Assembly (NCBI RefSeq): GCF_038002345.1
Contig: NZ_JBBOCJ010000001.1
Span: 4,464,001 to 4,528,000, forward strand
Direction of reading: 5' to 3'
DNA: 64,000 bases
DNA from: Paenibacillus sp. FSL M7-0420
GTDB taxonomy: Bacteria; Bacillota; Bacilli; Paenibacillales; Paenibacillaceae
Part shown: positions 1-64,000 of the stretch, one piece after another
Layout of the letters: every line of letters begins with the position of its first letter
Numbering within the stretch: position 1 is the first letter of the stretch
Position numbers and translations under genes: made by a program
The notes under the pieces: model-generated
Told to the model about the DNA's origin: nothing
Seen by the model: only the letters and a program-made list of their open reading frames with translations
Databases searched by the model: none

Positions 1-48
1 AGCGTCCCACAAGTGTGGAATGGAATCCTGCGCTTCCCTGCAATTCAT
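1..48 (-). CDS. Anti-sigma factor, N-terminal fragment (cut by window edge)
   Basis: An open frame starts with ATG at position 48, six bases beyond the stop of the ECF sigma gene, and runs off the window after 16 codons (MNCREAQDSIPHLWDA). This N-terminus, Met-Asn-Cys followed by a short helix, is the usual opening of zinc-finger (zf-HC2) anti-sigma factors. Family knowledge: such proteins hold their cognate ECF sigma factor at the membrane until a signal releases it. The position directly downstream of the sigma gene supports a sigma/anti-sigma pair. The rest of the protein, including the zinc ligands and any membrane segment, lies outside the window, so the call rests on a short stretch and on context. 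Confidence 0.6.
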   Translation of the reverse strand, partial: MNCREAQDSIPHLWDA

Positions 49-53
49 AGGCC

Positions 54-641
54 TTACACCCTCTCAGCCTGCTCTTCAACGTCAGGCTCATAGAAATAGG
101 ATTCGAGCTGGAGCTTCACACTGCTCCTTGCCCGGAACAGCAGTGACTTCACTGAACTGACGCTCTGATCCAGAATCACGGCAATTTCCTGGTAATCCAT
201 CTGATCATATTCACGCAGAATCAGCGCGGAGCGCTGCTTCTCCGGGAGATTGTTAATCGCTTCGCGGACGAGCTCCATCCGTTCCTTGCGCAGTGCTGCC
301 TGTTCCGGGGCAACATCAAGCGGTGCCACAGGTGTATAGCCGCTCTCTTCAAGCGACACATTCCCGGCACGGTTCTTGCGAAGCTCACTGAGCACTGTAT
401 TGCGGGCAATGGTGTACAGCCATGTGGAGAAAGAAGCATCCACTTCCCGGAAGGAATGAAGACTCCGGAAGGCTTTGTAGAAGGTCTCTGAACAGAGGTC
501 TTCGGCAATCAGCTCCATATGGGAGTTCTTCAGCATGTGGTACACAAAAGCCAATATCTTGCGTTGATATCGTCGCATGAGTTCCGAATATAATTCTGTA
601 TCGCCTTGCTTGATTAGCTGGATCAACTGGGAATCCGTCAT
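54..641 (-). CDS. ECF-family RNA polymerase sigma factor
   Basis: A protein of 195 residues with the two-domain build of group 4 (ECF) sigma factors. Region 2 lies in about residues 1-95 and includes the core-binding and -10 contact segment around LYTIARNTV. An Ala/Pro-rich linker follows. Region 4 (about 125-185) has the helix-turn-helix YQEIAVILDQSVSSVKSLLF for the -35 element. It directs RNA polymerase to a stress or envelope regulon. The next gene downstream begins like an anti-sigma factor, as in sigW-rsiW pairs, but the sequence does not show which regulon it controls. The ATG start at 641 is preceded by GGAGGG. A possible autoregulatory ECF promoter (AAC, 15 bp, CGGTATA) lies upstream but is weak. 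Confidence 0.9.
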   Translation of the reverse strand: MTDSQLIQLIKQGDTELYSELMRRYQRKILAFVYHMLKNSHMELIAEDLCSETFYKAFRSLHSFREVDASFSTWLYTIARNTVLSELRKNRAGNVSLEESGYTPVAPLDVAPEQAALRKERMELVREAINNLPEKQRSALILREYDQMDYQEIAVILDQSVSSVKSLLFRARSSVKLQLESYFYEPDVEEQAERV

Positions 642-1056
642 GGTGAGTCGGCCCTCCTCGCCCTTGCACGTGTAATCCCGTCCGGTCCGTATCTACTTAT
701 ACCGGGCAGGTAACAAAAAGTTGCGGCATACCTTCATTTTTTGCAGCACAAAAATCCAATCTTCCTATGTATATTCAACTTACCGTTATTTAAGGCTTCC
801 AACCTTCAATTCCTTTTGTAGACAGAAGAATGGCAGCATTCTCCTTACAGGACAACACAGCCCGTCTCCACTTGTTCAGCAAGCGGTTACCTATACTTGG
901 AAGGAATCTATAAACATACTTAACCCAGTATAGCATAGTTTCTAACGGGAGGAAATTAATAGACTTTGAGAGATGCGCAGACAGTCCGATGAAAGCGGTC
1001 TTTTTTTCTTTAAATAAAGTGTTGACAATATGTAAACGGATACATATAATAAAAGT
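642..1056. other. Gene-free stretch upstream of the sigma factor
   Basis: About 400 bp without a credible gene. It should contain the minus-strand promoter of the sigma gene. One candidate is the AACTTTTTGTTACCTGCC-CGGTATA region near 690-720, which resembles an ECF promoter only loosely. Short open frames here lack ribosome binding sites and are read as chance. The right end holds the plus-strand promoter listed separately. Confidence 0.4.
1022..1050 (+). promoter_or_regulatory. Consensus sigma-A promoter of a candidate small RNA
   Basis: TTGACA at 1022-1027 and TATAAT at 1045-1050 are separated by exactly 17 bp, which is a perfect match to the housekeeping consensus. It points to the plus strand, away from the sigma gene and toward the end of tyrA. 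Transcription would begin near 1057. Confidence 0.8.
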
Positions 1057-1149
1057 ACAGTATGGTTTCTCTCCACTCCTATCCAAACACTACACGGTTC
1101 CAAGAAATTGTGAACTGTAACCGCTTATTATGTAAGCGGTCTTTTTTTT
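1057..1149 (+). ncRNA. Candidate small regulatory RNA, about 93 nt
   Basis: The predicted transcript starts just after a consensus promoter and ends at a strong intrinsic terminator (ACCGCTTA, 5-nt loop, TAAGCGGT, then eight T residues, 1120-1148). An internal stem pairs ACGGTTC (1093-1099) with GAACTGT (1111-1117). The 5' part is a C/U-rich single strand around TTTCTCTCCACTCCTATCC that is complementary to GGAG-type ribosome binding sites. No frame in it has a Shine-Dalgarno sequence, and the only downstream gene is on the opposite strand, so it is not a leader. An independent trans-acting sRNA is the simplest reading. It is inferred from sequence only. Confidence 0.55.
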
Positions 1150-1239
1150 GTCCATTTTTACGAACATTTGGGTATTTACTCGCCGCTTGTATACTGCCGG
1201 AGCCGGGGCATCATCTGATAGCAGTTGGATTTGCTCTAT

Positions 1240-1275
1240 TAAATAAATAAGAACCGAGGCATCCGGCCCCGGCTC
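1240..1275 (-). terminator. Intrinsic terminator of the trp-his-tyr operon
   Basis: On the minus strand, GAGCCGGGGC (1275-1266) pairs with GCCTCGGTTC (1260-1251), with G-U pairs, around a 5-nt loop. An A/T-rich tail follows. It lies six bases past the tyrA stop. Confidence 0.7.
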
Positions 1276-1280
1276 TACTT

Positions 1281-2375
1281 TTACATATATACGGTATAAT
1301 CATTCTCCTGCAGCAGAATTCTGGCCCGCTCCATATCGTTCTCCTGGCGGAAGGACAAGCGCATGATCCCTGGAACATCCTCGCGGCTCTCAATAATCTG
1401 CACGTTGCTAAGGTTGATGCCCTGGTCGCCCAGCTCCGTAGCAATCCGGCCGATAATGCCGGGGTGATCGGGAACATCAATATGCAGATCGAACAGAGGA
1501 GTGATCATTCCCTTCCGCCGCTCAGGAAGCTGGCTGCGGAACTGATTCGCCTCCTGGAAGGCCGACTCGATTCCTGCGCCATCCCCGCTCTCCAGCAGAT
1601 GGATGAATGAGGACACCTCGTCGTTCCAGTCCTTCAGCAGCCGCAGCATCACAGAGCGGTTATTCAGCAGAATATCGCGCCAGATGATCGGATCGCTCGA
1701 GGCAATGCGGGTAATATCACGGAAGCCCCCGGCAGCCAGCGTGCTATACAAGGAGTCCGAATGATCGTAGGCATGAATCTGATTCACCAGGGCTACCGCA
1801 ATAATATGCGGCAGATGGCTGATCGCTCCAACAATCTCATCGTGACGCTCCGGATCAAGCCGGACAATCTGCGCTCTCGTATGCAGCAAGAGCGACTCCA
1901 GTGCCTGATATGCCGCTTCAGGTACACCCGGCGGGGGCGTAAGCACGTAGTACGCATTCTCGAACAGTAAGGAGGAGGCAGCTTCTACTCCCGAGCGCTC
2001 CGATCCGGCCATGGGATGGCCTCCGATGAAATGTACACCGGGAATATCCAGTGTAAGGGCACACTCCGCGATGCTGGCCTTGGTGCTGCCGACATCCGTA
2101 ATGATGCAGCCCGGCTTCAGCGGCAGCTTGCTTAACCGCTGAAGATAGTCCTCAAGCATGCCTACCGGCACACACAGAAAAATATAATCCGCATCCAGTG
2201 CAGCTTCCTCAAGTGATAATGTAGCCTGATCAACCACACCTCTGCTCACATATTTGGCAGCAGATTCAGGGCGGTGGGCATGGCCTACAACGGTCAGACC
2301 CTCCTTGCCTTTGAAGCATAGGGCCAGTGAGCCGCCGATCAGGCCGACACCGAAAATTGCTATTTTTGTCGTCAT
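1281..2375 (-). CDS. tyrA: Prephenate dehydrogenase with C-terminal ACT domain
   Basis: Converts prephenate to 4-hydroxyphenylpyruvate with NAD+, the committed step to tyrosine. The N-terminal Rossmann motif GVGLIGGS is at about residues 9-16, the active-site region HPMAGSERSG follows near 125, and an ACT regulatory domain begins near residue 290 (DHPGIIGRIATELGDQGINL), which probably mediates tyrosine feedback. I chose the ATG at 2375 (364 residues) over an upstream TTG at 2411 because the Rossmann fold starts at once. The upstream GGCAGG is a modest ribosome site. It is the last gene of the operon, after hisC, as in Bacillus subtilis. Confidence 0.93.
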   Translation of the reverse strand: MTTKIAIFGVGLIGGSLALCFKGKEGLTVVGHAHRPESAAKYVSRGVVDQATLSLEEAALDADYIFLCVPVGMLEDYLQRLSKLPLKPGCIITDVGSTKASIAECALTLDIPGVHFIGGHPMAGSERSGVEAASSLLFENAYYVLTPPPGVPEAAYQALESLLLHTRAQIVRLDPERHDEIVGAISHLPHIIAVALVNQIHAYDHSDSLYSTLAAGGFRDITRIASSDPIIWRDILLNNRSVMLRLLKDWNDEVSSFIHLLESGDGAGIESAFQEANQFRSQLPERRKGMITPLFDLHIDVPDHPGIIGRIATELGDQGINLSNVQIIESREDVPGIMRLSFRQENDMERARILLQENDYTVYM

Positions 2376-2433
2376 GTTCTTAGTACTACCTGCCTTCTGT
2401 GGTATCGTCAATCCAGCTTCTGAGCCCTCACGG

Positions 2434-3531
2434 TTATGCGCGAACTTCCTGCTCCTTCAGCGCCTGCTCCAGGGCAGCTACGAAGGCTGTGTTCTGCTCG
2501 GCGGAGCCGATGGTCACCCGCAGGTAGGTCGGATACCGGTGGAAGCCTGTTCTGACGATGATTCCTTGACGCAGCAGCGTATCGAAGACTTCAGCAGCCG
2601 GCTTGCGTACATCCACCATAATGAAATTCCCGTGAGCCGGGAACGACGTAAGCCCGAGACGCGCGAATTCCGCCTCAAGCTGCACAATCCCTGCACTGTT
2701 AAGCGCACGGCACTGCTGCACATATTCCTGATCGGAGAGTGCCGCCACCGCCGCCACCTGAGCCAGGCGGGTCGTATTGAACGGCTCGCGCACCTGATTA
2801 ATCAGGGAGATTACCTGGCTGCTGGCCACCCCATAGCCGATACGGAGCGCCGCAAGACCATAGATCTTGGAGAAGGTACGAAGGACTACCAGATTAGGAT
2901 ATTTGTCGATCAGCTTAATGCCGTCGGTGTAGCTGAGATCCGTTACATATTCGTAATAGGCTTCATCCAGGACTACCATCACGCCGGCAGGTACTGCATC
3001 CAGGAACGAAATCAGCGCGTCCTCGGGCACAATGGTACCGGTTGGATTGTTGGGATTACAGATCCAGACGATCTTGGTCCGGCCGGTAATCTTCGCCAGC
3101 ATCGCATCCAGATCATGCGTTCCGTCCTTAAGCGGGACTTCTATAGTCACAGCCCCTTCGATATCCGCATTGCTCTTATATACGGAGAAGGTCTGATCGG
3201 CCATAATTGTCTCGTCACCGGGCAGGAAGAAGGCACGGGCAATCAGCGCAATAATCTCGTCAGATCCGCATCCGAAAATAATACGCTCACCCGCCACGCC
3301 CAGATGCTTAGCCAGCGTCGCCGTCAGCTCAGCGGCAGAGCCGTCCGGGTATAAAAAGAGATTATCCAGCTCCGCTACAATAGCGGCCTTCGCACTTGGT
3401 GCAGCCCCGTAAGGGTTCTCGTTGGATGCCAGCTTAATGACTTCGCTTAAGCCCAGCTCCTTCTTGACTTCTTCAATCGGCTTCCCCGGCTTGTAGACAG
3501 GAAGGTCAACGATATTCGGTTTTGGATTCAT
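2434..3531 (-). CDS. hisC: Histidinol-phosphate aminotransferase
   Basis: A class II/fold-type I PLP aminotransferase of 365 residues. The cofactor lysine is in RTFSKIYGLAALRIGYG, and the substrate/PLP signature NPNNPTGT is present. It transaminates imidazole-acetol phosphate in histidine synthesis. In Bacilli the same enzyme also works on phenylpyruvate and 4-hydroxyphenylpyruvate, which explains its position between trpA and tyrA. The ATG at 3531 has GAGGATCACCC upstream. Confidence 0.93.
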   Translation of the reverse strand: MNPKPNIVDLPVYKPGKPIEEVKKELGLSEVIKLASNENPYGAAPSAKAAIVAELDNLFLYPDGSAAELTATLAKHLGVAGERIIFGCGSDEIIALIARAFFLPGDETIMADQTFSVYKSNADIEGAVTIEVPLKDGTHDLDAMLAKITGRTKIVWICNPNNPTGTIVPEDALISFLDAVPAGVMVVLDEAYYEYVTDLSYTDGIKLIDKYPNLVVLRTFSKIYGLAALRIGYGVASSQVISLINQVREPFNTTRLAQVAAVAALSDQEYVQQCRALNSAGIVQLEAEFARLGLTSFPAHGNFIMVDVRKPAAEVFDTLLRQGIIVRTGFHRYPTYLRVTIGSAEQNTAFVAALEQALKEQEVRA

Positions 3532-3554
3532 GGGTGATCCTCGCTCTCCAAATA

Positions 3555-4379
3555 TTAATTAGGTCTTAATTGTGCCACAAATTCACGAATTTGCAACAGT
3601 CCGGCGCTTCTCGTCTGCGGCTGGGACAGCAGGGGAATAACCTCCTCCACCTTGCGGACAATGGCGCTACCGACTACTACACCATCACAGATCTTGGCAA
3701 AACGGGATACCTGTTCTCCAGTGGAGATCCCGAATCCCACAGCGACAGGCAGGTCCGTAGACCGGCGCACGGACGCAATGAACTCATCTACTCCGCTGTG
3801 GAAGCTTGAGCGTTCCCCGGTTACACCGAGCGAGGATACGCAATAGACAAAGCCGCTGGCGCCGGATACGATCCGGGCAATCCGTTCGCTGGAGGTCGGG
3901 GCCACGAGCGGAATGAGATTCACTCCGGCGGCACGGCTGCGTGCACGCATGTCTTCTGATTCCTCAACCGGCAGGTCAGGAATAATCAGCCCGCTGATCT
4001 CATGGGTATTCAGCTCCGCAAAAAACGTATCCAGCCCCATCTGCAGCACCGGATTATAATACGTGAACAGGATGAACGGCAGCCCGCTGCCTGCCTGCCG
4101 GGCCTTCAGCGCCGTCTCCATGCAGGTGCGCAGATGAACCTTGCTGCGCAGGGCTCTTGCAGACGCCCGCTGGATGACCGGACCGTCGGCCAGCGGATCG
4201 GAGTAAGGAACACCAAGCTCCAGGATATCTGCTCCGGCTGCCTCCAGCTCGGCAATAATATCTAGCGTAGTCTCGAGATCAGGATCACCTACGGTAAGGA
4301 ACGGAATAAGGGCAGTACGGCCTTCCGCCTTCAGCCGGTTAAACGTCAGGTCCATCCGGTTTGTCGTTTCAGTTGTCAT
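3555..4379 (-). CDS. trpA: Tryptophan synthase alpha chain
   Basis: A TIM-barrel protein of 274 residues that cleaves indole-3-glycerol phosphate to indole and glyceraldehyde-3-phosphate within the alpha2-beta2 complex. The catalytic Glu is in [16 protein letters not shown] and the catalytic Asp in [10 protein letters not shown]. The phosphate-binding GFGIS segment is near residue 210. The ATG overlaps the trpB stop (ATGA), which indicates translational coupling of the two subunits. Confidence 0.96.
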
Positions 4380-5575
4380 TGCTGCTCCGCCCCTTCCGTA
4401 TAAGCCATAATGGATTCCACATCTTTGTCGCCGCGGCCCGACAGGCAGATCACCACAATATCATCCTTAGTCAGCGTCTTGCCGAGCTTCACCACATGGG
4501 CAATGGCATGAGCCGATTCCAGAGCGGGAATAATCCCTTCCGTCACGCAGAGCAGCTTCAGCGCATCCAGCGCTTCCGCATCGGTCACCGGCACATACTG
4601 GGCACGGTGAATGTCCTTGAGATAGGAATGCTCTGGCCCAACGCCCGGATAATCAAGTCCGGCCGAGATGGAATGGGCCTCGATGACCTGTCCATGCTCA
4701 TCCTGCAGCAGATAGCTCAGCGAGCCCTGGAACACGCCATGACTTCCCTTGCTCATGGTTGCGGCATGGAATGGAGTGTCTACGCCTTTACCGGCAGCTT
4801 CAACACCAATCATCGCCACCTGCTCATCCTCCATGAACGGGTAGAACATGCCGATAGCATTGCTGCCTCCGCCTACGGCGGCAACCAGCAAATCCGGCAG
4901 ACGCCCTTCCGCCTCCAGAATCTGGCGGCGGGTCTCATCCCCGATAATCCGCTGGAAGTTGCGGACCATCATCGGATACGGATGGGGACCAACCGCAGAG
5001 CCAAGCACATAGAACGTATCTTCCACATTGCTCACCCAGTAGCGGAGCGCCTCATTCCCGGCATCCTTCAGCGTTCTGGAGCCGGAGGTCACCGGAATAA
5101 CCTCTGCCCCGAGCAGCTTCATGCGGAAGACATTCAGCGCCTGACGGCGGGTATCCTCTTCACCCATGAACACCTTGCATTCCATACCGAGCAAGGCGGC
5201 TACCGTAGCTGTCGCTACTCCGTGCTGGCCTGCGCCGGTTTCGGCAATCACCTTGGTTTTACCCATCATTTTGGCCAGGATGCCTTGTCCGATAGCGTTG
5301 TTGATCTTGTGGGCGCCGGTATGATTGAGGTCCTCCCGCTTCAGATAGATCTTGGCTTCGCCAAGCTCCTTACTTAGCCGCTCTGCATAATACAGCGGGG
5401 TCTCGCGGCCCGAATACTGCTTAAGCAGATAATCGATTTCCTTCTGAAAGGCCGGGTCTGCCGAGAATTTATTGTAAGCCTCTTCCAGCTCAATCAGTGC
5501 AGTCATCAAGGTCTCAGGAACGAAGCGGCCTCCAAAAGAACCAAAACGTCCATTTTTGTCCGGTACTTGTATCAT
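4376..5575 (-). CDS. trpB: Tryptophan synthase beta chain
   Basis: The PLP-dependent subunit of 399 residues that condenses indole with serine. The cofactor lysine is in [14 protein letters not shown], and the phosphate-binding GGGSNAIG loop and the catalytic Glu region [11 protein letters not shown] are intact. It overlaps trpF upstream and trpA downstream by four bases each (ATGA junctions). Nothing is unusual about its length or motifs. Confidence 0.97.
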
Positions 5576-6252
5576 GATTGCTTCACCCTTTCTACGAAAG
5601 CTGTCATTTTGGCAATGTCCTTACTGCCGTTACTCTCAACTCCGCTGGAGACATCCACGCCATAAGGGGCATAGCCGTCCAGCAGCTCGTTCACATTGTC
5701 CGGATGCAAGCCTCCGGCTATAAATAAAGGCAGCGCATGCTTCGCCGCCGCTTGCTGGTATAAGGGAATCTGCTCCCAATCAAATGTATGGCCGGTACCG
5801 CCGCGCTCCTGCGGATCATAGGTATCCAGCAGCAGCGCATCAATGGTGCCCGCATAGCTATCCAGCAGAGCTTGAACCTCATCCCCTGCATCAGGATTAC
5901 GTCCGGCAACCGAAAGGGCCTTCCAGACCTTAACCTGGGGAAAAGCCTCCTTGACCTCCGCGCAGAACTGCGGGCTCTCTTGTCCATGAAGCTGCACAAC
6001 ATCCAGCGGTACAGCTCTCAGCAGCTCTGCCAGCTCGGACAGGCCGGGGTTAACGAATACGCCCACCGGGCGGGGCGCAGGCTCAGACTTCCAGTTGCCC
6101 AGCTCTGCAATCAGCTCCGCAGCCACATCAATAGTAACCCTGCGGCGGCTGGGCGCAAACACCAGGCCCACGTAATCGAGCGGCAAACTATTCATAGATT
6201 TTAGCACTTCAACGCCCTGAAGTCCACAGATTTTTACGAGAGTTTCAGTCAC
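5572..6252 (-). CDS. trpF: Phosphoribosylanthranilate isomerase
   Basis: A TIM-barrel isomerase of 226 residues acting between TrpD and TrpC. Catalytic Cys is in VKICGLQ and catalytic Asp in LLLDTYD; the GGLHPDNV phosphate loop is present. I chose the GTG at 6252 because AAGGA lies about 10 bases upstream. An upstream in-frame GTG at 6261 would sit too close to that site. The start overlaps the trpC stop by eight bases. Confidence 0.94.
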
Positions 6253-7075
6253 GTTGCACACGGTCCTTCCCGGCAGGAAGCGGACCGAGCAGCTGATGGA
6301 CCGCCTGCTCTACATCCGGCTGGCGCATCAGGTATTCTCCGACCAGCACACCGGTTGCCCGGGTCTTGCGGAGATACGCAATATCCTCCGGACCGGTAAT
6401 CCCGCTCTCGCTGATTACGGGAAGACCGGCGGGCAGCAAGGCTGCCAGCTCCTCCGTAGCGGAGAGTGAGGTTTCGAACGTCTTGAGATTCCGGTTATTG
6501 ATGCCCAGCAGAACCCCGGGATGTTCAGCCTTACCCGTAGACAATACCGTCTCCAGTTCAGTGCGGTCATGGACCTCAATCAGGATATCGAGTCCAAGCG
6601 CGGCAGCGGAGTCGGTGAACCCGGCGAGCTGCTGCGGGGTCAGAATGGCCGCAATCAGCAGAATCGCATCCGCGCCAAGCAGGCGGGCCTCATAGATCTG
6701 CTTCTCATCGATGATGAAGTCCTTGCGCAGCAGCGGAAGCTGCACCGCCTCTCTTACCTGCTGCAGATACACACCGCTGCCCTGAAAATAATCCTTGTCC
6801 GTCAGCACGGACAGGCAATCAGCGCCTCCCGCTTCATAGCCCCGGGCAATCGTCACCGGATCAAAATCGGCCCGGATCAGCCCCTTGGACGGCGAGGCCT
6901 TCTTCACCTCGGCGATCAGCCCCATCTCCCGGTTCCGGCGTTCAGTCAGAGCGCTGCGGAAGCCTCTGGTAGCAGGCAATGCGGCAATGGAGCGCTCCGC
7001 CGCGGCGAGCGAGAATTGCTGGCTTAACGCTTCTACCTCTTTCACTTTCGTGGCAACAATCCGGTCAAGATACAT
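6245..7075 (-). CDS. trpC: Indole-3-glycerol phosphate synthase
   Basis: A protein of 276 residues that closes the indole ring from CdRP. Signature segments are EVKKASPSKGLI (catalytic Lys), LLRKDFIID, LLIAAIL and ISESGI. The ATG at 7075 has AAAGGAG seven bases upstream. A TTG at 7081 is in frame but overlaps that spacing. It overlaps the end of trpD by 11 bases. It is not fused to trpF, as is usual in Firmicutes. Confidence 0.95.
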   Translation of the reverse strand: MYLDRIVATKVKEVEALSQQFSLAAAERSIAALPATRGFRSALTERRNREMGLIAEVKKASPSKGLIRADFDPVTIARGYEAGGADCLSVLTDKDYFQGSGVYLQQVREAVQLPLLRKDFIIDEKQIYEARLLGADAILLIAAILTPQQLAGFTDSAAALGLDILIEVHDRTELETVLSTGKAEHPGVLLGINNRNLKTFETSLSATEELAALLPAGLPVISESGITGPEDIAYLRKTRATGVLVGEYLMRQPDVEQAVHQLLGPLPAGKDRVQRD

Positions 7076-8105
7076 AATCAAGCTCCTTTGTCATCGCTTT
7101 TAACTGTTCCAGCTTGCGCAGGGCCGCCCCTGAATCCACAACCTCTCTGGCACGGTCCACGCCTTCCTTCAGTGTATCGGCAAGACCGGCGACATAGATG
7201 CAAGCCCCGGCATTAGCCAGTACGATATCACGGTACGGATTGATATTCCCCTCCAGCACTGTAGTGATAATCGCCGCATTCTCTGCGGCATCGCCGCCCA
7301 TGACATCCTCCAGCGGATGCTGGCTGAGGCCAAGCTCCTGCGGTGTAATTTCGTAGGTGGTGACTACGCCCTGCTTCAGCTCGGAGACCTGCGTCGGTGC
7401 CGAGATGCTGATCTCATCCAGGCCGTCCAGACTGCTGACAATCATCGCCCGCTTGGAGCCGAGCTCACCCAGAACCTTAGCGACAATCTCTGTCTTATTA
7501 AGGTCATAGATACCCATCAGTTGCCGGTCTGCTCCGGCCGGATTGGTCAGCGGGCCCAGCATATTGAAGACCGTCCGCACACCCAGCTCACGGCGGGGAG
7601 CAGCGGCATGCTTCATGGACGGATGATAGATTTGAGCGAACAGGAAGCAGATGCCGATACTGTCCAGACATTGCCGCGCCTGCTCTGCATTCAGATGAAT
7701 ATTGACGCCGAGCGCCTCCAGCACATCTGCACTGCCCGCTCTGCCGGACGCCGAACGGTTGCCGTGCTTCGCTACTCTCACAGAAGCAGCAGAAGAGATG
7801 ATCGCCGAAGCTGTGGAGATATTGAATTTATGAATACCGGAGCCGCCCGTGCCGCAGGTATCCAGCAGCTGGCTCCGCTCGGTAAGCACCTGTGTGCCGA
7901 AACCGCGCATCGCCTCTGCGAAGCCGGTGATTTCTTCAACGGTCTCGCCTTTGATCCGCAGCGCGGTCAACAGCGATCCGATCTGCGCGGGTGAAGCTGC
8001 ACCTTCCATAATCGTGCCCATAATCTCGCGGGCCTGCGTACGGGTAAGATCCTTTCCCTCGATTAAACCGACAATTCCTGATTGTAGTAACTGGCTTGCG
8101 TCCAT
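7065..8105 (-). CDS. trpD: Anthranilate phosphoribosyltransferase
   Basis: A protein of 346 residues that joins anthranilate to PRPP. The family loop GTGGSGIHKFNIST and the metal site segment with LDGLDEIS are visible. It is a stand-alone TrpD, without a fused TrpG glutaminase. No trpG is in the operon, so the glutamine amidotransferase is probably shared with PabA elsewhere, as in Bacillus. AGGAGG lies nine bases before the ATG. A 78-bp gap separates it from trpE. Confidence 0.95.
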   Translation of the reverse strand: MDASQLLQSGIVGLIEGKDLTRTQAREIMGTIMEGAASPAQIGSLLTALRIKGETVEEITGFAEAMRGFGTQVLTERSQLLDTCGTGGSGIHKFNISTASAIISSAASVRVAKHGNRSASGRAGSADVLEALGVNIHLNAEQARQCLDSIGICFLFAQIYHPSMKHAAAPRRELGVRTVFNMLGPLTNPAGADRQLMGIYDLNKTEIVAKVLGELGSKRAMIVSSLDGLDEISISAPTQVSELKQGVVTTYEITPQELGLSQHPLEDVMGGDAAENAAIITTVLEGNINPYRDIVLANAGACIYVAGLADTLKEGVDRAREVVDSGAALRKLEQLKAMTKELDYVS

Positions 8106-8183
8106 AGTTCATGTCCTCCTAAAATTTTTAAGTTTTATGGAGCATTCTCTGCTCTTCTGATCTCGTCTCTGCTAATTCCCGGT

Positions 8184-9737
8184 TCACGGGGTATATTCAT
8201 ACATATAATCCTGGTTGATGACCTGCTTCTCCTTCATTTCAGCGGGGAACATCGCTTCCGCCATACGGATTGCCTTCAGCATTCCCTTGGCCTTGTTCAC
8301 TGTCTCCTCATATTCCTTCTCCGGCACAGAATCCCAGACGATTCCTGCTCCGGCCTGCACATAAGCGCGGCCTTTGCGGAAGATAATCGTCCGGATCGTG
8401 ATGCAGGAATCCATATTCCCGGAGAAGCCGAGATAGCCGATCGCTCCGGCATAAGCGCCGCGGGCTTCCCGCTCCAGCTCGGCAATAATCTCCATCGCCC
8501 GAAGCTTCGGCGCTCCTGATACCGTACCGGCCGGAAGGCAGGAGAGGAAGGCATCGAAGAAATCCTTATCCTCTGCCAGCGTTCCGGTCACATTCGAGAC
8601 CAGATGCATGACATGCGAGTATTTCTCGATCTCCATAAATGTATTGCATTTCACGCTGCCGAATTTCGAGACCCGCCCCAGATCATTGCGGCCCAGGTCG
8701 ACCAGCATGAGATGCTCCGCACGTTCCTTCTCGTCCTCCAGCAGCTCTGCGGCGAGCTGATGATCCTCTGCCGCGCTCGCTCCGCGCGGCCGGGTTCCGG
8801 CAATCGGCCGGGTCTCCACCCGTCCGCCGTCCACCTTGACCAGCGCTTCCGGCGAGGTGCCGACGATGATCTCCTCATCCATTTTCAGATAATACATATA
8901 GGGGGATGGGTTCAGGATGCGCAGCATCCGGTACACATGCAGCGGAGAGACCTCGGTCTCGATATGCATCCGCTGTGACAGCACCACCTGGAAGATATCT
9001 CCGGCACGGATGTATTCTTTGGCCTGCTCTACGTTACTTATATACTGCTCCTTGGTGAGATTCGAGTGAATCTCTCCCAGCTCGATATCCTGCGGAATGC
9101 TGCGGCGGTTGACGTTCTCCTTCGGGCCTTCCTTTTGCAGCTCCTCGGCCAGACTCACTAAGCGGTTGCTCAGTTCCTCGTAGTTCGCCCGGATATCCGA
9201 ATCCGTATCGCCATCCTTAATATGAAGATTCCCCACCAGCAGGATCTGCTGCTTCACATGATCGAAGACGATAATGCGGTCACAGAACATAAAGCGGATG
9301 TCATCCATATTCAGGTCATCTACCGCATGTGCGGACAGCTTCTCATAATACTGCAGCAGATCATAGCCGAAGAATCCGATGGCTCCGCCCGTAAACGGCG
9401 GCATACCGTCCAGCTTGGGACTGCGGTAGGAACGGAGCAGCGCTTTCAGCTCCTCGACAGGTTTGCCGGACAGCTGTTTTTTCTCGCCGCCGACCTCCAC
9501 CTGGATCTTCCCCTTTTTGCCGGAGATCATCAGGAACGGATCACTGCCGATAAAAGAATAACGCGCCCATTGAATGCCGCCCTCTACACTCTCCAGCAAA
9601 AATGCGCGATCCTGCTCGGCAAACCGCTGGAACAGCCGGATCGGCGTTTCCATATCAGCCAGCAATCTTGTTACGACCGGGATCAGATTGTATTCGCGCG
9701 ACAGCGACACCACTTCTTCAATGCTCGGATTCGTCAC
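8184..9737 (-). CDS. trpE: Anthranilate synthase component I
   Basis: A chorismate-using enzyme of 517 residues that makes anthranilate. The N-terminal LLESVEGG segment is the tryptophan feedback site of the family. The catalytic domain has ETRPIAGTRPRG, the AEHLMLVDLGRND stretch and AGAGIV near the end. The start is GTG at 9737 behind a strong TAGGAGG. It is the first structural gene of the trp operon and follows a leader with a TRAP-binding array and terminator, so transcription should fall when tryptophan is plentiful. Confidence 0.96.
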   Translation of the reverse strand: MTNPSIEEVVSLSREYNLIPVVTRLLADMETPIRLFQRFAEQDRAFLLESVEGGIQWARYSFIGSDPFLMISGKKGKIQVEVGGEKKQLSGKPVEELKALLRSYRSPKLDGMPPFTGGAIGFFGYDLLQYYEKLSAHAVDDLNMDDIRFMFCDRIIVFDHVKQQILLVGNLHIKDGDTDSDIRANYEELSNRLVSLAEELQKEGPKENVNRRSIPQDIELGEIHSNLTKEQYISNVEQAKEYIRAGDIFQVVLSQRMHIETEVSPLHVYRMLRILNPSPYMYYLKMDEEIIVGTSPEALVKVDGGRVETRPIAGTRPRGASAAEDHQLAAELLEDEKERAEHLMLVDLGRNDLGRVSKFGSVKCNTFMEIEKYSHVMHLVSNVTGTLAEDKDFFDAFLSCLPAGTVSGAPKLRAMEIIAELEREARGAYAGAIGYLGFSGNMDSCITIRTIIFRKGRAYVQAGAGIVWDSVPEKEYEETVNKAKGMLKAIRMAEAMFPAEMKEKQVINQDYMYEYTP

Positions 9738-9781
9738 TTGGGTAACCTCCTAGGGGATAACGGATATTGTCCGAAATACAG

Positions 9782-9807
9782 AAAAACCTCTACCGGAGTA
9801 GAGGTTT
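9782..9807 (-). terminator. Attenuator terminator in the trpE leader
   Basis: AAACCTCTAC (9807-9798), loop TCCG, GTAGAGGTTT (9793-9784) and further T residues form a strong intrinsic terminator 45 bases before trpE. Its 5' arm contains CTCTACTC (9803-9796), an exact complement of GAGTAGAG inside the TRAP array (10006-9999). TRAP binding would therefore free the terminator, and absence of TRAP would allow a competing pairing. Confidence 0.85.
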
Positions 9808-9978
9808 GTTGATAGTCAGTATGTGAATTAGCGTCTCGGACCGTCATGAACCCAATCGAATGCTATAGATTCCTCCATGGATACAGGGATAGCGCAGATG
9901 CAACTCATCATAAGCTACGGCTATACAGGTATGCCAAAAAAGAACACTAACAATCAAGGGTCTGCTCTGCAATAGGTC

Positions 9979-10037
9979 CTACACTCAGCTCAACTATACT
10001 CTACTCAACTCATTCTAAACTCTGCTTTACTCGGCTA
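9979..10037 (-). promoter_or_regulatory. TRAP (MtrB) RNA-binding site in the trp leader
   Basis: Reading the minus strand from 10037, the leader has twelve NAG triplets: UAG, GAG, AAG, GAG, UAG, GAG, GAG, GAG, UAG, GAG, GAG, UAG. All spacers are two bases except one of three. TRAP is an 11-mer that wraps (G/U)AG repeats with 2-3 nt spacers, so this matches its target closely. The mtrB gene is about 10 kb upstream in the same window. The array begins close to the predicted transcription start. Confidence 0.92.
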
Positions 10038-10042
10038 ACTTC

Positions 10043-10072
10043 ACTATACATGATGACGGTAGTCATTGACAA
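10043..10072 (-). promoter_or_regulatory. Promoter of the trp operon
   Basis: On the minus strand, TTGTCA (10072-10067) and TATAGT (10048-10043) are 18 bp apart. Transcription would start near 10036, at the first TRAP triplet. Read-through from aroH is also possible because no terminator separates them. Confidence 0.65.
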
Positions 10073-10091
10073 CCCCGCGGGCTATAATTTA

Positions 10092-10463
10092 TTACTTGCT
10101 CTGTGAGAGATCCGGGCGAAGCCGCTGGGCTTCATTCAGATACACATGACGGATATCGCGCTGGGATTTGTCGGTGTTCACCTGCACCATCAGGCGGATG
10201 CAATTCGGCAGGCTGCCCTTCACAGGGATCTCCACGGAACACATCAGCGGAACCATCTCCCAGCCTTCAATCTCACGGATCGCCCTTGCCGGGAAGGTTG
10301 CATCCAGATCAGCAGTCATCGTAATCCACACACTGCAGATATCCTCTGCGATCACATCATTGCGCTCCACAATTTCCCTCAGCAGGATCACCGTTTCACG
10401 TAAAATTTCCGTCTCTTCATTCTGGGTTACGGTCGTTGCACCGCGTATGCCCCGGTTCACCAT
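10092..10463 (-). CDS. aroH: Chorismate mutase, AroH class
   Basis: A monofunctional chorismate mutase of 123 residues that converts chorismate to prephenate for Tyr and Phe. The AroH-type N-terminus GIRGATTV carries the active-site Arg, and the C-terminal segment IRHVYLNEAQRLRPDL matches the family. The length equals that of the Bacillus trimeric enzyme. It overlaps the aroB stop by seven bases, so it is translated with aroB. Confidence 0.95.
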   Translation of the reverse strand: MVNRGIRGATTVTQNEETEILRETVILLREIVERNDVIAEDICSVWITMTADLDATFPARAIREIEGWEMVPLMCSVEIPVKGSLPNCIRLMVQVNTDKSQRDIRHVYLNEAQRLRPDLSQSK

Positions 10464-11560
10464 GGGCTCCCCTCCTTCTTAAGCTGGGCTATGACTTCTG
10501 AGACATCGCTTGCCTGCACATCACTGATGATACTTACTTCACCAATGGCCTCCGGCACGATAAAAGTCATTCGGCCTTCCTTGAATTTCTTGTCATGCAT
10601 CATCGCTTCCATCAGCTCTTCCCCGCTGTACTGCGAAGGAAGCCGGGTGGGCAGCGACAAGGCGTTGAGCATGGACACTGTGTCCTCGTAGATCTGTTTG
10701 TCCCGGCCCAGCCTCGCTGCGAGCAGAGCAGATCCGGCCATCCCGATTGCAATCGCCTCTCCGTGCAGGAAGGTCCCATAGCCTCCGACAGCTTCAATGG
10801 CATGTCCGATGGTATGCCCCAGATTCAGAATCGCACGCTGTCCGTGCTCGCGTTCATCACCGCCGATTACCTCCGCCTTGATGGCACAGCCGCGTTCCAG
10901 CGCATATCCCAGCGCCTCGGGGTCCAGTGCCAGCAGCTTGTCCGCATGCTCCTGGCACCAGTAAGCGAACTCACGGTCCAGAATCAGCCCGTGCTTGACC
11001 ACCTCAGCCAGGCCTGAAGCGACTTGCCGGGGCGGAAGCGTAGCTAAGGTGTCCAGATCATATAACACCATAGACGGCTGATAAAAGGCGCCCAGCATAT
11101 TCTTGGCCAGCGGATGGTTAACGGCCACCTTGCCGCCTACACTGCTGTCATGGGCGAGAATGGTCGTTGGAATCTGCATGAACCCGATTCCCCGCATATA
11201 AGATGCAGCAACGAAGCCGGCCAGATCGCCGACGACACCCCCGCCAAGCGCCAGCACGGCGGAGCTGCGGTCCAGACCGCCTTGAATGGCTGTGGAAATG
11301 ACTTCTTCATAGACGGCCAGTGACTTCGAAGCTTCGCCCGCCTGAATGACATGGCTGACCACCGTATATCCGCTGCTGCGGAGGGAAGTCTCCACCTGCT
11401 CCAGATAACGCGGCGCTACTTCGGTATCACTGACCACCAGCAGCGGGCTGCGCTGCGCGAATCCGGCTTCGGTGCAGCGTTCGCCGATACTCTGCAGCAG
11501 ACCGCTGCCGATATAAATCGGATAAGAACGTTCCCCTAAGTCAACAGTAATGCTGCGCAT
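10457..11560 (-). CDS. aroB: 3-dehydroquinate synthase
   Basis: A protein of 367 residues that cyclises DAHP to 3-dehydroquinate using NAD+ and a divalent metal. Motifs seen are GGGVVGDLAGFVAASYMRGI (nucleotide loop) and the metal-ligand helix with LNLGHTIGHAIEA. The ATG at 11560 is one base past the aroC stop. The longer upstream frame belongs to aroC sequence and was rejected. GGAGAG lies upstream of the start. Confidence 0.95.
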   Translation of the reverse strand: MRSITVDLGERSYPIYIGSGLLQSIGERCTEAGFAQRSPLLVVSDTEVAPRYLEQVETSLRSSGYTVVSHVIQAGEASKSLAVYEEVISTAIQGGLDRSSAVLALGGGVVGDLAGFVAASYMRGIGFMQIPTTILAHDSSVGGKVAVNHPLAKNMLGAFYQPSMVLYDLDTLATLPPRQVASGLAEVVKHGLILDREFAYWCQEHADKLLALDPEALGYALERGCAIKAEVIGGDEREHGQRAILNLGHTIGHAIEAVGGYGTFLHGEAIAIGMAGSALLAARLGRDKQIYEDTVSMLNALSLPTRLPSQYSGEELMEAMMHDKKFKEGRMTFIVPEAIGEVSIISDVQASDVSEVIAQLKKEGSPW

Positions 11561-11561
11561 C

Positions 11562-12731
11562 TTAGTAGCTCTCCAGCTGAGCCAGGTAATTATTGTAGTT
11601 CGCGCGGATCTCTTCCAGAGAGTCACCGCCGAATTTATCCAGGAACGCCTTGGCAATCTCCCAGGCTACTACACTCTCCAGTACGACACAAGCTGCCGGA
11701 ACGGCACAGGCGTCTGAGCGCTCCACCTGGGCTGTGAACGGCTCCTTCGTGTCGATATCCACACTCTGCAGCGGCTTGTACAACGTCGGAATAGGCTTCA
11801 TTACCCCTCTGACGACCACCGGCATTCCATTAGTCATTCCGCCTTCGAACCCGCCCAGCCGGTTGCTCGCCCGGAAGTACCCTTTCGAGGCTTCATACAT
11901 AATCTCGTCATGGACCTGTGAGCCGCGCAGCTTCCCGGCTTCGAAGCCGATCCCGATCTCCACGCCCTTGAAGGCATTGATCGACATCACGGCTCCGGCG
12001 ATGGCACCATCCAGCTTGCGGTCGGACTGTACATAACTGCCAAGACCAATAGGCAGACCTTCGACAATACATTCCACAATCCCGCCGATGGAGTCGCCTT
12101 CTTCCTTGATCTTGTCTATGTAAGCCTCCATCTTCTGCTCCGTCTCCTTGTCCACTACCCGCACAGAGGATTCTTCAGTCCGGGTAATCAGCTCATCGAT
12201 AGGCAGATCGTTAGCAGGTGCTTCAATCTCTCCGATCCGGATAACTTGTCCGGCAATCTTCACTCCGAAGGCTGCAAGCAGCTGACGGGCAACCGCGCCT
12301 ACAGCCACTCTTGCTGCCGTCTCACGGGCGCTGGAGCGCTCCAGCACGTTACGCAGATCGGTATGGTTATACTTAAGTCCGCCGTTCAGGTCCGCATGAC
12401 CGGGACGCGGACGGTTCACCCGGCGCTTCTCTTCGTCACTGCCCGGAATCGGCTCAATGTTCATAATGTTCTTCCAGTGTGTCCAGTCCTTGTTCTCCAC
12501 AATGAGAGCTACAGGAGCTCCGGTAGTATAGCCGTGGCGTACACCGCCGGCAATCTGGGCAGTATCCTTCTCAATCTGCATCCGGCGTCCGCGGCCGTAG
12601 CCCTTCTGTCTCCGGTGCAGCTGGAAATTAAGCTCATCAAAGTCAAGTGTCAAATTACTGGGCAATCCCTCAATAATGGCTGTAAGCTGGGGGCCGTGCG
12701 TCTCCCCCGCTGTTAAATAGCGTAAACTCAT
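11562..12731 (-). CDS. aroC: Chorismate synthase
   Basis: An FMN-dependent enzyme of 389 residues that makes chorismate from EPSP, the branch point for all pathways in this block. The family start [20 protein letters not shown], the motif [11 protein letters not shown] and the [16 protein letters not shown] loop are present. The ATG at 12731 has GGGGGA upstream and was chosen over a GTG at 12749. It has its own promoter and begins the aroCBH unit. Confidence 0.96.
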
Positions 12732-12792
12732 GCTGCGTTCCCCCTTCACACTTTTGGACTGTAAACCGCTAAAATGTTAAATGTCTTTGCTT

Positions 12793-12821
12793 ATTATAGT
12801 ATAGGCTCTCCGCTTTGACAA
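12793..12821 (-). promoter_or_regulatory. Promoter of aroC-aroB-aroH
   Basis: On the minus strand, TTGTCA (12821-12816) and TATAAT (12798-12793) are separated by 17 bp, followed by a leader of about 55 bases. It is close to the sigma-A consensus. Confidence 0.75.
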
Positions 12822-12852
12822 GAAAGCAATAGCCCGGCCCGCTGCGTCCAGC

Positions 12853-12900
12853 AGAACAAAACAAGCGCCGCTCCTGCTCTTTCGAGTAGAAGCGGCGCTG
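12853..12900 (-). terminator. Terminator between the cheR unit and aroC
   Basis: On the minus strand, AGCGCCGCT and AGCGGCGCT form a 9-bp stem that continues, with mismatches, to a GAAA tetraloop. It is followed by TGTTTTGTT. It lies after the 58-residue gene and before the aroC promoter. Confidence 0.7.
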
Positions 12901-12913
12901 CTGTGCCCCCCGT

Positions 12914-13090
12914 TCAGGAGCCTGTCTCCAGACTGTCGCTGCCTGGTGCCGGAAGGCGGCCGCCGGTTCTGCCCTCTTCCGCAGTAAGCAGGCTCTGGAG
13001 CTGCAGCTCCTCGATGCCGAGAATCTGCCCGCATTCGCGGACGGTGAGGAACCCCCGCCGGTAGGCGGTGATGACCTTGCTTTTGTCCAT
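12914..13090 (-). CDS. Small conserved-type protein of 58 residues, function unknown
   Basis: The minus-strand frame from ATG 13090 to TGA 12914 encodes MDKSKVITAYRRGFLTVREC and continues with a predicted helix around QILGIEELQLQSLL. The C-terminal third is Gly/Pro/Ser-rich and looks disordered. AAAGG lies about 12 bases before the ATG and a strong terminator follows the stop. The N-terminal half has the composition and codon use of a real gene and resembles short helix-turn-helix-like proteins found in this position in related genomes (recollection, not tested). A larger overlapping frame is Arg/Ser-rich and was rejected. I cannot assign a function. Confidence 0.6.
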   Translation of the reverse strand: MDKSKVITAYRRGFLTVRECGQILGIEELQLQSLLTAEEGRTGGRLPAPGSDSLETGS

Positions 13091-13198
13091 CTGGGTTAAC
13101 GACCTTTCACTTGGCGTTAGGTTTCTTCCTACTTCCCAGTATCACTGAAAAGCGCCTAAAGCATACCCTGCACCAAGGGAGACTCCAGCAGACTACGG

Positions 13199-14002
13199 CT
13201 ATTTCTTCCGGTAAAAGAAGGTTTCGGTCGACTCGAAGCCATATTGCGCAGGTGTGAATATCTGCTCCGTGCTGCCCACGAACAGATAGCCCCCGGGACG
13301 CAGACTGGCCGAGAATTTGTGATACAGCTTATTCTTGGCTTCTTCGGTGAAGTAGATCATGACATTGCGGCAGATAATCAGATCGAAGCCTTCGTCGAAT
13401 TTATCCAGCAGCAGATTCTGCTTGCGGAAATCGATATTCTTCTTCAGTCCTTCACTGACCTTGAAGACCGGGCCATCGGGTGTAAAATACCGGTCTGCCA
13501 CATCTTTGGGCACATCCTTCAAGGAGCGCTCCAGATAGATCCCCTGCTTCGCTTTGGCCAGCGCCCCGTCATCAATATCTGTAGCCAGAATTCCGGTCTG
13601 GGCCAGAATATTCTTGTCCGAGAGAATCATCGCCAGCGTATAAGGCTCTTCACCTGTGGAACAGGCGGCACTCCATAGCTTCAGTCTGCGGCCGGAGCGC
13701 TGAAGATCCGGCAGAATCACATCCCTCAGCACTTCCCAGCGGTTCGGATTCCGCCAGAATTCGGAGACATTGATCGTCATGCGGTCCAGGAACTCATAGA
13801 ACAGAGCCTTGTCTTTCATCATGGCCGCATAGAACTCATTAAAGGTATTGTAGCCGTTCTTCATACGGAGCGTCGTCAGCCGCCGCTTCATCTGTGCTTC
13901 CTTATACTGCGCAAGGTCAATGCCTGTGCTTTGTTTGATATTATGAATAAATCCGGTGTAATCAGGGTCCGGGGTTAATGAGGATTCTTCACGTTCAGCC
14001 AT
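13199..14002 (-). CDS. cheR: Chemotaxis protein methyltransferase CheR
   Basis: A protein of 267 residues that methylates glutamates on chemoreceptors with S-adenosylmethionine. It has the N-terminal all-alpha CheR domain (about 10-80) and the SAM-binding domain with LWSAACSTGEEPYTLAM and the later ICRNVMIYF segment. Its place between ndk and the aro genes matches Bacillus. It implies a chemotaxis system elsewhere; one receptor gene is present at 43831. The start has CAGGAG before ATG 14002. Confidence 0.95.
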   Translation of the reverse strand: MAEREESSLTPDPDYTGFIHNIKQSTGIDLAQYKEAQMKRRLTTLRMKNGYNTFNEFYAAMMKDKALFYEFLDRMTINVSEFWRNPNRWEVLRDVILPDLQRSGRRLKLWSAACSTGEEPYTLAMILSDKNILAQTGILATDIDDGALAKAKQGIYLERSLKDVPKDVADRYFTPDGPVFKVSEGLKKNIDFRKQNLLLDKFDEGFDLIICRNVMIYFTEEAKNKLYHKFSASLRPGGYLFVGSTEQIFTPAQYGFESTETFFYRKK

Positions 14003-14029
14003 AATAATCTCCTGTCTCCTGCCCGGATC

Positions 14030-14473
14030 TTACATCCAGGCCGCGATGTCTTTATGATACTGTGCCAGCTCATCCGGAGCGAAGAAATTGGCGATCTCAC
14101 GTGCTGCGCTGTCCGGCGAATCCGATCCGTGGATCAGATTAAGCGGAGTATGGCTGGCATAATCCCCGCGGATAGTGCCCGGCAGGGCCTCCCCGACTTT
14201 GGTTTTGCCGATCAGGAGACGGGATAATGCGATAACATCATCGCCTTCCCACACCATGGCGAACACAGGGCCGGAGGTAATGAAGCTTACCAGCTCCGGG
14301 AAAAAATCCTTGCCGTCATGCTCCGCATAATGCTTCTTGGCCTGCTCCTCAGTAACGGTAATCAGCTTGGCAGCGACCAGCTTGAATCCCTTGTCTTCCA
14401 GGCGGGCAACGATGCGTCCGATTAGTCCGCGCTGTACACCATCCGGTTTGATCATCAGATACGTTTGTTCCAT
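14030..14473 (-). CDS. ndk: Nucleoside diphosphate kinase
   Basis: A protein of 147 residues that transfers gamma-phosphate between nucleoside tri- and diphosphates. The start [19 protein letters not shown] is typical, and the active-site His lies in [13 protein letters not shown] chose the ATG at 14473, with GGAGAG upstream, over an in-frame TTG at 14488. Confidence 0.96.
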
Positions 14474-14584
14474 AGAGTCACTCTCCAATTCCCCTTATTC
14501 TAAATGAATAGGCTGTTTATGGTCTGATATTATCAGAAACCCCGGCATCTGTGAACGTAAATTTGCAGTGGAGTTCTTATATTT

Positions 14585-15553
14585 TCAATAAGCCCGGCCA
14601 GTCACGAAAAAGGCGATATCGCGCAAATTGCGCTTGGTCCGGTTGCTTGGCAGCTGCTCCAGCGCATCCAGCGCCTTGGCGATATAACGGGAGGCCAGCT
14701 CCTCCGCACGGGAAATCCCGTCGCCGGAGAGAATCAGATCGATCGCCCGGCCGACCCCGCTGTTCCCTTCACGAATCGCTGCAAGCTCTTCCAGCAGGCG
14801 GCCGCGGAGCCGGTCATCCTGCAGACTGTAGATGACAGGAAGAGTGATATTCCCCTGGCGCATATCGCTTCCGGGCGGCTTGCCAATTTGCTTCTCTGTT
14901 CCGGAGAGATCGAGCAGATCATCACGGATTTGAAACGCCATCCCAACGTTATATCCGTAATTATAGAGGAGCCTGGCCGTTCCCGGCTCCGCATCTGCAG
15001 CCAGAGCGCCAAGCTGACAGCTGACGGCAATCAGCAGCGCTGTCTTCCGGCGGATTCTCCGCAGGTAGTGGCGCACGCTCTGTCCGCTGTTGAAGAAGTC
15101 GCGGATCTGCTCCATCTCTCCGATGGACATCTCTACCATGGCTTTGGAGAGAATCTGATGAATCAGGGGATTCTTCAGTCCTGATGTCATCACGAGTGCC
15201 TTGGCATAAATATAGTCGCCGGTGTACATGGCGATCTTGTCGCCCCATTTCGCCTTGACGGTAGGTTCTCCCCGCCGGAGCTCCGCATCGTCAATGACAT
15301 CATCGTGGACCAGTGAGGCGCTGTGAATCAGCTCCAGCGGAATTGCGACGCGCTTCAGCTTATCGAGATCATAGGTCCCGAATTTGCCGCCCATCAGAAC
15401 GAATACCGGCCGGAGCCGCTTGCCCCCAGCTCTCAGCAGATGCAGCGAGGTCTCGCTCAGCAGGTCATCATCCCCCTGGACACTGCGGTACAGCTCTTTC
15501 TCAATCTGATCCATATCTTTGTTCAGCAAGCCGAATATTTGCAGTCGCTTCAT
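14585..15553 (-). CDS. hepT: Heptaprenyl diphosphate synthase component II
   Basis: The catalytic trans-prenyltransferase subunit, 322 residues, making the C35 side chain of menaquinone-7 together with HepS. Both Asp-rich motifs are present: LVHDDVIDDAELRRG and IRDDLLDLSG. The GGKRLRP segment binds IPP. The ATG at 15553 overlaps the mqnA stop (ATGA), so it is coupled to mqnA. The 29-residue longer frame starting within mqnA is not needed. Confidence 0.94.
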   Translation of the reverse strand: MKRLQIFGLLNKDMDQIEKELYRSVQGDDDLLSETSLHLLRAGGKRLRPVFVLMGGKFGTYDLDKLKRVAIPLELIHSASLVHDDVIDDAELRRGEPTVKAKWGDKIAMYTGDYIYAKALVMTSGLKNPLIHQILSKAMVEMSIGEMEQIRDFFNSGQSVRHYLRRIRRKTALLIAVSCQLGALAADAEPGTARLLYNYGYNVGMAFQIRDDLLDLSGTEKQIGKPPGSDMRQGNITLPVIYSLQDDRLRGRLLEELAAIREGNSGVGRAIDLILSGDGISRAEELASRYIAKALDALEQLPSNRTKRNLRDIAFFVTGRAY

Positions 15554-16410
15554 TCTTTCACCCGTGTCAGCAGATTGTGGCTCCAAAGCTCCATCTTCAC
15601 TTCCTGCGGCAGCAGGCCCATTTCATAGGCATAGCGGAAATAGAGGTTCAGACCTTCCTGCTGCCTTTCCCCAAAGTCATAACATAAATTACGGAAGTAA
15701 TCTCTCCAATAGGAGGCCGTGCCCCCGATCGTGCAGCAGGCTTCGTGAATTACCGGTCCCAGCTCATTCAGGCCGCGTCTCTTGCTCCGCTCGAAGGCTT
15801 CAGCAATCTCGGCAATGGCCTCAGGATTCCGGGCCGCAGCCCTGCGGTTGACCGCCCATACAGCAAAGGTCATAATGTGGCCCGTCCATTCCTTCCACAG
15901 CTCGCCCAGATCCGTTACTTCATAGCCCTGATCCTGCCAGGAGGCGCGGATGGCATGGTCACCGATCAGGAGCCCGGCATCCGCCTGCTGCATCATGGTG
16001 TTCAGATCGGGATCGCTGCTAATGTACTCCGGGCTAGTGCCTAAGGCCTTGTGCATCAGGATCTTCAGCAGATTGACCGAGGTAGCCGAAGTATTCGTCA
16101 CGGCTATCGTTCCGCTGCCAAGCTGCTGTAACGGCTTTTTGGAGAAAAGAAATATCGACCTCACCGGACCGTCCGCGCTGACGGACAGACCGGGCAGCAG
16201 CAGCAGCCGGTCGCTGGCCGCTGCGTAAGCAAAGGAGGATAAAGCCCCAACTTGAATATCTCCTGCTGCCATGCCCCGGTTAAGCACAGCTGGCACCTCA
16301 CTCACCATTTCAGCAGGAAAGCTTAAAGAAGAGGGATCGAAATAATGATAGACCGGCCATGAATTGGTATAGCTGATTTTGCCGATGACGGTGTGTTTCA
16401 GGTCTGTCAC
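15550..16410 (-). CDS. mqnA: Chorismate dehydratase MqnA (futalosine pathway)
   Basis: A protein of 286 residues with the periplasmic-binding-like fold of MqnA/MqnD enzymes. The opening IGKISYTNSWPVYHYFD and the central VTNTSATSVNLLKIL and DAGLLIGDHAIR segments fit MqnA, which dehydrates chorismate to 3-[(1-carboxyvinyl)oxy]benzoate. The GTG start at 16410 follows AAGG. It lies with ubiX, a ubiA homologue, menG, hepS and hepT, so the cluster serves menaquinone synthesis and draws on chorismate made by the nearby aro genes. Confidence 0.9.
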   Translation of the reverse strand: MTDLKHTVIGKISYTNSWPVYHYFDPSSLSFPAEMVSEVPAVLNRGMAAGDIQVGALSSFAYAAASDRLLLLPGLSVSADGPVRSIFLFSKKPLQQLGSGTIAVTNTSATSVNLLKILMHKALGTSPEYISSDPDLNTMMQQADAGLLIGDHAIRASWQDQGYEVTDLGELWKEWTGHIMTFAVWAVNRRAAARNPEAIAEIAEAFERSKRRGLNELGPVIHEACCTIGGTASYWRDYFRNLCYDFGERQQEGLNLYFRYAYEMGLLPQEVKMELWSHNLLTRVKE

Positions 16411-16413
16411 CCT

Positions 16414-17016
16414 TCATTCCCCCCATCTGCGAAATAAAGTATGCTCAATCCCGAAGCTGTCGAGCACCTTGCCCACCATGAAATTGACCAGATCATCCAT
16501 AGTGGCAGGACCGTAATAGAACGCCGGCATTGCCGGAATCAGCTTGACGCCCATCCGCGACAGCTTCAGCATATTCTCCAGGTGAATCGCATGCAGCGGT
16601 GTCTCCCGGGGCACCAGAACGAGCGGACGGCCCTCCTTCAGCATGACATCCGCTGCCCGCGTCATCAGATTGTCCGAGCTGCCATGCGCTACAGCAGACA
16701 GTGTTCCCATCGAGCAGGGCATAATAATCATCCCCTCTGTCCGGAAGGAGCCGCTGGCAATCGAAGCTCCTATATCCTGTACCGGGTGATACAGAAGAGA
16801 ACCGGGATAGCTGCCGAACTGCTCGTTCAGCAGTCCTTCCCGGTCAGTTACGGCATAACCCAGCTCCTCCTTGAAGACACGCCAGCCTGCATTACTGACA
16901 ACCAGATGTACTGTATAACCGAGAGACAGCAGGGTCTCTGTCAGCCGGATGCCGTAGATCGCCCCGCTTGCACCGGTAATGCCAACCACGAAGTTCTTAG
17001 GCGTAAGTTCGGTCAT
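16414..17016 (-). CDS. ubiX: Flavin prenyltransferase UbiX-like
   Basis: A protein of 200 residues with the FMN-binding start GITGASGAIYGIRL and the PCSMGTLSAVAHG segment of UbiX/Pad1 proteins. The family makes prenylated FMN, the cofactor of UbiD-type decarboxylases. In futalosine organisms a UbiD/UbiX pair is thought to act on late naphthoate intermediates. No ubiD is in this window. Its start overlaps the ubiA stop by four bases (ATGA). Confidence 0.92.
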   Translation of the reverse strand: MTELTPKNFVVGITGASGAIYGIRLTETLLSLGYTVHLVVSNAGWRVFKEELGYAVTDREGLLNEQFGSYPGSLLYHPVQDIGASIASGSFRTEGMIIMPCSMGTLSAVAHGSSDNLMTRAADVMLKEGRPLVLVPRETPLHAIHLENMLKLSRMGVKLIPAMPAFYYGPATMDDLVNFMVGKVLDSFGIEHTLFRRWGE

Positions 17017-17888
17017 TTGTTGAACTGCACCACCAGGTCAATCAGAGTAAAGGAAAAGACCACAATGCTAAGTACACCGTTCATGGTGAAGAAGGCGGTC
17101 TGCAGCTTGCTTAGATCACCCGGAGACACAATGTAGTGCTCATAGAACAGAATAATATAAGCAATCACCATACCGGCCACATACCACCAGCTCAGTTCCG
17201 TGATGAACAAGAGAGAGATGAAGCCCAGGGCTGTCAGCAGATGAAAGACCTTGGCAATCCCCAGCGCACGGGCCACCCCGAAGCGCACAGGAATCGAATA
17301 CAGCCCCTCCTTGCGGTCGAAGTCCACATCCTGGCAGGAGTAGATGATATCAAAGCCTGCTGTCCAGAATACGATAGTGAAATAAAAGATCATAGCAGTC
17401 AAGTCCACCGTTCCTGTAACCGCAACCCACCCGCCGAGCGGCGCAAGGGCAATTGTAAGTCCGAGAATCAGGTGACAGGCCCAGGTGAAGCGTTTGGTGA
17501 AGGAGTAGAAGACCAGCAGAAAAACAGCAATCGGCAGCAGCTTCGCTGACAGCGGATTGAGCTTGAAGGCTGCCCAGAACAGCAAAAAGAACGAGAACGC
17601 GATGAACAGCGTTACCTCTCCAACCTTCAGCAGTCCTGCCGGAATGGCTCTTCCCGCTGTCCGGGGATTCTTCGCATCACTGATCCGGTCGATCAGCCGG
17701 TTAAGCCCCATAGCGGCGCTGCGTGCGCCGAACATAGCAACAACCACCCATCCGATCTGGCTCCAGGAGGGCAGTTCACCGAACATAACTACTGAACCAA
17801 GCAACGCTCCCATAAAGGCAAAGGGTAAAGCAAAAACCGTGTGCTCAAATTTAATCATTTGTAGAAAAATACCGATTTTCTTAAACAT
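17013..17888 (-). CDS. UbiA-family polyprenyltransferase (MqnP-like)
   Basis: An integral membrane enzyme of 291 residues with about eight hydrophobic segments. The Asp-rich prenyl-diphosphate sites are NRLIDRISDAKNPRTAGR and DIIYSCQDVDFDRKEG. It should attach the heptaprenyl chain to a naphthoate intermediate. With MqnA next door, the futalosine-pathway enzyme MqnP is more likely than MenA or 4-hydroxybenzoate transferase. The ATG at 17888 follows GGAGAA and overlaps the menG stop. Confidence 0.9.
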   Translation of the reverse strand: MFKKIGIFLQMIKFEHTVFALPFAFMGALLGSVVMFGELPSWSQIGWVVVAMFGARSAAMGLNRLIDRISDAKNPRTAGRAIPAGLLKVGEVTLFIAFSFFLLFWAAFKLNPLSAKLLPIAVFLLVFYSFTKRFTWACHLILGLTIALAPLGGWVAVTGTVDLTAMIFYFTIVFWTAGFDIIYSCQDVDFDRKEGLYSIPVRFGVARALGIAKVFHLLTALGFISLLFITELSWWYVAGMVIAYIILFYEHYIVSPGDLSKLQTAFFTMNGVLSIVVFSFTLIDLVVQFNK

Positions 17889-18633
17889 TACAGTTCTCCT
17901 TGACTCCAAGATGTAACGCCGCGATGCCACCGTTCAAGGGGAACGATTCCACTTTTGTAAGTCCTGTATCCCGGAAGATCTCCTCTAATTGCTTCCTGTC
18001 CGGGAAGAGTGCCAGTGATTCAGGAAGCCATTTATATTGCTCATACCGCTTGGCGAAGAGCCTGCCGAGCAGCGGAAGCACACGCTGGAAATAAAAATAA
18101 TAAATACCTTTGAACGGCTGCTTCATCGGCTTCGACAGCTCCAGGCAGACCACCATACCGCCGGGCTTCACCACGCGCTTCATCTCGCCCAGCACCTGAA
18201 CAGGATCAGGCACATTACGAAGTCCAAAGCCAATCGTGGCGTAATCAAAGGAATTATCACCGAACGGCAGCTCCATCGCGTTCCCCTGAATCAGGGAGAT
18301 GCGGTCCTGCAGTCCGCGCGCTTCCACCTTGCGCCGTCCCACCTCCAGCATGCCTGCGCTGAAGTCCAGTCCCATGACATTTCCGGTCTCGCTCGCATCA
18401 GCGAGGGCAATGCTCCAATCACAGGTACCGCAGCACAGGTCTACTGCCGAGTCCCCGCGCTTCATGTTCATCTTGCGCATGGTGAACTTCCGCCAAGCCT
18501 TATGACGCCGGAAGCTCAGAATATCATTCATCAGATCATACTTGCCGGCAATGCTCTCAAATACCGAATGGACAAATTGCTCCTTCGGCTTGTCGCCCTG
18601 CCCGCCTGTTACGGTAACTTTATCTACTGTCAT
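17881..18633 (-). CDS. menG: Demethylmenaquinone methyltransferase
   Basis: A SAM-dependent methyltransferase of 250 residues of the UbiE/MenG family, catalysing the last step of menaquinone synthesis. Motifs are VDLCCGTCDWSIALA (SAM motif I), the GLRNVPDP segment and FPLNGGIAALHLG near the C-terminus. It lies between hepS and the ubiA homologue; in Bacillus it sits between hepS and hepT. GGAGGG precedes the ATG. Confidence 0.95.
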   Translation of the reverse strand: MTVDKVTVTGGQGDKPKEQFVHSVFESIAGKYDLMNDILSFRRHKAWRKFTMRKMNMKRGDSAVDLCCGTCDWSIALADASETGNVMGLDFSAGMLEVGRRKVEARGLQDRISLIQGNAMELPFGDNSFDYATIGFGLRNVPDPVQVLGEMKRVVKPGGMVVCLELSKPMKQPFKGIYYFYFQRVLPLLGRLFAKRYEQYKWLPESLALFPDRKQLEEIFRDTGLTKVESFPLNGGIAALHLGVKENCNV

Positions 18634-18636
18634 TCT

Positions 18637-19506
18637 CTAACCCTCCACGGCAGCTTGTCCGGAAATTTTCATTTGCAGAAGCAGGCGGTCCAGTGCAGCT
18701 CTAAGCTGAGCCGCCAGATCCTCGTCCCTGATCCCCTGCAATAACGACTGAATGGACGCAAGCGAGGTATGCAGCTTGTCCGTCAGCAGCGTATCGCATT
18801 TGCATCTCAGCTTCAGCTTCTGCCAATCCTTGGGGTCCAGAGTCTGCCCCTTAAGCTGCTGACGCTCCTCTTCGGTCGCCGACTCCATCACCTTCCAGTA
18901 AGCATAGCCCACCAGCGCACTTGCCGGAGCTGCCCCCCGGCGCAATTCCAGGGCTGCTGTCTCACACTGGCTGAATTCGGCGAGCAGCTTCTGCCAGATG
19001 TCTCTAAGAGACTCTTCGATCATCGGTGTAAAAGAAAGAAACAGCCGCATATTGAGCTGTACCGTGTGCTTCAAGTATTGTTCGGCCGGGACAAGCGTTC
19101 CGCTCATCTTGCCGTAAAGATTGGCCTTCATCACATTGAAATCAGCGATAGCTGCGCTCAATGTGCCAACCATTTCAATCTGACCGTGTCTCGCGAGCAG
19201 ATGGTAGAACCAGCTGCTGAAATAATCACCGGCCAGAACCTTCAGCTGGCGGGTACGCATAATATCGCCGCCGGGCTCTTCATGATTCCGGTCAATGCTC
19301 TCATGGGTATCCAGTCCAAGCTGGACGAGTCCGGTTACCAGGGTGAACAGCTCTGCCTGCTGGAAGTCTGCCCCCCGGCCTCTGCCGAGAAAAATATATA
19401 ACAAATGACCCCGCCCGTCTGAGAACGGCGGCAGTTCCGTATGCCGCTGAATCATATCGTAGTCGGTGTAGGGTTTAGCCAGTTGCGGTATGCGGTACGG
19501 TTTCAT
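18637..19506 (-). CDS. hepS: Heptaprenyl diphosphate synthase component I
   Basis: The small, non-catalytic subunit of the C35 prenyl diphosphate synthase, 289 residues. Conserved segments are LLYIFLGRGRGADF, HESIDRN and LAGDYFSSWFYHLLA. The ATG at 19506 has GGAGG six bases upstream and was chosen over an ATG at 19524 that lacks a good site. An extended -10 element TGATATAAT ends at 19561 in the minus-strand leader. It is the first gene of the quinone operon. Confidence 0.9.
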   Translation of the reverse strand: MKPYRIPQLAKPYTDYDMIQRHTELPPFSDGRGHLLYIFLGRGRGADFQQAELFTLVTGLVQLGLDTHESIDRNHEEPGGDIMRTRQLKVLAGDYFSSWFYHLLARHGQIEMVGTLSAAIADFNVMKANLYGKMSGTLVPAEQYLKHTVQLNMRLFLSFTPMIEESLRDIWQKLLAEFSQCETAALELRRGAAPASALVGYAYWKVMESATEEERQQLKGQTLDPKDWQKLKLRCKCDTLLTDKLHTSLASIQSLLQGIRDEDLAAQLRAALDRLLLQMKISGQAAVEG

Positions 19507-19620
19507 TTTAGCCTCCGAAGCCATTGACGTTTGTCAAACTCTTTGTTCACAATCTTGTCTATTATATCACATGTTTTTTTGTCACGCACGGGTGAAGCCT
19601 TCTAGTTTTAATTACCCGGT

Positions 19621-20160
19621 TCAGGGATAAATGAACTGCTTTTTCCACAGCTCGCTTTCGCTAATGCGGAAGCCGTTCTTCAGCGAATCGGGAAGAGGCG
19701 AATTGCCTGCGTTCTCCAGCGCCTCCTGCAGCTGGGGGCTCCACTCGCTGCGGCGGATATCACCGGCAAGGAGCAGGCGGCGGGTATCCAGCCACCTATC
19801 CTCTGCCACCACACGCAGCAGCAGCTGGTCTACGTTCGAAGTCTCCTGAATCGCGAACCCGGTAGCCAGAGCCATGTTGCGGTACAGCTCCTGCGGTTCG
19901 TGGGCATCACCGTTCACCTTGAGATCCAGAGACAATACCCCGTTCTCCCAGCCTGCCTTGTCAATCATCAGACTGAAGGGAATCTCACTGAGCGCATCTA
20001 CCAGATTGTCATTCTCCAGTACCAGGCCATCCGGGCCTATCGTCTGTACTGCGCTATACTTACTCTGGGCAGTTATAACGTTGCCGGCCAGTTGCGGCAG
20101 CAGCAGGGTAACAGCTGCACTAAGCAGCAACGCCGTTCCGATCAGCCAGCTCCGGTTCAT
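19621..20160 (-). CDS. Signal-anchored protein of unknown function
   Basis: A protein of 179 residues that I do not recognise. Residues 5-25 form a hydrophobic signal or anchor segment (LIGTALLLSAAVTLLLPQLA) after one positive charge, so most of the chain should lie outside the membrane. The rest is soluble with alternating hydrophobic strands and no cysteines. It sits between mtrB and hepS with a terminator upstream (after mtrB), so it probably has its own promoter. Confidence 0.7.
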   Translation of the reverse strand: MNRSWLIGTALLLSAAVTLLLPQLAGNVITAQSKYSAVQTIGPDGLVLENDNLVDALSEIPFSLMIDKAGWENGVLSLDLKVNGDAHEPQELYRNMALATGFAIQETSNVDQLLLRVVAEDRWLDTRRLLLAGDIRRSEWSPQLQEALENAGNSPLPDSLKNGFRISESELWKKQFIYP

Positions 20161-20242
20161 AACATGCCTCCCTACTCATAGTTTCCGCTGCTATGCAGGA
20201 TTATACGGCACCGCAGAGCGGCCCATATCTAGTTATATTTTG

Positions 20243-20268
20243 AAAAAAAGCAGGCTATGCCTGCTTTT
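20243..20268 (-). terminator. Terminator after mtrB
   Basis: AAAAGCAGGC and GCCTGCTTTT flank a 3-nt loop and a run of T residues follows on the minus strand. The stem begins in the mtrB stop codon region. Confidence 0.85.
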
Positions 20269-20516
20269 CAGCTTTCACTCTCTAATTGTCCGTGTTTGCT
20301 CCAGATTTCAGCCTTGCCGCGGATTTTCATTGCTGAGGTGTGATCGGTGAATTGGGCAATGAGCACCTCGCCTTTGTCCAGCTTCTCCGTATGGTGAAAC
20401 CGTGTGTCCAGCCCTCTGGTCAGCCCGATGACCTGAACACCGTTCTCCTTGGCCTTGACTACGATATAGTCGCTGCCGGACGGTGCAGGATTCACTTCAT
20501 TCTTCTTCTCAGTCAT
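20268..20516 (-). CDS. mtrB: Tryptophan RNA-binding attenuation protein (TRAP)
   Basis: A protein of 82 residues very similar in pattern to Bacillus TRAP. It forms an 11-subunit ring that binds tryptophan and then (G/U)AG repeats in trp leader RNA. The RNA-contacting residues known in B. subtilis (Lys37, Lys56, Arg58) correspond here to Lys45, Lys64 and Arg66 in EKLDKGE and AMKIRGK. The tryptophan-pocket segments [20 protein letters not shown] and AQFTDHTSA are intact. ATG 20516 has GAGGAGG seven bases upstream. It lies next to hbs, but folE (mtrA), its partner in Bacillus, is absent here. Confidence 0.96.
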
Positions 20517-20549
20517 TGTAATCCTCCTCAAAGTTTATGAGCCTCTCTC

Positions 20550-20580
20550 AAAAACAAATGCCGCCCTGGAAGGCGGCATC
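20550..20580 (-). terminator. Terminator after hbs
   Basis: ATGCCGCC pairs with GGCGGCAT around a short loop, followed by TTGTTTTTG on the minus strand. It lies between hbs and mtrB, so mtrB may depend on partial read-through. Confidence 0.8.
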
Positions 20581-20620
20581 GTTGGTATTCAAGGACTATG
20601 GGGCAGATATGTAGAAATCT

Positions 20621-20893
20621 TTATTTGATTCCGTCTTTCAGCGCTTTACCGGGTTTGAAAGCCGGTACTTTGCTTGAAGGAATTTCGATTTCTTCACCAG
20701 TCTGCGGGTTGCGGCCTTTACGTGCGGAACGTTCGCGCACTTCAAAGTTTCCGAAGCCAACCAGCTGAACCTTATCGCCGCTTTGCAGTGCACCTGTGAT
20801 CGCTTCAAAAACTGCATCTACCGCTTTCGTAGCGTCTTTTTTGGGAAGTTCAGTTGCTTCTGTAACTACGTTGATCAAATCTGATTTATTCAT
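20621..20893 (-). CDS. hbs: DNA-binding protein HU
   Basis: A histone-like protein of 90 residues, with the start [20 protein letters not shown] and the DNA-wrapping arm [20 protein letters not shown] carrying the intercalating Pro. It compacts and bends DNA as a dimer. Position between spoIVA and mtrB is as in Bacillus. GGGAGGTGA precedes the ATG. Confidence 0.97.
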
Positions 20894-21247
20894 GTCTTCT
20901 CACCTCCCTGGTTAAAAGTTCCGGTATCATACACTCTTTCCGTTTCAACGTAAAATATACGTGATAATCCCGTTTAATACTAGAAACTGGCACCTCTCTT
21001 CTAGAAGCGCAACAAACTTATAGTAATACAGCCCACCCATAATTTCAAGGCGTTCCTCAAAAAAGGAGCAGAAAGTAGCAGGTTTCCCTTCATTCCGCTG
21101 CAATTGCGCAGTCTATTACTACCAGTTATGCCGTAAAAACGGAAGCTTTCCAGGGAGAATTCCCCTTTTCCACTCTAGCAGTGAGAGGGCCCGGAAATAG
21201 CAAAAGAGCGGGAAAAGCTCCCGCTCCAAAGGACAAGCCTATTTCAT
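20894..21247 (-). promoter_or_regulatory. hbs upstream region with promoter and spoIVA terminator
   Basis: A gene-free stretch of about 350 bp. A sigma-A-type promoter for hbs, TTGAAA-17 bp-TACTAT on the minus strand, lies about 120 bases before the gene (roughly 21010-21045). The spoIVA terminator is near 21200. No other gene or RNA structure was recognised. Confidence 0.6.
21199..21227 (-). terminator. Terminator after spoIVA
   Basis: GAGCGGGA, loop GCTT, TCCCGCTC and TTTT on the minus strand, 20 bases past the spoIVA stop. Confidence 0.85.
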
Positions 21248-22726
21248 TTAGAGGATGATGGCGATCAGGCCGCCTGAACCTTCATTGATAATCCGGCCCA
21301 GCGTTTCCTGCAGCTTGTAGCGGGCATTGTCCGGCATCATCGCGATCTTGCCCTGAATGCCCTCACGGACTATGGAATGCAGGGACCGGCCGAAGATATC
21401 GGATTCCCAGATTTTGATCGGGTCATTCTCAAAGTCCTGCATCAGGTAGCGCACCAGCTCTTCACTCTGCTTCTCTGTACCGATAATCGGCGAGAACTCC
21501 GACTCGACATCCACCCGGATCATATGGATCGACGGCGCCGTAGCCTTCAGCCGGACTCCGAAGCGGGAGCCTTGGCGGATCAGCTCAGGCTCATCCAGCG
21601 CCATCTCGGCCAGAGAAGGTGCGGCGATACCATACCCCGTGGTCTTAACCATTTCCAGCGCTTCCGAGAAGCGGTCATATTCGCGCTTGGCGTGGGAGAA
21701 GTCCTGCATCAGCTGGAGCAGGTGATCCTTGCCGCGAATCTCGACCCCGACTACCTCCATCAGCACCTGATCATACAGCTCTTCGGGAGCGTAGAGGTCA
21801 ATCTCGGCTACCCCCTGGCCCATGTTCATGCCGCTGAGGCCTGCCCGGTCGATGAAATCATATTCGGTAAACTGGGAGACCAGGCGGTCCACATCGCGCA
21901 GACGGCGGATATCCTTCACGGTATCACGGACAGAATTCTCATAGCTGCTGCGCAGCCAGTGATTCTCGCCCAGCACCATCACCCAGCTCGGCAGGTTAAC
22001 ATTAACTTCATGTACAGGGAATTCATACAGTACTTCGCGCAGGACACCAGTCACATCGTCCTCGGTCATATTCGCAGCGCTGAGCGTCATCACCGGAATA
22101 TCATATTTGAGGGCAAGCTCACTGCGGAGCTGCTGGACTTCCTCACTGCGCGGCCGGGTGGAGTTGATGACCAACACGAAGGGCTTGCCGACCTCCTTCA
22201 GCTCTGCGATCACGCGCTCTTCGGAATCGACATACGAGCTCCGTGGAATCTCGGCAATCGTACCGTCGGTGGTCACTACCACACCCAGAGTCGAGTGCTC
22301 CTGAATGACCTTGCGTGTCCCGATTTCAGCCGCTTCCTGGAATGGAATCGGTTCCTCGAACCATGGCGTCGAGATCATCCGCGGACCATTCTCATCCTCA
22401 TACCCTTTTGCGCCTTCCACTGCATAGCCTACACAATCGACCAGCCGGACGTTAACCTCCAGGCCTTCGGCCACCTTAATCTGCACCGCATTGTTGGGTA
22501 CGAATTTAGGCTCGGTAGTCATAATAGTTTTGCCTGCCGCACTTTGCGGCAGCTCATCGACCGCTCTTACCCGGTCTGCTTCACTCGTGATGTTCGGCAG
22601 AACAATCGTTTCCATGAAGCGCTTGATGAATGTCGATTTCCCCGTGCGAACCGCGCCGACGACGCCAAGATAAATGTCTCCGCCGGTACGCTCGGCAATG
22701 TCCTTGAAAATATCCACTTTTTCCAA
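21248..22726 (-). CDS. spoIVA: Stage IV sporulation protein A
   Basis: The ATPase that polymerises on the forespore surface as the base layer of the spore coat. With the TTG start at 22726 the protein has 492 residues, the length of B. subtilis SpoIVA, and begins EKVDIFKDIAERTGGDIYLG. GAGGAGGGG stands eight bases upstream, which decides this start over the longer frame. The Walker A motif GAVRTGKST is near residue 23. Polar residues near the C-terminus end in GGLIAIIL. It is probably expressed by sigma-E in the mother cell. Confidence 0.95.
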   Translation of the reverse strand: MEKVDIFKDIAERTGGDIYLGVVGAVRTGKSTFIKRFMETIVLPNITSEADRVRAVDELPQSAAGKTIMTTEPKFVPNNAVQIKVAEGLEVNVRLVDCVGYAVEGAKGYEDENGPRMISTPWFEEPIPFQEAAEIGTRKVIQEHSTLGVVVTTDGTIAEIPRSSYVDSEERVIAELKEVGKPFVLVINSTRPRSEEVQQLRSELALKYDIPVMTLSAANMTEDDVTGVLREVLYEFPVHEVNVNLPSWVMVLGENHWLRSSYENSVRDTVKDIRRLRDVDRLVSQFTEYDFIDRAGLSGMNMGQGVAEIDLYAPEELYDQVLMEVVGVEIRGKDHLLQLMQDFSHAKREYDRFSEALEMVKTTGYGIAAPSLAEMALDEPELIRQGSRFGVRLKATAPSIHMIRVDVESEFSPIIGTEKQSEELVRYLMQDFENDPIKIWESDIFGRSLHSIVREGIQGKIAMMPDNARYKLQETLGRIINEGSGGLIAIIL

Positions 22727-23160
22727 AAGAGATCCCCTCCTCATATTACTCCGAAGAAAAAATGCCTGAAGAGCATCGACTTCGCGTTCCGCCGGCAAAC
22801 TGACCCTTGCAGGACAACCACCGGACTAAGCTTTGCCCGCCCGAAGCCTAGCTTACTTGCCTGAGGCGAAGCAAGGTTGCCCCGCGCTAAACTCCGAATG
22901 CTCGGACATGCATTTGGACTAGTATCATCATATGTATCCGTAACGGATTTATGACCAGCGTCCGCGCATTTTTGCATCTGAAATTTCGTATACCCGCTCT
23001 AGCTCGCCACTGCGTCAAGACACCCGGAAGTCTTCTCATCAAGTCTATGAGGGCGGCTTGCGGCCTAGAACTACTATCCGTTCTGAGATTTACCGTATCA
23101 AAAAAAGCAACAATCCCCCGCTCCCGGAGAACTGCTGCCTTAATTGATAATAGTATATTG
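22727..23160 (-). promoter_or_regulatory. spoIVA upstream region with sigma-E-like promoter
   Basis: About 430 bp without a gene. On the minus strand, TCATAAA (22954-22948) and CATATGAT (22934-22927) are 13 bp apart and resemble the sigma-E pattern (ATA-type -35, CATACANT -10). The spacer contains a palindrome TCCGTTACGGA. A weak hairpin with a T run near 23098-23135 may end transcription of the lipoprotein gene. Short frames here lack ribosome sites. Confidence 0.5.
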
Positions 23161-23976
23161 CTATTCCTGCGGAGCCTGCGGGACGGGACGGCCATCCACC
23201 CACAGATAAGGGAGAGACTTGACGGGGACATAATAGGAGGCCTGCGCAAGCTCCAGACGCAGGTCACGGTCTGCCGCCGGGCTGCTGCCGTTCTTATCAA
23301 TGGCTGAGGAGATATCCGCGCTGTAATCAACATAGACTGCCCCGCTGCGATCCATCAGCAGCCCGAGCGGCTGGCCCGAATATACGCTGCTTAGCTTGAT
23401 TGTCCCTGTCCCTGCCCGTTTGGCATCGATAGACACCAGGCCCGGATACAGCTCCTCCCCTGCCGGAAGCTTCCCGCCGTGTGCAGACTTATAGAGGTTC
23501 ACCTTGCGCTGGATATCGTTAACCTTCTGCACGGTCACCAGGTCCATTAATTTGACCTGTGGGTCCGTCTCCTCATCCAGCACCAGAAAATGGGCGCTCC
23601 CGCCCTTCTCGAACGCTGCCGCCGGGATCTCGTCCAGGTACCCTTCCTGCTGCAGCTTATTCAGGTCAATCACGAATTTCTCGTATCTGGGCGTGTCCTG
23701 ATCGCTGGTCAAGATCGGCAGCAGCCCCTTCTGCTCCTGATAATCATCGACCGCCGCCTGCACCCGCTTCACACTCTCGCGGTAACTGCTGCCGGACTGC
23801 TGCTGCTCCCGGGGATACATGCAGCCGGTTAGAGACAAGATCAGCAGAACAAGCAGCGGCAGCAGCATCGCAGACCTATTCCGGCTCTGCCGGAGCTTCA
23901 CCAGATGCATAGAGTCCACTCGCAGGGCTCCTCTCTGTTCGTTCAGGGTTGCATTTGCACCGGGAGTAACCATCAC
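23161..23976 (-). CDS. Putative lipoprotein next to spoIVA (YphF position)
   Basis: About 271 residues. A long basic N-region is followed by a hydrophobic core and the lipobox LSLTGC, with Cys near residue 52, so it should be a lipid-anchored extracellular protein. The mature part is predicted soluble, with the repeated theme of RYEKFVIDLNKL and KLPAGEELYPG segments. Bacillus has the lipoprotein gene yphF at this place, but I infer the relation from synteny only. GTG 23976 has GGAGG seven bases upstream; ATG 23979 and 23973 are alternatives. It overlaps the ferredoxin stop. Confidence 0.75.
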   Translation of the reverse strand: MMVTPGANATLNEQRGALRVDSMHLVKLRQSRNRSAMLLPLLVLLILSLTGCMYPREQQQSGSSYRESVKRVQAAVDDYQEQKGLLPILTSDQDTPRYEKFVIDLNKLQQEGYLDEIPAAAFEKGGSAHFLVLDEETDPQVKLMDLVTVQKVNDIQRKVNLYKSAHGGKLPAGEELYPGLVSIDAKRAGTGTIKLSSVYSGQPLGLLMDRSGAVYVDYSADISSAIDKNGSSPAADRDLRLELAQASYYVPVKSLPYLWVDGRPVPQAPQE

Positions 23977-24341
23977 CATAAGTCCTCCGCTTCGCCACGG
24001 CGCGCCGCTTCCAGTCTGCGGCGTACAGCCGCCTTCAGCGGGTCCTCAGGAATATGCACATGGACGTCGCCCCATACAGCGGCCTGACAGGCCAGGCGGA
24101 CGCCTTCATCCAGCAGGCTGCCAAGCTTGCGCTTCTCCGCCTCCGCAGGAGGTCTGAGTGCCACGGCATCCGTACGCTCTACGGACACTTTGCACATCAT
24201 GCATCCCGCCTTGCCTCCGCAGCGGGTAGGCAGGACGATTCCGGCTTTGCGCACAGCCTCCAGCAGCGTAACACCATGCTTGACAGAAGCTGTGCGTTGT
24301 TCCGGAAGGAAAGTGACCGTTATTTGCGATTTCGCATTCAT
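23973..24341 (-). CDS. 2Fe-2S ferredoxin-type protein
   Basis: A protein of 122 residues with the plant-type ferredoxin fold. The cluster ligands are the three Cys in RCGGKAGCMMCKV and a fourth in VRLACQAAV. The basic, Ala-rich C-terminus (LKAAVRRRLEAARRGE) is an extension beyond the fold. It should carry electrons for an unknown partner; nothing near it is an obvious reductase. It overlaps the downstream lipoprotein gene, so both belong to one unit. Confidence 0.88.
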   Translation of the reverse strand: MNAKSQITVTFLPEQRTASVKHGVTLLEAVRKAGIVLPTRCGGKAGCMMCKVSVERTDAVALRPPAEAEKRKLGSLLDEGVRLACQAAVWGDVHVHIPEDPLKAAVRRRLEAARRGEAEDLW

Positions 24342-24368
24342 CTTACAGCCTCCTTCCTTCGAATCAGG

Positions 24369-24989
24369 TTATATACGTATAGATTCGGATATCCCCAGCA
24401 GCTCGTCCAGCCTAGACTGCAGGCCGCCGGCTTCCAGATGATTCTCCTCAATGAGCTGCTCCAGAAGCGGCAAATGACCGGCTACATCCCGCTTCATCAG
24501 CTCCGCAATAGCCCGGCAGCGTTCTTCCCTGCCGCGCAGCAGATTGAAGATCAGCTCATGGACAAGCGGCATCAGGGCCAGGCGGCCGCTCCCTTCGAGT
24601 GTACATTTCGGGGCATAGGACTGCAGCTTGCTGATATCCACTGCATATTGCCCGGAGCCGCTCCCGATCCTGAATCCGCCCACCAGCTCAACCTTCACCT
24701 CCCCGATGAAGTAGAGCCCGCGCAGAGAGTAACAGCCTCCGCTATAATCCTCCTCCGGTGCGCAGACAGTGTATCTCAGCAGTGCCCGATGAAGCTGCGC
24801 GGTATCCTCCAAATCACAATAGAGGTCAATATCGCGCGGAGCAGCACTCAGCTGAACCCCGTGCAGCAGCAGACCGCAGCTTCCCCCCAGCAGCCACACC
24901 GGCGGCTTACCCGGCCCGATAACATCCAGCTCCCGCGTTATGCTGCCCAGTGCCGTCTCCAGCACATAAGGAATTCCTGAACCGGCCAT
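24369..24989 (-). CDS. Nucleotidyltransferase-fold protein
   Basis: A protein of about 206 residues with the GGSCGLLLHG and PRDIDLYCD segments of the minimal nucleotidyltransferase fold (Gly-Gly-Ser...Asp-x-Asp). The substrate is unknown. The C-terminal half is helical with ELIFNLLRGREERCRAIAEL. The start is uncertain: ATG 24989 lacks a strong ribosome site and the frame stays open to a TTG at 25022. It lies between the ferredoxin and a DUF2768-type gene. Confidence 0.7.
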   Translation of the reverse strand: MAGSGIPYVLETALGSITRELDVIGPGKPPVWLLGGSCGLLLHGVQLSAAPRDIDLYCDLEDTAQLHRALLRYTVCAPEEDYSGGCYSLRGLYFIGEVKVELVGGFRIGSGSGQYAVDISKLQSYAPKCTLEGSGRLALMPLVHELIFNLLRGREERCRAIAELMKRDVAGHLPLLEQLIEENHLEAGGLQSRLDELLGISESIRI

Positions 24990-25069
24990 CAATCTACACA
25001 CGCCCCATTCCTGTAAAATCAACTAACGATTCTGTCAGAAATACGTCTGCCTGAGTATAATGTAAATGC

Positions 25070-25249
25070 TTACATAATTGAAGCAGCCCCGCCCAGAACT
25101 CCGATCAGCAGGATGACAAAAGCAATGACCGATAAAACAGCTCTAAGCAGTCCCTTCGTCTTGCTGCGTGCAAAAGTAATCAAAAAAACGGATAAGCCCA
25201 TAATCAGTACCGCAATCAGAGACAGCCACATTTTTGTCATCGGGTCCAT
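25070..25249 (-). CDS. DUF2768-type small membrane protein (YphE position)
   Basis: A 59-residue protein found by reading the minus strand from ATG 25249 to TAA 25070. It starts MDPMTKMWLSLIAVLIMG and has two transmembrane segments (about 8-26 and 36-55) joined by a short basic loop (ARSKTKG). Sequence and position between gpsA and spoIVA fit the DUF2768/YphE family of sporulating Bacilli. GGAGG lies 10 bases upstream. The function is not known. Confidence 0.78.
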   Translation of the reverse strand: MDPMTKMWLSLIAVLIMGLSVFLITFARSKTKGLLRAVLSVIAFVILLIGVLGGAASIM

Positions 25250-25352
25250 AGGTCATGCGCCTCCATTTCACTTTTCCCGGATTGCGACTATTATAGCGTG
25301 AATCGCGGCATTTTTTAAGTATAAATTTTAAGCATCAGCCGATTTCCCTGCC

Positions 25353-25402
25353 AAAAAAAGGGCATAACCCGCGGAATCAGCTTACCTTCCGGAGTTATGC
25401 CC
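25353..25402 (-). terminator. Terminator after spoVIF
   Basis: GGGCATAAC and GTTATGCCC form the outer stem, an inner TCCGG/CCGCGG pairing may extend it, and seven T residues follow on the minus strand. Confidence 0.85.
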
Positions 25403-25451
25403 AGTCTGAAAAGGAGCCATCCCTGCAGGAATGGCTTACTTCACGGATATG

Positions 25452-25727
25452 CTATTTTTTCAGCATCATTTTCATTAAAGACTCCATCGTACCGGAACCG
25501 GCGCCGCCTTTTTTAACAGTATTGACGATCTCCTGCACGGTAGCCTCGCTGACTGGCACTTTAGCCATAGCTGATACCTGTTTAATTAACTGGCGGAGCT
25601 GGGCTTCATTCTGTGTGGTGCCCGGCTTAACCGTACCGGCCAGCTTTTTGATGGCACCTTCCGAAATGTTTTTGCCCGTCTTCTTGTTGATGGCGTTCAA
25701 AGCATCCTTGGAAAAATCTCTGCTCAC
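25452..25727 (-). CDS. spoVIF: Stage VI sporulation protein F
   Basis: A protein of 91 residues with the SpoVIF pattern: MSRDFSKDALNAINKKTGK at the start, then GAIKKLAGTVKP and IVNTVKKGG helices. In B. subtilis the protein promotes coat assembly late in sporulation, acting on the GerE regulon. GGAGGGATGAAC precedes the ATG and a strong terminator follows the stop, so it is a single-gene unit. Confidence 0.88.
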   Translation of the reverse strand: MSRDFSKDALNAINKKTGKNISEGAIKKLAGTVKPGTTQNEAQLRQLIKQVSAMAKVPVSEATVQEIVNTVKKGGAGSGTMESLMKMMLKK

Positions 25728-25794
25728 TGTTCATCCCTCCTCCGTCAATCCCCATTAACAACATATGAGATATTCCGGCAAAAGGTGAACGTGA

Positions 25795-26835
25795 TCAGGA
25801 ATGCCACTGCTCCCAGGTCTCCTGGGAGATGGCCTCCATCTCCGTCTTACGGTCACGGCCCATCAGGGCTTCTACCGCATTACGCGGTGTTCTGCCCTTG
25901 AACAGCACATGATAGATCTGGTCGGTGATCGGCATCTGTACGCCCAGCTTCAGCGAGATCGCATAAGCCACCTCCGTCGTCCGGATGCCTTCGACAACCA
26001 TCCCCATCGAGTCCAGCACCTCATTCAGCGGCTGGCCCTGGCCCAGCATGGAGCCGGCGCGCCAGTTGCGGCTGTGCTGGCTTGTTGCCGTTACAACCAA
26101 GTCACCCAGTCCGGCAAGGCCGGAGAAGGTTAAGGGATTCGCACCCATCTCTACCCCGACCCGGGAGATCTCGGCCAGGCCGCGGGTAAGCAGTGCCGCC
26201 TTCGCATTATCCCCGAACCCCAGCCCGTCGGACAGCCCCGCACCCAGCGCGATAATATTCTTCAGTGCACCAGCCAGCTCTACCCCTAGCTGATCCCTGT
26301 TGGTATACACACGGAAGTCATTGTTAATGAACAGCCCCTGCGCCGCCTTGGCACGGCTCTCATCCGGCGAAGCCACGACGACCGTGGTCGGACAGAGGCG
26401 TACCACTTCTTCAGCATGGCTCGGCCCGGAGAGCACCACAATATCGCCTTCGCTGCAGCCCAGCTCCTCCGAGATCACTGTGGACATCCGCTTCATGGTC
26501 TCGGTCTCGAAGCCCTTCGTGGCGTGAATGCAGAGCATATCTTCCTTCCAGAACGGCTTAAGGCTATGCGCCACCTGGCGCATTCCGGAAGAAGGCGCCA
26601 CAATGACTACCGCCTTCGAACCGGAGACGGCAGTCTCCATGTCCGTGGTGGCAATAATATTTCCAGGGAGCTTAATCCCCGGCAGGAAATGATGATTCGT
26701 ATGTGCTTCGTTAATCTCGGCAGCCTGCTCAGGCTTTCGCGTCCACAGATAAACCTCCGAGTGGTTAGCCGCCAGCACAGTAGCCAGCGCAGTTCCCCAA
26801 CTGCCCGCGACCAGCACGGTTACTTTATCAGACAA
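25795..26835 (-). CDS. gpsA: Glycerol-3-phosphate dehydrogenase [NAD(P)+]
   Basis: A protein of 346 residues that makes sn-glycerol-3-phosphate for phospholipids. The Rossmann segment reads VTVLVAGSWGTAL, so the first Gly of the usual GAGSWGTA is Val. Active-site Lys is in ALKNIIALGAG, and the motif SQHSRNWRAG is present. The start is TTG 26835 behind AAGGAGGGG, overlapping the plsY stop by eight bases. With plsY it supplies and acylates glycerol-3-phosphate. Confidence 0.93.
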   Translation of the reverse strand: MSDKVTVLVAGSWGTALATVLAANHSEVYLWTRKPEQAAEINEAHTNHHFLPGIKLPGNIIATTDMETAVSGSKAVVIVAPSSGMRQVAHSLKPFWKEDMLCIHATKGFETETMKRMSTVISEELGCSEGDIVVLSGPSHAEEVVRLCPTTVVVASPDESRAKAAQGLFINNDFRVYTNRDQLGVELAGALKNIIALGAGLSDGLGFGDNAKAALLTRGLAEISRVGVEMGANPLTFSGLAGLGDLVVTATSQHSRNWRAGSMLGQGQPLNEVLDSMGMVVEGIRTTEVAYAISLKLGVQMPITDQIYHVLFKGRTPRNAVEALMGRDRKTEMEAISQETWEQWHS

Positions 26836-27445
26836 CGCGATTCCCCTCCTTGGCTTTGGAGCCGATTTTGTTCTCACGGCCCTGCGAGATCTTCACGATG
26901 TTGCTGCGGTGACGCCAGAAGGCGAACACCACGATGACCAGGCTTCCCCATAGCTCCGGCGTCGTATGCTCCGTGAACAGCAGACACACTGGAGTCAGAG
27001 CCACAAAGATCAGCGAGCCCAGCGAGACATACCGTGTAAGTACAATAGCGAGAATGGCAATCGCACCGGCAATCAGTGCAGGCCAGAATACCAGTGTAGC
27101 CATCACTCCAATCGTCGTTGCAATCCCTTTCCCCCCGCGAAAGTGAAAATAGACCGGCCAGTTATGCCCGATGATGGCAGCGAGTCCGCAGACCACTGCG
27201 ACCCAGCTTCCCCATCCCCCGGCCCATGTGCCAAGCCAGACTGCGGCAATTCCCTTCAGTACGTCCAGAAACAGCACCAGTATGGCCGGTCCCTTCCCCA
27301 TCACACGCAGTGTATTGGTCGCTCCCGCATTGCCGCTTCCATATTGGCGGATATCAATCCCCTTAAGCAGCCGGGCGAGCAGTACACTGAAGCTGATGGA
27401 GCCAAGCAGATAGCTTATAACGATAACCAGAAGTTCAAACGCCAC
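26828..27445 (-). CDS. plsY: Glycerol-3-phosphate acyltransferase PlsY
   Basis: A membrane protein of 205 residues with about five transmembrane segments. It transfers acyl from acyl-phosphate to glycerol-3-phosphate. The three family motifs are visible: GSGNAGATN, HFRGGKGIATT and a C-terminal FAFWRHRSNI segment. The start is GTG 27445 with GGGAGAAG upstream. It is translationally linked to gpsA. Confidence 0.95.
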   Translation of the reverse strand: MAFELLVIVISYLLGSISFSVLLARLLKGIDIRQYGSGNAGATNTLRVMGKGPAILVLFLDVLKGIAAVWLGTWAGGWGSWVAVVCGLAAIIGHNWPVYFHFRGGKGIATTIGVMATLVFWPALIAGAIAILAIVLTRYVSLGSLIFVALTPVCLLFTEHTTPELWGSLVIVVFAFWRHRSNIVKISQGRENKIGSKAKEGNRVV

Positions 27446-27457
27446 TACTCTTCTCCC

Positions 27458-28783
27458 CTAACCTTCGTTCTCGGATTTACGCCGTGTAAAGAGGCGGATC
27501 GGTGTCCCCTCGAAATTGAACGCTGCACGCAGCTTGTTCTCCAGGTAACGTTCGTAGGAGAAGTGCATCAGCGAAGGATCATTGACGAATACCACGATGG
27601 TCGGCGGCTTCGTTGCCACCTGGGTGACATAGTTAATACGCAGACGGCGGCCTTTGTCCGTAGGCGGAGGATTAATCGCCACGGCATCCGATACCACATC
27701 ATTCACCAGATGGGTGGTAATCCGCAGGGCGTGCTGTTGGGCGACATGCTGCACGACAGGCAGCAGCTTCTGCAGACGCTGTTTCGTAAGCGCAGACAGG
27801 AATACCACCGGAGCATAGCTCATGAACAGGAAGTGATCGCGGATGTTGCGTTCGAAGTTCTGCATCGTCTTGTCGTCCTTCTCAATGGCATCCCATTTGT
27901 TGACAACAAAGACCGAAGCCTTGCCCGCATCATGGGCATACCCGGCGATATGCTTGTCCTGGTCGATGATGCCTTCTTCGCCGTTGATTACAACGAGTAC
28001 AACATCAGCGCGCTCAATCGCCTTCATGGCTCTCATTACACTGTATTTTTCCGTGTTCTCATAGACCTTGCCGCGTTTGCGCATGCCCGCTGTATCGATC
28101 AGCACATAACGCTGCCCATCCCGTTCGAACGGTGTATCAATCGCATCGCGCGTAGTCCCCGCAACATCACTGACAATAACACGTTCTTCGCCCAGAATTG
28201 CATTGACCAGTGAGGATTTACCCACATTCGGACGTCCGATCAAGGCTACACGGATGACATCTTCATCATATTCCTCATCCACTTTATCCGGCAGACGTTC
28301 AACAACCGCGTCCAGCAGATCGCCGATTCCGGTTCCGTGACTTCCTGAAATGCCGATCGGATCACCGATTCCAAGGGTGTAAAATTCATAAATATCTTCG
28401 CTGCGCTTCATGTTATCCACTTTATTGATAGCCAGAACGATCGGCTTGCCGGAACGGAACAGAATCTGTGCCACTTCCTCATCCGAACTTGTGAGTCCGC
28501 TCTTCGCCTCGCACATGAAGACGATCACATCCGCTTCCTCAATCGCCAGCTCCGCCTGAACGCGGATGGATTTCAGAATAGCGTCTTCTCCGTCAATCTC
28601 AATCCCGCCAGTATCAATGACACTGAAGGATTTGCCGTTCCAGTCGGAGACTCCATATATCCGGTCACGTGTAATCCCCGGTTTATCTTCTACGATGGCC
28701 AGTCTATCGCCAATCAGCCGGTTAAAGATCGTCGACTTTCCGACGTTAGGCCTGCCGACAATGGCCACTACGGGTCTTGCCAT
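27458..28783 (-). CDS. der: GTPase Der (ribosome assembly)
   Basis: Contains two tandem GTPase domains, each with a P-loop ([14 protein letters not shown] and [14 protein letters not shown]), a DxxG and NKxD, followed by a KH-like C-terminal domain; 441 residues. It assists 50S subunit maturation. ATG 28783 has AGGAGG seven bases upstream, which favours it over ATG 28789 and longer starts. Confidence 0.96.
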
Positions 28784-28883
28784 ATTCATTCCTCCTGTCT
28801 TCCTTACGTTACTCATCATAGCAAAAAACATTCCAATTGGCTAACCGTCTTACCCAGGTATTGCCGCTATCCTGTATGCCCTG

Positions 28884-28927
28884 GAAAAGACAATCGGCGA
28901 ACCCTCTGATCGAGGGCTCGCCGATTA
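28884..28927 (-). terminator. Terminator after the S1-domain gene
   Basis: AATCGGCGA and TCGCCGATT form the outer stem with an inner CCCTC/GAGGG pair; GTCTTTTCC follows on the minus strand. Confidence 0.75.
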
Positions 28928-28958
28928 CTTTACCCGTTATGATGAGATAACAAAGGGA

Positions 28959-30287
28959 TTAGTTGTTACCCTTGAATTTGTCCAGCTTGTCGCCGAAACG
29001 TTCAGCCAGTGTGAAGCTGAGGCCTTCGTTACTGAGCGATACGTTAGGATTGTTCAGCACTTCCTTAGGCGCTCTGTCTCTGCTGTTGCTGCGTTCTGGT
29101 CTGGCCGAAGGAGCCGGAGCTTCTTCAGTTTCCTTGATGCTCAGGCTGACGCGCTTCTCGGATGGGTTGAAGTCAAGTACTTTCACTTGTACTTCCTGTC
29201 CTTCCTTGAGCACTTCATGCGGAGTACCAATGTGCTTGTGGGAGATCTGGGAGATATGCACAAGGCCTTCAACGCCTGGCAGCAGTTCAACGAATGCGCC
29301 GAAGTTCACAAGGCGTTTAACTTCGCCCGTAACTACATCGCCAATGTTGATCTTGCCTGCTGCGGAATCCCAAGGACCCGGAGCAGCTGCTTTGATGCTG
29401 AGGCTGATTTTGCCCTTTTCAGGATCAACCTTAAGTACTTTAACGCGAACCTTGTCACCTTCGGATACTACATCGGATGGCTTCTCCACATGGTTCCAAG
29501 CGATCTCGGATACGTGAACCAGTCCGTCTACGCCGCCAACATCAACGAATGCGCCGAATTGAGTCAGGCGTTGAACAGTACCTTCGATGATTTGGCCTTC
29601 AGACAGCTCAGCCATAATCTTCTGCTTGTTAGCTTCGAATTCTTCCTCCAGAACTTCTTTGGCGGAGAGAATCACCTTGCTGTTCTCACGGTCAAGCTCT
29701 TTCACTTTGACACGCAGTGTGCGGCCCTTGTAGTCGCTGAAATCTTCAACGAAGTGACGCTCAACCATGGAAGCCGGGATGAAGCCGCGTGCGCCAACGT
29801 CAGCCACAAGGCCGCCTTTGACAACATCAGCTACAGTAACTTCGAAGGATTCCTGGGAAGCGAAATACTTCTCCAGATCTTCCCATGATTTCTCGCTGTC
29901 GATGGCACGCTTGGACAGCACCAGGCTCTCCTTGTTGTCGTTGATGCTGACAACCTTGCATTCCACTTCCTGGCCGACTTCTACCGCTGCTGCGGCATTG
30001 TCCAGCTGAACGGAAGACAATTCGCGAATAGGAATAACGCCGTCGTATTTATATCCAATGCTTACATAAGCTTGGTTATCTTCAATTTTGACGATTGTTC
30101 CTTTCACGGTATCGCCTTTTTTCAGAGAAATGATTTCCAGACCTTCCTGGCTTGTCACTTCTTCTTCATTGCTGGCAACAACTTCTGCAGACTCGGTTAC
30201 AGCGGATTCTACAGTTTCTGCCCCTTCTACGGTCTCGTTATTCTCAACGTTATCCGCAGCTTCTTGATTCTTGATTTCTTCAGACAT
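28959..30287 (-). CDS. S1 RNA-binding domain protein (30S ribosomal protein S1 homologue, YpfD type)
   Basis: A protein of 442 residues with an acidic N-terminal tail (about 1-50) and four S1 domains, starting near 55, 140, 225 and 310. Each has the GAFVDVGGVDGLVHVS or similar core. The shorter, four-repeat build is that of the Firmicute S1-like protein rather than the six-repeat S1 of Gram-negatives. It likely binds mRNA or ribosomes. GAGGAGG precedes the ATG. Confidence 0.92.
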   Translation of the reverse strand: MSEEIKNQEAADNVENNETVEGAETVESAVTESAEVVASNEEEVTSQEGLEIISLKKGDTVKGTIVKIEDNQAYVSIGYKYDGVIPIRELSSVQLDNAAAAVEVGQEVECKVVSINDNKESLVLSKRAIDSEKSWEDLEKYFASQESFEVTVADVVKGGLVADVGARGFIPASMVERHFVEDFSDYKGRTLRVKVKELDRENSKVILSAKEVLEEEFEANKQKIMAELSEGQIIEGTVQRLTQFGAFVDVGGVDGLVHVSEIAWNHVEKPSDVVSEGDKVRVKVLKVDPEKGKISLSIKAAAPGPWDSAAGKINIGDVVTGEVKRLVNFGAFVELLPGVEGLVHISQISHKHIGTPHEVLKEGQEVQVKVLDFNPSEKRVSLSIKETEEAPAPSARPERSNSRDRAPKEVLNNPNVSLSNEGLSFTLAERFGDKLDKFKGNN

Positions 30288-30461
30288 GTGATTACCCTCC
30301 TCGATTCAAAACCCCATTTATTTAAACCCGCGTAGAGCAGAGTTCAAAACAATCATTGCTTCGTTAAACCATTTCACTGTGTTGATTAGTATGTTCCAAA
30401 AAATAGCGGTTATGCTGTAATTTATAAGCTATTCACCGAAACAGGAGATTGCCTTCCGGAC

Positions 30462-31049
30462 TTACCGCGAACTGGGCTTGCCGGTACTGATCATTTCATG
30501 GATGCGTCCCATAATTACATCGGTTACAGCGTCCAGAGAATCACTTCCCGCACCTTCAAATGCGCTGAGGTCTATGGGTGCCCCATACACAACAGTCATC
30601 CGGCGGAACGGCTTGTAGGACCCGATAATGGCTGCCGGTACAACGGCTGCGCCGCTGCGGAGCGCGAAGCTTGCCGCACCCTTCTTGGCTGAACCTGAAT
30701 CGGAGTTCCGCGTTCCTTCCGGGAAGATGCCCATCACATGTCCGCTGCGAAGCGTATTGAGAGACGTCTTAATGGATTCTTTGCTTACGCCGCCACGCTT
30801 GACAGGAAATGCGCCCAATTGCTTAATGAGCCAGCCCAGCACCGGAACATTGAATAATTCCGCCTTGGCCATATATCGTACCTGTCGCTTCAGCTTAATT
30901 CCGATCGTCATGGGATCAAGCAGGCTGATGTGATTCGCGCAGAGCAGGACTCCACCCTCCTTCGGCACATTCTCTCTTCCCACAATCTTGAGCGGGAACA
31001 GTATGGCATAAATCATACGAAGCAAGGCCACGCAAAATGCATAAATCAT
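30462..31049 (-). CDS. plsC: 1-acyl-glycerol-3-phosphate acyltransferase (PlsC type)
   Basis: A membrane-associated acyltransferase of 195 residues. The catalytic NHISLLDP (HX4D) motif and the FPEGTRNSDSGS substrate motif are present, with one hydrophobic segment at the N-terminus. It makes phosphatidic acid from lysophosphatidic acid. ATG 31049 overlaps the cmk stop (ATGA). Confidence 0.92.
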   Translation of the reverse strand: MIYAFCVALLRMIYAILFPLKIVGRENVPKEGGVLLCANHISLLDPMTIGIKLKRQVRYMAKAELFNVPVLGWLIKQLGAFPVKRGGVSKESIKTSLNTLRSGHVMGIFPEGTRNSDSGSAKKGAASFALRSGAAVVPAAIIGSYKPFRRMTVVYGAPIDLSAFEGAGSDSLDAVTDVIMGRIHEMISTGKPSSR

Positions 31050-31756
31050 AGATGATTTCTCTCCCCGTTAACATAGGTTCTGCAGTGGGAGACGATGGCT
31101 TCCACGGCCTGAAGGATATCCATATGCGTCGTATCCAGAAGAATAGCATCCTCGGCACGGCACAGCGGTGAAATCTCCCGGCCTTCATCAAGCCGGTCCC
31201 GCGCTGCAATATCATGTTCAAGCTGCTGGAGAGTCACTGTTTCCGTATCCTTCAGTTCCTTGTAACGACGGAGAGCACGCTCCTCCACACTTGCCGTCAT
31301 GAAAATCTTCACTTCGGCATCCGGCAGTACGGTTGTACCGATATCCCGGCCATCCATCACGACTCCCTTGCGGAGCGCCATCTGACGCTGCAAGTGACTC
31401 AGTCTGGATCTAACACCCTCAATCTTCGAATACTGCGACACCTGGCCGCTGACCTGAAGACTGCGGATATGCGGGGTCATGTCTTCCCCATTAATCAGCA
31501 CTTTCTGCACATCTTTCTCAGGCAGAAGCTCAATCGCCATATTCTGGACCTTCCGGTCCACCAGCTCATGCTCCTCTGCTGCTATGCCTTCACGAAGCAT
31601 ATACCAGGTGATTGCCCGGTACATGGCACCCGTGTCTACATAAATGTAAGACAGCTCCCGTGCTACCAATCGGGCTACAGTGCTCTTGCCTGCCCCGGCA
31701 GGTCCGTCGATGGCGACGTTAATTCGGTCGTTAGTATGTGTATCCTGCCTGTCCAA
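31046..31756 (-). CDS. cmk: Cytidylate kinase
   Basis: A protein of 236 residues with the P-loop GPAGAGKSTVARLVA, the TGAMYRAIT segment for nucleotide binding and the MDGRDIGTTVLPDA segment. It phosphorylates CMP and dCMP. The start is TTG 31756 because GAGGAGG stands nine bases upstream; an ATG nearby is out of frame. It opens the cmk-plsC-S1 unit, as in Bacillus. Confidence 0.94.
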   Translation of the reverse strand: MDRQDTHTNDRINVAIDGPAGAGKSTVARLVARELSYIYVDTGAMYRAITWYMLREGIAAEEHELVDRKVQNMAIELLPEKDVQKVLINGEDMTPHIRSLQVSGQVSQYSKIEGVRSRLSHLQRQMALRKGVVMDGRDIGTTVLPDAEVKIFMTASVEERALRRYKELKDTETVTLQQLEHDIAARDRLDEGREISPLCRAEDAILLDTTHMDILQAVEAIVSHCRTYVNGERNHL

Positions 31757-31836
31757 CGGGGCATTCCTCCTCAAACACTCTTCCGCAGAAATACGCATAT
31801 CGACATATCTCTCTTGGAACTTGCTGATATTCTCAA

Positions 31837-31859
31837 GAAAAAAGCAGGCATTGCCTGCG
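31837..31859 (-). terminator. Terminator after the PilZ gene
   Basis: GCAGGCA and TGCCTGC pair directly, followed by six T residues on the minus strand. Confidence 0.8.
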
Positions 31860-31967
31860 ACTTATAAAATTATACCACAGTTTGAACCCCAGTGCAAAAT
31901 GACATTGAGGTTTTTTAGGGAGAAAAAAGCTGATTCAGGGCCCTCTTGAAGATTCGCGCGCAGGGAA

Positions 31968-32630
31968 TCAGCGGTTGCGGAAATCGAACTGGCGTTCAAA
32001 GCAGTACCGGATAATTTTTTGCCGCTCCGTATCGGAAATGGCCGAGAATTTAACCATGACCAGATTCCGCCCGGTCTCCAGCGGTTTGATCCGTACAATC
32101 TCGCCTTCGAAATTAACATGCTCCGTGCTTCCGTTGCGGTAGGAGACGAGCAGCCAGCAGGCCAGCTTGTCGGCCACCTCCAAAGCAATCTTCGCATCGC
32201 TTAAGAATGACGTCCCGCCGCCGCCAATATCCTCGGTGCGCACCAGAAAGCGGCTGCCCAGGGCATCCTTAACGGCCAGCTCCAGCTCGGCATTGACACG
32301 GAAGAAGCTGCGCCGCTGAATTTTGAAGATGGACTCCGCCGCTGGCTTGCGCAGCCGGACCATCCGGATGACATCTTCCTTGAAGCCGAGCACATGAGTA
32401 TTGAAGTAATTCTTGATGCCGCCCTCTGTGAGAAAATACACCGACAGCTCATCACCGACGAACAGCTTCTTAAGCCGGCCGTTGCTCTCCTGCATAGGGA
32501 TCTCTATCAGGATACTCTCATCCTCCATGTCCGCAATCCTTGCCCGGTACTGGATCTCAGACTCTGCCGCATCGCTGGACGCCACCTGGAGGTATAGATA
32601 TTCATTGATTTTGGGATACAAACCTGTCAC
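31968..32630 (-). CDS. PilZ-domain protein, probable c-di-GMP receptor (YpfA/YcgR type)
   Basis: A protein of 220 residues with a YcgR-N-like barrel (about 1-95) and a PilZ domain (about 100-215). The RxxxR c-di-GMP contact is QRRSFFRV. The usual D/NxSxxG motif reads EDIGGGGTS, so the Ser is Gly. The family slows flagella or alters the surface in response to c-di-GMP. The GTG start at 32630 has only a weak ribosome site. It is placed as ypfA in Bacillus, next to ypeB. A c-di-GMP riboswitch lies 13 kb away. Confidence 0.85.
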   Translation of the reverse strand: MTGLYPKINEYLYLQVASSDAAESEIQYRARIADMEDESILIEIPMQESNGRLKKLFVGDELSVYFLTEGGIKNYFNTHVLGFKEDVIRMVRLRKPAAESIFKIQRRSFFRVNAELELAVKDALGSRFLVRTEDIGGGGTSFLSDAKIALEVADKLACWLLVSYRNGSTEHVNFEGEIVRIKPLETGRNLVMVKFSAISDTERQKIIRYCFERQFDFRNR

Positions 32631-32740
32631 CGCCGCTTGAGTTAGTAATAAATGCTAAACCGATTATAGCACGCCCTATTGAGACCGGTCAGAAATATTA
32701 TTAGGCATTGAACACCAGCAGCCGCAACCGGCGCGCAGCA

Positions 32741-32767
32741 ACAAAATAACCCCACAAAGTGGGGCTT
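32741..32767 (-). terminator. Hairpin between ypeB and the PilZ gene
   Basis: GCCCCAC and GTGGGG(T) flank a TTT loop, followed by TATTTTG on the minus strand. It stands between ypeB and the next gene and may be a backup terminator. Confidence 0.55.
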
Positions 32768-32828
32768 TAGCGTAGGTGTTGATTCAGGTACTTTGCGGGG
32801 ACCCCAAAACATATAGATTCTTATTTTT

Positions 32829-32865
32829 CAAAAAAGACGCCCTCCGTTTCCGGAAATGCGTCTTC
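32829..32865 (-). terminator. Terminator after ypeB
   Basis: AAGACGC and GCGTCTT frame an inner CCG/CGG pair; six T residues follow on the minus strand. Confidence 0.75.
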
Positions 32866-32907
32866 TCTATTATAACCGGGCTTATCCGTCTTAAGTGGAA
32901 CGTCCGG

Positions 32908-34266
32908 CTATTTATCCTGTGCTCCCGAGGAGGTGCGGATCTGTTCCACCGCTTCCTCATTACCGTCATCGGCATTCAGATAAATCCTGAACTGTGAGCC
33001 GTTGATTTTGCCCCCGAATTCATAGGTCAGCAGCTCCACCGCATCTTCATTCTCGATCCAGGCCAGCCGGTTATAGAGCTCCTTGAACTCCGGGTTAAGC
33101 ATCGCTCTGGCTTCAGCCAAGGAAAGCTTCGGCTTCGGCAGCACACGCTTCTCCTTATGCTCATTCACATAGTCACTTGCCTGAAATCCTATGGCCTCCC
33201 CCGTATCCAGTCCAACACGAACCGTCATTTTCTCGGGATAGATGAGCACGCCGTCCTGGCTGCTGACAAAGGTCAGATTGCCCAGATTATCGTACCGGTC
33301 AGCACTGACTGCGGTCATGCCGGGATATCCCTTCTTCTTCAGGAACTTGCCCGCCTTCTCCACAGCCTGCTTCATGGATACTTTGGCCGGCCCTACCTCG
33401 CGGTTGTCGTTGTAAGAGATCAGCAGTCCGCCTTCCGCCGTGAAGTCCATCGAGACCGGCTTCTTATGCTCTGCTGAAGTCACAGTCGCTGTATAAGAAG
33501 CCCACTCCGTTCCCTTCCCATTCTCCTGAATCTTCACCTGTGCCTGCCCGCCCAGCTCGGCGAACTTCATCGCCTTGCCCTTGATCTGGTCAGCGGTAAC
33601 CGGCTTGCCGCCCAGCTTTTTCACCGACCGCTTATCATAGATACTTGCAACCGAAGGGCCGTAGTCCAGCTCCGGGTAAGCCGCCACGCGTTTATCCACG
33701 GTTTTGAATCCGTCGATGATCGTGTTATCTTCGGCCTTCTGCTCTGTAGCCAGTGCAGTCTCTACATCCATCCAGCGCAGCTTTTTGCCGATGACCTTGT
33801 CCTGAACCTTCTGCAGGTCCTTGGAGATTTCAGCCGAATTCTGGTAGAGTGTCTTCAGATTCGCCATCTCCCCCTCTGTCAGCGGCTTCTTGGTGAAGTC
33901 ACGCACCGCAGCTTTGTAAGAGAAATTAGCGATCTTGGAGAGGAACTCCTCCGTCTCACTGAACGGCAGCAGCGTCAGCGGCAGCTGGTTAATCTCGTTC
34001 TGCGCCTCGCTGGTAATCCGCCATACATTGACCAGTCCCTTGCGGTGCATTCCATTAGAGGTGGTGTTCACCGCAAGCGTATTGCCCAGCTCACCGTGAA
34101 GCCGCTCCACATGGAAGGAGAGATCATGGAACGCGCGCTGATACTGATTCTCCGCTTTGATCAGAATCGAATTCTTCTCCTGATTCTCCTGATACCCCCA
34201 GACGAGCGCTCCAAGCAGCAAGAGTGCGGTAAGCGGGAACATTATGGCACTTAATCTTTTGTACAT
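32908..34266 (-). CDS. ypeB: Germination protein YpeB
   Basis: A protein of 452 residues with an N-terminal membrane anchor (about 9-25), a long helical domain and C-terminal PepSY-like repeats (around GPAKVSMKQAVEKAGKFL and KPKLSLAEARAMLNPEF). In Bacillus YpeB localises and protects the cortex-lytic enzyme SleB. Here no sleB lies beside it; the neighbours are prsW and a 48-residue protein. GGAG lies 13 bases before the ATG. Confidence 0.9.
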   Translation of the reverse strand: MYKRLSAIMFPLTALLLLGALVWGYQENQEKNSILIKAENQYQRAFHDLSFHVERLHGELGNTLAVNTTSNGMHRKGLVNVWRITSEAQNEINQLPLTLLPFSETEEFLSKIANFSYKAAVRDFTKKPLTEGEMANLKTLYQNSAEISKDLQKVQDKVIGKKLRWMDVETALATEQKAEDNTIIDGFKTVDKRVAAYPELDYGPSVASIYDKRSVKKLGGKPVTADQIKGKAMKFAELGGQAQVKIQENGKGTEWASYTATVTSAEHKKPVSMDFTAEGGLLISYNDNREVGPAKVSMKQAVEKAGKFLKKKGYPGMTAVSADRYDNLGNLTFVSSQDGVLIYPEKMTVRVGLDTGEAIGFQASDYVNEHKEKRVLPKPKLSLAEARAMLNPEFKELYNRLAWIENEDAVELLTYEFGGKINGSQFRIYLNADDGNEEAVEQIRTSSGAQDK

Positions 34267-34353
34267 AGGTCCGCATAGCTCCTTTCAGTAGCTTATTGCC
34301 GTTAGTTTGACAATAACTGAGAAGTCTTATGCACTTTTTCAAGAATCCGGTCT

Positions 34354-34500
34354 TCAGGCCCGTTCCTCAATCTCAAAGCCGCTTACACAGCTGCACAGAC
34401 ATTGCTTGAAGCCGGTCTGGACAACCCCCTGCTCCTTGTTCCCTCTTAATATGTAGGTTTCGCCGCACTGCTTGCAGACAATCCGAACTTTTACTCGCAA
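34354..34500 (-). CDS. 48-residue Cys-rich protein, possible zinc ribbon
   Basis: The minus-strand frame from TTG 34500 to TGA 34354 starts LRVKVRIVCKQCGETYIL and continues to QCLCSCVSGFEIEERA. Cys pairs CKQC and CLCSC suggest a single zinc site. GAGGTG stands about 6 bases upstream of the TTG. The overlapping longer frame on the same strand destroys these Cys pairs and was rejected. The function is unknown. It takes the place that sleB holds beside ypeB in Bacillus. Confidence 0.65.
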   Translation of the reverse strand: MRVKVRIVCKQCGETYILRGNKEQGVVQTGFKQCLCSCVSGFEIEERA

Positions 34501-34578
34501 AAAAAGACACCTCTCTCTCCTTTCTGGAATTCCTTGCCTTAAGGAACTGCCCTGTAGGATTAAGTGTGTCCATCTCGA

Positions 34579-35274
34579 TTATAGGTTAACCTCTTCCTCA
34601 CGCTTCAAAAAGCGAAACGGGGAACGGCTGTTAGCCCGCGCTACCTTCCCCATGCCTCCGTACCATAAAACTGCCATCAGAGGCACGATAAACCAGATCC
34701 AGTAGTTAGCTGTCGTCGCGAGCAGAAAATCATAGATTCCATGCCACAGCCAGGGCAGAAGCAAGGAAATCAGCAGAATCTTACGGGTCTTGACCCCGCC
34801 GGAGAACTTGGCTCTGCCCATATGGTAGCCCATAATTACCCCGAACATGGCATGTCCGGAGACTGGAAGCAGCGCCCTTAGAATCATGGTGCCGATTGAA
34901 GCATTGCTGTACCATGCATACATTACATTCTCTATTGTTGCGAAGCCGAGCGAAATCGCTACGGCATATAGTATTCCATCATAGGGCTCGTCAAATTCGG
35001 TATGATTGTAAATCATATGGTACAGCACAAACCACTTCAGGGCCTCTTCCACCCCGGCTGAGATCAGAAAGGAATCCACATAAGGACCGCCGTCCAGCCC
35101 CAGCACAAGTCCCCTCTGGATAATCATCACCGGCAGCACGATCATCAGGCCAAGCAGGAACACCTTAAGCACCATATGGAGCGGTTCCTGATCATACTTG
35201 TCTTTCAGGTAGAAAAAAGTCAGCAGCGCAAGTCCCGGTGCAACTGCTGACGAAATAACCGATAACAAAAGCAC
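34579..35274 (-). CDS. prsW: Intramembrane metalloprotease PrsW
   Basis: A membrane protein of 231 residues with about seven hydrophobic segments. The PrsW motifs are visible: EEALKWFVLY (metal-binding EExxK), EFDEPYDGILYA, FATIENVMYA and GHAMFGVIMGYH. In B. subtilis PrsW makes the site-1 cut in the anti-sigma factor RsiW, releasing sigma-W. An ECF sigma/anti-sigma pair is at the left end of this window, but no link can be proven. Confidence 0.93.
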   Translation of the reverse strand: MLLLSVISSAVAPGLALLTFFYLKDKYDQEPLHMVLKVFLLGLMIVLPVMIIQRGLVLGLDGGPYVDSFLISAGVEEALKWFVLYHMIYNHTEFDEPYDGILYAVAISLGFATIENVMYAWYSNASIGTMILRALLPVSGHAMFGVIMGYHMGRAKFSGGVKTRKILLISLLLPWLWHGIYDFLLATTANYWIWFIVPLMAVLWYGGMGKVARANSRSPFRFLKREEEVNL

Positions 35275-35350
35275 CGAATAGCCTCCCTTGCGCTAATACC
35301 TAATCTCTGCTGAAGCCGTTATGGCCGGACTGGTACCTTCCCGCTATCTC

Positions 35351-35965
35351 TTATTCCTGGCGTTTGAAATGATTGCACAGCGTCTGAATCGCATTCTCCG
35401 CCATAACCGTCTTGCCGTATTCGGCCAGAACAGCCTGAGTTACCGGAGAGGAATCTCCGAATTCAGCGAGCACGCCTACCAGCCCTGACAGTGCAGCCTC
35501 TTCAAATTCCTTCGGATCGAAGTAGAGGTACCATTTATCATTATAAGAATACAGTTGTCCTTGAGAAGTAATATTGCCGATGAGCACATGAGCTGCTTCC
35601 ACCAGAACCTCGAAATCGCGGAAAGCATATACAATGGAGTCGCTTTGTTCAAGAGTAACTTCCATTTCGTAAATCTCTTCAGGCAATTCATCTTCCCCGG
35701 CCCCACCGTACTGATGGTGATCATATTTCCCCCGGGTCACAATAACGACCATGCCTTGCGCGGGCAATGCGAACACTTCCACGGCAAGCGGACCCGTAGC
35801 GTCAAAACCCAGCTCGCTGTACGCCTGATCCATCATTTCCGTAAAGAGGTCGTGCACCTTGGGAACCTCCTGCCACATGTCTTCCTTCTGGATGCCCCGC
35901 TCGCTCAGGTCGTCAAAAGTGAGGAAAATCCGTATCTTATCTTGACTTAATCGCTCTATTCTCAT
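35351..35965 (-). CDS. mecA: MecA-family adaptor protein
   Basis: A protein of 204 residues with the N-terminal substrate-binding half (start MRIERLSQDKIRIFLTFDDL) and the C-terminal ClpC-binding half, joined by an acidic linker (about residues 85-110). Adaptors of this family deliver targets such as ComK to ClpCP. AAAGGAGG stands nine bases before ATG 35965, so the longer frame was rejected. MecA and YpbH are alike; the genome may hold one or two. Confidence 0.9.
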   Translation of the reverse strand: MRIERLSQDKIRIFLTFDDLSERGIQKEDMWQEVPKVHDLFTEMMDQAYSELGFDATGPLAVEVFALPAQGMVVIVTRGKYDHHQYGGAGEDELPEEIYEMEVTLEQSDSIVYAFRDFEVLVEAAHVLIGNITSQGQLYSYNDKWYLYFDPKEFEEAALSGLVGVLAEFGDSSPVTQAVLAEYGKTVMAENAIQTLCNHFKRQE

Positions 35966-36139
35966 GACAGGATCCTCCTTTTGCAAGCTCATTTAATATT
36001 AATGTATGATGAGTCCCGAGTAATGAGCCAAAAATGGTTACTATGTATGTATGTTATCATTTTGAAGCTACAAATGCACGTAAATAAATATAGATTCAGC
36101 CCAATTTGCTGCCCATTATATGTAAAGCCATATTAAAAA

Positions 36140-36179
36140 AGAATCATTTTGGCGATGCCGGCATCGCCAAAATGATTCT
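36140..36179 (-). terminator. Perfect 40-bp palindrome acting as terminator
   Basis: The sequence from AGAATCATTTTGGCGATGC to its exact complement is a 40-bp palindrome with no loop, followed on the minus strand by TTTTTTAAT. It lies 17 bases past the stop of the 122-residue gene, so it probably ends that transcript. Confidence 0.8.
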
Positions 36180-36196
36180 GCAGCGGTTAAATCCGG

Positions 36197-36565
36197 TTAC
36201 AAACCGGGTATGGCGGTATGAGTATCTTTGAGAATCTGCTCGACTTCATGCTTCACATCAGGGTTGCTGCGGATGAAATCCTTCAGCATGTTCAGATTTG
36301 ATTCTTTGGACTTAAGGAAATCCTCTTTATGATCGCCACCGCCGGATACATGTGAGCCGGAGTGGTCATGGCTGCTGCCCGCTGCCGTGCTGCCGAAGCC
36401 GGTCATGGCCATCCCCATAATTTTGTCCTTGGCCTTGTCACCCGCATTGTAGGAAGAACCGTTCGAGTGCATCAGGGCCGACATCATGGCGCTGCGTTTT
36501 TTGGACATAATCATACTGGCGGCTGCACCAATCAGCACCCCGCACAGAAATGACGAAGTATTCAT
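36197..36565 (-). CDS. Small membrane-anchored protein of unknown function
   Basis: A protein of 122 residues. An N-terminal segment SFLCGVLIGAAASMIM is hydrophobic, followed by a basic patch (SKKRS), a Met- and Gly/Ser-rich stretch with several His, and a helical C-terminus. The layout resembles YtxH-type proteins, but the match is loose. AAGGAGG precedes ATG 36565. It is divergent from the polysaccharide deacetylase gene, with which it shares 85 bp of promoter. Confidence 0.7.
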   Translation of the reverse strand: MNTSSFLCGVLIGAAASMIMSKKRSAMMSALMHSNGSSYNAGDKAKDKIMGMAMTGFGSTAAGSSHDHSGSHVSGGGDHKEDFLKSKESNLNMLKDFIRSNPDVKHEVEQILKDTHTAIPGL

Positions 36566-36650
36566 ATCTCCAACCTCCTTGTATGGTAAAATCATGCTTA
36601 GTGTTCGCGGAAAGGTAGCCGCTCATACAGCCAAACAACAAGAAAGCGAG

Positions 36651-37532
36651 ATGAAAAAAGTGGGTAAAGCAACAATAACGCTGCTCCTGGCGGCTTGTCT
36701 GCTGTCAGCTTGCACTAGCGGCGGGAATACAGGCAGCCAGGCTGCGGAGAAGACGCCTCAGCCTGCGGCAGCAACAGAGGCGGCGGAGACAGCCGCATCT
36801 GCTACACCTGGGGCAACAGCCTCAGCTGCACCTGAGGCCACCGCCTCACCGGAGGCTACGCCTGCGGCAGCCAGCGATGCGCAGGTACCGCTGCTGTATC
36901 ATATGAACAAGAATTATGACATTGTCCCGAATGATCCGGCGACGAATAAGAAGGTTGTCCTGCTGACCTTCGACGACGGGCCGAAGGAAGCGGAATTAAT
37001 CAATCCGCTGATGGATACGCTGGACAAGCACAAGGCCAAGGCGATCTTCTTCGTCAATGGTTACCGGGTGAAGGAGCATCCCGAGCTGCTGGAGCTGATC
37101 CACAAACGGGGCGGCGTGCTCGGCAACCATAGCTGGGATCACATCGTGCTGAAGGATAAGCCGGAAGCCGAAGTGAAGAAGCAGATTGAAGATGTGCAGA
37201 ATATCGTCAAGGAAATTACCGGTGAGACCCCTCACTTCTTCCGCCCGCCGCATGGTGCCGGCGGTGACGTAGGCAAAAAAATTGCCGCTGCAAACGGCAT
37301 GCTCTATATGACCTGGTCCAATGGCTCCCTCGACTGGGAGATGAAGGCCAAGGATACGGGCAAAACGGAGAAGCTGATCAAGAATGTAACCGATCAGCTG
37401 CACTCCGGCAGCAATATTCTGATGCATGAGCTTCCTTGGACGGTAGAGGCACTTGACACTCTGCTGACTACGCTTGAAGGCAAGGGCTACAGCTTTGTAG
37501 ATCCGCGCAGCATTGAGCTGAAGATGCGCTAA
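36651..37532 (+). CDS. Polysaccharide deacetylase lipoprotein
   Basis: A protein of 293 residues. The signal peptide ends in LLSAC, so the Cys near residue 21 should be lipidated. An Ala/Thr/Pro-rich linker (about 25-80) holds it away from the membrane. The NodB domain has TFDDGPK (catalytic Asp), NHSWDH (metal His pair) and RPPHG. It removes N-acetyl groups from wall or surface glycan. ATG 36651 fits the signal peptide; the longer frame was rejected. Confidence 0.9.
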   Translation: MKKVGKATITLLLAACLLSACTSGGNTGSQAAEKTPQPAAATEAAETAASATPGATASAAPEATASPEATPAAASDAQVPLLYHMNKNYDIVPNDPATNKKVVLLTFDDGPKEAELINPLMDTLDKHKAKAIFFVNGYRVKEHPELLELIHKRGGVLGNHSWDHIVLKDKPEAEVKKQIEDVQNIVKEITGETPHFFRPPHGAGGDVGKKIAAANGMLYMTWSNGSLDWEMKAKDTGKTEKLIKNVTDQLHSGSNILMHELPWTVEALDTLLTTLEGKGYSFVDPRSIELKMR

Positions 37533-37555
37533 GCTCCGAATCCGTCCATACAAGC

Positions 37556-37593
37556 AGAAACGGCTGCCCCGCAAGGAGGGCAGCCGTTTTTTT
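37556..37593 (+). terminator. Terminator after the deacetylase gene
   Basis: AAACGGCTGCCC pairs with GGGCAGCCGTTT, followed by T residues on the plus strand. The minus side also has a run, so it may serve the convergent metallophosphoesterase gene as well. Confidence 0.85.
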
Positions 37594-37600
37594 GTCATGC

Positions 37601-38479
37601 TTATGTGTCCATCACATTGAATCTCTGCGATCCGGAGTGCTGCCGTCCGCAGCGCAGGGTCAGCACATGCATCTCGGCCGGACTGCGCCAGCGCAGCGGC
37701 AGATGCGCCGTACCGAACCCCCGGCTGATCAGCATCTTCAGCGGCGGGAGACCCGCATTATAGCTCCGGGGGATCTCATACATCCCCGCATTATACCTGC
37801 GGTAGAACTCATCGGTATGCCGGTTCCCGATCAAGGGCAGTACAACCTGGCCTCCATGGGTATGCCCGGCCAGAATCAGGTCAGCCGGAACCTCCTGCTG
37901 CCGGGACAGCCAGAGCGGATCATGCACGAGGATAATCCGGAAGGCTTCCGCATCCGCTTCAGCCACAGCAGACAGCGGCCCATAGGCCTTCTTGCCGCCT
38001 TGCCGTGGGAAATCCACCCCGGTCAGAATAAACTGAGCACCGTCCCGCTCAATGACACAGTTCTCATCCACCAGCAGCCTGGCTCCGCTTCCCCGGATGA
38101 TGTTATCCACCAGACTGATATTCGCCCTGTAATCATGATTCCCATGTACGGCATATACAGGGGCAACCGAAGCGGCCAGAGTCATATTTTTCAACAGGCG
38201 TTCTATGGAAGCACCCTTCTCCGTCATATCACCGCCCAGGAAGACAGCGTCCACCTTCCCCCGCAGCGGGGTCAGCATCTCCTCCGGCAGACGGCGGCGG
38301 TGAATATCCGTAATGAACAGTATCCGGTAGCCGTCGAAGACGGTAGGAAGCCGCTCCAGTACAATATCCTGATGATTCAACCGTTTCTTGAAGGCAGCAG
38401 CAACCATAAGGAGGCCCATGACCCCTGCTCCCCCAAGGCTCACACCTAATAGAATCAGGAGCACCCTAGTCAACTCCAT
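37601..38479 (-). CDS. Metallophosphoesterase (YpbG type)
   Basis: A protein of 292 residues with one N-terminal membrane segment and a calcineurin-like domain: TDIHRR (metal Asp/His), GGDMTEKG, GNHDYR and GHTHGGQVVLP. The substrate is unknown. Bacillus has ypbG in a similar neighbourhood. The first bases overlap the end of the upstream 125-residue gene by 10. Confidence 0.87.
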   Translation of the reverse strand: MELTRVLLILLGVSLGGAGVMGLLMVAAAFKKRLNHQDIVLERLPTVFDGYRILFITDIHRRRLPEEMLTPLRGKVDAVFLGGDMTEKGASIERLLKNMTLAASVAPVYAVHGNHDYRANISLVDNIIRGSGARLLVDENCVIERDGAQFILTGVDFPRQGGKKAYGPLSAVAEADAEAFRIILVHDPLWLSRQQEVPADLILAGHTHGGQVVLPLIGNRHTDEFYRRYNAGMYEIPRSYNAGLPPLKMLISRGFGTAHLPLRWRSPAEMHVLTLRCGRQHSGSQRFNVMDT

Positions 38480-38847
38480 AGGCTGCCCAGATCCGGCGCC
38501 CCGTTAATTCCCCACCACAGGAGGAAGCCCAGCAGCATCAGAAATACAACAATCAGCGAATTGATGAACATTTTGCTGAACCGGATTCTCTCTGACGGAT
38601 AACTGTCCGCACGCGACGGTGTCTGCTCCCCTTCCTGCTGTGCCGCCTCACGCTCCGGCCTCCCGGGGGCCCTGCGCCCGGATAAGCGCTCCTTCCTGGA
38701 CAGGGTCCCTGCCACCGGCACCGGACTTCCCGCACGCTCTTCTGCTGCCCCGGAGGCCGGCTGACGCTTGCCCGCTCTGGCCGGAGGCTGTTGTTCTCTC
38801 TTCTGCTGTTTCTGGCGGGACCTTACCCGGCTTAATTGTTCTGTCAT
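38470..38847 (-). CDS. Basic single-span membrane protein, function unknown
   Basis: A protein of 125 residues. The first 85 residues are rich in Arg, Gln, Pro and Glu and look disordered; a single membrane span lies at about 95-113 (INSLIVVFLMLLGFLLWW). The basic part should face the cytoplasm. ATG 38847 has AGGAGGG upstream and overlaps the CPBP stop. I do not recognise the family; Bacillus has ypbE in this position. Confidence 0.65.
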   Translation of the reverse strand: MTEQLSRVRSRQKQQKREQQPPARAGKRQPASGAAEERAGSPVPVAGTLSRKERLSGRRAPGRPEREAAQQEGEQTPSRADSYPSERIRFSKMFINSLIVVFLMLLGFLLWWGINGAPDLGSLWS

Positions 38848-39437
38848 GATACCCTCCTGTAACGAATAACCATACCGGAGAACAAATCTATAAGGAAATG
38901 GCACAAGATAGGTGCCCACAGACTGCCCGAATGGATGTAGATAAGTCCAAGACCATAGCTGCTGAGGAAGACCCAGCCCGTTGGAATCCAGTGCCGCAGA
39001 TAACGGACATGAATAACGGCAAACAGTATACTCGTCCAGTACGGCCCAAGCGAATGCTGGATCGCTCCGCGGAAGAGCAGCTCCTCGCACACCGCAACCA
39101 CCGCCGAAATGACCACAATATGCCACAGCGGCCGTTTGCCGAACAGCAGCTCATTAATCCCCCCGTCATCCATGCTGTCTTCAGGAACAATATGGGTCAG
39201 CAGGAAGTCAACAGCAAGCATAATAACTGCAAGGCCAAGGCCCCAGTACACGAAATGTACACTATCCGGAAAATTTAATATGTGAATAGGATTTCTTTTC
39301 TGCAATAATATCCATATCAAACCGATAAATAAGGTAAGGCCCTGAGTAATGTACAGATTAATGAGTAACAGCTTGTCTGTTAACTGCTGTGGATCGGCCT
39401 TTTTAATTTTGATGTCACCCAATTTGAATTTTTTCAT
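38844..39437 (-). CDS. CPBP-family intramembrane protease (YpbD type)
   Basis: A membrane protein of 197 residues with about five spans. The CPBP/Rce1 motifs are EELLFRG, FAVIHVRY and HFLIDLFSG, which hold the metal and catalytic residues. The substrate is unknown. A TATAAT-like box lies directly before the ATG and CAGG is the only ribosome-like site, so translation may be weak. Divergent from the gene at 39523. Confidence 0.88.
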   Translation of the reverse strand: MKKFKLGDIKIKKADPQQLTDKLLLINLYITQGLTLFIGLIWILLQKRNPIHILNFPDSVHFVYWGLGLAVIMLAVDFLLTHIVPEDSMDDGGINELLFGKRPLWHIVVISAVVAVCEELLFRGAIQHSLGPYWTSILFAVIHVRYLRHWIPTGWVFLSSYGLGLIYIHSGSLWAPILCHFLIDLFSGMVIRYRRVS

Positions 39438-39456
39438 TATAACCTGCCTGTTCTAT

Positions 39457-39492
39457 AAATGTTTTTACATAAGTAAATGTTTTTACATAAGT
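39457..39492. repeat. Tandem direct repeat of 18 bp in a divergent promoter
   Basis: AAATGTTTTTACATAAGT occurs twice without a gap (39457-39474 and 39475-39492), between the divergent CPBP gene and the gene at 39523. A regulator-binding site is possible. Confidence 0.8.
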
Positions 39493-39522
39493 TAATTCAC
39501 CTATACGAAGGAGCACCTAATC

Positions 39523-40428
39523 ATGAACAGCCGTACCTCCCGCACTCAAATGATGTACACACTAGGTTTTTTGTTTTTTCTAATATCCGCATTCGCTTCA
39601 TTTTTCACGGGAGTCAAGGTTGGAGCTGACAAGACAGAGGCCAAGTATTCACAGCTGAAGGACCACCCAAGCGCCCAGGAATTCTCCGGCTCCTACCAGC
39701 AGCAGGATCTTGTCACCTTTTATCATAACGTATTTTTGCCTTACCGGGAATTCAAGCGCAATTGGAACGAACAGGTGGGCGTTCTTGCCCGCAGCACGGA
39801 TGCACGCCAGAATGCGGCAACACTGAAGAATCTGAGTATTCTCGCGGACAAGCAGTATGATAAGGTTACCCAGGATTCGCTCTTCACCAATTCGCCGATG
39901 CTCTATGAATCTCAGCTCAATATTCTTAAGAGTCTCACACTCTTCTCCCAAGCCTCCAGTAAGGTGACTGCGGGAGCTTCCGGCGCGGAAGCCGCCAAAG
40001 TGCTGAGAAGCGACAACTTCACAACCAGTGCCGTGAGATTCGGGCTGCTCGCCCAGAAGAACTTCTATGATTCCATGCTGAAATGGGGGTCGAAGACCCA
40101 CCCGTCCATTCCGCAGCAGTCCGGTGAGCTAAAGACACTCTCTTTCATTCAGTGGAAAAAAATGCCGCTCTTGCTCAAGAATGCTTCCATCGCCAATATC
40201 ATGCTCAACCGCGGCATCTACGCCGGATATGATCCGCAGGATATCACTGCCAAGATTGACGACATGATCTACTCCGGGACCGCCAGCTCGCTGAAGCTGA
40301 ATGATATTCAGTCCTCCGTCACCCTGCTCATCTCCACCGGTGCGGTGCAGGAGCAGGACTTCATCAAGTGGCGGGAACAATATTACGGCAAAGAGATCAT
40401 GCCGCAGCTCCCTTTCTTCTACGAGTAG
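39523..40428 (+). CDS. Membrane-anchored protein of unknown function, 301 residues
   Basis: An N-terminal hydrophobic segment at about 11-30 (MYTLGFLFFLISAFASFFTG) anchors a helical soluble domain that would lie outside the cell. There are no cysteines. I do not recognise a family. AAGGAG stands 9 bases before the ATG. Two tandem 18-bp repeats lie in its promoter region. Confidence 0.7.
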   Translation: MNSRTSRTQMMYTLGFLFFLISAFASFFTGVKVGADKTEAKYSQLKDHPSAQEFSGSYQQQDLVTFYHNVFLPYREFKRNWNEQVGVLARSTDARQNAATLKNLSILADKQYDKVTQDSLFTNSPMLYESQLNILKSLTLFSQASSKVTAGASGAEAAKVLRSDNFTTSAVRFGLLAQKNFYDSMLKWGSKTHPSIPQQSGELKTLSFIQWKKMPLLLKNASIANIMLNRGIYAGYDPQDITAKIDDMIYSGTASSLKLNDIQSSVTLLISTGAVQEQDFIKWREQYYGKEIMPQLPFFYE

Positions 40429-40495
40429 GACCAGTTATTGCATCATAACGAATATTACGGTCCACTTCAAGGCGGACCCGTGCAGAAGAATCCTA

Positions 40496-40525
40496 TTGAC
40501 ACACTTGGCATCACCATGTTACATT
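40496..40525 (+). promoter_or_regulatory. Promoter of the serA T-box leader
   Basis: TTGACA (40496-40501) with a TTACAT/TACATT -10 region 17-18 bp downstream. It lies about 30 bases before the T-box. Confidence 0.65.
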
Positions 40526-40539
40526 ATGACAAATTAATC

Positions 40540-40803
40540 AAGCAAAACCGATGATGGAACAAAGATTACTTGCAGTCTTCAGAGAGCCGGTGGGTGGTGA
40601 GAACCGGTGGCGGACATTAATCTTTAGCGCTCCTGAGATATTGTATTGAACACAAGAGTAGGTACAATCGGATCACTCCGTTACCAGTGTGGCCTTTGCA
40701 GGCCAATGAGGCTGCTTCTTAACCGTCGCAGTGAATTAGGGTGGTACCACGACAACTCTCGTCCCTTACTACGGCAGTAGTATGGGGGTTGGGAGTTTTT
40801 TTA
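40540..40803 (+). promoter_or_regulatory. T-box riboswitch of serA (probably serine-specific)
   Basis: The leader has the Stem I signature AGAGAG...GGTGAGAACC (40581-40606), the T-box AGGGTGGTACCACG (40738-40751) and a terminator with AACTCTCG / TTGGGAGTT and seven T residues (40753-40803). Uncharged tRNA would stabilise the antiterminator. UCU, AGC and UCC triplets, all serine codons, lie in the 3' strand of Stem I (40621-40633); which one is the specifier cannot be settled here. Serine specificity also fits serA downstream. Confidence 0.9.
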
Positions 40804-40979
40804 TTGCCATATTCCTATGAATCGGGTACCTTTGTATGCTGTTTCTTTTATGCGACAGCGCGTTACCCTGATGTCAAGCTGCTTATTACGCTCTTGTAAG
40901 TTCTGGTACTGCGGATTGCCTTACCCGGTGATCCTTGGCATATACAATAGCTTTCCCATTTGAAGGAGGACAAGAGACC
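40804..40979 (+). other. Leader between T-box terminator and serA
   Basis: About 175 bases between the terminator and serA without a gene. Apart from the ribosome binding site GAAGGAGG at its end nothing was recognised. Confidence 0.4.
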
Positions 40980-42572
40980 ATGTTTAAAGTATTAGTATCG
41001 GACCCGATCAGCGATTTGGGCATTCAGCAATTGATGGACGCAAGCGATGTGACTGTAGACAAGAAAACAGGACTAAGTGAAGATGAGCTAGTTGCAATCA
41101 TTGGCGAATATGACGGCTTACTCGTTCGCAGCCAGACTACCGTGACTGACAAAATTATCGCCGCCGGTACTAATCTCAAGGTTATCGGCCGGGCCGGAGT
41201 CGGCGTGGACAACATCAAGCTGGAGTCAGCCACGCAGCGCGGTGTAGTCGTTATCAATGCTCCGGACGGCAATACCATTACAACCTGTGAACATGCTTTT
41301 GCCATGATGATGGCCTTGGCCCGTCATATTCCTCAAGCCTATGCGAAGACGATTTCCGGCGTATGGGACAGAAAAACCTTCCTCGGCGTAGAGCTGCGCG
41401 GCAAAACACTGGGCGTACTCGGCATGGGCCGGATCGGCAGCGAGGTGGCCAAGCGCGCCAAAGCCTTCGGCATGAGCATCCTGGCCTATGACCCGTTCCT
41501 GACAGCTGACCGTGCAGAGAAAATGGAAGTGAAGCTGGCTTCGGTAGACGACATTGTGCGCGGTGCAGACTTCATCACCGTTCACACACCGCTCACCCCT
41601 GAGACCCGCCACATGATCTCCCGTCCGCAATTCGAAGTGATGAAAAAAGGCATGCGCATCATCAACTGTGCCCGCGGCGGTGTCATCGATGAAATGGCGC
41701 TGGTAGAAGCGATTGACAGCGGTATTGTAGCCGGTGCTGCGTTCGACGTCTTCGAGAAGGAGCCGCCTGAAGCAGACCACCCGTTCCTTACACATCCGAA
41801 GATTATTGTGACTCCGCATCTGGGTGCTTCGACGATTGAAGCCCAGGAGAACGTGGCCATCGATGTATCCGAGCAGGTCCTCCATATCCTGCGCAACGAA
41901 CCGTTCATCAACGCGGTGAACATTCCGCCGGTTGCACCTAGCGTGATGAACAAGCTGCAGCCGTACTTCACCCTCGGCGAGAAGCTGGGCAGCTTCGCTA
42001 CGCAGATTACGGACGGAGCGATCCGCGAGATCCATGTGGAATATGCCGGTGATCTCTCGGATGTGGATACCCAGCCGCTTACCCGCTATGTCGTCAAAGG
42101 TGTGCTCACCCGCCACTTTGCCGGAGATGTGAACATCGTCAACTCGATGCATCTGGCGAAGACCCGTGATGTGAATGTAGTGGTGACCAAGGCTTCCAAA
42201 ACCAAAGGCTTCACCAACCTCATCACGGTAACACTCAAGGCTGAGCATGATGAAGAGCGTCTGGTCGCCGGTACCCTGCTGCAGGGCTATGGCGAACGGA
42301 TCGTTAAGGTCAACAAGTTCCCGGTCGATATTGCTCCGGAAGGCCATCAGCTTGTCATCTCGCACAACGATAAGCCGGGTATCATCGGACTCGTCGGCAC
42401 CCTGCTTGGCGAGAACGGCGTCAATATCGCATCCATGCAGGTTGGCCGGACTATCATCGGCGGAGCGGCCATCATGCTCCTGACCGTTGATAAGGGTGTA
42501 CCGAAGGAGGTCCTGGTGAAGCTGGCCGGACTGCCGGAGATCAACACCGCTGAGGAGATCATTCTGCTCTAA
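40980..42572 (+). CDS. serA: D-3-phosphoglycerate dehydrogenase
   Basis: A protein of 530 residues, first enzyme of serine synthesis. The catalytic and NAD domains (about 1-310) show GMGRIGSEVAKRAKAFGM, the catalytic GRAGVGVDN loop and NCARGGVIDE. An intervening domain and a C-terminal ACT domain (from about 455, NDKPGIIGLVGTLLGENGVN) complete the long form. ATG 40980 has GAAGGAGG upstream. Transcription should be set by tRNA charging through the T-box leader. Confidence 0.96.
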   Translation: MFKVLVSDPISDLGIQQLMDASDVTVDKKTGLSEDELVAIIGEYDGLLVRSQTTVTDKIIAAGTNLKVIGRAGVGVDNIKLESATQRGVVVINAPDGNTITTCEHAFAMMMALARHIPQAYAKTISGVWDRKTFLGVELRGKTLGVLGMGRIGSEVAKRAKAFGMSILAYDPFLTADRAEKMEVKLASVDDIVRGADFITVHTPLTPETRHMISRPQFEVMKKGMRIINCARGGVIDEMALVEAIDSGIVAGAAFDVFEKEPPEADHPFLTHPKIIVTPHLGASTIEAQENVAIDVSEQVLHILRNEPFINAVNIPPVAPSVMNKLQPYFTLGEKLGSFATQITDGAIREIHVEYAGDLSDVDTQPLTRYVVKGVLTRHFAGDVNIVNSMHLAKTRDVNVVVTKASKTKGFTNLITVTLKAEHDEERLVAGTLLQGYGERIVKVNKFPVDIAPEGHQLVISHNDKPGIIGLVGTLLGENGVNIASMQVGRTIIGGAAIMLLTVDKGVPKEVLVKLAGLPEINTAEEIILL

Positions 42573-42590
42573 TTCTTATTTCTTCACAAT

Positions 42591-42646
42591 AAAACACTCT
42601 TCGGGAGTGCAGGCTTAAGGCTGCGCACTTCCAAAGAGTGTTTTTG
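42591..42646 (+). terminator. Terminator after serA
   Basis: AACACTCTT and AAGAGTGTT form the outer stem, GGAGTGC/GCACTTCC the inner one, followed by TTTTTG. Confidence 0.85.
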
Positions 42647-42686
42647 CGTTATATAAGCGGAAACGGCTTTGCCTTCCTTTTAAAGG

Positions 42687-42729
42687 ACGGTACTGCGGAT
42701 TAGATGATCATTTGCGCTAATCCGTACTC
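42687..42729. repeat. Inverted repeat upstream of the WYL regulator
   Basis: CGGATTAG and CTAATCCG are separated by 13 bases, with GTAC at both outer ends. It may be an operator for the WYL regulator or a structured RNA; nothing decides this. Confidence 0.5.
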
Positions 42730-42800
42730 TTGTCTAATATATACCTTATACATGACAACCATTGACATATATAAATAACACATTCAAGGGAGGTTGCAGA

Positions 42801-43757
42801 ATGAGAGCGGATCGCCTGATCACTATCGTTCAACTCTTACAGAGCCGCGGCAAAATCAGCTCCAAAGAGCTGGCGCAAACGCTGGAGGTCTCCGAACGTA
42901 CAATCTTCCGGGATATGGAGGCACTTAGCTTCTCCGGCATCCCCGTGCTCGCCGAGCGCGGCCGGGAAGGCGGCTGGAGGCTGGCTGAAGGCTACCGGAA
43001 TTCCCTGACCGGAATGAACACCAAGGAGATTGCCGCACTGCTGGTGCCCGCTGATCCGGCAATTCTGCACGCTCTGGGCATTCAGGAGGAGTTCTCCTCG
43101 GCCGCCCGCAAGCTGCAGGCTGTCGCTACCCGGCAGCCAGTCACCCCCTTCAGCTTCCTCAGCCAGCGGATTCACATCGACGGAGCCGGGTGGCATCCCT
43201 CCGGGGAGACCTATCCCTGCCTGACCGCTTTGCAGGAAGCCTTATGGGAGAACCGCAAGGTGAGCATCACCTATCTGCGCGGGGAGGACGCTGCGAAGCG
43301 GCTGGTTGCACCGCTGGGGCTGGTGGTCAAGCGCGGCGTATGGTACGTAGTTGCCGAGCATAGCGGCGGGCTGCTGCGGACCTACCGGGTCTCCAGAATC
43401 ACTGAGGCCAAAGTCACAGATGAGCTATTTGAGCTGCCGGAGGATTTTGACCTGTCCCGCTACTGGGAGACCTCCACCGCCGCATTCAAGTCTGCCTTGC
43501 CCAGGTACCCCTCCAGCCTGCTTGTAAGAGAGCAAACAATGAAGGAGCTGCAGAAGGAGCGATACGTCGCCCTGTTGCACCAGGAGCCTTCTGAGGCCCC
43601 GGGCTGGATCAGGGCCGAGGTCGAGTTCAACACACCGGAGTCTGCGTGCCGGATCATCCTGTCCCTGGGTCAGGGCATCAAGGTGACGGCACCGCCTGAG
43701 CTTGCGGATACGGTTGCTGCGGCTCTGCGCGAAGCGGCAGCATTATACGATTTTTAA
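42801..43757 (+). CDS. HTH and WYL-domain transcriptional regulator (YafY type)
   Basis: A protein of 318 residues. A DeoR-like helix-turn-helix (about 5-55: [20 protein letters not shown]) is followed by a WYL domain (about 140-210) and a WCX C-terminal domain. WYL domains bind small molecules or nucleic acids. GGGAGG stands six bases before ATG 42801. An inverted repeat lies upstream. The target is unknown; it may regulate itself. Confidence 0.88.
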
Positions 43758-43830
43758 TAATAGACCAAATGCACTAGTATCCCCTATAATATTACAATAC
43801 ACATTATTATTTATAGGGGGACTTTACATT

Positions 43831-45081
43831 ATGGACTGGATGAACAAGCTGCCGTTGAAACAAAAAATCGTCACCGGATGTTACCTGGTTGCCGCTTTAT
43901 TCGCTGTCCCTGTCTTAATTACGCTAATCCTTATGGACAGGCTGCTCATCGGCATTATTCTTGTCGCTGTCCTGGCAGCGCTGACTTACCCGCTTGCGCG
44001 CTTCATTGAGAGAACGCTTACATCTTCATTTGAGGATATCTCCAATGTGACGCACACGATTGCCAAAGGCGACTTCACCAGCCGTGCTGACGAGAATGGC
44101 TCCATGGGCGACATTAGCCGCTCCTTCAACACCATGATTGACAAGCTCAAAAAAATCCTCACCGATGCCTCACAGATTACCCGTCAGGTTATGGACGCCA
44201 GCCGCGGGATTGAAGACAAGAATCAGAACCTGAAGTTTGTCATGGCGCAGGTGGCCTCCTCCTCCAATGAACTGGCCCTCGGTGCTAACGAAATCTCGGT
44301 GGATATCGCTGATATGACCGAATCGATCAAGGATATCGAAATCAAAGTCTCCAATTATACGAATTCCACCAAGGAAATGAATAGAAGGTCTGTACATACG
44401 CTGGAATTGGTAGAACAGGGGCGGCAATCGGTGGATACCCAAGCCGAAGGCATGCGCAAGAACATCCAGGCTACCCGGAAGGTGGCGGATACCATCGAAG
44501 CCCTATCGCATAACGCACGAGGCATTACGATGATTACCAAGACGATTACTGAAATTGCTGAACAGACCAATCTGCTGTCGCTCAATGCTTCTATTGAAGC
44601 CGCCCGTGCAGGCGAGCATGGCCGCGGGTTCGCAGTTGTTGCCCAGGAGGTCCGCAAGCTGGCCGAGGAATCCACCGCTTCAACCAAAGAGGTGTTCGGT
44701 CTGGTACGCAGCATCGAAGCGGATATCAAGCAGGCTATTGATAACATCGCCATTAACGAAGAGGTAGTCCAGGTGCAGAATGAGATGATTACGGAGACGG
44801 CCAACATCTTTGCTCAAATTGTGCATAGTGTCCAATACATAACCGAGCAGATTGCCTCTTTCTCCGCAGAGAGTGACCTTATGCTGGAGAGCGCGCTCAA
44901 GATCTCCGGGGCGATCGAGAATATCTCAGCCATCACCCAGGAGACCGCCGCAGGGACGGAAGAGGTATCCGCAGCAATGAACGAACAGATTCATGCTCTG
45001 CAATCCGTAGCTGAGGAGACAGAGAAGATGACCTCCGCAGTCTTCAACCTGCAAAAAACGATTCATATTTTCAAATTTTAA
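43831..45081 (+). CDS. Methyl-accepting chemotaxis protein lacking an ectodomain
   Basis: A protein of 416 residues. Two membrane spans (about 12-30 and 34-54) follow one another with hardly any loop, then a HAMP-like region, then a long coiled signalling domain whose tip is [24 protein letters not shown]. Without a periplasmic loop it cannot sense outside ligands in the usual way and may read membrane or cytoplasmic state. CheR is in the left block. The ATG at 43831 has AGGGGG upstream; the longer upstream frame is not supported. Confidence 0.88.
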
Positions 45082-45090
45082 CCCCGGCAC

Positions 45091-45137
45091 AAAGAGACAC
45101 GCCTGCGGAATTTTCTGCGGGAGGTGTCTCTTTTTTT
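45091..45137 (+). terminator. Terminator after the chemoreceptor gene
   Basis: AGAGACAC and GTGTCTCT pair, with GCCTGCGG/CTGCGGGAGG inside, then seven T residues. Confidence 0.85.
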
Positions 45138-45522
45138 GGGCAAAACAAAGATTGTTATGTAATATTCACAAATTGTTGAAATTGTGCATAACGGTAAAAA
45201 ACGTGCTTTGCACTTCTTTACTATAGTCGTTCTATTGTCATAGATTGTCTATAAGCTAACCTCTCACATCACCGCTACTTAAGTCCTATCACCGAAATTT
45301 GCAATGCTGTATATCTAGCGATTTCTTAATATTTTGCAGTAAATCAGGAATGTAATGAGTCTTTGGGCTCACTTCCCATATTAACCAACCTAAATGGCCA
45401 TTTGCATTTTAAGACTTTAGTCTTCCAGAGACAACCATTTTCAAAAGTTTGAAAATCCAAATATTTAGCCATTTTTACTCCTGAATATTCGTCAAATTCC
45501 GAGTTTCTTCTCACAGGGGTTA
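45138..45522. other. AT-rich gene-free stretch
   Basis: About 385 bp, more A/T-rich than the surroundings, without a supported gene. One minus-strand frame (45344-45577) lacks a ribosome site and overlaps the riboswitch promoter. GTGCTTTGCAC near 45205 is a short inverted repeat. The left half may hold unrecognised regulatory sites. Confidence 0.4.
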
Positions 45523-45550
45523 TTGACAAAAGAGGAGCAAGGAATATATT
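45523..45550 (+). promoter_or_regulatory. Promoter of the c-di-GMP riboswitch operon
   Basis: TTGACA (45523-45528) and TATATT (45545-45550) with a 16-bp spacer; a transcript would start near 45557, about 20-30 bases before the riboswitch. Confidence 0.7.
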
Positions 45551-45577
45551 GTAAAGGAAAATTCTCCACAAATTCAT

Positions 45578-45685
45578 TTATAACCGCATACCGGCAAAAT
45601 TCACCGAAAGGGAATGACGCAAAGCCATGGATCTACAGTCTCATTTCTGAAGTGGGATCATGACAGCCAGGTTGCTGAAAAACTG
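45578..45685 (+). promoter_or_regulatory. Cyclic-di-GMP-I (GEMM) riboswitch
   Basis: The conserved core is present in order: GCATACCGGCAAAA, the P1b hairpin closed by GAAA (ATTCACCGAAAGGGAAT), the invariant GACGCAAAGCC, a second stem ending GGATC...GATCATG, and CAGCCAGGTTGCTGA, which corresponds to the GCGGGGUUACCGA tetraloop-receptor side of the Vc2 class. A terminator follows 46 bases later. It therefore senses c-di-GMP and controls the downstream ThDP-enzyme gene at the level of transcription. Whether c-di-GMP turns it on or off cannot be told. Confidence 0.92.
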
Positions 45686-45730
45686 TGAACGCCTTAGGTT
45701 TCGCGTTTGATTATGGTGATTCGTGCAACA

Positions 45731-45766
45731 GACCTGTGCTCCAATGTTGAGTACAGGTTTTCTATT
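45731..45766 (+). terminator. Expression-platform terminator of the c-di-GMP riboswitch
   Basis: ACCTGTGCTC and GAGTACAGGT pair around a 7-nt loop, followed by TTTCTATT. CAGGTT at the riboswitch 3' side (45669-45674) could pair with part of the 5' arm (GACCTG) as an antiterminator. Confidence 0.75.
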
Positions 45767-45795
45767 GCTGACGTATACAAATAACAACTTGCGGG

Positions 45796-47439
45796 GTGGA
45801 TGTTCTGAAGACAGTTGCAGATTATATGGCGGAAGCATTACGCAATCTGGGAGTCACTCATTCTTTTGGAATCATAGGCAAGTCTATTTGCCCCATCGCT
45901 TTGAAAATGGTTGACTACGGTATAGAGTTCATCCCCGGCCGGCACGAATCCAGCTCCGGCTTCGCCGCCGGCGGTTATGCTCTGAAGACCGGCAGTCTCG
46001 GGGTAGCCTTCGGCACCTCCGGTCCGGGCGGAACGAATCTGCTCACCGCAGCAGCGCATGCCAAGGCCAATAATCTTCCCGTCCTCTTCATCACCGGACA
46101 TCAGTCCATCAAGGAGCTGGGCATTCCCCAATGTCAGGATTCCACTTCCTATCTGGCTGATTTGGCGGATATGTTCCGGCCGGCCACCCTCTTCAGCAAG
46201 CTCGTTGAACGCGGCGATCACTTCAGCACGATTTTCAACCATGCCCTATCCATCGCCCTCGGTGACCGGAAAGGTCCGGTCCATCTCTGCATTCCGTTTG
46301 ATGTGCAGACAGAGCGGCTCGCGGAATGCCGGATTGTTCTGCCGGAACGCGAGGGACTAGTCAGTTATCAGAACTATGACCGGGTCATCTCGGCGATTAA
46401 TCAATCCGCCAGACCGCTGATCATTGCCGGTAAAGGCGTCAACCGTTCAGGTGCCCATCAGGAACTGGTCCAGCTGGCCGAAACCTTCAACATTCCTGTA
46501 GTCACCTCTCCAGGCGGCAAAGGCGCCATAGCTTATGATCACCCGCTCTACCACGGTCCGGTCGGCGTCGGCGGCTCTTCGCACGGCGATGAATTGCTGA
46601 ACAACAGTGATCTGTTCATTGTTCTGGGCTCCCGGCTGAGCGACATGACCATCTGCAACCTGAAGCCGGAGAATCATCCGCAGCAGCTGATCCAGTTCGA
46701 TGTAGATCCAACCTTTGTCGGCAAAATACTGTCCTCATCCACCATCGCTGTCGGCGGGGACTTAAGGGACAACCTGGCACTGTATCTTCAGAAGCTGGAC
46801 TCCTCTACGGTCACCAGGCATGAAATCACAATCTCCAATGCTTACAATGACGAGCTGCCCGTGCTGGCCGGCCTCTCTCTGGCTTCGGTAATGAGCACGA
46901 TGAGCGACTTGATTCCTTACAACAGCAGCGTGTTTGTAGATGACGGCAGCCATGGCTTCAATGCTGTGAAATGGTTCAATGTCCGCAGGCCCGGCAGCTT
47001 CATATTCGATGCCTACTTTGCCTGTATGGGCAATTCAATTGGCATGTCCATCGGCGCCAAGGCTGCCTCTCCCGGGGAGACTGTCTTCTGTATTACCGGG
47101 GACGGCTGTTTTATGATGCTCGGAGCTGAAATAAACACGGCCGTTTGCAAGGACATTCCGGTAATTTTCATCGTGGTGAACAATATGCAGCTGGATATGG
47201 CGCTCAAGGGCATGGAGAAAACGACCGGCCGGATTGACGGTACGATCTTCGAGGTTCCGATGGATGCCGTGAAATTCGCCGAATCGCTGGGTGCAGCCGG
47301 CTTCCGCTGCGAGACGCAGGAGGAGTTCGCTGCCGCAATCCGCGAAGCTGTGGCCCTTAACAAGGCAGCTGTCATTGAACTGCTGACTGACCGTGATGAA
47401 ATGCCTCCTACGGCGCACCGAACGCTGGATCTTACGTAA
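45796..47439 (+). CDS. ThDP-dependent acetolactate-synthase-like enzyme
   Basis: A protein of 547 residues with the three-domain ALS/pyruvate-oxidase fold. The ThDP-activating Glu is Glu51 in GRHESSSGFAAGGYA; the cofactor motif GDGCFMM...VVNN is at 435-463. The middle domain has AGKGVNRSG. It probably makes a new C-C bond from a 2-oxo acid, but the substrate is unknown. The GTG start at 45796 has no good ribosome site; a CTG at 45805, giving the usual start KTVADYMAEAL, follows GGGGTGG. It is first in a c-di-GMP-controlled set. Confidence 0.88.
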   Translation: MDVLKTVADYMAEALRNLGVTHSFGIIGKSICPIALKMVDYGIEFIPGRHESSSGFAAGGYALKTGSLGVAFGTSGPGGTNLLTAAAHAKANNLPVLFITGHQSIKELGIPQCQDSTSYLADLADMFRPATLFSKLVERGDHFSTIFNHALSIALGDRKGPVHLCIPFDVQTERLAECRIVLPEREGLVSYQNYDRVISAINQSARPLIIAGKGVNRSGAHQELVQLAETFNIPVVTSPGGKGAIAYDHPLYHGPVGVGGSSHGDELLNNSDLFIVLGSRLSDMTICNLKPENHPQQLIQFDVDPTFVGKILSSSTIAVGGDLRDNLALYLQKLDSSTVTRHEITISNAYNDELPVLAGLSLASVMSTMSDLIPYNSSVFVDDGSHGFNAVKWFNVRRPGSFIFDAYFACMGNSIGMSIGAKAASPGETVFCITGDGCFMMLGAEINTAVCKDIPVIFIVVNNMQLDMALKGMEKTTGRIDGTIFEVPMDAVKFAESLGAAGFRCETQEEFAAAIREAVALNKAAVIELLTDRDEMPPTAHRTLDLT

Positions 47440-47489
47440 GGAAGCCATATCCGCACACCTTTTCTAACCTACTGTCAGGAGGACATAAC

Positions 47490-47870
47490 GTGAACAAGAG
47501 CATGAACAGCGGACTCGATCATTTCACTGATCTCTCAGGAGATTATGGGGCCAAGGCCCTGGCTCCGATCAAAGAGCATTTTCCGGAATTAGCCGAATAT
47601 ATCATGGGCAATGCTTATGGCGATATTTTTCAGCGGACCACGATTGGCTCTGACTGGAAGGAGATTGCAGTGATCTCGTCTCTGATTACGATGGGGCAAT
47701 ATGAACAGCTGGGGGTTCATTATGTAATGGCGCTCCGCGTTGGCATGACCGTCGAGCAGATCAAGGGTGTGCTGCTGCATCTGACCCCTTGCGTCGGTGC
47801 CCCCCGGGTGATTTCGGCCTTTAATGTGCTGCTGGATACCCTGGAGGAGATCAAAGAAAAATCTTCATAA
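47490..47870 (+). CDS. Carboxymuconolactone-decarboxylase-family protein
   Basis: A small all-alpha protein of 126 residues. Segments EIAVISSLITMGQYEQLGVHYVMAL and GAPRVISAFNVL match the family. The CxxC pair of the AhpD-type redox members is absent, so it is likely of the non-redox lactone/decarboxylase class. GTG 47490 has AGGAGG eight bases upstream. It follows the ThDP enzyme by 50 bases without a terminator, so the two should be cotranscribed. Confidence 0.88.
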   Translation: MNKSMNSGLDHFTDLSGDYGAKALAPIKEHFPELAEYIMGNAYGDIFQRTTIGSDWKEIAVISSLITMGQYEQLGVHYVMALRVGMTVEQIKGVLLHLTPCVGAPRVISAFNVLLDTLEEIKEKSS

Positions 47871-47893
47871 TTCTACAAATTTCGACTTTTCAA

Positions 47894-47923
47894 TTGCACA
47901 TTTCAGGATGATCTGGTTATAAT
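47894..47923 (+). promoter_or_regulatory. Internal promoter before the STAS-like gene
   Basis: TTGCAC (47894-47899) and TATAAT (47918-47923) are 18 bp apart, in the gap after the CMD gene. It would let the last two genes be expressed without the riboswitch. Confidence 0.6.
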
Positions 47924-48022
47924 GAAGGCAAAATATCCCAAATCGAACTGCGGTTTTGTCGAATAGAGTCGCAGAAATAATGTTTTGGAGGTATTGGAAA
48001 TTACACTTAGGGAGAGATCAAC

Positions 48023-48373
48023 ATGGGACAATTTATTTTGAAGACAGATACTGCGAAGAAAGTAATCAATATTGAGCTGGAGGGAACCTTCTCTAACGAG
48101 GACGGGCTCAAATCCATACAGGCTTACCAGCAGACCATTAACCCGATCAGCCCTGCTGAATATGCACTAGAGATCGACTGCCGCAAGCTGAATGTAACAG
48201 CTCCTGATGTTGTACCGCTGCTTGAAGGCTGCTTCATCATGTTCAAGGCTGACGGCTTCCAGAAAGTGAGTCTTACCCTGGAAAATAACCCGATCCTCAA
48301 AATGCAGCTGGCACGCCTGGGCCGCAAAGCCGGACTTGAGAACCTGGAGATCACTTCAACCGTACAAGCTTAA
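48023..48373 (+). CDS. Small STAS-like protein, function uncertain
   Basis: A protein of 116 residues with an alternating strand/helix pattern like STAS or SpoIIAA-type domains: VINIELEGTFSNEDGL, then YALEIDCRKLNV, then VSLTLENNPILKMQLARLG. The phosphorylatable Ser of classical anti-sigma antagonists is not evident. It is placed between a CMD-family gene and a FabH-like gene, an unusual context. A start ATG has GGGAGAG upstream. A scaffold or regulatory role for the neighbouring enzymes is only a guess. Confidence 0.65.
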   Translation: MGQFILKTDTAKKVINIELEGTFSNEDGLKSIQAYQQTINPISPAEYALEIDCRKLNVTAPDVVPLLEGCFIMFKADGFQKVSLTLENNPILKMQLARLGRKAGLENLEITSTVQA

Positions 48374-48455
48374 TAAATACAATTTAAACCTAAATCAGCC
48401 GCTTGAAACGCACATGCTAATTCATTCATTGAACCGGCTGCTAATGCCGGAAGAG

Positions 48456-48500
48456 AGTTTTGTAAGAAGCAGATTCGTGAGAAGTATAGCTAACAAAACT
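48456..48500 (+). repeat. Inverted repeat before the FabH-like ribosome site
   Basis: AGTTTTGT (48456-48463) and ACAAAACT (48493-48500) are perfect complements around 29 bases; TTAGGAGG starts at 48501. It may influence translation of the FabH-like gene. Confidence 0.45.
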
Positions 48501-48516
48501 TTAGGAGGTCTGTACT

Positions 48517-49509
48517 ATGGCGGGGATTCGCATTAAGGACATTGATATCTACCATCCAGACAAAAGAATCGGCAATGACTTTTTCATACAGCATTTTGAC
48601 GATAAAGGTATTGATATCCGTGGACTGCTGGCTACTCTGGGCCGTCAAAACCGCTACAGCATCGACAGCCCGGATGAGAACTCCCTGACAATGGCTTTTG
48701 AAGCCGCAAGTAATGTTCTGGAGAAGACCGGTCTTACCGGCCCTGACATTGACCTGATCGCTTATGCAAGCCAGACTCCTGAATATATATTTCCTACGAA
48801 CTCATTGATGATTCACCGCCTGATTAACGGGGCCTCGCATACCATCTGTATTGACAGCAATGCCAACTGTGCCGGAATGACCGCCTCGGTTGAACAGGTC
48901 AGCCGCCAGATGATGGCGAACCCGAGAATCCGCCGCGCTCTCGTCATCGGCTCCGATTATGTGGCGCCGCATGCGGACAAGAATGATCCGGTATATTACG
49001 CGAACTTTGGTGATGCCGCTGCCGCTGTCATTCTGGAGCGCGATGAGCATTCGGTCGGCTTCATTGACTCTATCTACCAGACAGACACCTGTGTGTACGG
49101 CAACTCTCTGTTCCCGGCAGAAGGCCTGGCTAAGCTCGGACGCACCGGTGTGGCCGCAGGAGAGTTCAATGTGAAGTTCATTCCATTCGATGATTCCATC
49201 TGTGTGGATGCTGCTTCCGAATCGATCAACACTCTGCTGAGCAACAACGGGATTGCCCCTGAATCGGTCAAGGCTGCCTGCTTCTCACAGCTGTCTCTTC
49301 CGAACATCCAGGCCGTCTCCGGCAAAACCGGCATTAACCCTGAGGCCGCAGTCTACATAGGCGATGAGTTCGGCTATACCTCGACCAGCAGCCCATTCAT
49401 TGCCCTTCACAAAGCCGTCACTACAAGGCAGCTTGAACGCGGAGACAAGGTCCTGTTCTGGACCGTAGGTGCCGGATGGCAGAACGTTGCATTTGTAATG
49501 GAGTACTAG
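48517..49509 (+). CDS. FabH-like ketoacyl synthase III with altered triad
   Basis: A thiolase-fold protein of 330 residues. Cys118 (NANCAGMTA) takes the place of the FabH nucleophile and FGDAAAAVIL is the family glycine motif. The active-site His of HQAN is replaced (FSQLSLPN, Ser257), and the Asn of GNTS is Tyr287 (FGYTSTSS). Decarboxylative condensation needs His and Asn, so an acyltransfer or other thioester reaction is more likely. AGGAGG precedes ATG 48517. It is last in the set behind the c-di-GMP riboswitch. Confidence 0.88.
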   Translation: MAGIRIKDIDIYHPDKRIGNDFFIQHFDDKGIDIRGLLATLGRQNRYSIDSPDENSLTMAFEAASNVLEKTGLTGPDIDLIAYASQTPEYIFPTNSLMIHRLINGASHTICIDSNANCAGMTASVEQVSRQMMANPRIRRALVIGSDYVAPHADKNDPVYYANFGDAAAAVILERDEHSVGFIDSIYQTDTCVYGNSLFPAEGLAKLGRTGVAAGEFNVKFIPFDDSICVDAASESINTLLSNNGIAPESVKAACFSQLSLPNIQAVSGKTGINPEAAVYIGDEFGYTSTSSPFIALHKAVTTRQLERGDKVLFWTVGAGWQNVAFVMEY

Positions 49510-49544
49510 TCTTACCGACCGTTCACTTCTGTTTCAGAGTAAGC

Positions 49545-49588
49545 AAACGGCCCGCAGCAGAGTTTCTGCCTGCGGGCCGTTTCTGTTC
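49545..49588. terminator. Bidirectional terminator between FabH-like gene and glpK
   Basis: AAACGGCCCGCAG pairs with CTGCGGGCCGTTT over 13 bp, between convergent genes. T-rich flanks on both sides are modest. Confidence 0.75.
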
Positions 49589-49607
49589 TTAATGCCTCTA
49601 CTCTGCT

Positions 49608-51113
49608 CTAAAGTCTGCCTTCGTGCTTGCCCTCATGCTTCTCCCAGCCCATCGTGCGCGATACAGCATCCTGCCAGGCGCCGTATCTGCGTTCCCGTTC
49701 CTCCGGCTCCATCTGCGGCGAGAAGACCTTCTCGGCCGTATTGAAGCTCTCCAGCTGCTCACGGGTCCATACCCCGGAGGTAAGTCCGGCGAGCAGCGCA
49801 GCGCCAAGTGCTGTAGTCTCCGCATAGGTTGTACGTGTCACTTCGCTGCCCAGAATATCGGCCTGGAACTGCATCAGCAGATTGTTGCGCACCGCACCGC
49901 CGTCTACCCTCAGACCGGTGAGCGGCATGCCGGCGTCCTTCTGCATCGCGTCGATGACATCGCGGGACTGGAAGGCCAGTGATTCCAGTGTAGCCCGTAC
50001 CAGATGTGCGGAGGTGGTCCCCCGCGTCAAGCCGAATATGGCGCCCCGCGCATACATATCCCAGTAAGGCGCACCCAGGCCGGTAAAGGCAGGCACCACT
50101 ACAACTCCTTCACTCTCGTCCACCTCGCTGGCCTTCTCTTCCGAGTCGGCGGGCGCGACGATCAGCCCCAGCCCCTCCTGCAGCCACTGCACAGCCGCTC
50201 CAGCCACAAACACACTGCCCTCCAGCGCATAATAGAGCTCATCGCCCATGCCCCAGGCTACAGTGGTCAATAGGCCATGACTGGATGCCACAGCTTCAGT
50301 GCCTGTATTCATAAGGATGAAGCAGCCTGTTCCATAGGTATTCTTGGCACTGCCGGCTTCCAGGCAGGTATGGCCAAAGAGTGCCGCCTGCTGGTCCCCC
50401 AGCACCGACCGGATAGGAATCTCCAGACCGAACCACTGCTGGTCACAGATACCGAAATCTCCGCCCGACATCCTCACCTCCGGCAGAATGGACGGCGGAA
50501 TACGCAGCTTGTCCATCAGCTCTTCATCCCACTGGCGCTCATGCAGGTTATACATCATCGTTCTTGAAGCATTGGTAACGTCTGTAGCGTGTACGGCACC
50601 CCCGGTCAGCTTCCAGATCAGCCAGGTGTCTACCGTTCCCGCCAGGAGCTCTCCCTTGCCCGCACGCTCTCTTGCTCTCGGTACATGATCCAGAATCCAT
50701 GCCAGCTTGGTCGCCGAGAAATACGCGTCGATGACCAGCCCCGTCTTGTCCGCAATGACTCCGGCCATCCCCTGCGATTTCAGCTCCTCACATTGGTCTG
50801 CTGTCCGCCGGTCCTGCCAGACAATTGCCGGATAGATCGGCTCGCCTGTAATTTTATCCCAGATAAGTGCGGTCTCCCGCTGGTTGGTAATGCCGATTGC
50901 CGTGATGTGATCAGCCGGTACGGAGCTTGCTGCAATGGCATCTCTGGCTGCTGCAAGCTGACTCTCCCAGATCTGCTCCGGGTCATGCTCCACCCAGCCC
51001 GGGCGGGGAAAGGATTGCCGGATCTCATATTGCCCCTGCGAGATCACTTCCGCCTCTGCATCAAAGAGAATTGCCCGTGAGCTGGTAGTACCTTGGTCCA
51101 AGGATAAGATCAT
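49608..51113 (-). CDS. glpK: Glycerol kinase
   Basis: An FGGY-family kinase of 501 residues. It starts MILSLDQGTTSSRAILFDAE and shows the family segment GLRVDGGAVRNNLLMQFQAD and GAPYWDMYARGAIFGLTRG. It phosphorylates glycerol to glycerol-3-phosphate. ATG 51113 has AGGAGG nine bases upstream; the longer frame was rejected. No glpF, glpD or glpP adjoins it. Confidence 0.95.
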   Translation of the reverse strand: MILSLDQGTTSSRAILFDAEAEVISQGQYEIRQSFPRPGWVEHDPEQIWESQLAAARDAIAASSVPADHITAIGITNQRETALIWDKITGEPIYPAIVWQDRRTADQCEELKSQGMAGVIADKTGLVIDAYFSATKLAWILDHVPRARERAGKGELLAGTVDTWLIWKLTGGAVHATDVTNASRTMMYNLHERQWDEELMDKLRIPPSILPEVRMSGGDFGICDQQWFGLEIPIRSVLGDQQAALFGHTCLEAGSAKNTYGTGCFILMNTGTEAVASSHGLLTTVAWGMGDELYYALEGSVFVAGAAVQWLQEGLGLIVAPADSEEKASEVDESEGVVVVPAFTGLGAPYWDMYARGAIFGLTRGTTSAHLVRATLESLAFQSRDVIDAMQKDAGMPLTGLRVDGGAVRNNLLMQFQADILGSEVTRTTYAETTALGAALLAGLTSGVWTREQLESFNTAEKVFSPQMEPEERERRYGAWQDAVSRTMGWEKHEGKHEGRL

Positions 51114-51186
51114 AATGCCCAGCCTCCTGCAAGCCTTAGCTTGAAATATATGTTTCACGATGAACAATATTAATGTGCTGATTTCA

Positions 51187-51217
51187 ACAAAAAGCACCTC
51201 TGCTCTCAGAGGCGCTG
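51187..51217 (-). terminator. Terminator after resDE
   Basis: AGCGCCTCTG and CAGAGGTGCT pair around GAGA, followed by TTTTTG on the minus strand, 18 bases past resE. Confidence 0.85.
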
Positions 51218-51234
51218 TCATGCATGGTCTTGGT

Positions 51235-52674
51235 TTACTGTTTTTCGACAGGAAGCCGCAGGGTAAATGTGGTGCCTTCTCCTAGCTTGCTGGAGGCATA
51301 AATACTGCCGTGATGCGATTCGACGATATTCTTCACAATCGCCAGCCCCAGCCCCGTACCGCCCGACTCTCCGCGCAGACGCGCTTTGTCGGCTTTGTAG
51401 AAGCGTTCGAAGATAAACGGCAGATCCTCGGGGTTAATGCCGGCCCCCTGATCTCTAATCTGTATCTCCACATAGCTCCGGCCTTCCAGCGTTGTTGTAT
51501 CCGCAAGGATGGTTATCCTCCGGTCAGCCGGGGTGTGGCGGAAGGCATTATCCAGCAGATTGGTCAGCACCTGCTCCAGCTTGTCTTCATCGGCAGCCCC
51601 CAGCAGCATCTCCTGTTCAGGCCTCTTAAGCTCCAGCATGATATCCCGCTCCTTGGCTCTGACGGAGAACTTGCGGTATACCCGCTCCAGCAATTCTCCC
51701 ACATCCACCCTGGACTTCAGCATATCCGTATGTCCTGCTTCCATGCGCGCCAGGTCCAGCAGATCCTTCACCAGACGGCCCATACGCAAAGATTCATCGT
51801 GAATGACCTGCACCAGTTCACTGCTCTCCTCCGGGGAGGAAGCCATCCCGTCTAATAGTGCTTCACTGTAGCCCTGCATCATGGATAACGGAGTGCGGAT
51901 CTCATGGGATACATTGGCCACGAAATCACGCCGCATCTTCTCCAGACGCACCTCTTCCGTCACATCCCGCAGAACGGCAACAGCTCCGCGCAGATGATCT
52001 TCGGAATAGAGCGGTGCCATGTGCACCGACCATACCCCCTGCCGGACATGAACATTGGAGCGTTGATCGCCCCCGCCCTCAAGGGTGCTGAAGAACAGCG
52101 GACGCAGCGGAGGCGGCACCTCACTGGAAGCGGAGGCCTTCGGAACGAGTCCGGTATCCTCTTCCTCCTCCCAGGCAAGATCACTCCACGTTTCGAGGAG
52201 GGTCTGGCCATGCGGATTGGTGAGGATGATCCGGCCTTCGATATCGAAGGTGATTACCGCATCGCTCATGCTGCGCAGAACACTGGATAAATGCCCTTTT
52301 TCATTATTCAGACTGCGTATATTCTCTTCCAGCTCTTCCGCCATATGGTTAAATGATGTAGCAAGCTGGCCGATCTCATCGCTTGTGACCAGGGTCAGTC
52401 TTGTTCCATACTCGCCGCGGCGGATGTCATTCGCTGCCTCAATAACCTGCTGCATCGGCTGGGTGATCTTCGTGAACAGGAACAGGGCGAAGAAGGTGGT
52501 CAGAGAGAACCCGATCATGCATGTATACATGAACAGGCGCTTGATTGCCCCGGAATTGGTGAAATTACTGTCGATGTAAGGCAGCAGGAACAGCCCGAGT
52601 GTAATGAGCACGACAGCAACCAGGAAGATGATCGTGATCCACAGCTTACCGACAAGGCTTCTCCAGAAGTTCAC
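51235..52674 (-). CDS. resE: Sensor histidine kinase ResE
   Basis: A protein of 479 residues: two membrane spans (about 10-33 and 40-70) with a short external loop, HAMP (about 70-125), PAS (about 130-230), HisKA with FVANVSHEIRTPLSM and HATPase with NLLDNAFRHTP, DQGAGI and GTGLGLAIV. In B. subtilis ResE senses respiratory or nitric oxide-related signals and phosphorylates ResD. It starts at GTG 52674, directly before the resD stop, with an AGAGGTG site inside resD. Confidence 0.9.
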   Translation of the reverse strand: MNFWRSLVGKLWITIIFLVAVVLITLGLFLLPYIDSNFTNSGAIKRLFMYTCMIGFSLTTFFALFLFTKITQPMQQVIEAANDIRRGEYGTRLTLVTSDEIGQLATSFNHMAEELEENIRSLNNEKGHLSSVLRSMSDAVITFDIEGRIILTNPHGQTLLETWSDLAWEEEEDTGLVPKASASSEVPPPLRPLFFSTLEGGGDQRSNVHVRQGVWSVHMAPLYSEDHLRGAVAVLRDVTEEVRLEKMRRDFVANVSHEIRTPLSMMQGYSEALLDGMASSPEESSELVQVIHDESLRMGRLVKDLLDLARMEAGHTDMLKSRVDVGELLERVYRKFSVRAKERDIMLELKRPEQEMLLGAADEDKLEQVLTNLLDNAFRHTPADRRITILADTTTLEGRSYVEIQIRDQGAGINPEDLPFIFERFYKADKARLRGESGGTGLGLAIVKNIVESHHGSIYASSKLGEGTTFTLRLPVEKQ

Positions 52675-53391
52675 TTATTTAGGCACCTCTAGCTTATAGC
52701 CTACTCCCCATACCGTTGTAATCATCGCTGCCGATTCCGGGGATACCTTATTCAGTTTTTCACGCAGACGCTTGACATGGGTATCCACAGTGCGCAGATC
52801 TCCGAAGAACTCATAATTCCATACATCCTTCAGCAGCTCCTCACGCGAGAACACCTTGTCCGGTGAGATGGCCAGATAATGCAGCAGCTCGTATTCCTTG
52901 GGCGTCAGACTTACCTCTTGGCCGCCTGCACTTACGCGGTGTGCATCATGCTCAATAATCAGGAACGGGAACACGATATTGTTGCTTGAATTACTCTCTT
53001 TGGACAAAAATGCCGTTGCGGAAGAACGGCGCATGATCGCCTTGACCCGGTAGATCACCTCGCGCGGACTGAACGGCTTGACGACATAATCGTCTGCCCC
53101 CATCTCAAAGCCCTGCACCCGGTTGATCTCCTCACCCTTAGCGGTAAGCATCAGGACCGGTGTGGACTTCACCCCTCTGAGCCGGGTCAGCACTTCAATC
53201 CCGTCAATCCCAGGCAGCATCACATCCAGCAGAATCAGACCGTAGTCATTCGCGGTTGCTTTGCGCAGGGCAATTTCCCCGTCCTCTGCCTCATCAATTT
53301 CATAGCCTTCTTTTTCAAGATACATTTTGAGCAGGCGGCGGATACGTTCTTCGTCATCCACCACCAGAATTCTATTCAAGTGCTCAGCCAT
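52675..53391 (-). CDS. resD: Response regulator ResD
   Basis: An OmpR-family regulator of 238 residues. The receiver domain (about 5-120) has the acidic pocket VVDDEE, phosphoacceptor Asp in LILLDVMLPG and Lys in VKPF; the winged-helix DNA-binding domain (about 140-235) follows. It activates respiration and anaerobic genes in Bacillus. The gene order resA-B-C-D-E is kept, so it probably regulates the cytochrome maturation genes of the same operon. Confidence 0.92.
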   Translation of the reverse strand: MAEHLNRILVVDDEERIRRLLKMYLEKEGYEIDEAEDGEIALRKATANDYGLILLDVMLPGIDGIEVLTRLRGVKSTPVLMLTAKGEEINRVQGFEMGADDYVVKPFSPREVIYRVKAIMRRSSATAFLSKESNSSNNIVFPFLIIEHDAHRVSAGGQEVSLTPKEYELLHYLAISPDKVFSREELLKDVWNYEFFGDLRTVDTHVKRLREKLNKVSPESAAMITTVWGVGYKLEVPK

Positions 53392-53469
53392 TTACACAAC
53401 AACCCCTTCATCAATTACAGTAGAACGTCACCCTGGATCATACGCATGCCTGAAAGAAGCCTGAGCTTA

Positions 53470-54732
53470 TCAGTCGGTTCCCGCATATGAATGAAGTCCG
53501 GCGATAACCAGATTAACGCCGACCAGGGTAAACATTACGATTAGAAAGCCGAGTACAGCGAGCCAAGCGGATTTGCGTCCCTGCCAGCCGCGGGCCAGCC
53601 GCAGATGGAGATACGCACTGTAGAACAGCCAGGTGACGAGAGCCCAGACTTCTTTGGGGTCCCATCCCCAAAATCTGCCCCAAGCCACCTCGGCCCATAT
53701 CATTGCAAAAATCAAAGCCCCCAGTGTGAAAATCGGGAACCCGATGGCGATTGCCCTGTAGGTAATCTCATCCAGGTCATTCTCATCAATTCCATCAAGT
53801 ACCGGATGAAGGGCCTTCCCAAGCGGCTTACGCACAGCCAGCCGAAGAAGCCCGTACAGGAGCAGTCCGGACAGCAGTGACCAGATCACAGTGTTGAACT
53901 TGCGCCCTGCATTGACGCCATTCATCCAGGATGGTGCTTGAAACAAAGGCTTCTGAAGCCCGAGAAACGGCTGGAAGCTCTCAATTTCGCTATGGTACGG
54001 TGCCACAATCGGCGGCATTTTATAACTCACTTTCTCTATTGTACTATCTTCCTGCCCGGGGCTGTCAATCGTAACGTTCGAACGGACAAAAACAGATTCA
54101 TAGCCCGCGCCGCGGAAGGCAAATACTGATCCAAGAAACCCAATTATAACAATGATCGAGAACAGAGTAAATTCGACCAGCCGCTGCTGCTTGCGGTCAC
54201 TGCGTTCCTTGCTGTCAAACTTCACTGTCCGCAGCAGATACATCAGCCCGGCGGCAAAGCCAACCGCGAAGAAGGATTCCCCGAGGGCAGCGAGCGTGAC
54301 ATGAATATTCAGATAGATCGACTTCAGCGAAGGAATGAGCGGCTGTACTTCCTGCGGAAATACCGCCGCATAAGCCATTACAACAATCGAGATCGGAACC
54401 GCGAATACCCCGAGAATCATCTTGCGGTAAATGGCGAAGATCACCGTAAAAGCCACCATCACCATCATCGATAGGAAGGTCATGAACTCATACATGTTAC
54501 TTACCGGAATATGACCGGCCCCCATCCAGCGGGTAATGAAGTAAGCCAGATGGCAGAGCAGCCCGAGTGAGGAGGTGATAAAAGCAATCCGGCCCCAACG
54601 TGCAGTATGCTCCTCCGGCTTCCTGCCCGACCATTTGCGGCCCATAATAGCAATGGTGAACAACATGAAGGCACCGCTGTATAAGAAAAATGCGGCTATA
54701 AAGACGTCACTGCTGAAATCGAGCAAGTTCAT
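53470..54732 (-). CDS. resC: Cytochrome c maturation protein ResC (CcsA type)
   Basis: An integral membrane protein of 420 residues with about eight spans. The haem-handling tryptophan-rich WWD motif is WGRFWGWDPKEVWALVTW. Conserved His residues lie in nearby loops. Together with ResB it forms the system II haem transfer and ligation complex. The start overlaps the resB stop by four bases. Confidence 0.9.
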   Translation of the reverse strand: MNLLDFSSDVFIAAFFLYSGAFMLFTIAIMGRKWSGRKPEEHTARWGRIAFITSSLGLLCHLAYFITRWMGAGHIPVSNMYEFMTFLSMMVMVAFTVIFAIYRKMILGVFAVPISIVVMAYAAVFPQEVQPLIPSLKSIYLNIHVTLAALGESFFAVGFAAGLMYLLRTVKFDSKERSDRKQQRLVEFTLFSIIVIIGFLGSVFAFRGAGYESVFVRSNVTIDSPGQEDSTIEKVSYKMPPIVAPYHSEIESFQPFLGLQKPLFQAPSWMNGVNAGRKFNTVIWSLLSGLLLYGLLRLAVRKPLGKALHPVLDGIDENDLDEITYRAIAIGFPIFTLGALIFAMIWAEVAWGRFWGWDPKEVWALVTWLFYSAYLHLRLARGWQGRKSAWLAVLGFLIVMFTLVGVNLVIAGLHSYAGTD

Positions 54733-56417
54733 GCCATGCCTCCTCCGTTGTCCAATGATTTGTCATCGACTATCATGTCTATCTGCTCCAGAATAGCAAC
54801 GAGCTCACGGCGGAAGCCGAACCAGTTCTTGTTCGTGTGGCCTCCAAGCACCAGCTGTCCATCCTCAACGATCAGCCAGATGCGTCTGTGCTGCCAATAG
54901 AAGCCGAGAATCAGTCCCAGCATGACAATACCCGCACCAATCCAGACGAACGGCATTGCCCGGTCCACACGTATATTGAGATAGGTGGTGGATTCCGAGA
55001 AATCCACATCCGTCATACTGCCGACCTCAAGCTCCAGAAACCGTGTGCCGCCTCCAAGCTTATCGTTGATGGCCTCCTGCTGGAAGCGCTCCTTGTCCAC
55101 CTGCTTCGGGAAATAGAAATATTGCTGCCCCTCTGCCGGCAGATCCGGACCACGGATCAGGAAGAGAAACGCCGGAGCGTTCGGATAAGGGGAGGTGGAG
55201 ACCGGACGGCCTTCCTCATTCAATCCGAAATCCATATACTTCTCCTTCAGTTCAAGCGTGTACGGTCCCGCCTTGAAGCTGCGCTGCGGATTCTTCATAT
55301 CCAGTCTGAACTTGCCGTAGCTCTCGCCGGTTGCAGCATTGACCAGATCAGGCTGCACGGAACGCAGCACAGGCGTAAGATCATAGTCAAACTGATACGC
55401 TTTCATTCCCTGGTAGCTTAGCGGAGAATTCACCTGAATGTCGTGCCTGGCCACTTCCGCCAGCTGAGGCTCCTTGGAGGGATCGCTGCAGTCTGCCGTA
55501 CATTCATATAGAACCGCCTTCGTCTCGTAGAGCTTAGGGAGAACCTTCTTGCCCCGGAATTCCTCGGGCATCTCTTGTTCACTATAGAATTCTACCGTGA
55601 ATTTCTCATTCTTCAGGTACATGCTGGTGTCTGGTATCCTTACTGTCTCTCCCTGCGGGAAGGCAAGATGCTGATCCATATTCAGACCCGGCAATCCCCT
55701 GGCAAGCACAGCAAGCAAAAATATAATCAGGCCGATATGTATTACATAAGGTCCCCAGCGGCTGAAACGGTGTTTCTCGGCCAGTAAAGCGCCGCCCTCC
55801 GTCCGCACGCGGTATCCTTTCTTCCTAAGCGGCTGAACGATCCGTGCCACCCATTCCTCCGGCTCCCCCTCCACCTCTGTATTCAGCGTAAGCTTTTGAC
55901 GGGTAAGGAACTGGCGGTGCTTGCGGATCTTCTGCCGGGTTAGTGCCTTGTAGAGCGGAAGCACGCGGTCCAGGCTGCAGATGACCAGAGAAGCTCCAAT
56001 CATAACCAGCAGTGACACGAACCACCAGGATTCATAGGTATGCGAAAGGCCGAGTCTATAATATATATTCCCGGCTGTTCCATACGTTTGTTCATAATAG
56101 GTTGAAGCGTCAATATTCAGAAAGGTGCTCTCTTGCGGAAATATCGTACCTAGCATCGCACCCAGCAGCGTCAGCACAATCAGGTAGATGGCTATTTTGA
56201 CGGAGGAAAAAAAGTTCCAGACCTTGTCGATCACTCCCGGACTTACCTTTTGTGAACGGCGGGCCACCCCGTCGTAGCGCATCTCCAGGTTCCCCGAAGC
56301 GTTCTCTTCCTTCTCATCCAGCGGCTTGCCGCAGGCTTCACAGAGTACCGTTCCTACAGGATTCTGGTGACCGCATTCGCATTTGGTGTTGCTGATCAGC
56401 GGCTCATGCTTACTCAT
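54729..56417 (-). CDS. resB: Cytochrome c maturation protein ResB (Ccs1 type)
   Basis: A protein of 562 residues. Residues 12-35 form a small Cys-rich site (KCECGHQN...LCEACGK), then about three membrane spans up to residue 165, a large extracytoplasmic domain, and a final span near 500. The Ccs1/ResB fold holds haem and works with ResC. The N-terminal zinc-ribbon-like extension is not part of the classical Bacillus protein as I remember it. Overlaps resA and resC by four bases each. Confidence 0.9.
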   Translation of the reverse strand: MSKHEPLISNTKCECGHQNPVGTVLCEACGKPLDEKEENASGNLEMRYDGVARRSQKVSPGVIDKVWNFFSSVKIAIYLIVLTLLGAMLGTIFPQESTFLNIDASTYYEQTYGTAGNIYYRLGLSHTYESWWFVSLLVMIGASLVICSLDRVLPLYKALTRQKIRKHRQFLTRQKLTLNTEVEGEPEEWVARIVQPLRKKGYRVRTEGGALLAEKHRFSRWGPYVIHIGLIIFLLAVLARGLPGLNMDQHLAFPQGETVRIPDTSMYLKNEKFTVEFYSEQEMPEEFRGKKVLPKLYETKAVLYECTADCSDPSKEPQLAEVARHDIQVNSPLSYQGMKAYQFDYDLTPVLRSVQPDLVNAATGESYGKFRLDMKNPQRSFKAGPYTLELKEKYMDFGLNEEGRPVSTSPYPNAPAFLFLIRGPDLPAEGQQYFYFPKQVDKERFQQEAINDKLGGGTRFLELEVGSMTDVDFSESTTYLNIRVDRAMPFVWIGAGIVMLGLILGFYWQHRRIWLIVEDGQLVLGGHTNKNWFGFRRELVAILEQIDMIVDDKSLDNGGGMA

Positions 56418-56938
56418 GGTCCCACCAGCTTCCCGATTTGCTCGTCAAGCGAGCTCAGATCCAGCTGGCCGATATGAATGCTGTCCACCCTGCCCTTCGT
56501 ATTAATGAAGAAGGTAGTGGGCAGCGGGGAGACCCCGTAGCTGCGGACCGCGTCGCGTCCCTTATCCATTACAACCGGAAAATCAATATCCACGAGCTTC
56601 ACGAAATTGTCCACCGTCATCTGATCCTCGCCCACATTCACGCCCAAGACCACAACACCCTGGTCCTTCCATTTCTCCCACTGCGCCTGCAAGGCAGGCA
56701 TTTCCTTCACGCATGGTGCGCACCAGGAGCCCCAGAAGTTCAGAACAACCGACTTCCCTCTGAATTCCTCCAGCGTATGGGTCGCACCGTCCAGCCCAAG
56801 CAATTCAAAATTTGGCGCTTTTCCGCCTTCTTTAGGCTTGCCGTCTCCCCCGAACACAGAGGAGCTGATGGCATAACCCCCAAGCAGAACGATTAGTAAT
56901 AGTATCACGATTTGGATTGGCTTCCTGGCTTTGCCCAT
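56414..56938 (-). CDS. resA: Thiol-disulfide oxidoreductase ResA
   Basis: A membrane-anchored thioredoxin-fold protein of 174 residues. One span at about 8-27; active-site CxxC in WGSWCAPCVKEMP; cis-Pro near SPLPTTFF. It reduces apocytochrome c cysteines for haem attachment. ATG 56938 fits the signal anchor; AGGGGG lies upstream. First gene of resABCDE. Confidence 0.93.
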   Translation of the reverse strand: MGKARKPIQIVILLLIVLLGGYAISSSVFGGDGKPKEGGKAPNFELLGLDGATHTLEEFRGKSVVLNFWGSWCAPCVKEMPALQAQWEKWKDQGVVVLGVNVGEDQMTVDNFVKLVDIDFPVVMDKGRDAVRSYGVSPLPTTFFINTKGRVDSIHIGQLDLSSLDEQIGKLVGP

Positions 56939-57050
56939 GCAGGGGTACCCCCTTCTGTGACGCAACTCATTACTTTAGTTGTAAGGTGTGAACATCCTAT
57001 GAACATTATAACGAATATTGTCACAGTTTTAGGAGGGGAAATTGTGAACT

Positions 57051-57809
57051 TTATGTGTCTTTGCGTGTCTGATTGTCCCGGAGCATTCCCGCTTTGGCAA
57101 TTTGCTGCAGATGATTGATCTCATCCTTCGTCAAATGGCGGTAGGAGCCGCGCTTGAGATTCTGGAGCAGGATATCCCCGAAGGAAATCCGCTTCAGGCG
57201 GATCACCGGATGCGACACGGCCTCGAACATCCGCCGGACCTGGCGGTTGCGGCCTTCATGGATGGTGATGCTGATTACCGCTTCCTTATTGGCTTCATCG
57301 ATATCCTTGTACTCGACTTCCGCCGGAGCGGTCATGCCGTCTTCCAGCTTAATGCCGGCCTTCAGCTTGTCCAGCGCTGTGCCGTGCGGCACACCCTTGA
57401 CCGTGGCCAGATACGTCTTCGGCACATGATGCTTCGGATGCGTGAGCAGGTTGGCAAACTCACCGTCATTCGTCAGCAGCAGCAACCCTTCCGTATCATA
57501 GTCCAAGCGGCCTACAGGGTATACGCGCTCTGTGATTCCTTTCAGGTAATCCGTTACTACCTTGCGGCCCTTGTCATCCGAGGCGCTTGTAATTACCCCT
57601 TTGGGCTTGTTGAACATAATATAGATTTTATTCTCGCCCCGGATCAGTCTGCCCGAGACTTTAATAATATCGGTTGCGGGGTCCGCCTTCGTGCCAAGCG
57701 TAGTTACGAGTTCCCCGTTGACTTCCACTTTACCGGCCAAAATCATTTCTTCACATTTGCGTCTGGACGCAACACCTGCTTGCGCCAATATTTTCTGTAA
57801 TCTTTCCAT
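57051..57809 (-). CDS. rluB: 23S rRNA pseudouridine synthase RluB
   Basis: A protein of 252 residues with an N-terminal S4 RNA-binding domain (about 2-60) and the RsuA/RluB catalytic domain. The catalytic Asp is in GRLDYDTEGLLLLTNDG. The conserved EGRNRQVRRMF segment is present. It modifies helix 69/80-region uridines in related enzymes. ATG 57809. Confidence 0.93.
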   Translation of the reverse strand: MERLQKILAQAGVASRRKCEEMILAGKVEVNGELVTTLGTKADPATDIIKVSGRLIRGENKIYIMFNKPKGVITSASDDKGRKVVTDYLKGITERVYPVGRLDYDTEGLLLLTNDGEFANLLTHPKHHVPKTYLATVKGVPHGTALDKLKAGIKLEDGMTAPAEVEYKDIDEANKEAVISITIHEGRNRQVRRMFEAVSHPVIRLKRISFGDILLQNLKRGSYRHLTKDEINHLQQIAKAGMLRDNQTRKDT

Positions 57810-57829
57810 TTTCGACTACTCACCTCAGG

Positions 57830-58174
57830 TTAATGATAACCATCGGAGGCATAAATCACAAGATCATTCCATGGAAAAAATGCTCCGGGGCAAGTTTCAC
57901 TATGCGGCTCCACCGTAAGCGGCGACATTTGATAGCGCCCGGACAGCTCCAGTATAAGCTTCCCCGCCGCAAACAGCTGCTGCTGGCGCTCCGGAAGCTG
58001 GGGCAGCTGCTCCGCCTCCCCGTAGTTGCCTTCGAGGCAAATATGAATATGCTCCGGGTCTGTCAGCAGCGGCGCCGCATAGACCGAGCCGTTCAGCCCG
58101 ACCCAGAAGTCGAAGCCTTTGCCGTTAATAGACGGACAGCGGGAATGATGCAGAATAAAGCCCTTGTAGTCCAC
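57830..58174 (-). CDS. Amidase-like protein (peptidoglycan-recognition fold)
   Basis: A protein of 114 residues. The opening GFILHHSRCPSINGKGFDFW resembles N-acetylmuramoyl-L-alanine amidase (Amidase_2) starts with the zinc His pattern, and LEGNY is the usual middle segment. It has no signal peptide and is short for an active amidase, so it may act in the spore or mother cell or be a divergent member. No enzyme motif beyond the first His is certain. Confidence 0.6.
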   Translation of the reverse strand: MDYKGFILHHSRCPSINGKGFDFWVGLNGSVYAAPLLTDPEHIHICLEGNYGEAEQLPQLPERQQQLFAAGKLILELSGRYQMSPLTVEPHSETCPGAFFPWNDLVIYASDGYH

Positions 58175-58418
58175 CCTTTGTCGTCCTCCCTCCGTATTGC
58201 TGAAATAGCATATGTAGGGAGGGGGAACGTTGTGACCTGCGGACGCTGTTTTTGTGCCCTATCGGAATCGTCATTACATAGCAGCAGAGGAAGACGTAAA
58301 CCTAATATAACAGGGATGTAAGGAAGCTGTAATCTAAATCGATAGTCAGAGTGATGAGAGATTCTTAGACTTAAGACGACAGCGAATCATACTATATTTT
58401 TGTAACGGAGGAAAAGAA
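58175..58418. other. Intergenic region before the esterase gene
   Basis: About 245 bp. It contains a possible weak promoter (TTAAGA, 16 bp, TATATT near 58373-58400) and the ribosome site ACGGAGG for the esterase gene. Nothing else was recognised. Confidence 0.4.
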
Positions 58419-59780
58419 ATGTTGCTTAAAGGAACATGGAAAAAACGAGTCATCGCAATATCAGCAGTCTCGACGCTGCTCGGAGGTTCGGTTCCCGTCT
58501 CAGCCGCACAGCTGGCTCCGAATCCGGTGCCCTATGCGCATGAGATTCAATCATTGACAAGTGAAGACTACAGCGATCTTTCTTTTTTGAAGCCGCTGCT
58601 GAAGGACAAAACCGTCGTCAGCCTTGGTGAAAATTTTCATCGGGTAGGCGAATACGCCAGCATGAAGACGAGATTGGTAAAATATCTGCATGAGGAGCTG
58701 GGGTTTGAGGTCATCGCTTTTGAGTCGGGTCTGGCTGAGGCTTCCGTCGTCAACGATGTGGCTGATGAATTGACTCCAGCAGAGATGATGGATAATTCCA
58801 TATTCGATATCTGGAAATCCGCAGAAACCCTGGAGTTGTTCAACTACATCAAGCAATCCCGCCAGACGGACAAGCCCTTGCAACTGGCCGGATATGATAT
58901 GCAATATACATCCCCCATGCTGACGCTGGCCGCCCGCAGCAGCATTTCCAAGGTCAATGCTGCTTATGGCCAGGAATTTATGGATTTTGACAACGAGGCC
59001 ATCGGGAAATTTAATGAACTGATGAGTCAATACAGCCTGGAGACCAAGAGCAATGCTGTTTACCAGAAGAAGACAGGCCAGCTGATCCAGAAGTATGTCC
59101 CTAAATATAAGGAATACATCAGGTTCATCCAAGAAAACCGGATTCAGTTGGACGCAGCTTACCCTAAAGCTCCCCACATGGTAGATACTGTCCTAAAAGG
59201 GCTGGAGGACCGGGTGGCGTTGTTCATACAAGCCCAGCTAAAGAATGTGCGGGAAATTTACGAAGCCCGGGACAAAGTCATGGCTGAGCATGTGGAATGG
59301 CTGATGAAAGCCAGATACCCCGGCAAAAAAATCATCCTGTGGGCCCACAATGACCATTTGGCTAAAAAAACCTCGAACATTCGCGTCCTCGAGCAAGGAA
59401 AGTGGCAGAACAGTTTCACCAGTATGGGCGAACTGCTGCATCAGAAGCTGAAGGATAAAATGTATGTGGTAGGCTTATATATGTACCGGGGCAAAGCGGC
59501 AGTTATTTCAACCTTGAAGGAATTCCCTATAGGTCCGATGCCAAAGGGCACTCTGGAAGCGAGAATCATGCGAAGCGGATATGCCCGGACCTTCGTAGAC
59601 CTCACCGGACATACCCAGGCAGATGCAGACAACAGCTGGATGTTTCAGCCACTGTATGCTGCTGAGGACGGGCTGACCAGAGAGGTTATTGTTCCGATGG
59701 CGATGAAATTCGTACCGAAGGAACAGTTCGATGGCCTGATCGTCATAGATAGAGTATCCCCGCCAAACCGTAATTACTAA
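58419..59780 (+). CDS. Secreted erythromycin-esterase-family protein
   Basis: A protein of 453 residues with a signal peptide (about 1-31, ending VPVSAA). The domain shows SLGENFHRVGEY, EVIAFESGLAEA and IILWAHNDHLAK, the metal-free His/Glu pattern of the EreA/ChaN-like family. Known members hydrolyse macrolide lactones, but many are of unknown substrate. It lies alone on the plus strand among spore and respiration genes. GGAGG stands before the ATG. Confidence 0.85.
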   Translation: MLLKGTWKKRVIAISAVSTLLGGSVPVSAAQLAPNPVPYAHEIQSLTSEDYSDLSFLKPLLKDKTVVSLGENFHRVGEYASMKTRLVKYLHEELGFEVIAFESGLAEASVVNDVADELTPAEMMDNSIFDIWKSAETLELFNYIKQSRQTDKPLQLAGYDMQYTSPMLTLAARSSISKVNAAYGQEFMDFDNEAIGKFNELMSQYSLETKSNAVYQKKTGQLIQKYVPKYKEYIRFIQENRIQLDAAYPKAPHMVDTVLKGLEDRVALFIQAQLKNVREIYEARDKVMAEHVEWLMKARYPGKKIILWAHNDHLAKKTSNIRVLEQGKWQNSFTSMGELLHQKLKDKMYVVGLYMYRGKAAVISTLKEFPIGPMPKGTLEARIMRSGYARTFVDLTGHTQADADNSWMFQPLYAAEDGLTREVIVPMAMKFVPKEQFDGLIVIDRVSPPNRNY

Positions 59781-59808
59781 CGGGGCATGACAGATCTCCT
59801 CCTGCCTC

Positions 59809-60342
59809 CTACCCGAATACCAGCAGACAAACGGCAATGGCAGCAATAAAGCCGACGACGTCCGAGAACAGGCCCACTTTCAAGGCATAGCGGCCGTTGC
59901 GGATGCCTACGGCGCCGAAATAGACAGTCAGCACATACAGGGTGGTGTCTGTGCTGCCCTGTATAGTTGAAGCAATCATACCGATGAGAGAGTCCGGGCC
60001 GTGGACGCGGATCAGGTCTGTAGTATAGGCGAGTGATCCAGTGCCCGTCAGCGGGCGCAGGAGACCGAGCGGAAGCACCTCTGACGGAATACCCAGTCCC
60101 TCCATCAGAGGGCTTACAAAGCCCATCAGGAAGTCCAGCGCACCGGACGCGCGGAACACACTGATCGCCACCAGCATGCCGACCAGATGGGGGATAATCG
60201 CGATCGCGGTACCGAAGCCATCCTTCGCCCCCTCCACAAAAGATTCATAGACCGGAACCTTACGCGTGAAGGCATACAGTGGAATAAAGGTAACCATTAC
60301 CGGAATCGCCCAGGCAGAGATCAGACTGATCAGTTGTAACAC
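59809..60342 (-). CDS. spmB: Spore maturation protein B
   Basis: A membrane protein of 177 residues with about five spans and the nucleoside-gate-like repeat VEGAKDGFGTAIAIIPHLVGMLVA. SpmA and SpmB are needed for spore core dehydration in Bacillus. It follows spmA by seven bases. Confidence 0.93.
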   Translation of the reverse strand: MLQLISLISAWAIPVMVTFIPLYAFTRKVPVYESFVEGAKDGFGTAIAIIPHLVGMLVAISVFRASGALDFLMGFVSPLMEGLGIPSEVLPLGLLRPLTGTGSLAYTTDLIRVHGPDSLIGMIASTIQGSTDTTLYVLTVYFGAVGIRNGRYALKVGLFSDVVGFIAAIAVCLLVFG

Positions 60343-60348
60343 GGACGG

Positions 60349-61020
60349 TCACCCTTTCACCGAAGAATGTGGGAGCGCCCCGCTCCCGTTTGCCGGGCCG
60401 CTCCCGGCCTTCAGGACTGGCGGCGGTCCGGGCGGCCTGCGAAGCAGGGTCAGGCGGCGGAACAGCCTGTCCGCAGCAATCGCCGCCAGGGTAGCCACCG
60501 CCGTCGCCGCCAGGGTGGTCCCGACGATGGCCGCCGGGTCCGCCGATCCGTAATTCAGCCGGATCGCAATCAGAGTCGCCGGAATTAGAGTGATGCTGGC
60601 AGTGTTCAGCGCAAGCAGGGTACACATGGCCGGCGTTGCGGTCTCCTTATCCGGGTTCAGCGTCTGCAGCTCCTGCATCGCCTTAATGCCCATCGGAGTG
60701 GCTGCATTCCCCAGCCCCAGCAGGTTGGCGCTCATATTGGAGAGAATGTAGCCGATCGCGGGATGCCCTTTGGGCACATCCGGGAACAGAAAGGAGACTA
60801 CGGGACCCAGCACTTTGGAGATTTTCTTCAGCAGGTCGGCATCCTCCGCAATCCGCATAATGCCCAGCCAGAACACCAGCACACTGATCAGCCCGAAGCT
60901 GACGGTCACCCCGCTCTTCGCGCCATCGAATACGGCGGCGGTGAACTCGTTCATCCGTCCGTTAACTGCCGCAAAGCCAAATCCGATCAGGATCATTCCG
61001 AGCCAGATTCCATTTAACAT
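60349..61020 (-). CDS. spmA: Spore maturation protein A
   Basis: A membrane protein of 223 residues, with the repeated gate segment FDGAKSGVTVSFGLISVL and NMSANLLGLGNAATPMGIKAM. It is the partner of SpmB. The C-terminal 40 residues are Gly/Pro/Ala-rich and basic, longer than usual for the family. GGGGAGGGG precedes the ATG; it follows dacB. Confidence 0.92.
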   Translation of the reverse strand: MLNGIWLGMILIGFGFAAVNGRMNEFTAAVFDGAKSGVTVSFGLISVLVFWLGIMRIAEDADLLKKISKVLGPVVSFLFPDVPKGHPAIGYILSNMSANLLGLGNAATPMGIKAMQELQTLNPDKETATPAMCTLLALNTASITLIPATLIAIRLNYGSADPAAIVGTTLAATAVATLAAIAADRLFRRLTLLRRPPGPPPVLKAGSGPANGSGALPHSSVKG

Positions 61021-61069
61021 ACCTACCCCTCCCCCGGTTCATTCTGAATACTGTTTGTCTATCTACCCG

Positions 61070-62347
61070 TTATTCCCCTGTGTGGAACAACGCCCGCAGC
61101 GCACTGCCGAAGGCCTGCAGCCAAGTCCCCGCCGGATAGGCGGAGGCGCTCGCAGCGTTGTATTTTTCCACATATGGTGAGGTCTCCGGCGGGAGCTGGC
61201 CAGGCGTATACACCGGAACCCGCCCGATCTCCTGATCTCCCAGCTGCAAAATAATCACACCCCTGAAACCGAAGTTAACATCGCCCTCACTCCCGCTGGC
61301 ATTCATACCTGCCCTGCCCGCACCTGCACTTACACCGGAGCCCGCACCTGCACTCCCCGTACCCGCAGCATTACCACCCGCAGCAGCCTGCGTATCCGCA
61401 TTAAGCACCAGCTTGTTGACGAGCCTGGCTTCCTCCCCCTGACCAAGCGGATACGCGAAGGCCTTGCCGGTCACCAGACTGTAGCCTTTGACGGCCTCGC
61501 CCCGCTCGACCAGCGTCTTCAGCGGATAATGGTTGAAGCCGAAGTCCAGCAGCGAGGAATGGTCGTTCCAGTCATTACCGTCGTTCAGCGTAACCGCCAC
61601 GAGCTGCTGCCCGTCCCTTGTAGCGGAGCTGACCAGGCAGCGCAGCGCTTTTTTGGTATACCCCGTCTTCACCCCGTCCGCTCCTTCGTAGAGGCGCAGC
61701 ATCTTATTCTTGTTGCTCCATTTATAGTCCCATTTCTCATAGGGATTGTCCGCCGTCTTCTCTTTGGTGGCTACGATCTCCTTGAATACCGGGTTATGCA
61801 TCGCATATGCGGTCAATACGGCCAGATCATTCGCGCTGGAAAAGTGGCCTTCTGCATCTAATCCATGCGGATTCGCAAAATGCGTATTTTTCAAATTCAG
61901 CTCCTGCGCCTTGGCGTTCATCAGGTAGACGAACCCCTGCTCCGAACCGCCGACATGCTCGGCAATTGCAGTTGCCGCATCGTTGCCGGAGCGCAGCATC
62001 AGCCCGTACAGCATATCCTTCAGCGTCATTTCCTCGCCCAGCTTCAGGTACAGGGAGGAGCCCTCCTTGGCAAAAGCATTTTTGCCAACCTTGACCTTCG
62101 ACGTTATGTCGCCGTTCTCTATCGCCACAAGGGCGGTCATAATTTTGGTCAGACTGGCAATCAGCATCGGTTCATCCCCGCGGCTGCTGTACAGAATTCT
62201 TCCGGATGTCACATCAATCAGCGCCGCCGCCCTGGCATGGGTAGAGATCGAACGGTTCTCTGCACTAACGGCAGACACCGGCACCAGCGCAAGCAGCAGC
62301 ACACACAACAGTAAGGACAGCATAGATTTTCGGGTTAATGTCTTCAT
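61070..62347 (-). CDS. dacB: D-alanyl-D-alanine carboxypeptidase (DacB/DacF type)
   Basis: A secreted penicillin-binding protein of 425 residues with signal peptide (about 1-29). The active-site motifs are SLTKIM (Ser65-Lys68), SGND (120-123) and KTGYT (227-231). It trims peptide stems of the spore cortex. A Gly/Ala-rich insertion at about 320-357 (NADTQAAAGGNAAGTG and on) separates the catalytic part from the C-terminal domain. ATG 62347 has GGAGG upstream; upstream start is rejected. Confidence 0.92.
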   Translation of the reverse strand: MKTLTRKSMLSLLLCVLLLALVPVSAVSAENRSISTHARAAALIDVTSGRILYSSRGDEPMLIASLTKIMTALVAIENGDITSKVKVGKNAFAKEGSSLYLKLGEEMTLKDMLYGLMLRSGNDAATAIAEHVGGSEQGFVYLMNAKAQELNLKNTHFANPHGLDAEGHFSSANDLAVLTAYAMHNPVFKEIVATKEKTADNPYEKWDYKWSNKNKMLRLYEGADGVKTGYTKKALRCLVSSATRDGQQLVAVTLNDGNDWNDHSSLLDFGFNHYPLKTLVERGEAVKGYSLVTGKAFAYPLGQGEEARLVNKLVLNADTQAAAGGNAAGTGSAGAGSGVSAGAGRAGMNASGSEGDVNFGFRGVIILQLGDQEIGRVPVYTPGQLPPETSPYVEKYNAASASAYPAGTWLQAFGSALRALFHTGE

Positions 62348-62458
62348 GTTCATCCTCCGGCTTCTTATCCGTTCCTTACGCAACGGTTCATCAGTCTTGC
62401 CTGGTTGTACAAGTGTATGCGGGGCATGGGGCAGGTATGTCCTATCCTCCATCATCCG

Positions 62459-62495
62459 GCAAAAAAGGGATACCACCCTCTTAGGTGATATCCCT
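62459..62495 (-). terminator. Terminator after ytfJ
   Basis: GGGATATCACC pairs with GGTGGTATCCC around a TAAGAG loop, followed by six T residues on the minus strand. Confidence 0.8.
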
Positions 62496-62527
62496 GACAA
62501 TTCATGCTTTGCTTAATTCGCTCAATC

Positions 62528-63022
62528 CTAATGCGTTGACGAATGGTCAGACGAGCCGGACCCGGTCTCCACAACGGTTTTGGTTACCTTGGAGCCGGGA
62601 ATATCTGAAGCTTCGGGAACCATGCCGGGCTGGAACATATTCTGGATTTTGTCGAGCAGGTTAGGCGTGGCATCAATAATTTTCTCGAACAGATGGGTCT
62701 GATTATCCAGCGGCACAATATGTACCCCTTCCCTGCCAACGACCAGAAAAGCGATTGGACGAATAGACACGCCGCCCCCGCTGCCGCCCCCGAAGGGTAG
62801 CATTTTGACACCGGACCCGCTGCTGTTCACGCCCGGACCATCATCCTCCACCCTGAAATCACTACCGCCTGCTGCGAAGCCGAATGTCACCTTGCTAATC
62901 GGCAGAATGACCGTGCCATCAGGCGTTTCAACCGGATCTCCTACAATTGTATTTACATCAACCATGCCTTTAATATTCTCCATTGCGGTCTGCATGAGAC
63001 CTTGAATCGGATGATCTGACAT
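62528..63022 (-). CDS. ytfJ: Sporulation protein YtfJ (GerW family)
   Basis: A protein of 164 residues: MSDHPIQGLMQTAMENIKGM start, then VILPISKVTFGFAAGGS and a Gly-rich segment (GSGGGVSIRPIAFLVV). In Bacillus YtfJ is a forespore protein of the germination family. ATG 63022 has GAGGAGG upstream. Two genes downstream of DUF2953-like ytfI as in Bacillus. Confidence 0.92.
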   Translation of the reverse strand: MSDHPIQGLMQTAMENIKGMVDVNTIVGDPVETPDGTVILPISKVTFGFAAGGSDFRVEDDGPGVNSSGSGVKMLPFGGGSGGGVSIRPIAFLVVGREGVHIVPLDNQTHLFEKIIDATPNLLDKIQNMFQPGMVPEASDIPGSKVTKTVVETGSGSSDHSSTH

Positions 63023-63102
63023 TGTTTGTCTCCTCCTCGTGTGTATATAAATGTACCTGCAGTATTTATCTTGCCCACTATAGATTGGAGTATGTAGATT
63101 AT

Positions 63103-63801
63103 TTAGGAACGTTCACGGCTGAGCAATTTCTTCCACCGGCCCAGACCGCCTTCCACTCTCGACACACGCCGCAGCAGGAGAAGCCCCGCATAGAGCGCAT
63201 ATCCGGCGGACAGCTTGCCACTGCAGACGGCTTCCGTTGCAAAAGACGGCTGATCCCGGAAGACAGGTGTCACGAATATCCCCGGCTTATGCACCAGTCT
63301 GACCATACGGGAGAGCACGCCGATCATCGTCCACTTCAGTCCCCATAAGGCCCCCACCGCCGTGGCGGTCGTTGCAGCCTCCCCCAGCGAGAAGTCCGTG
63401 GACCAGTCCAGCTTGGTGATCTGAATATGTGACAGGGTGTCTTTAAGCCATTTTTTCAGACCGCGGGTGGCATGTAGCGCAGTGCGTACATTCTTTAGCC
63501 ATTGCGTCACAGATTCCTTATCGACCTGTCCCTCCTTCTCGCTATCCAGCTTCACCGGTGCGATTCCGGTTTTCTCCACCTTGAGCTTAATTCCCTGTTC
63601 AAGGCTCTGGAAGACCAGCGCAGGCACCTCATAATGAAATTTAACGAGGCCATACACAGCTCTGATATCGAATTCGATGCGGTCATCCTTACCCAGCCTG
63701 CGGACACGAAAGTGAAAATGAATCGATGACGCTAGAGCCAGCAGGAACAGCAGAACAACGAGCAGCAGCAGGATTAAGGGTATTGCCAGCCATAACGTCA
63801 C
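63103..63801 (-). CDS. DUF2953-like protein (YtfI position)
   Basis: A protein of 232 residues. One N-terminal span (about 4-24: LAIPLILLLLVVLLFLLAL) anchors a soluble domain with segments RIEFDIRAVYGLVKFHYEVP and TDFSLGEAATTATAVGALWG. This matches the DUF2953/YtfI family that accompanies ytfJ in sporulating Bacilli. GTG 63801 with GGAGG eight bases upstream is preferred to the longer frame. Confidence 0.82.
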   Translation of the reverse strand: MTLWLAIPLILLLLVVLLFLLALASSIHFHFRVRRLGKDDRIEFDIRAVYGLVKFHYEVPALVFQSLEQGIKLKVEKTGIAPVKLDSEKEGQVDKESVTQWLKNVRTALHATRGLKKWLKDTLSHIQITKLDWSTDFSLGEAATTATAVGALWGLKWTMIGVLSRMVRLVHKPGIFVTPVFRDQPSFATEAVCSGKLSAGYALYAGLLLLRRVSRVEGGLGRWKKLLSRERS

Positions 63802-63913
63802 ACGGTTAACCTCCAAGCAGACTTTAGAATAATAAACATGGAGCCTCTGGATTAGTATGGCAATTACGGCTGGATAACATTCGGTGATTTCGCAAACTTC
63901 TCCATTTTTCATG

Positions 63914-63946
63914 AAAAAATGCCGCTGCCCCCGAAGGGACAACGGC
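63914..63946 (-). terminator. Terminator after scpB
   Basis: GCCGTTGTCCC, TTCG loop, GGGGCAGCGGC, then ATTTTTT on the minus strand. Confidence 0.85.
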
Positions 63947-63974
63947 CTCTCTGTCACAGCGGCAGTCCGCTGCA

Positions 63975-64000
63975 TTATTCCGGCTCATCAAAAGTCATCT
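63975..64000 (-). CDS. scpB: C-terminal end of a probable scpB (cut by window edge)
   Basis: The last codons of a minus-strand gene (MTFDEPE followed by TAA at 63975). Gene order scpA-scpB upstream of the ytfI-ytfJ-dacB block in Bacillus makes the chromosome segregation and condensation protein ScpB likely, but only seven codons are visible. Confidence 0.5.

Follow-up and report, generated by a model that had tools for sequence, protein, structure and literature searches.

A c-di-GMP-I riboswitch ahead of a candidate acyloin ester gene set in Paenibacillus

Described systems and the Paenibacillus locus

The xenocyloin enzymes XclB and XclC transfer acyl groups to the hydroxyl of an acyloin, yielding an acyloin ester, and XclC is an active acyltransferase. 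We take a locus of Xenorhabdus bovienii (L158) to be the xenocyloin cluster xclABC and its FabH-like protein to be XclC. Like the set described here, this putative cluster combines a ThDP enzyme with a nearby KAS III-like protein, but our ThDP enzyme is only 23% identical to the Xenorhabdus one and is not an XclA orthologue. The Paenibacillus set also has one KS rather than two, the extra Xenorhabdus KS being 17% identical to ours, and adds a CMD protein, a STAS protein and riboswitch control. PMC4425429 counts XclB and XclC as ester-forming, and pairs of ThDP and KAS III-like enzymes make carbazoles (PMC7466098) and furanolides (PMC8777810). Within the literature searched, some of it available in part, no paper was found in which a carboligase/acyltransferase pathway is tied to control by a c-di-GMP riboswitch.

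The locus lies in Paenibacillus sp. FSL M7-0420 (GCF_038002345.1, NZ_JBBOCJ010000001.1, positions 4,464,001-4,528,000). The window is this whole 64-kb stretch; all coordinates refer to it and all features are on its forward (+) strand. Judged from sequence, the favoured reading, to which we give a probability of about 0.58, is that the set would join two alpha-keto acids by carboligation, followed by decarboxylation and O-acylation to an acyloin ester, under a riboswitch turned OFF by c-di-GMP.

A terminator riboswitch with a competing antiterminator

The initial annotation of a GEMM-I riboswitch with its own promoter and terminator is borne out. Downstream of a conserved SigA-type promoter (TTGACA-16-TATATT, 45523..45550), the aptamer at 45583..45679 scores 61.6 bits against the Rfam RF01051 covariance model (cut-off 35) and is followed by an intrinsic terminator at 45732..45766 (hairpin 45732-45758 plus U tail), an element present in all 55 aptamer-bearing leaders of the window's own clade. 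An unpaired G before GCAAA, presumably G20, the position that sets selectivity for c-di-GMP, is found in 54 of these 55 leaders. A clade carrying cGAMP-type aptamers, with A for the ligand-binding G, was considered and rejected, A occurring in a single leader (L110). The above-gathering score, the G at putative G20 and the terminator platform are shared with other c-di-GMP-I riboswitches (RF01051, GEMM-I).

Nascent folds and a shuffled-linker control both place an antiterminator between a first strand at 45665..45679, which overlaps the 3' strand of the aptamer (45667-45673), and a second at 45720..45740, which overlaps the 5' arm of the terminator. In nascent folds of the window leader, the four core pairs of this helix reach a probability of 0.46-0.48 with the transcript extended to 45742 and 0.65-0.68 at 45748. 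The control covered 47 of the 55 leaders, leaving out six that the pattern could not parse and two duplicates; the predicted pairing of the terminator 5' arm with the aptamer strand averaged 0.50, against 0.16 with shuffled linkers. By folding, pairing exceeded the control mean in 43 of the 47 leaders and fell below it in four (L132, L135, L141 and L134), and for the window leader on its own 6 of 20 shuffled linkers reached the observed value, so that the case for the antiterminator rests on the group.

In the full-length leader, the terminator is predicted to be thermodynamically favoured whether or not the aptamer is formed; antitermination must therefore be kinetic. The aptamer, the terminator, the competing antiterminator and their conservation are all apparent in the sequence, and the direction of control is most likely OFF, with c-di-GMP repressing, in which case production of the enzymes would be expected when c-di-GMP is low. 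An ON switch, with the genes activated by c-di-GMP, is unlikely: the switch overlap amounts to only ~2 nt in the divergent Cohnella-type leaders described below, which would suit it, but the window-clade antiterminator requires the aptamer's own 3' strand, so that a ligand-stabilized aptamer and the antiterminator would be mutually exclusive.

The other c-di-GMP-I aptamers annotated in this genome (the L003 aptamer left out) precede genes for a FapA-like protein, a transglutaminase (two aptamers), a GH26-PA14 protein and an adhesin-like protein. The carboligase/acyltransferase target stands apart from these, which agrees with the earlier description of the target set as unusual.

The carboligase and the CMD protein

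The first gene behind the riboswitch (45796..47439) encodes a ThDP-dependent carboligase that is acetolactate-synthase-like, and whose nearest solved structures are BbmA and CsmA (PDB 8x3x, 8x3z), at 246 and 217 bits; the top-scoring chain of an acetolactate synthase reaches 171. The second (47490..47870) encodes a CMD-family (carboxymuconolactone decarboxylase-like) protein, which scores 40.9 bits against the Pfam CMD model (cut-off 23) and 39.6 against the curated PcaC model (cut-off 155.7).

The pairing of a ThDP enzyme with a KAS III-like protein is a feature in common with CybE/CybF and, together with these structural matches, raises the alternative of a furanolide-type synthesis. PMC12395478 terms BbmA and CsmA CybE homologues, and PMC8777810 has CybF annotated as a 3-oxoacyl-ACP synthase. 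Against this, the four genes of the window include neither an acyl-CoA synthetase (CybC) nor an NAD(P)-binding CybG-like gene, and a furanolide product is considered doubtful.

The STAS and FabH-like proteins

The two downstream genes encode a small protein of the STAS (SpoIIAA/SiaC-like) fold (48023..48373) and a FabH-like protein (48517..49509). They are preceded by a separate SigA-like promoter (TGCACA-17-TATAAT, 47895..47923) and by a perfect Spo0A-type box (TGTCGAA, 47957..47963), which recurs in 37 of 52 loci. The initial annotation, in which one riboswitch governed all four genes, is therefore not retained, and the riboswitch would chiefly control the carboligase and CMD genes.

Comparison with the STAS/SpoIIAA fold supports this assignment for the STAS protein; neither it nor its Cohnella counterpart matches any Pfam family. 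It differs from SpoIIAA and SiaC in sequence (8% and 6% identity, respectively, in alignments) and in context, as no kinase or phosphatase is encoded in the window's set.

The FabH-like protein scores 112.5 against the KAS III model TIGR00747 (cut-off 292.1). When it is aligned with solved FabH chains, the Cys of the Cys-His-Asn triad is matched by C118, whereas the His and Asn positions are occupied by S257 and Y287. This Cys/Ser/Tyr site is invariant in 43 of 43 aligned members of the family, and is shared by the X. bovienii homologue (L158), which is 47% identical to the window protein. In the CqsB3/CqsB1 pair of carbazole synthesis (PMC7466098), CqsB1 condenses with decarboxylation, whereas the window protein is without the His/Asn pair.

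The family occurs near three carboligase types that are mutually 18-31% identical, one of them in X. bovienii, and its commonest neighbour is a STAS gene. The STAS association, coupled with the replacement of the triad His and Asn, would suit a catalytically dead sensor or scaffold working with the STAS protein. This role appears improbable, as all 43 of these sequences keep the active-site Cys and carboligase-adjacent relatives, such as XclC, are active acyltransferases.

Conservation and a divergent Cohnella-type set

For comparison, 80 of 175 related stretches were kept. The own clade comprises 58 Paenibacillus genomes (carboligase at least 76% identical), in which presence was scored by tblastn on the fetched stretches (E 1e-4, at least 24% identity), limits under which weaker relatives would be missed; a 34-residue FabH remnant at L146 was scored as absent. 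The aptamer is present at 55 of the 58 loci (54 of 57 besides the window), the CMD gene at all 58, the STAS gene at 52 and the FabH-like gene at 46. The proposed co-occurrence of the four genes was examined in this neighbourhood comparison and stands: all four are found together at 46 of the 58 own-clade loci and at 26/26 loci of the P. amylolyticus group, where no aptamer was found at any of the 26. A gene for an MCP (HAMP and MCPsignal domains; 43822..45081 in the window) lies directly upstream in 47 of the 57 own-clade stretches that were fetched, and may be counted with the system by position only.

The three own-clade genomes without the aptamer are also without STAS and FabH at the locus (Fisher 0.0006 and 0.007 for aptamer loss versus STAS and FabH loss, phylogeny being ignored), and nine further genomes keep the riboswitch with FabH absent from the locus.

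A second set, in Cohnella and other Paenibacillus, has a carboligase ~27% identical to that of the window; for the one tested, the closest solved structure is CsmA. The RNAalifold structure of model R1 was poor (12 pairs), and the Cohnella-type matches were rechecked with Rfam. An aptamer above the Rfam cut-off precedes an MCP gene and ThDP-STAS-FabH genes at 9 of 16 loci; L161 and L163 finish at contig ends, and the missing aptamer there carries no weight. In Cohnella, the chemoreceptor and a GAF protein share an apparent operon with the carboligase set. A flagellar-sigma-like promoter was called at several Cohnella loci, a claim that rests on position only, since the strict pattern was not commoner than its reversed control in three genomes. 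The MCP was also considered as one conserved part of both systems, and this was rejected: the window MCP ranks 13th among 41 own-genome matches to the Cohnella-type MCP (L160), and by sequence the two are not orthologous.

These distributions bear on whether the locus consists of two independent units, a riboswitch-controlled ThDP-CMD pair and a STAS-FabH pair, whose adjacency is incidental. Consistent with this are the separate promoter and Spo0A-type box, the STAS-FabH pairs without a nearby ThDP match at 15 of 16 other loci (L221-L236), and the 6 of 58 own-clade loci at which ThDP-CMD is found without STAS and FabH. Nevertheless, one and the same FabH family accompanies three carboligase types that are unrelated to one another, and the Cohnella-type ThDP, STAS and FabH genes run consecutively on one strand with short gaps, which makes independence rather improbable.

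Proposed pathway and significance

The weakest alternative, an ordinary acetolactate synthase of primary or overflow metabolism whose dose is tuned by c-di-GMP, can draw on the naming of orthologues as acetolactate synthases by several sources and on a match to TIGR00118 over nearly its full length, but is very improbable because this match (282.7 bits, cut-off 538.35) and that to the AlsS model TIGR02418 (208.4, cut-off 551.1) fall short, no acetolactate synthase NCBIfam cut-off is passed among the best 25 of 55 families, the set is without a regulatory subunit or acetolactate decarboxylase, and the enzyme is accompanied by CMD, STAS and an altered FabH.

The small acyl or acyloin-type product suggested in the initial annotation is retained as the best guess. 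Under the acyloin ester reading, the antiterminator would form at low c-di-GMP and allow transcription of the ThDP and CMD genes, while at high c-di-GMP the folded aptamer would hold the antiterminator strand and the terminator would end transcription. The carboligase would join two alpha-keto acids, with decarboxylation following, a step that the CMD protein may assist. The FabH-like protein, without its decarboxylating His/Asn pair, would then acylate the hydroxyl of the acyloin, with acyl-CoA or acyl-ACP as donor, and the STAS protein may bind or regulate this partner or an ACP. The STAS and FabH-like genes would in addition be expressed from their separate promoter, which may respond to Spo0A, so that the product would form in full only when both inputs are given.

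More tentatively, cells in the motile, low-c-di-GMP state might produce an acyloin ester or a butenolide, diffusible or volatile, as a lifestyle signal, with the OFF riboswitch gating the carboligase and Spo0A the acyltransferase. In Cohnella, where one apparent operon with the chemoreceptor and GAF genes lies under its own riboswitch, maker and possible receptor would be co-expressed.

A thesis title cited in PMC13248692 credits a Paenibacillus (strain PK1-4R, CP126535.1) with natural acyloin esters, for which the window set supplies candidate genes. A widespread KAS III-like family also emerges from the comparison, marked by its unusual Cys/Ser/Tyr site and by a STAS partner. If the proposed reading is true, the messenger that governs the choice between motile and sessile life would also gate the synthesis of one small molecule, and would do so in two sets whose carboligases are this divergent.

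Conservation of the riboswitch and its target genes

The c-di-GMP riboswitch that the initial annotation placed ahead of an unusual enzyme set is real and conserved. In the window, all on the forward strand, a c-di-GMP-I aptamer (45583-45679) precedes genes for a ThDP-dependent carboligase (ThDP, 45796-47439), a CMD-family protein (CMD, 47490-47870), a STAS-like protein (STAS, 48023-48373) and a FabH-like enzyme (48517-49509). Among 100 sampled Paenibacillus genomes, 63 matched the ThDP at a cut-off of E 1e-100; in 58 of these, the window's genome counted, the protein is at least 76% identical to that of the window, and the other 57 loci of this own clade were retrieved. The aptamer is found at 54 of the 57 (55/58 with the window), CMD at 58/58, STAS at 52/58 and FabH-like at 46/58, window included. 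The proposed four-gene neighbourhood recurs beyond this clade, with ThDP-CMD-STAS-FabH together at 26/26 loci of what we label the P. amylolyticus group, where the ThDP is 72-75% identical.

The three own-clade loci without an aptamer (genomes G076, G097 and G098) all retain the promoter, and in none of them does the locus contain STAS or FabH. Aptamer presence is associated with that of STAS (Fisher 0.0006) and FabH (Fisher 0.007) across own-clade loci, phylogeny being ignored, and the link to FabH is not strict because in nine genomes the riboswitch is present and the locus has no FabH. The G076 leader (L153), in which promoter and terminator are kept and the aptamer is absent, resembles a natural aptamer deletion; STAS and FabH are likewise absent. 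At three further loci (L155, L156 and L157) the ThDP is ~50% identical to the window's, and the retrieved stretches contain no aptamer, CMD, STAS or FabH match.

Predicted direction of the switch

A terminator hairpin with a U tail (45732-45758, forward strand) is present in 55/55 leaders. Nine of its ten stem pairs are kept in all 39 distinct hairpins and the remaining pair in 33, and one pair varies between G-C, A-U and G-U across leaders. In nascent-transcript folds, 45665-45679 pairs with 45720-45740 to form an antiterminator; as the former includes the aptamer 3' strand (45667-45673) and the latter overlaps the terminator 5' arm, aptamer and antiterminator are mutually exclusive. The core pair probability of the antiterminator is 0.46-0.48 for a transcript to 45742 and 0.65-0.68 for one to 45748. 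Across 47 leaders, pairing between terminator arm and aptamer strand averages 0.50, versus 0.16 with shuffled linkers, and exceeds its own control mean in 43 (exceptions L132, L134, L135 and L141); for the window leader alone, 6 of 20 linker shuffles match or exceed the observed value. The full-length transcript favours the terminator regardless, so antitermination would be kinetic. Folding points to a predicted OFF switch, in which the c-di-GMP-folded aptamer would exclude the antiterminator and ThDP-CMD would be expressed at low c-di-GMP. In one leader of the 55 (L110) the base preceding GCAAA is A and not G, a change that might shift ligand preference.

Other leader elements were recorded. 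A T-box leader at 40542-40769 (105.7 bits, cut-off 93) precedes an ORF (40935-42572) assigned by eye as D-3-phosphoglycerate dehydrogenase-like, and elsewhere in the same genome (380135-380370; L002/L004) a tandem pair of c-di-GMP-I aptamers lies upstream of a transglutaminase-like protein.

Regulation of STAS-FabH

The riboswitch had been proposed to control all four genes, which holds chiefly for ThDP-CMD, since STAS-FabH has its own SigA-like promoter between CMD and STAS (47895-47923, forward strand). The terminator scan listed no terminator in 47871-48022, so some transcripts may continue into STAS-FabH. Ahead of STAS-FabH lies a perfect TGTCGAA (47957-47963, forward strand), which we take to be a Spo0A-type box. 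A perfect box occurs within 200 nt upstream of STAS at 37/52 own-clade loci, which are related, so the 37 boxes are not independent events; the background rate is 0.033 per 200 nt. The corresponding counts are 1/16 at STAS-FabH-only loci and 0/26 in the P. amylolyticus group.

Related sets in other clades

FabH-family relatives were collected from named genomes, with 80 of 175 loci kept and sorted into sets. In the P. amylolyticus group, no aptamer match was found at the 26 loci, and the c-di-GMP-I aptamer was absent from 4/4 whole genomes (G108-G111) in a search that equally gave no match in control genomes.

The Cohnella-type set comprises 16 loci (L160-L175) from Cohnella, P. oenotherae and others. 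Its ThDP shares ~27% identity with that of the window (26-29% for four compared), the one tested (L162) scoring 393 bits to solved CsmA. STAS and FabH-like follow ThDP at 16/16 loci. Upstream of the enzymes lies a chemoreceptor-like protein (MCP) at 13/16 loci (12 by ORF clusters, L173 by tblastn), mostly with a GAF-type protein (10/16; domain checked on L162 only). An aptamer above the Rfam cut-off lies upstream of the MCP at 9/16, barely so in L171 (38 versus 35 bits), and two of the eight found in one search were assigned to the c-di-GMP-I-GGC family. In these leaders aptamer and platform overlap by only ~2 nt, and the OFF prediction above is for the window clade. Flagellar-sigma-like sites (at most two mismatches) lie upstream of the aptamer at 6/9 loci, the background being ~0.18 per kb; this link to motility is weak because the strict pattern was not enriched over a reversed control in three genomes. 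A flagellar-sigma-like -10 element, NCCGATAW, stands ~47-82 nt upstream of the aptamer in L166-L171. The window's own MCP (43822-45081) is linked to the enzyme genes by position alone and is no orthologue of the Cohnella-type MCP; the idea of one MCP conserved in both systems was rejected. In L174 and L175, runs of alike ORFs of ~140-190 aa lie downstream of FabH at 9.2-12.9 kb; the one tested had no Pfam match.

In Xenorhabdus (two loci) and Pectobacterium (one), a ThDP 21-23% identical to the window's lies ~3 kb or less from the FabH-like gene, with no STAS match. The FabH-like family thus stands near three unrelated carboligase types. STAS-FabH also occurs in other Bacillota (L221-L236), at 15/16 loci without a nearby ThDP match; in L237, STAS is on the opposite strand. 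The occurrence of c-di-GMP-type aptamers in two divergent sets, the window clade and the Cohnella type, may have arisen by convergence, or may date from a common ancestor, the carboligase having since been replaced.

Enzymes and predicted product

The ThDP protein has kept both its activating Glu, in GRHE, and its GDG...NN motif. All acetolactate synthase models among those listed fall below their curated cut-offs, and the solved chains closest to the protein are BbmA (246 bits) and CsmA (217 bits), with 171 bits for the best acetolactate synthase. In the listed alignments with solved FabH chains, the Cys of the FabH-like protein is aligned, with S257 opposite His and Y287 opposite Asn; C118, S257 and Y287 are invariant among 43 aligned relatives. 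Judged by these residues, an enzyme without the decarboxylating pair would fit acyl transfer better than Claisen condensation.

The Xenorhabdus relative (47% identity) is encoded behind a ThDP gene and a further KS gene, an order that presumably corresponds to xclA-xclB-xclC. XclB/XclC are listed among ester-forming enzymes (PMC4425429) and the xenocyloin KS as acylating (PMC4578411), and pairs of ThDP and KAS III-like enzymes are described for carbazoles (PMC7466098) and furanolides (PMC8777810). A thesis cited in PMC13248692 claims in its title to be the first to discover where acyloin esters originate in nature; the title mentions Paenibacillus PK1-4R. An acyloin ester is the simplest predicted product.

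Riboswitches of this class are known, as are enzyme pairs of this kind, and the literature searched yielded no report combining a c-di-GMP riboswitch with the ThDP and KAS III-like pairing. The window carries a riboswitch on an unusual biosynthetic target, whose predicted acyloin-type ester is probably made at low c-di-GMP.
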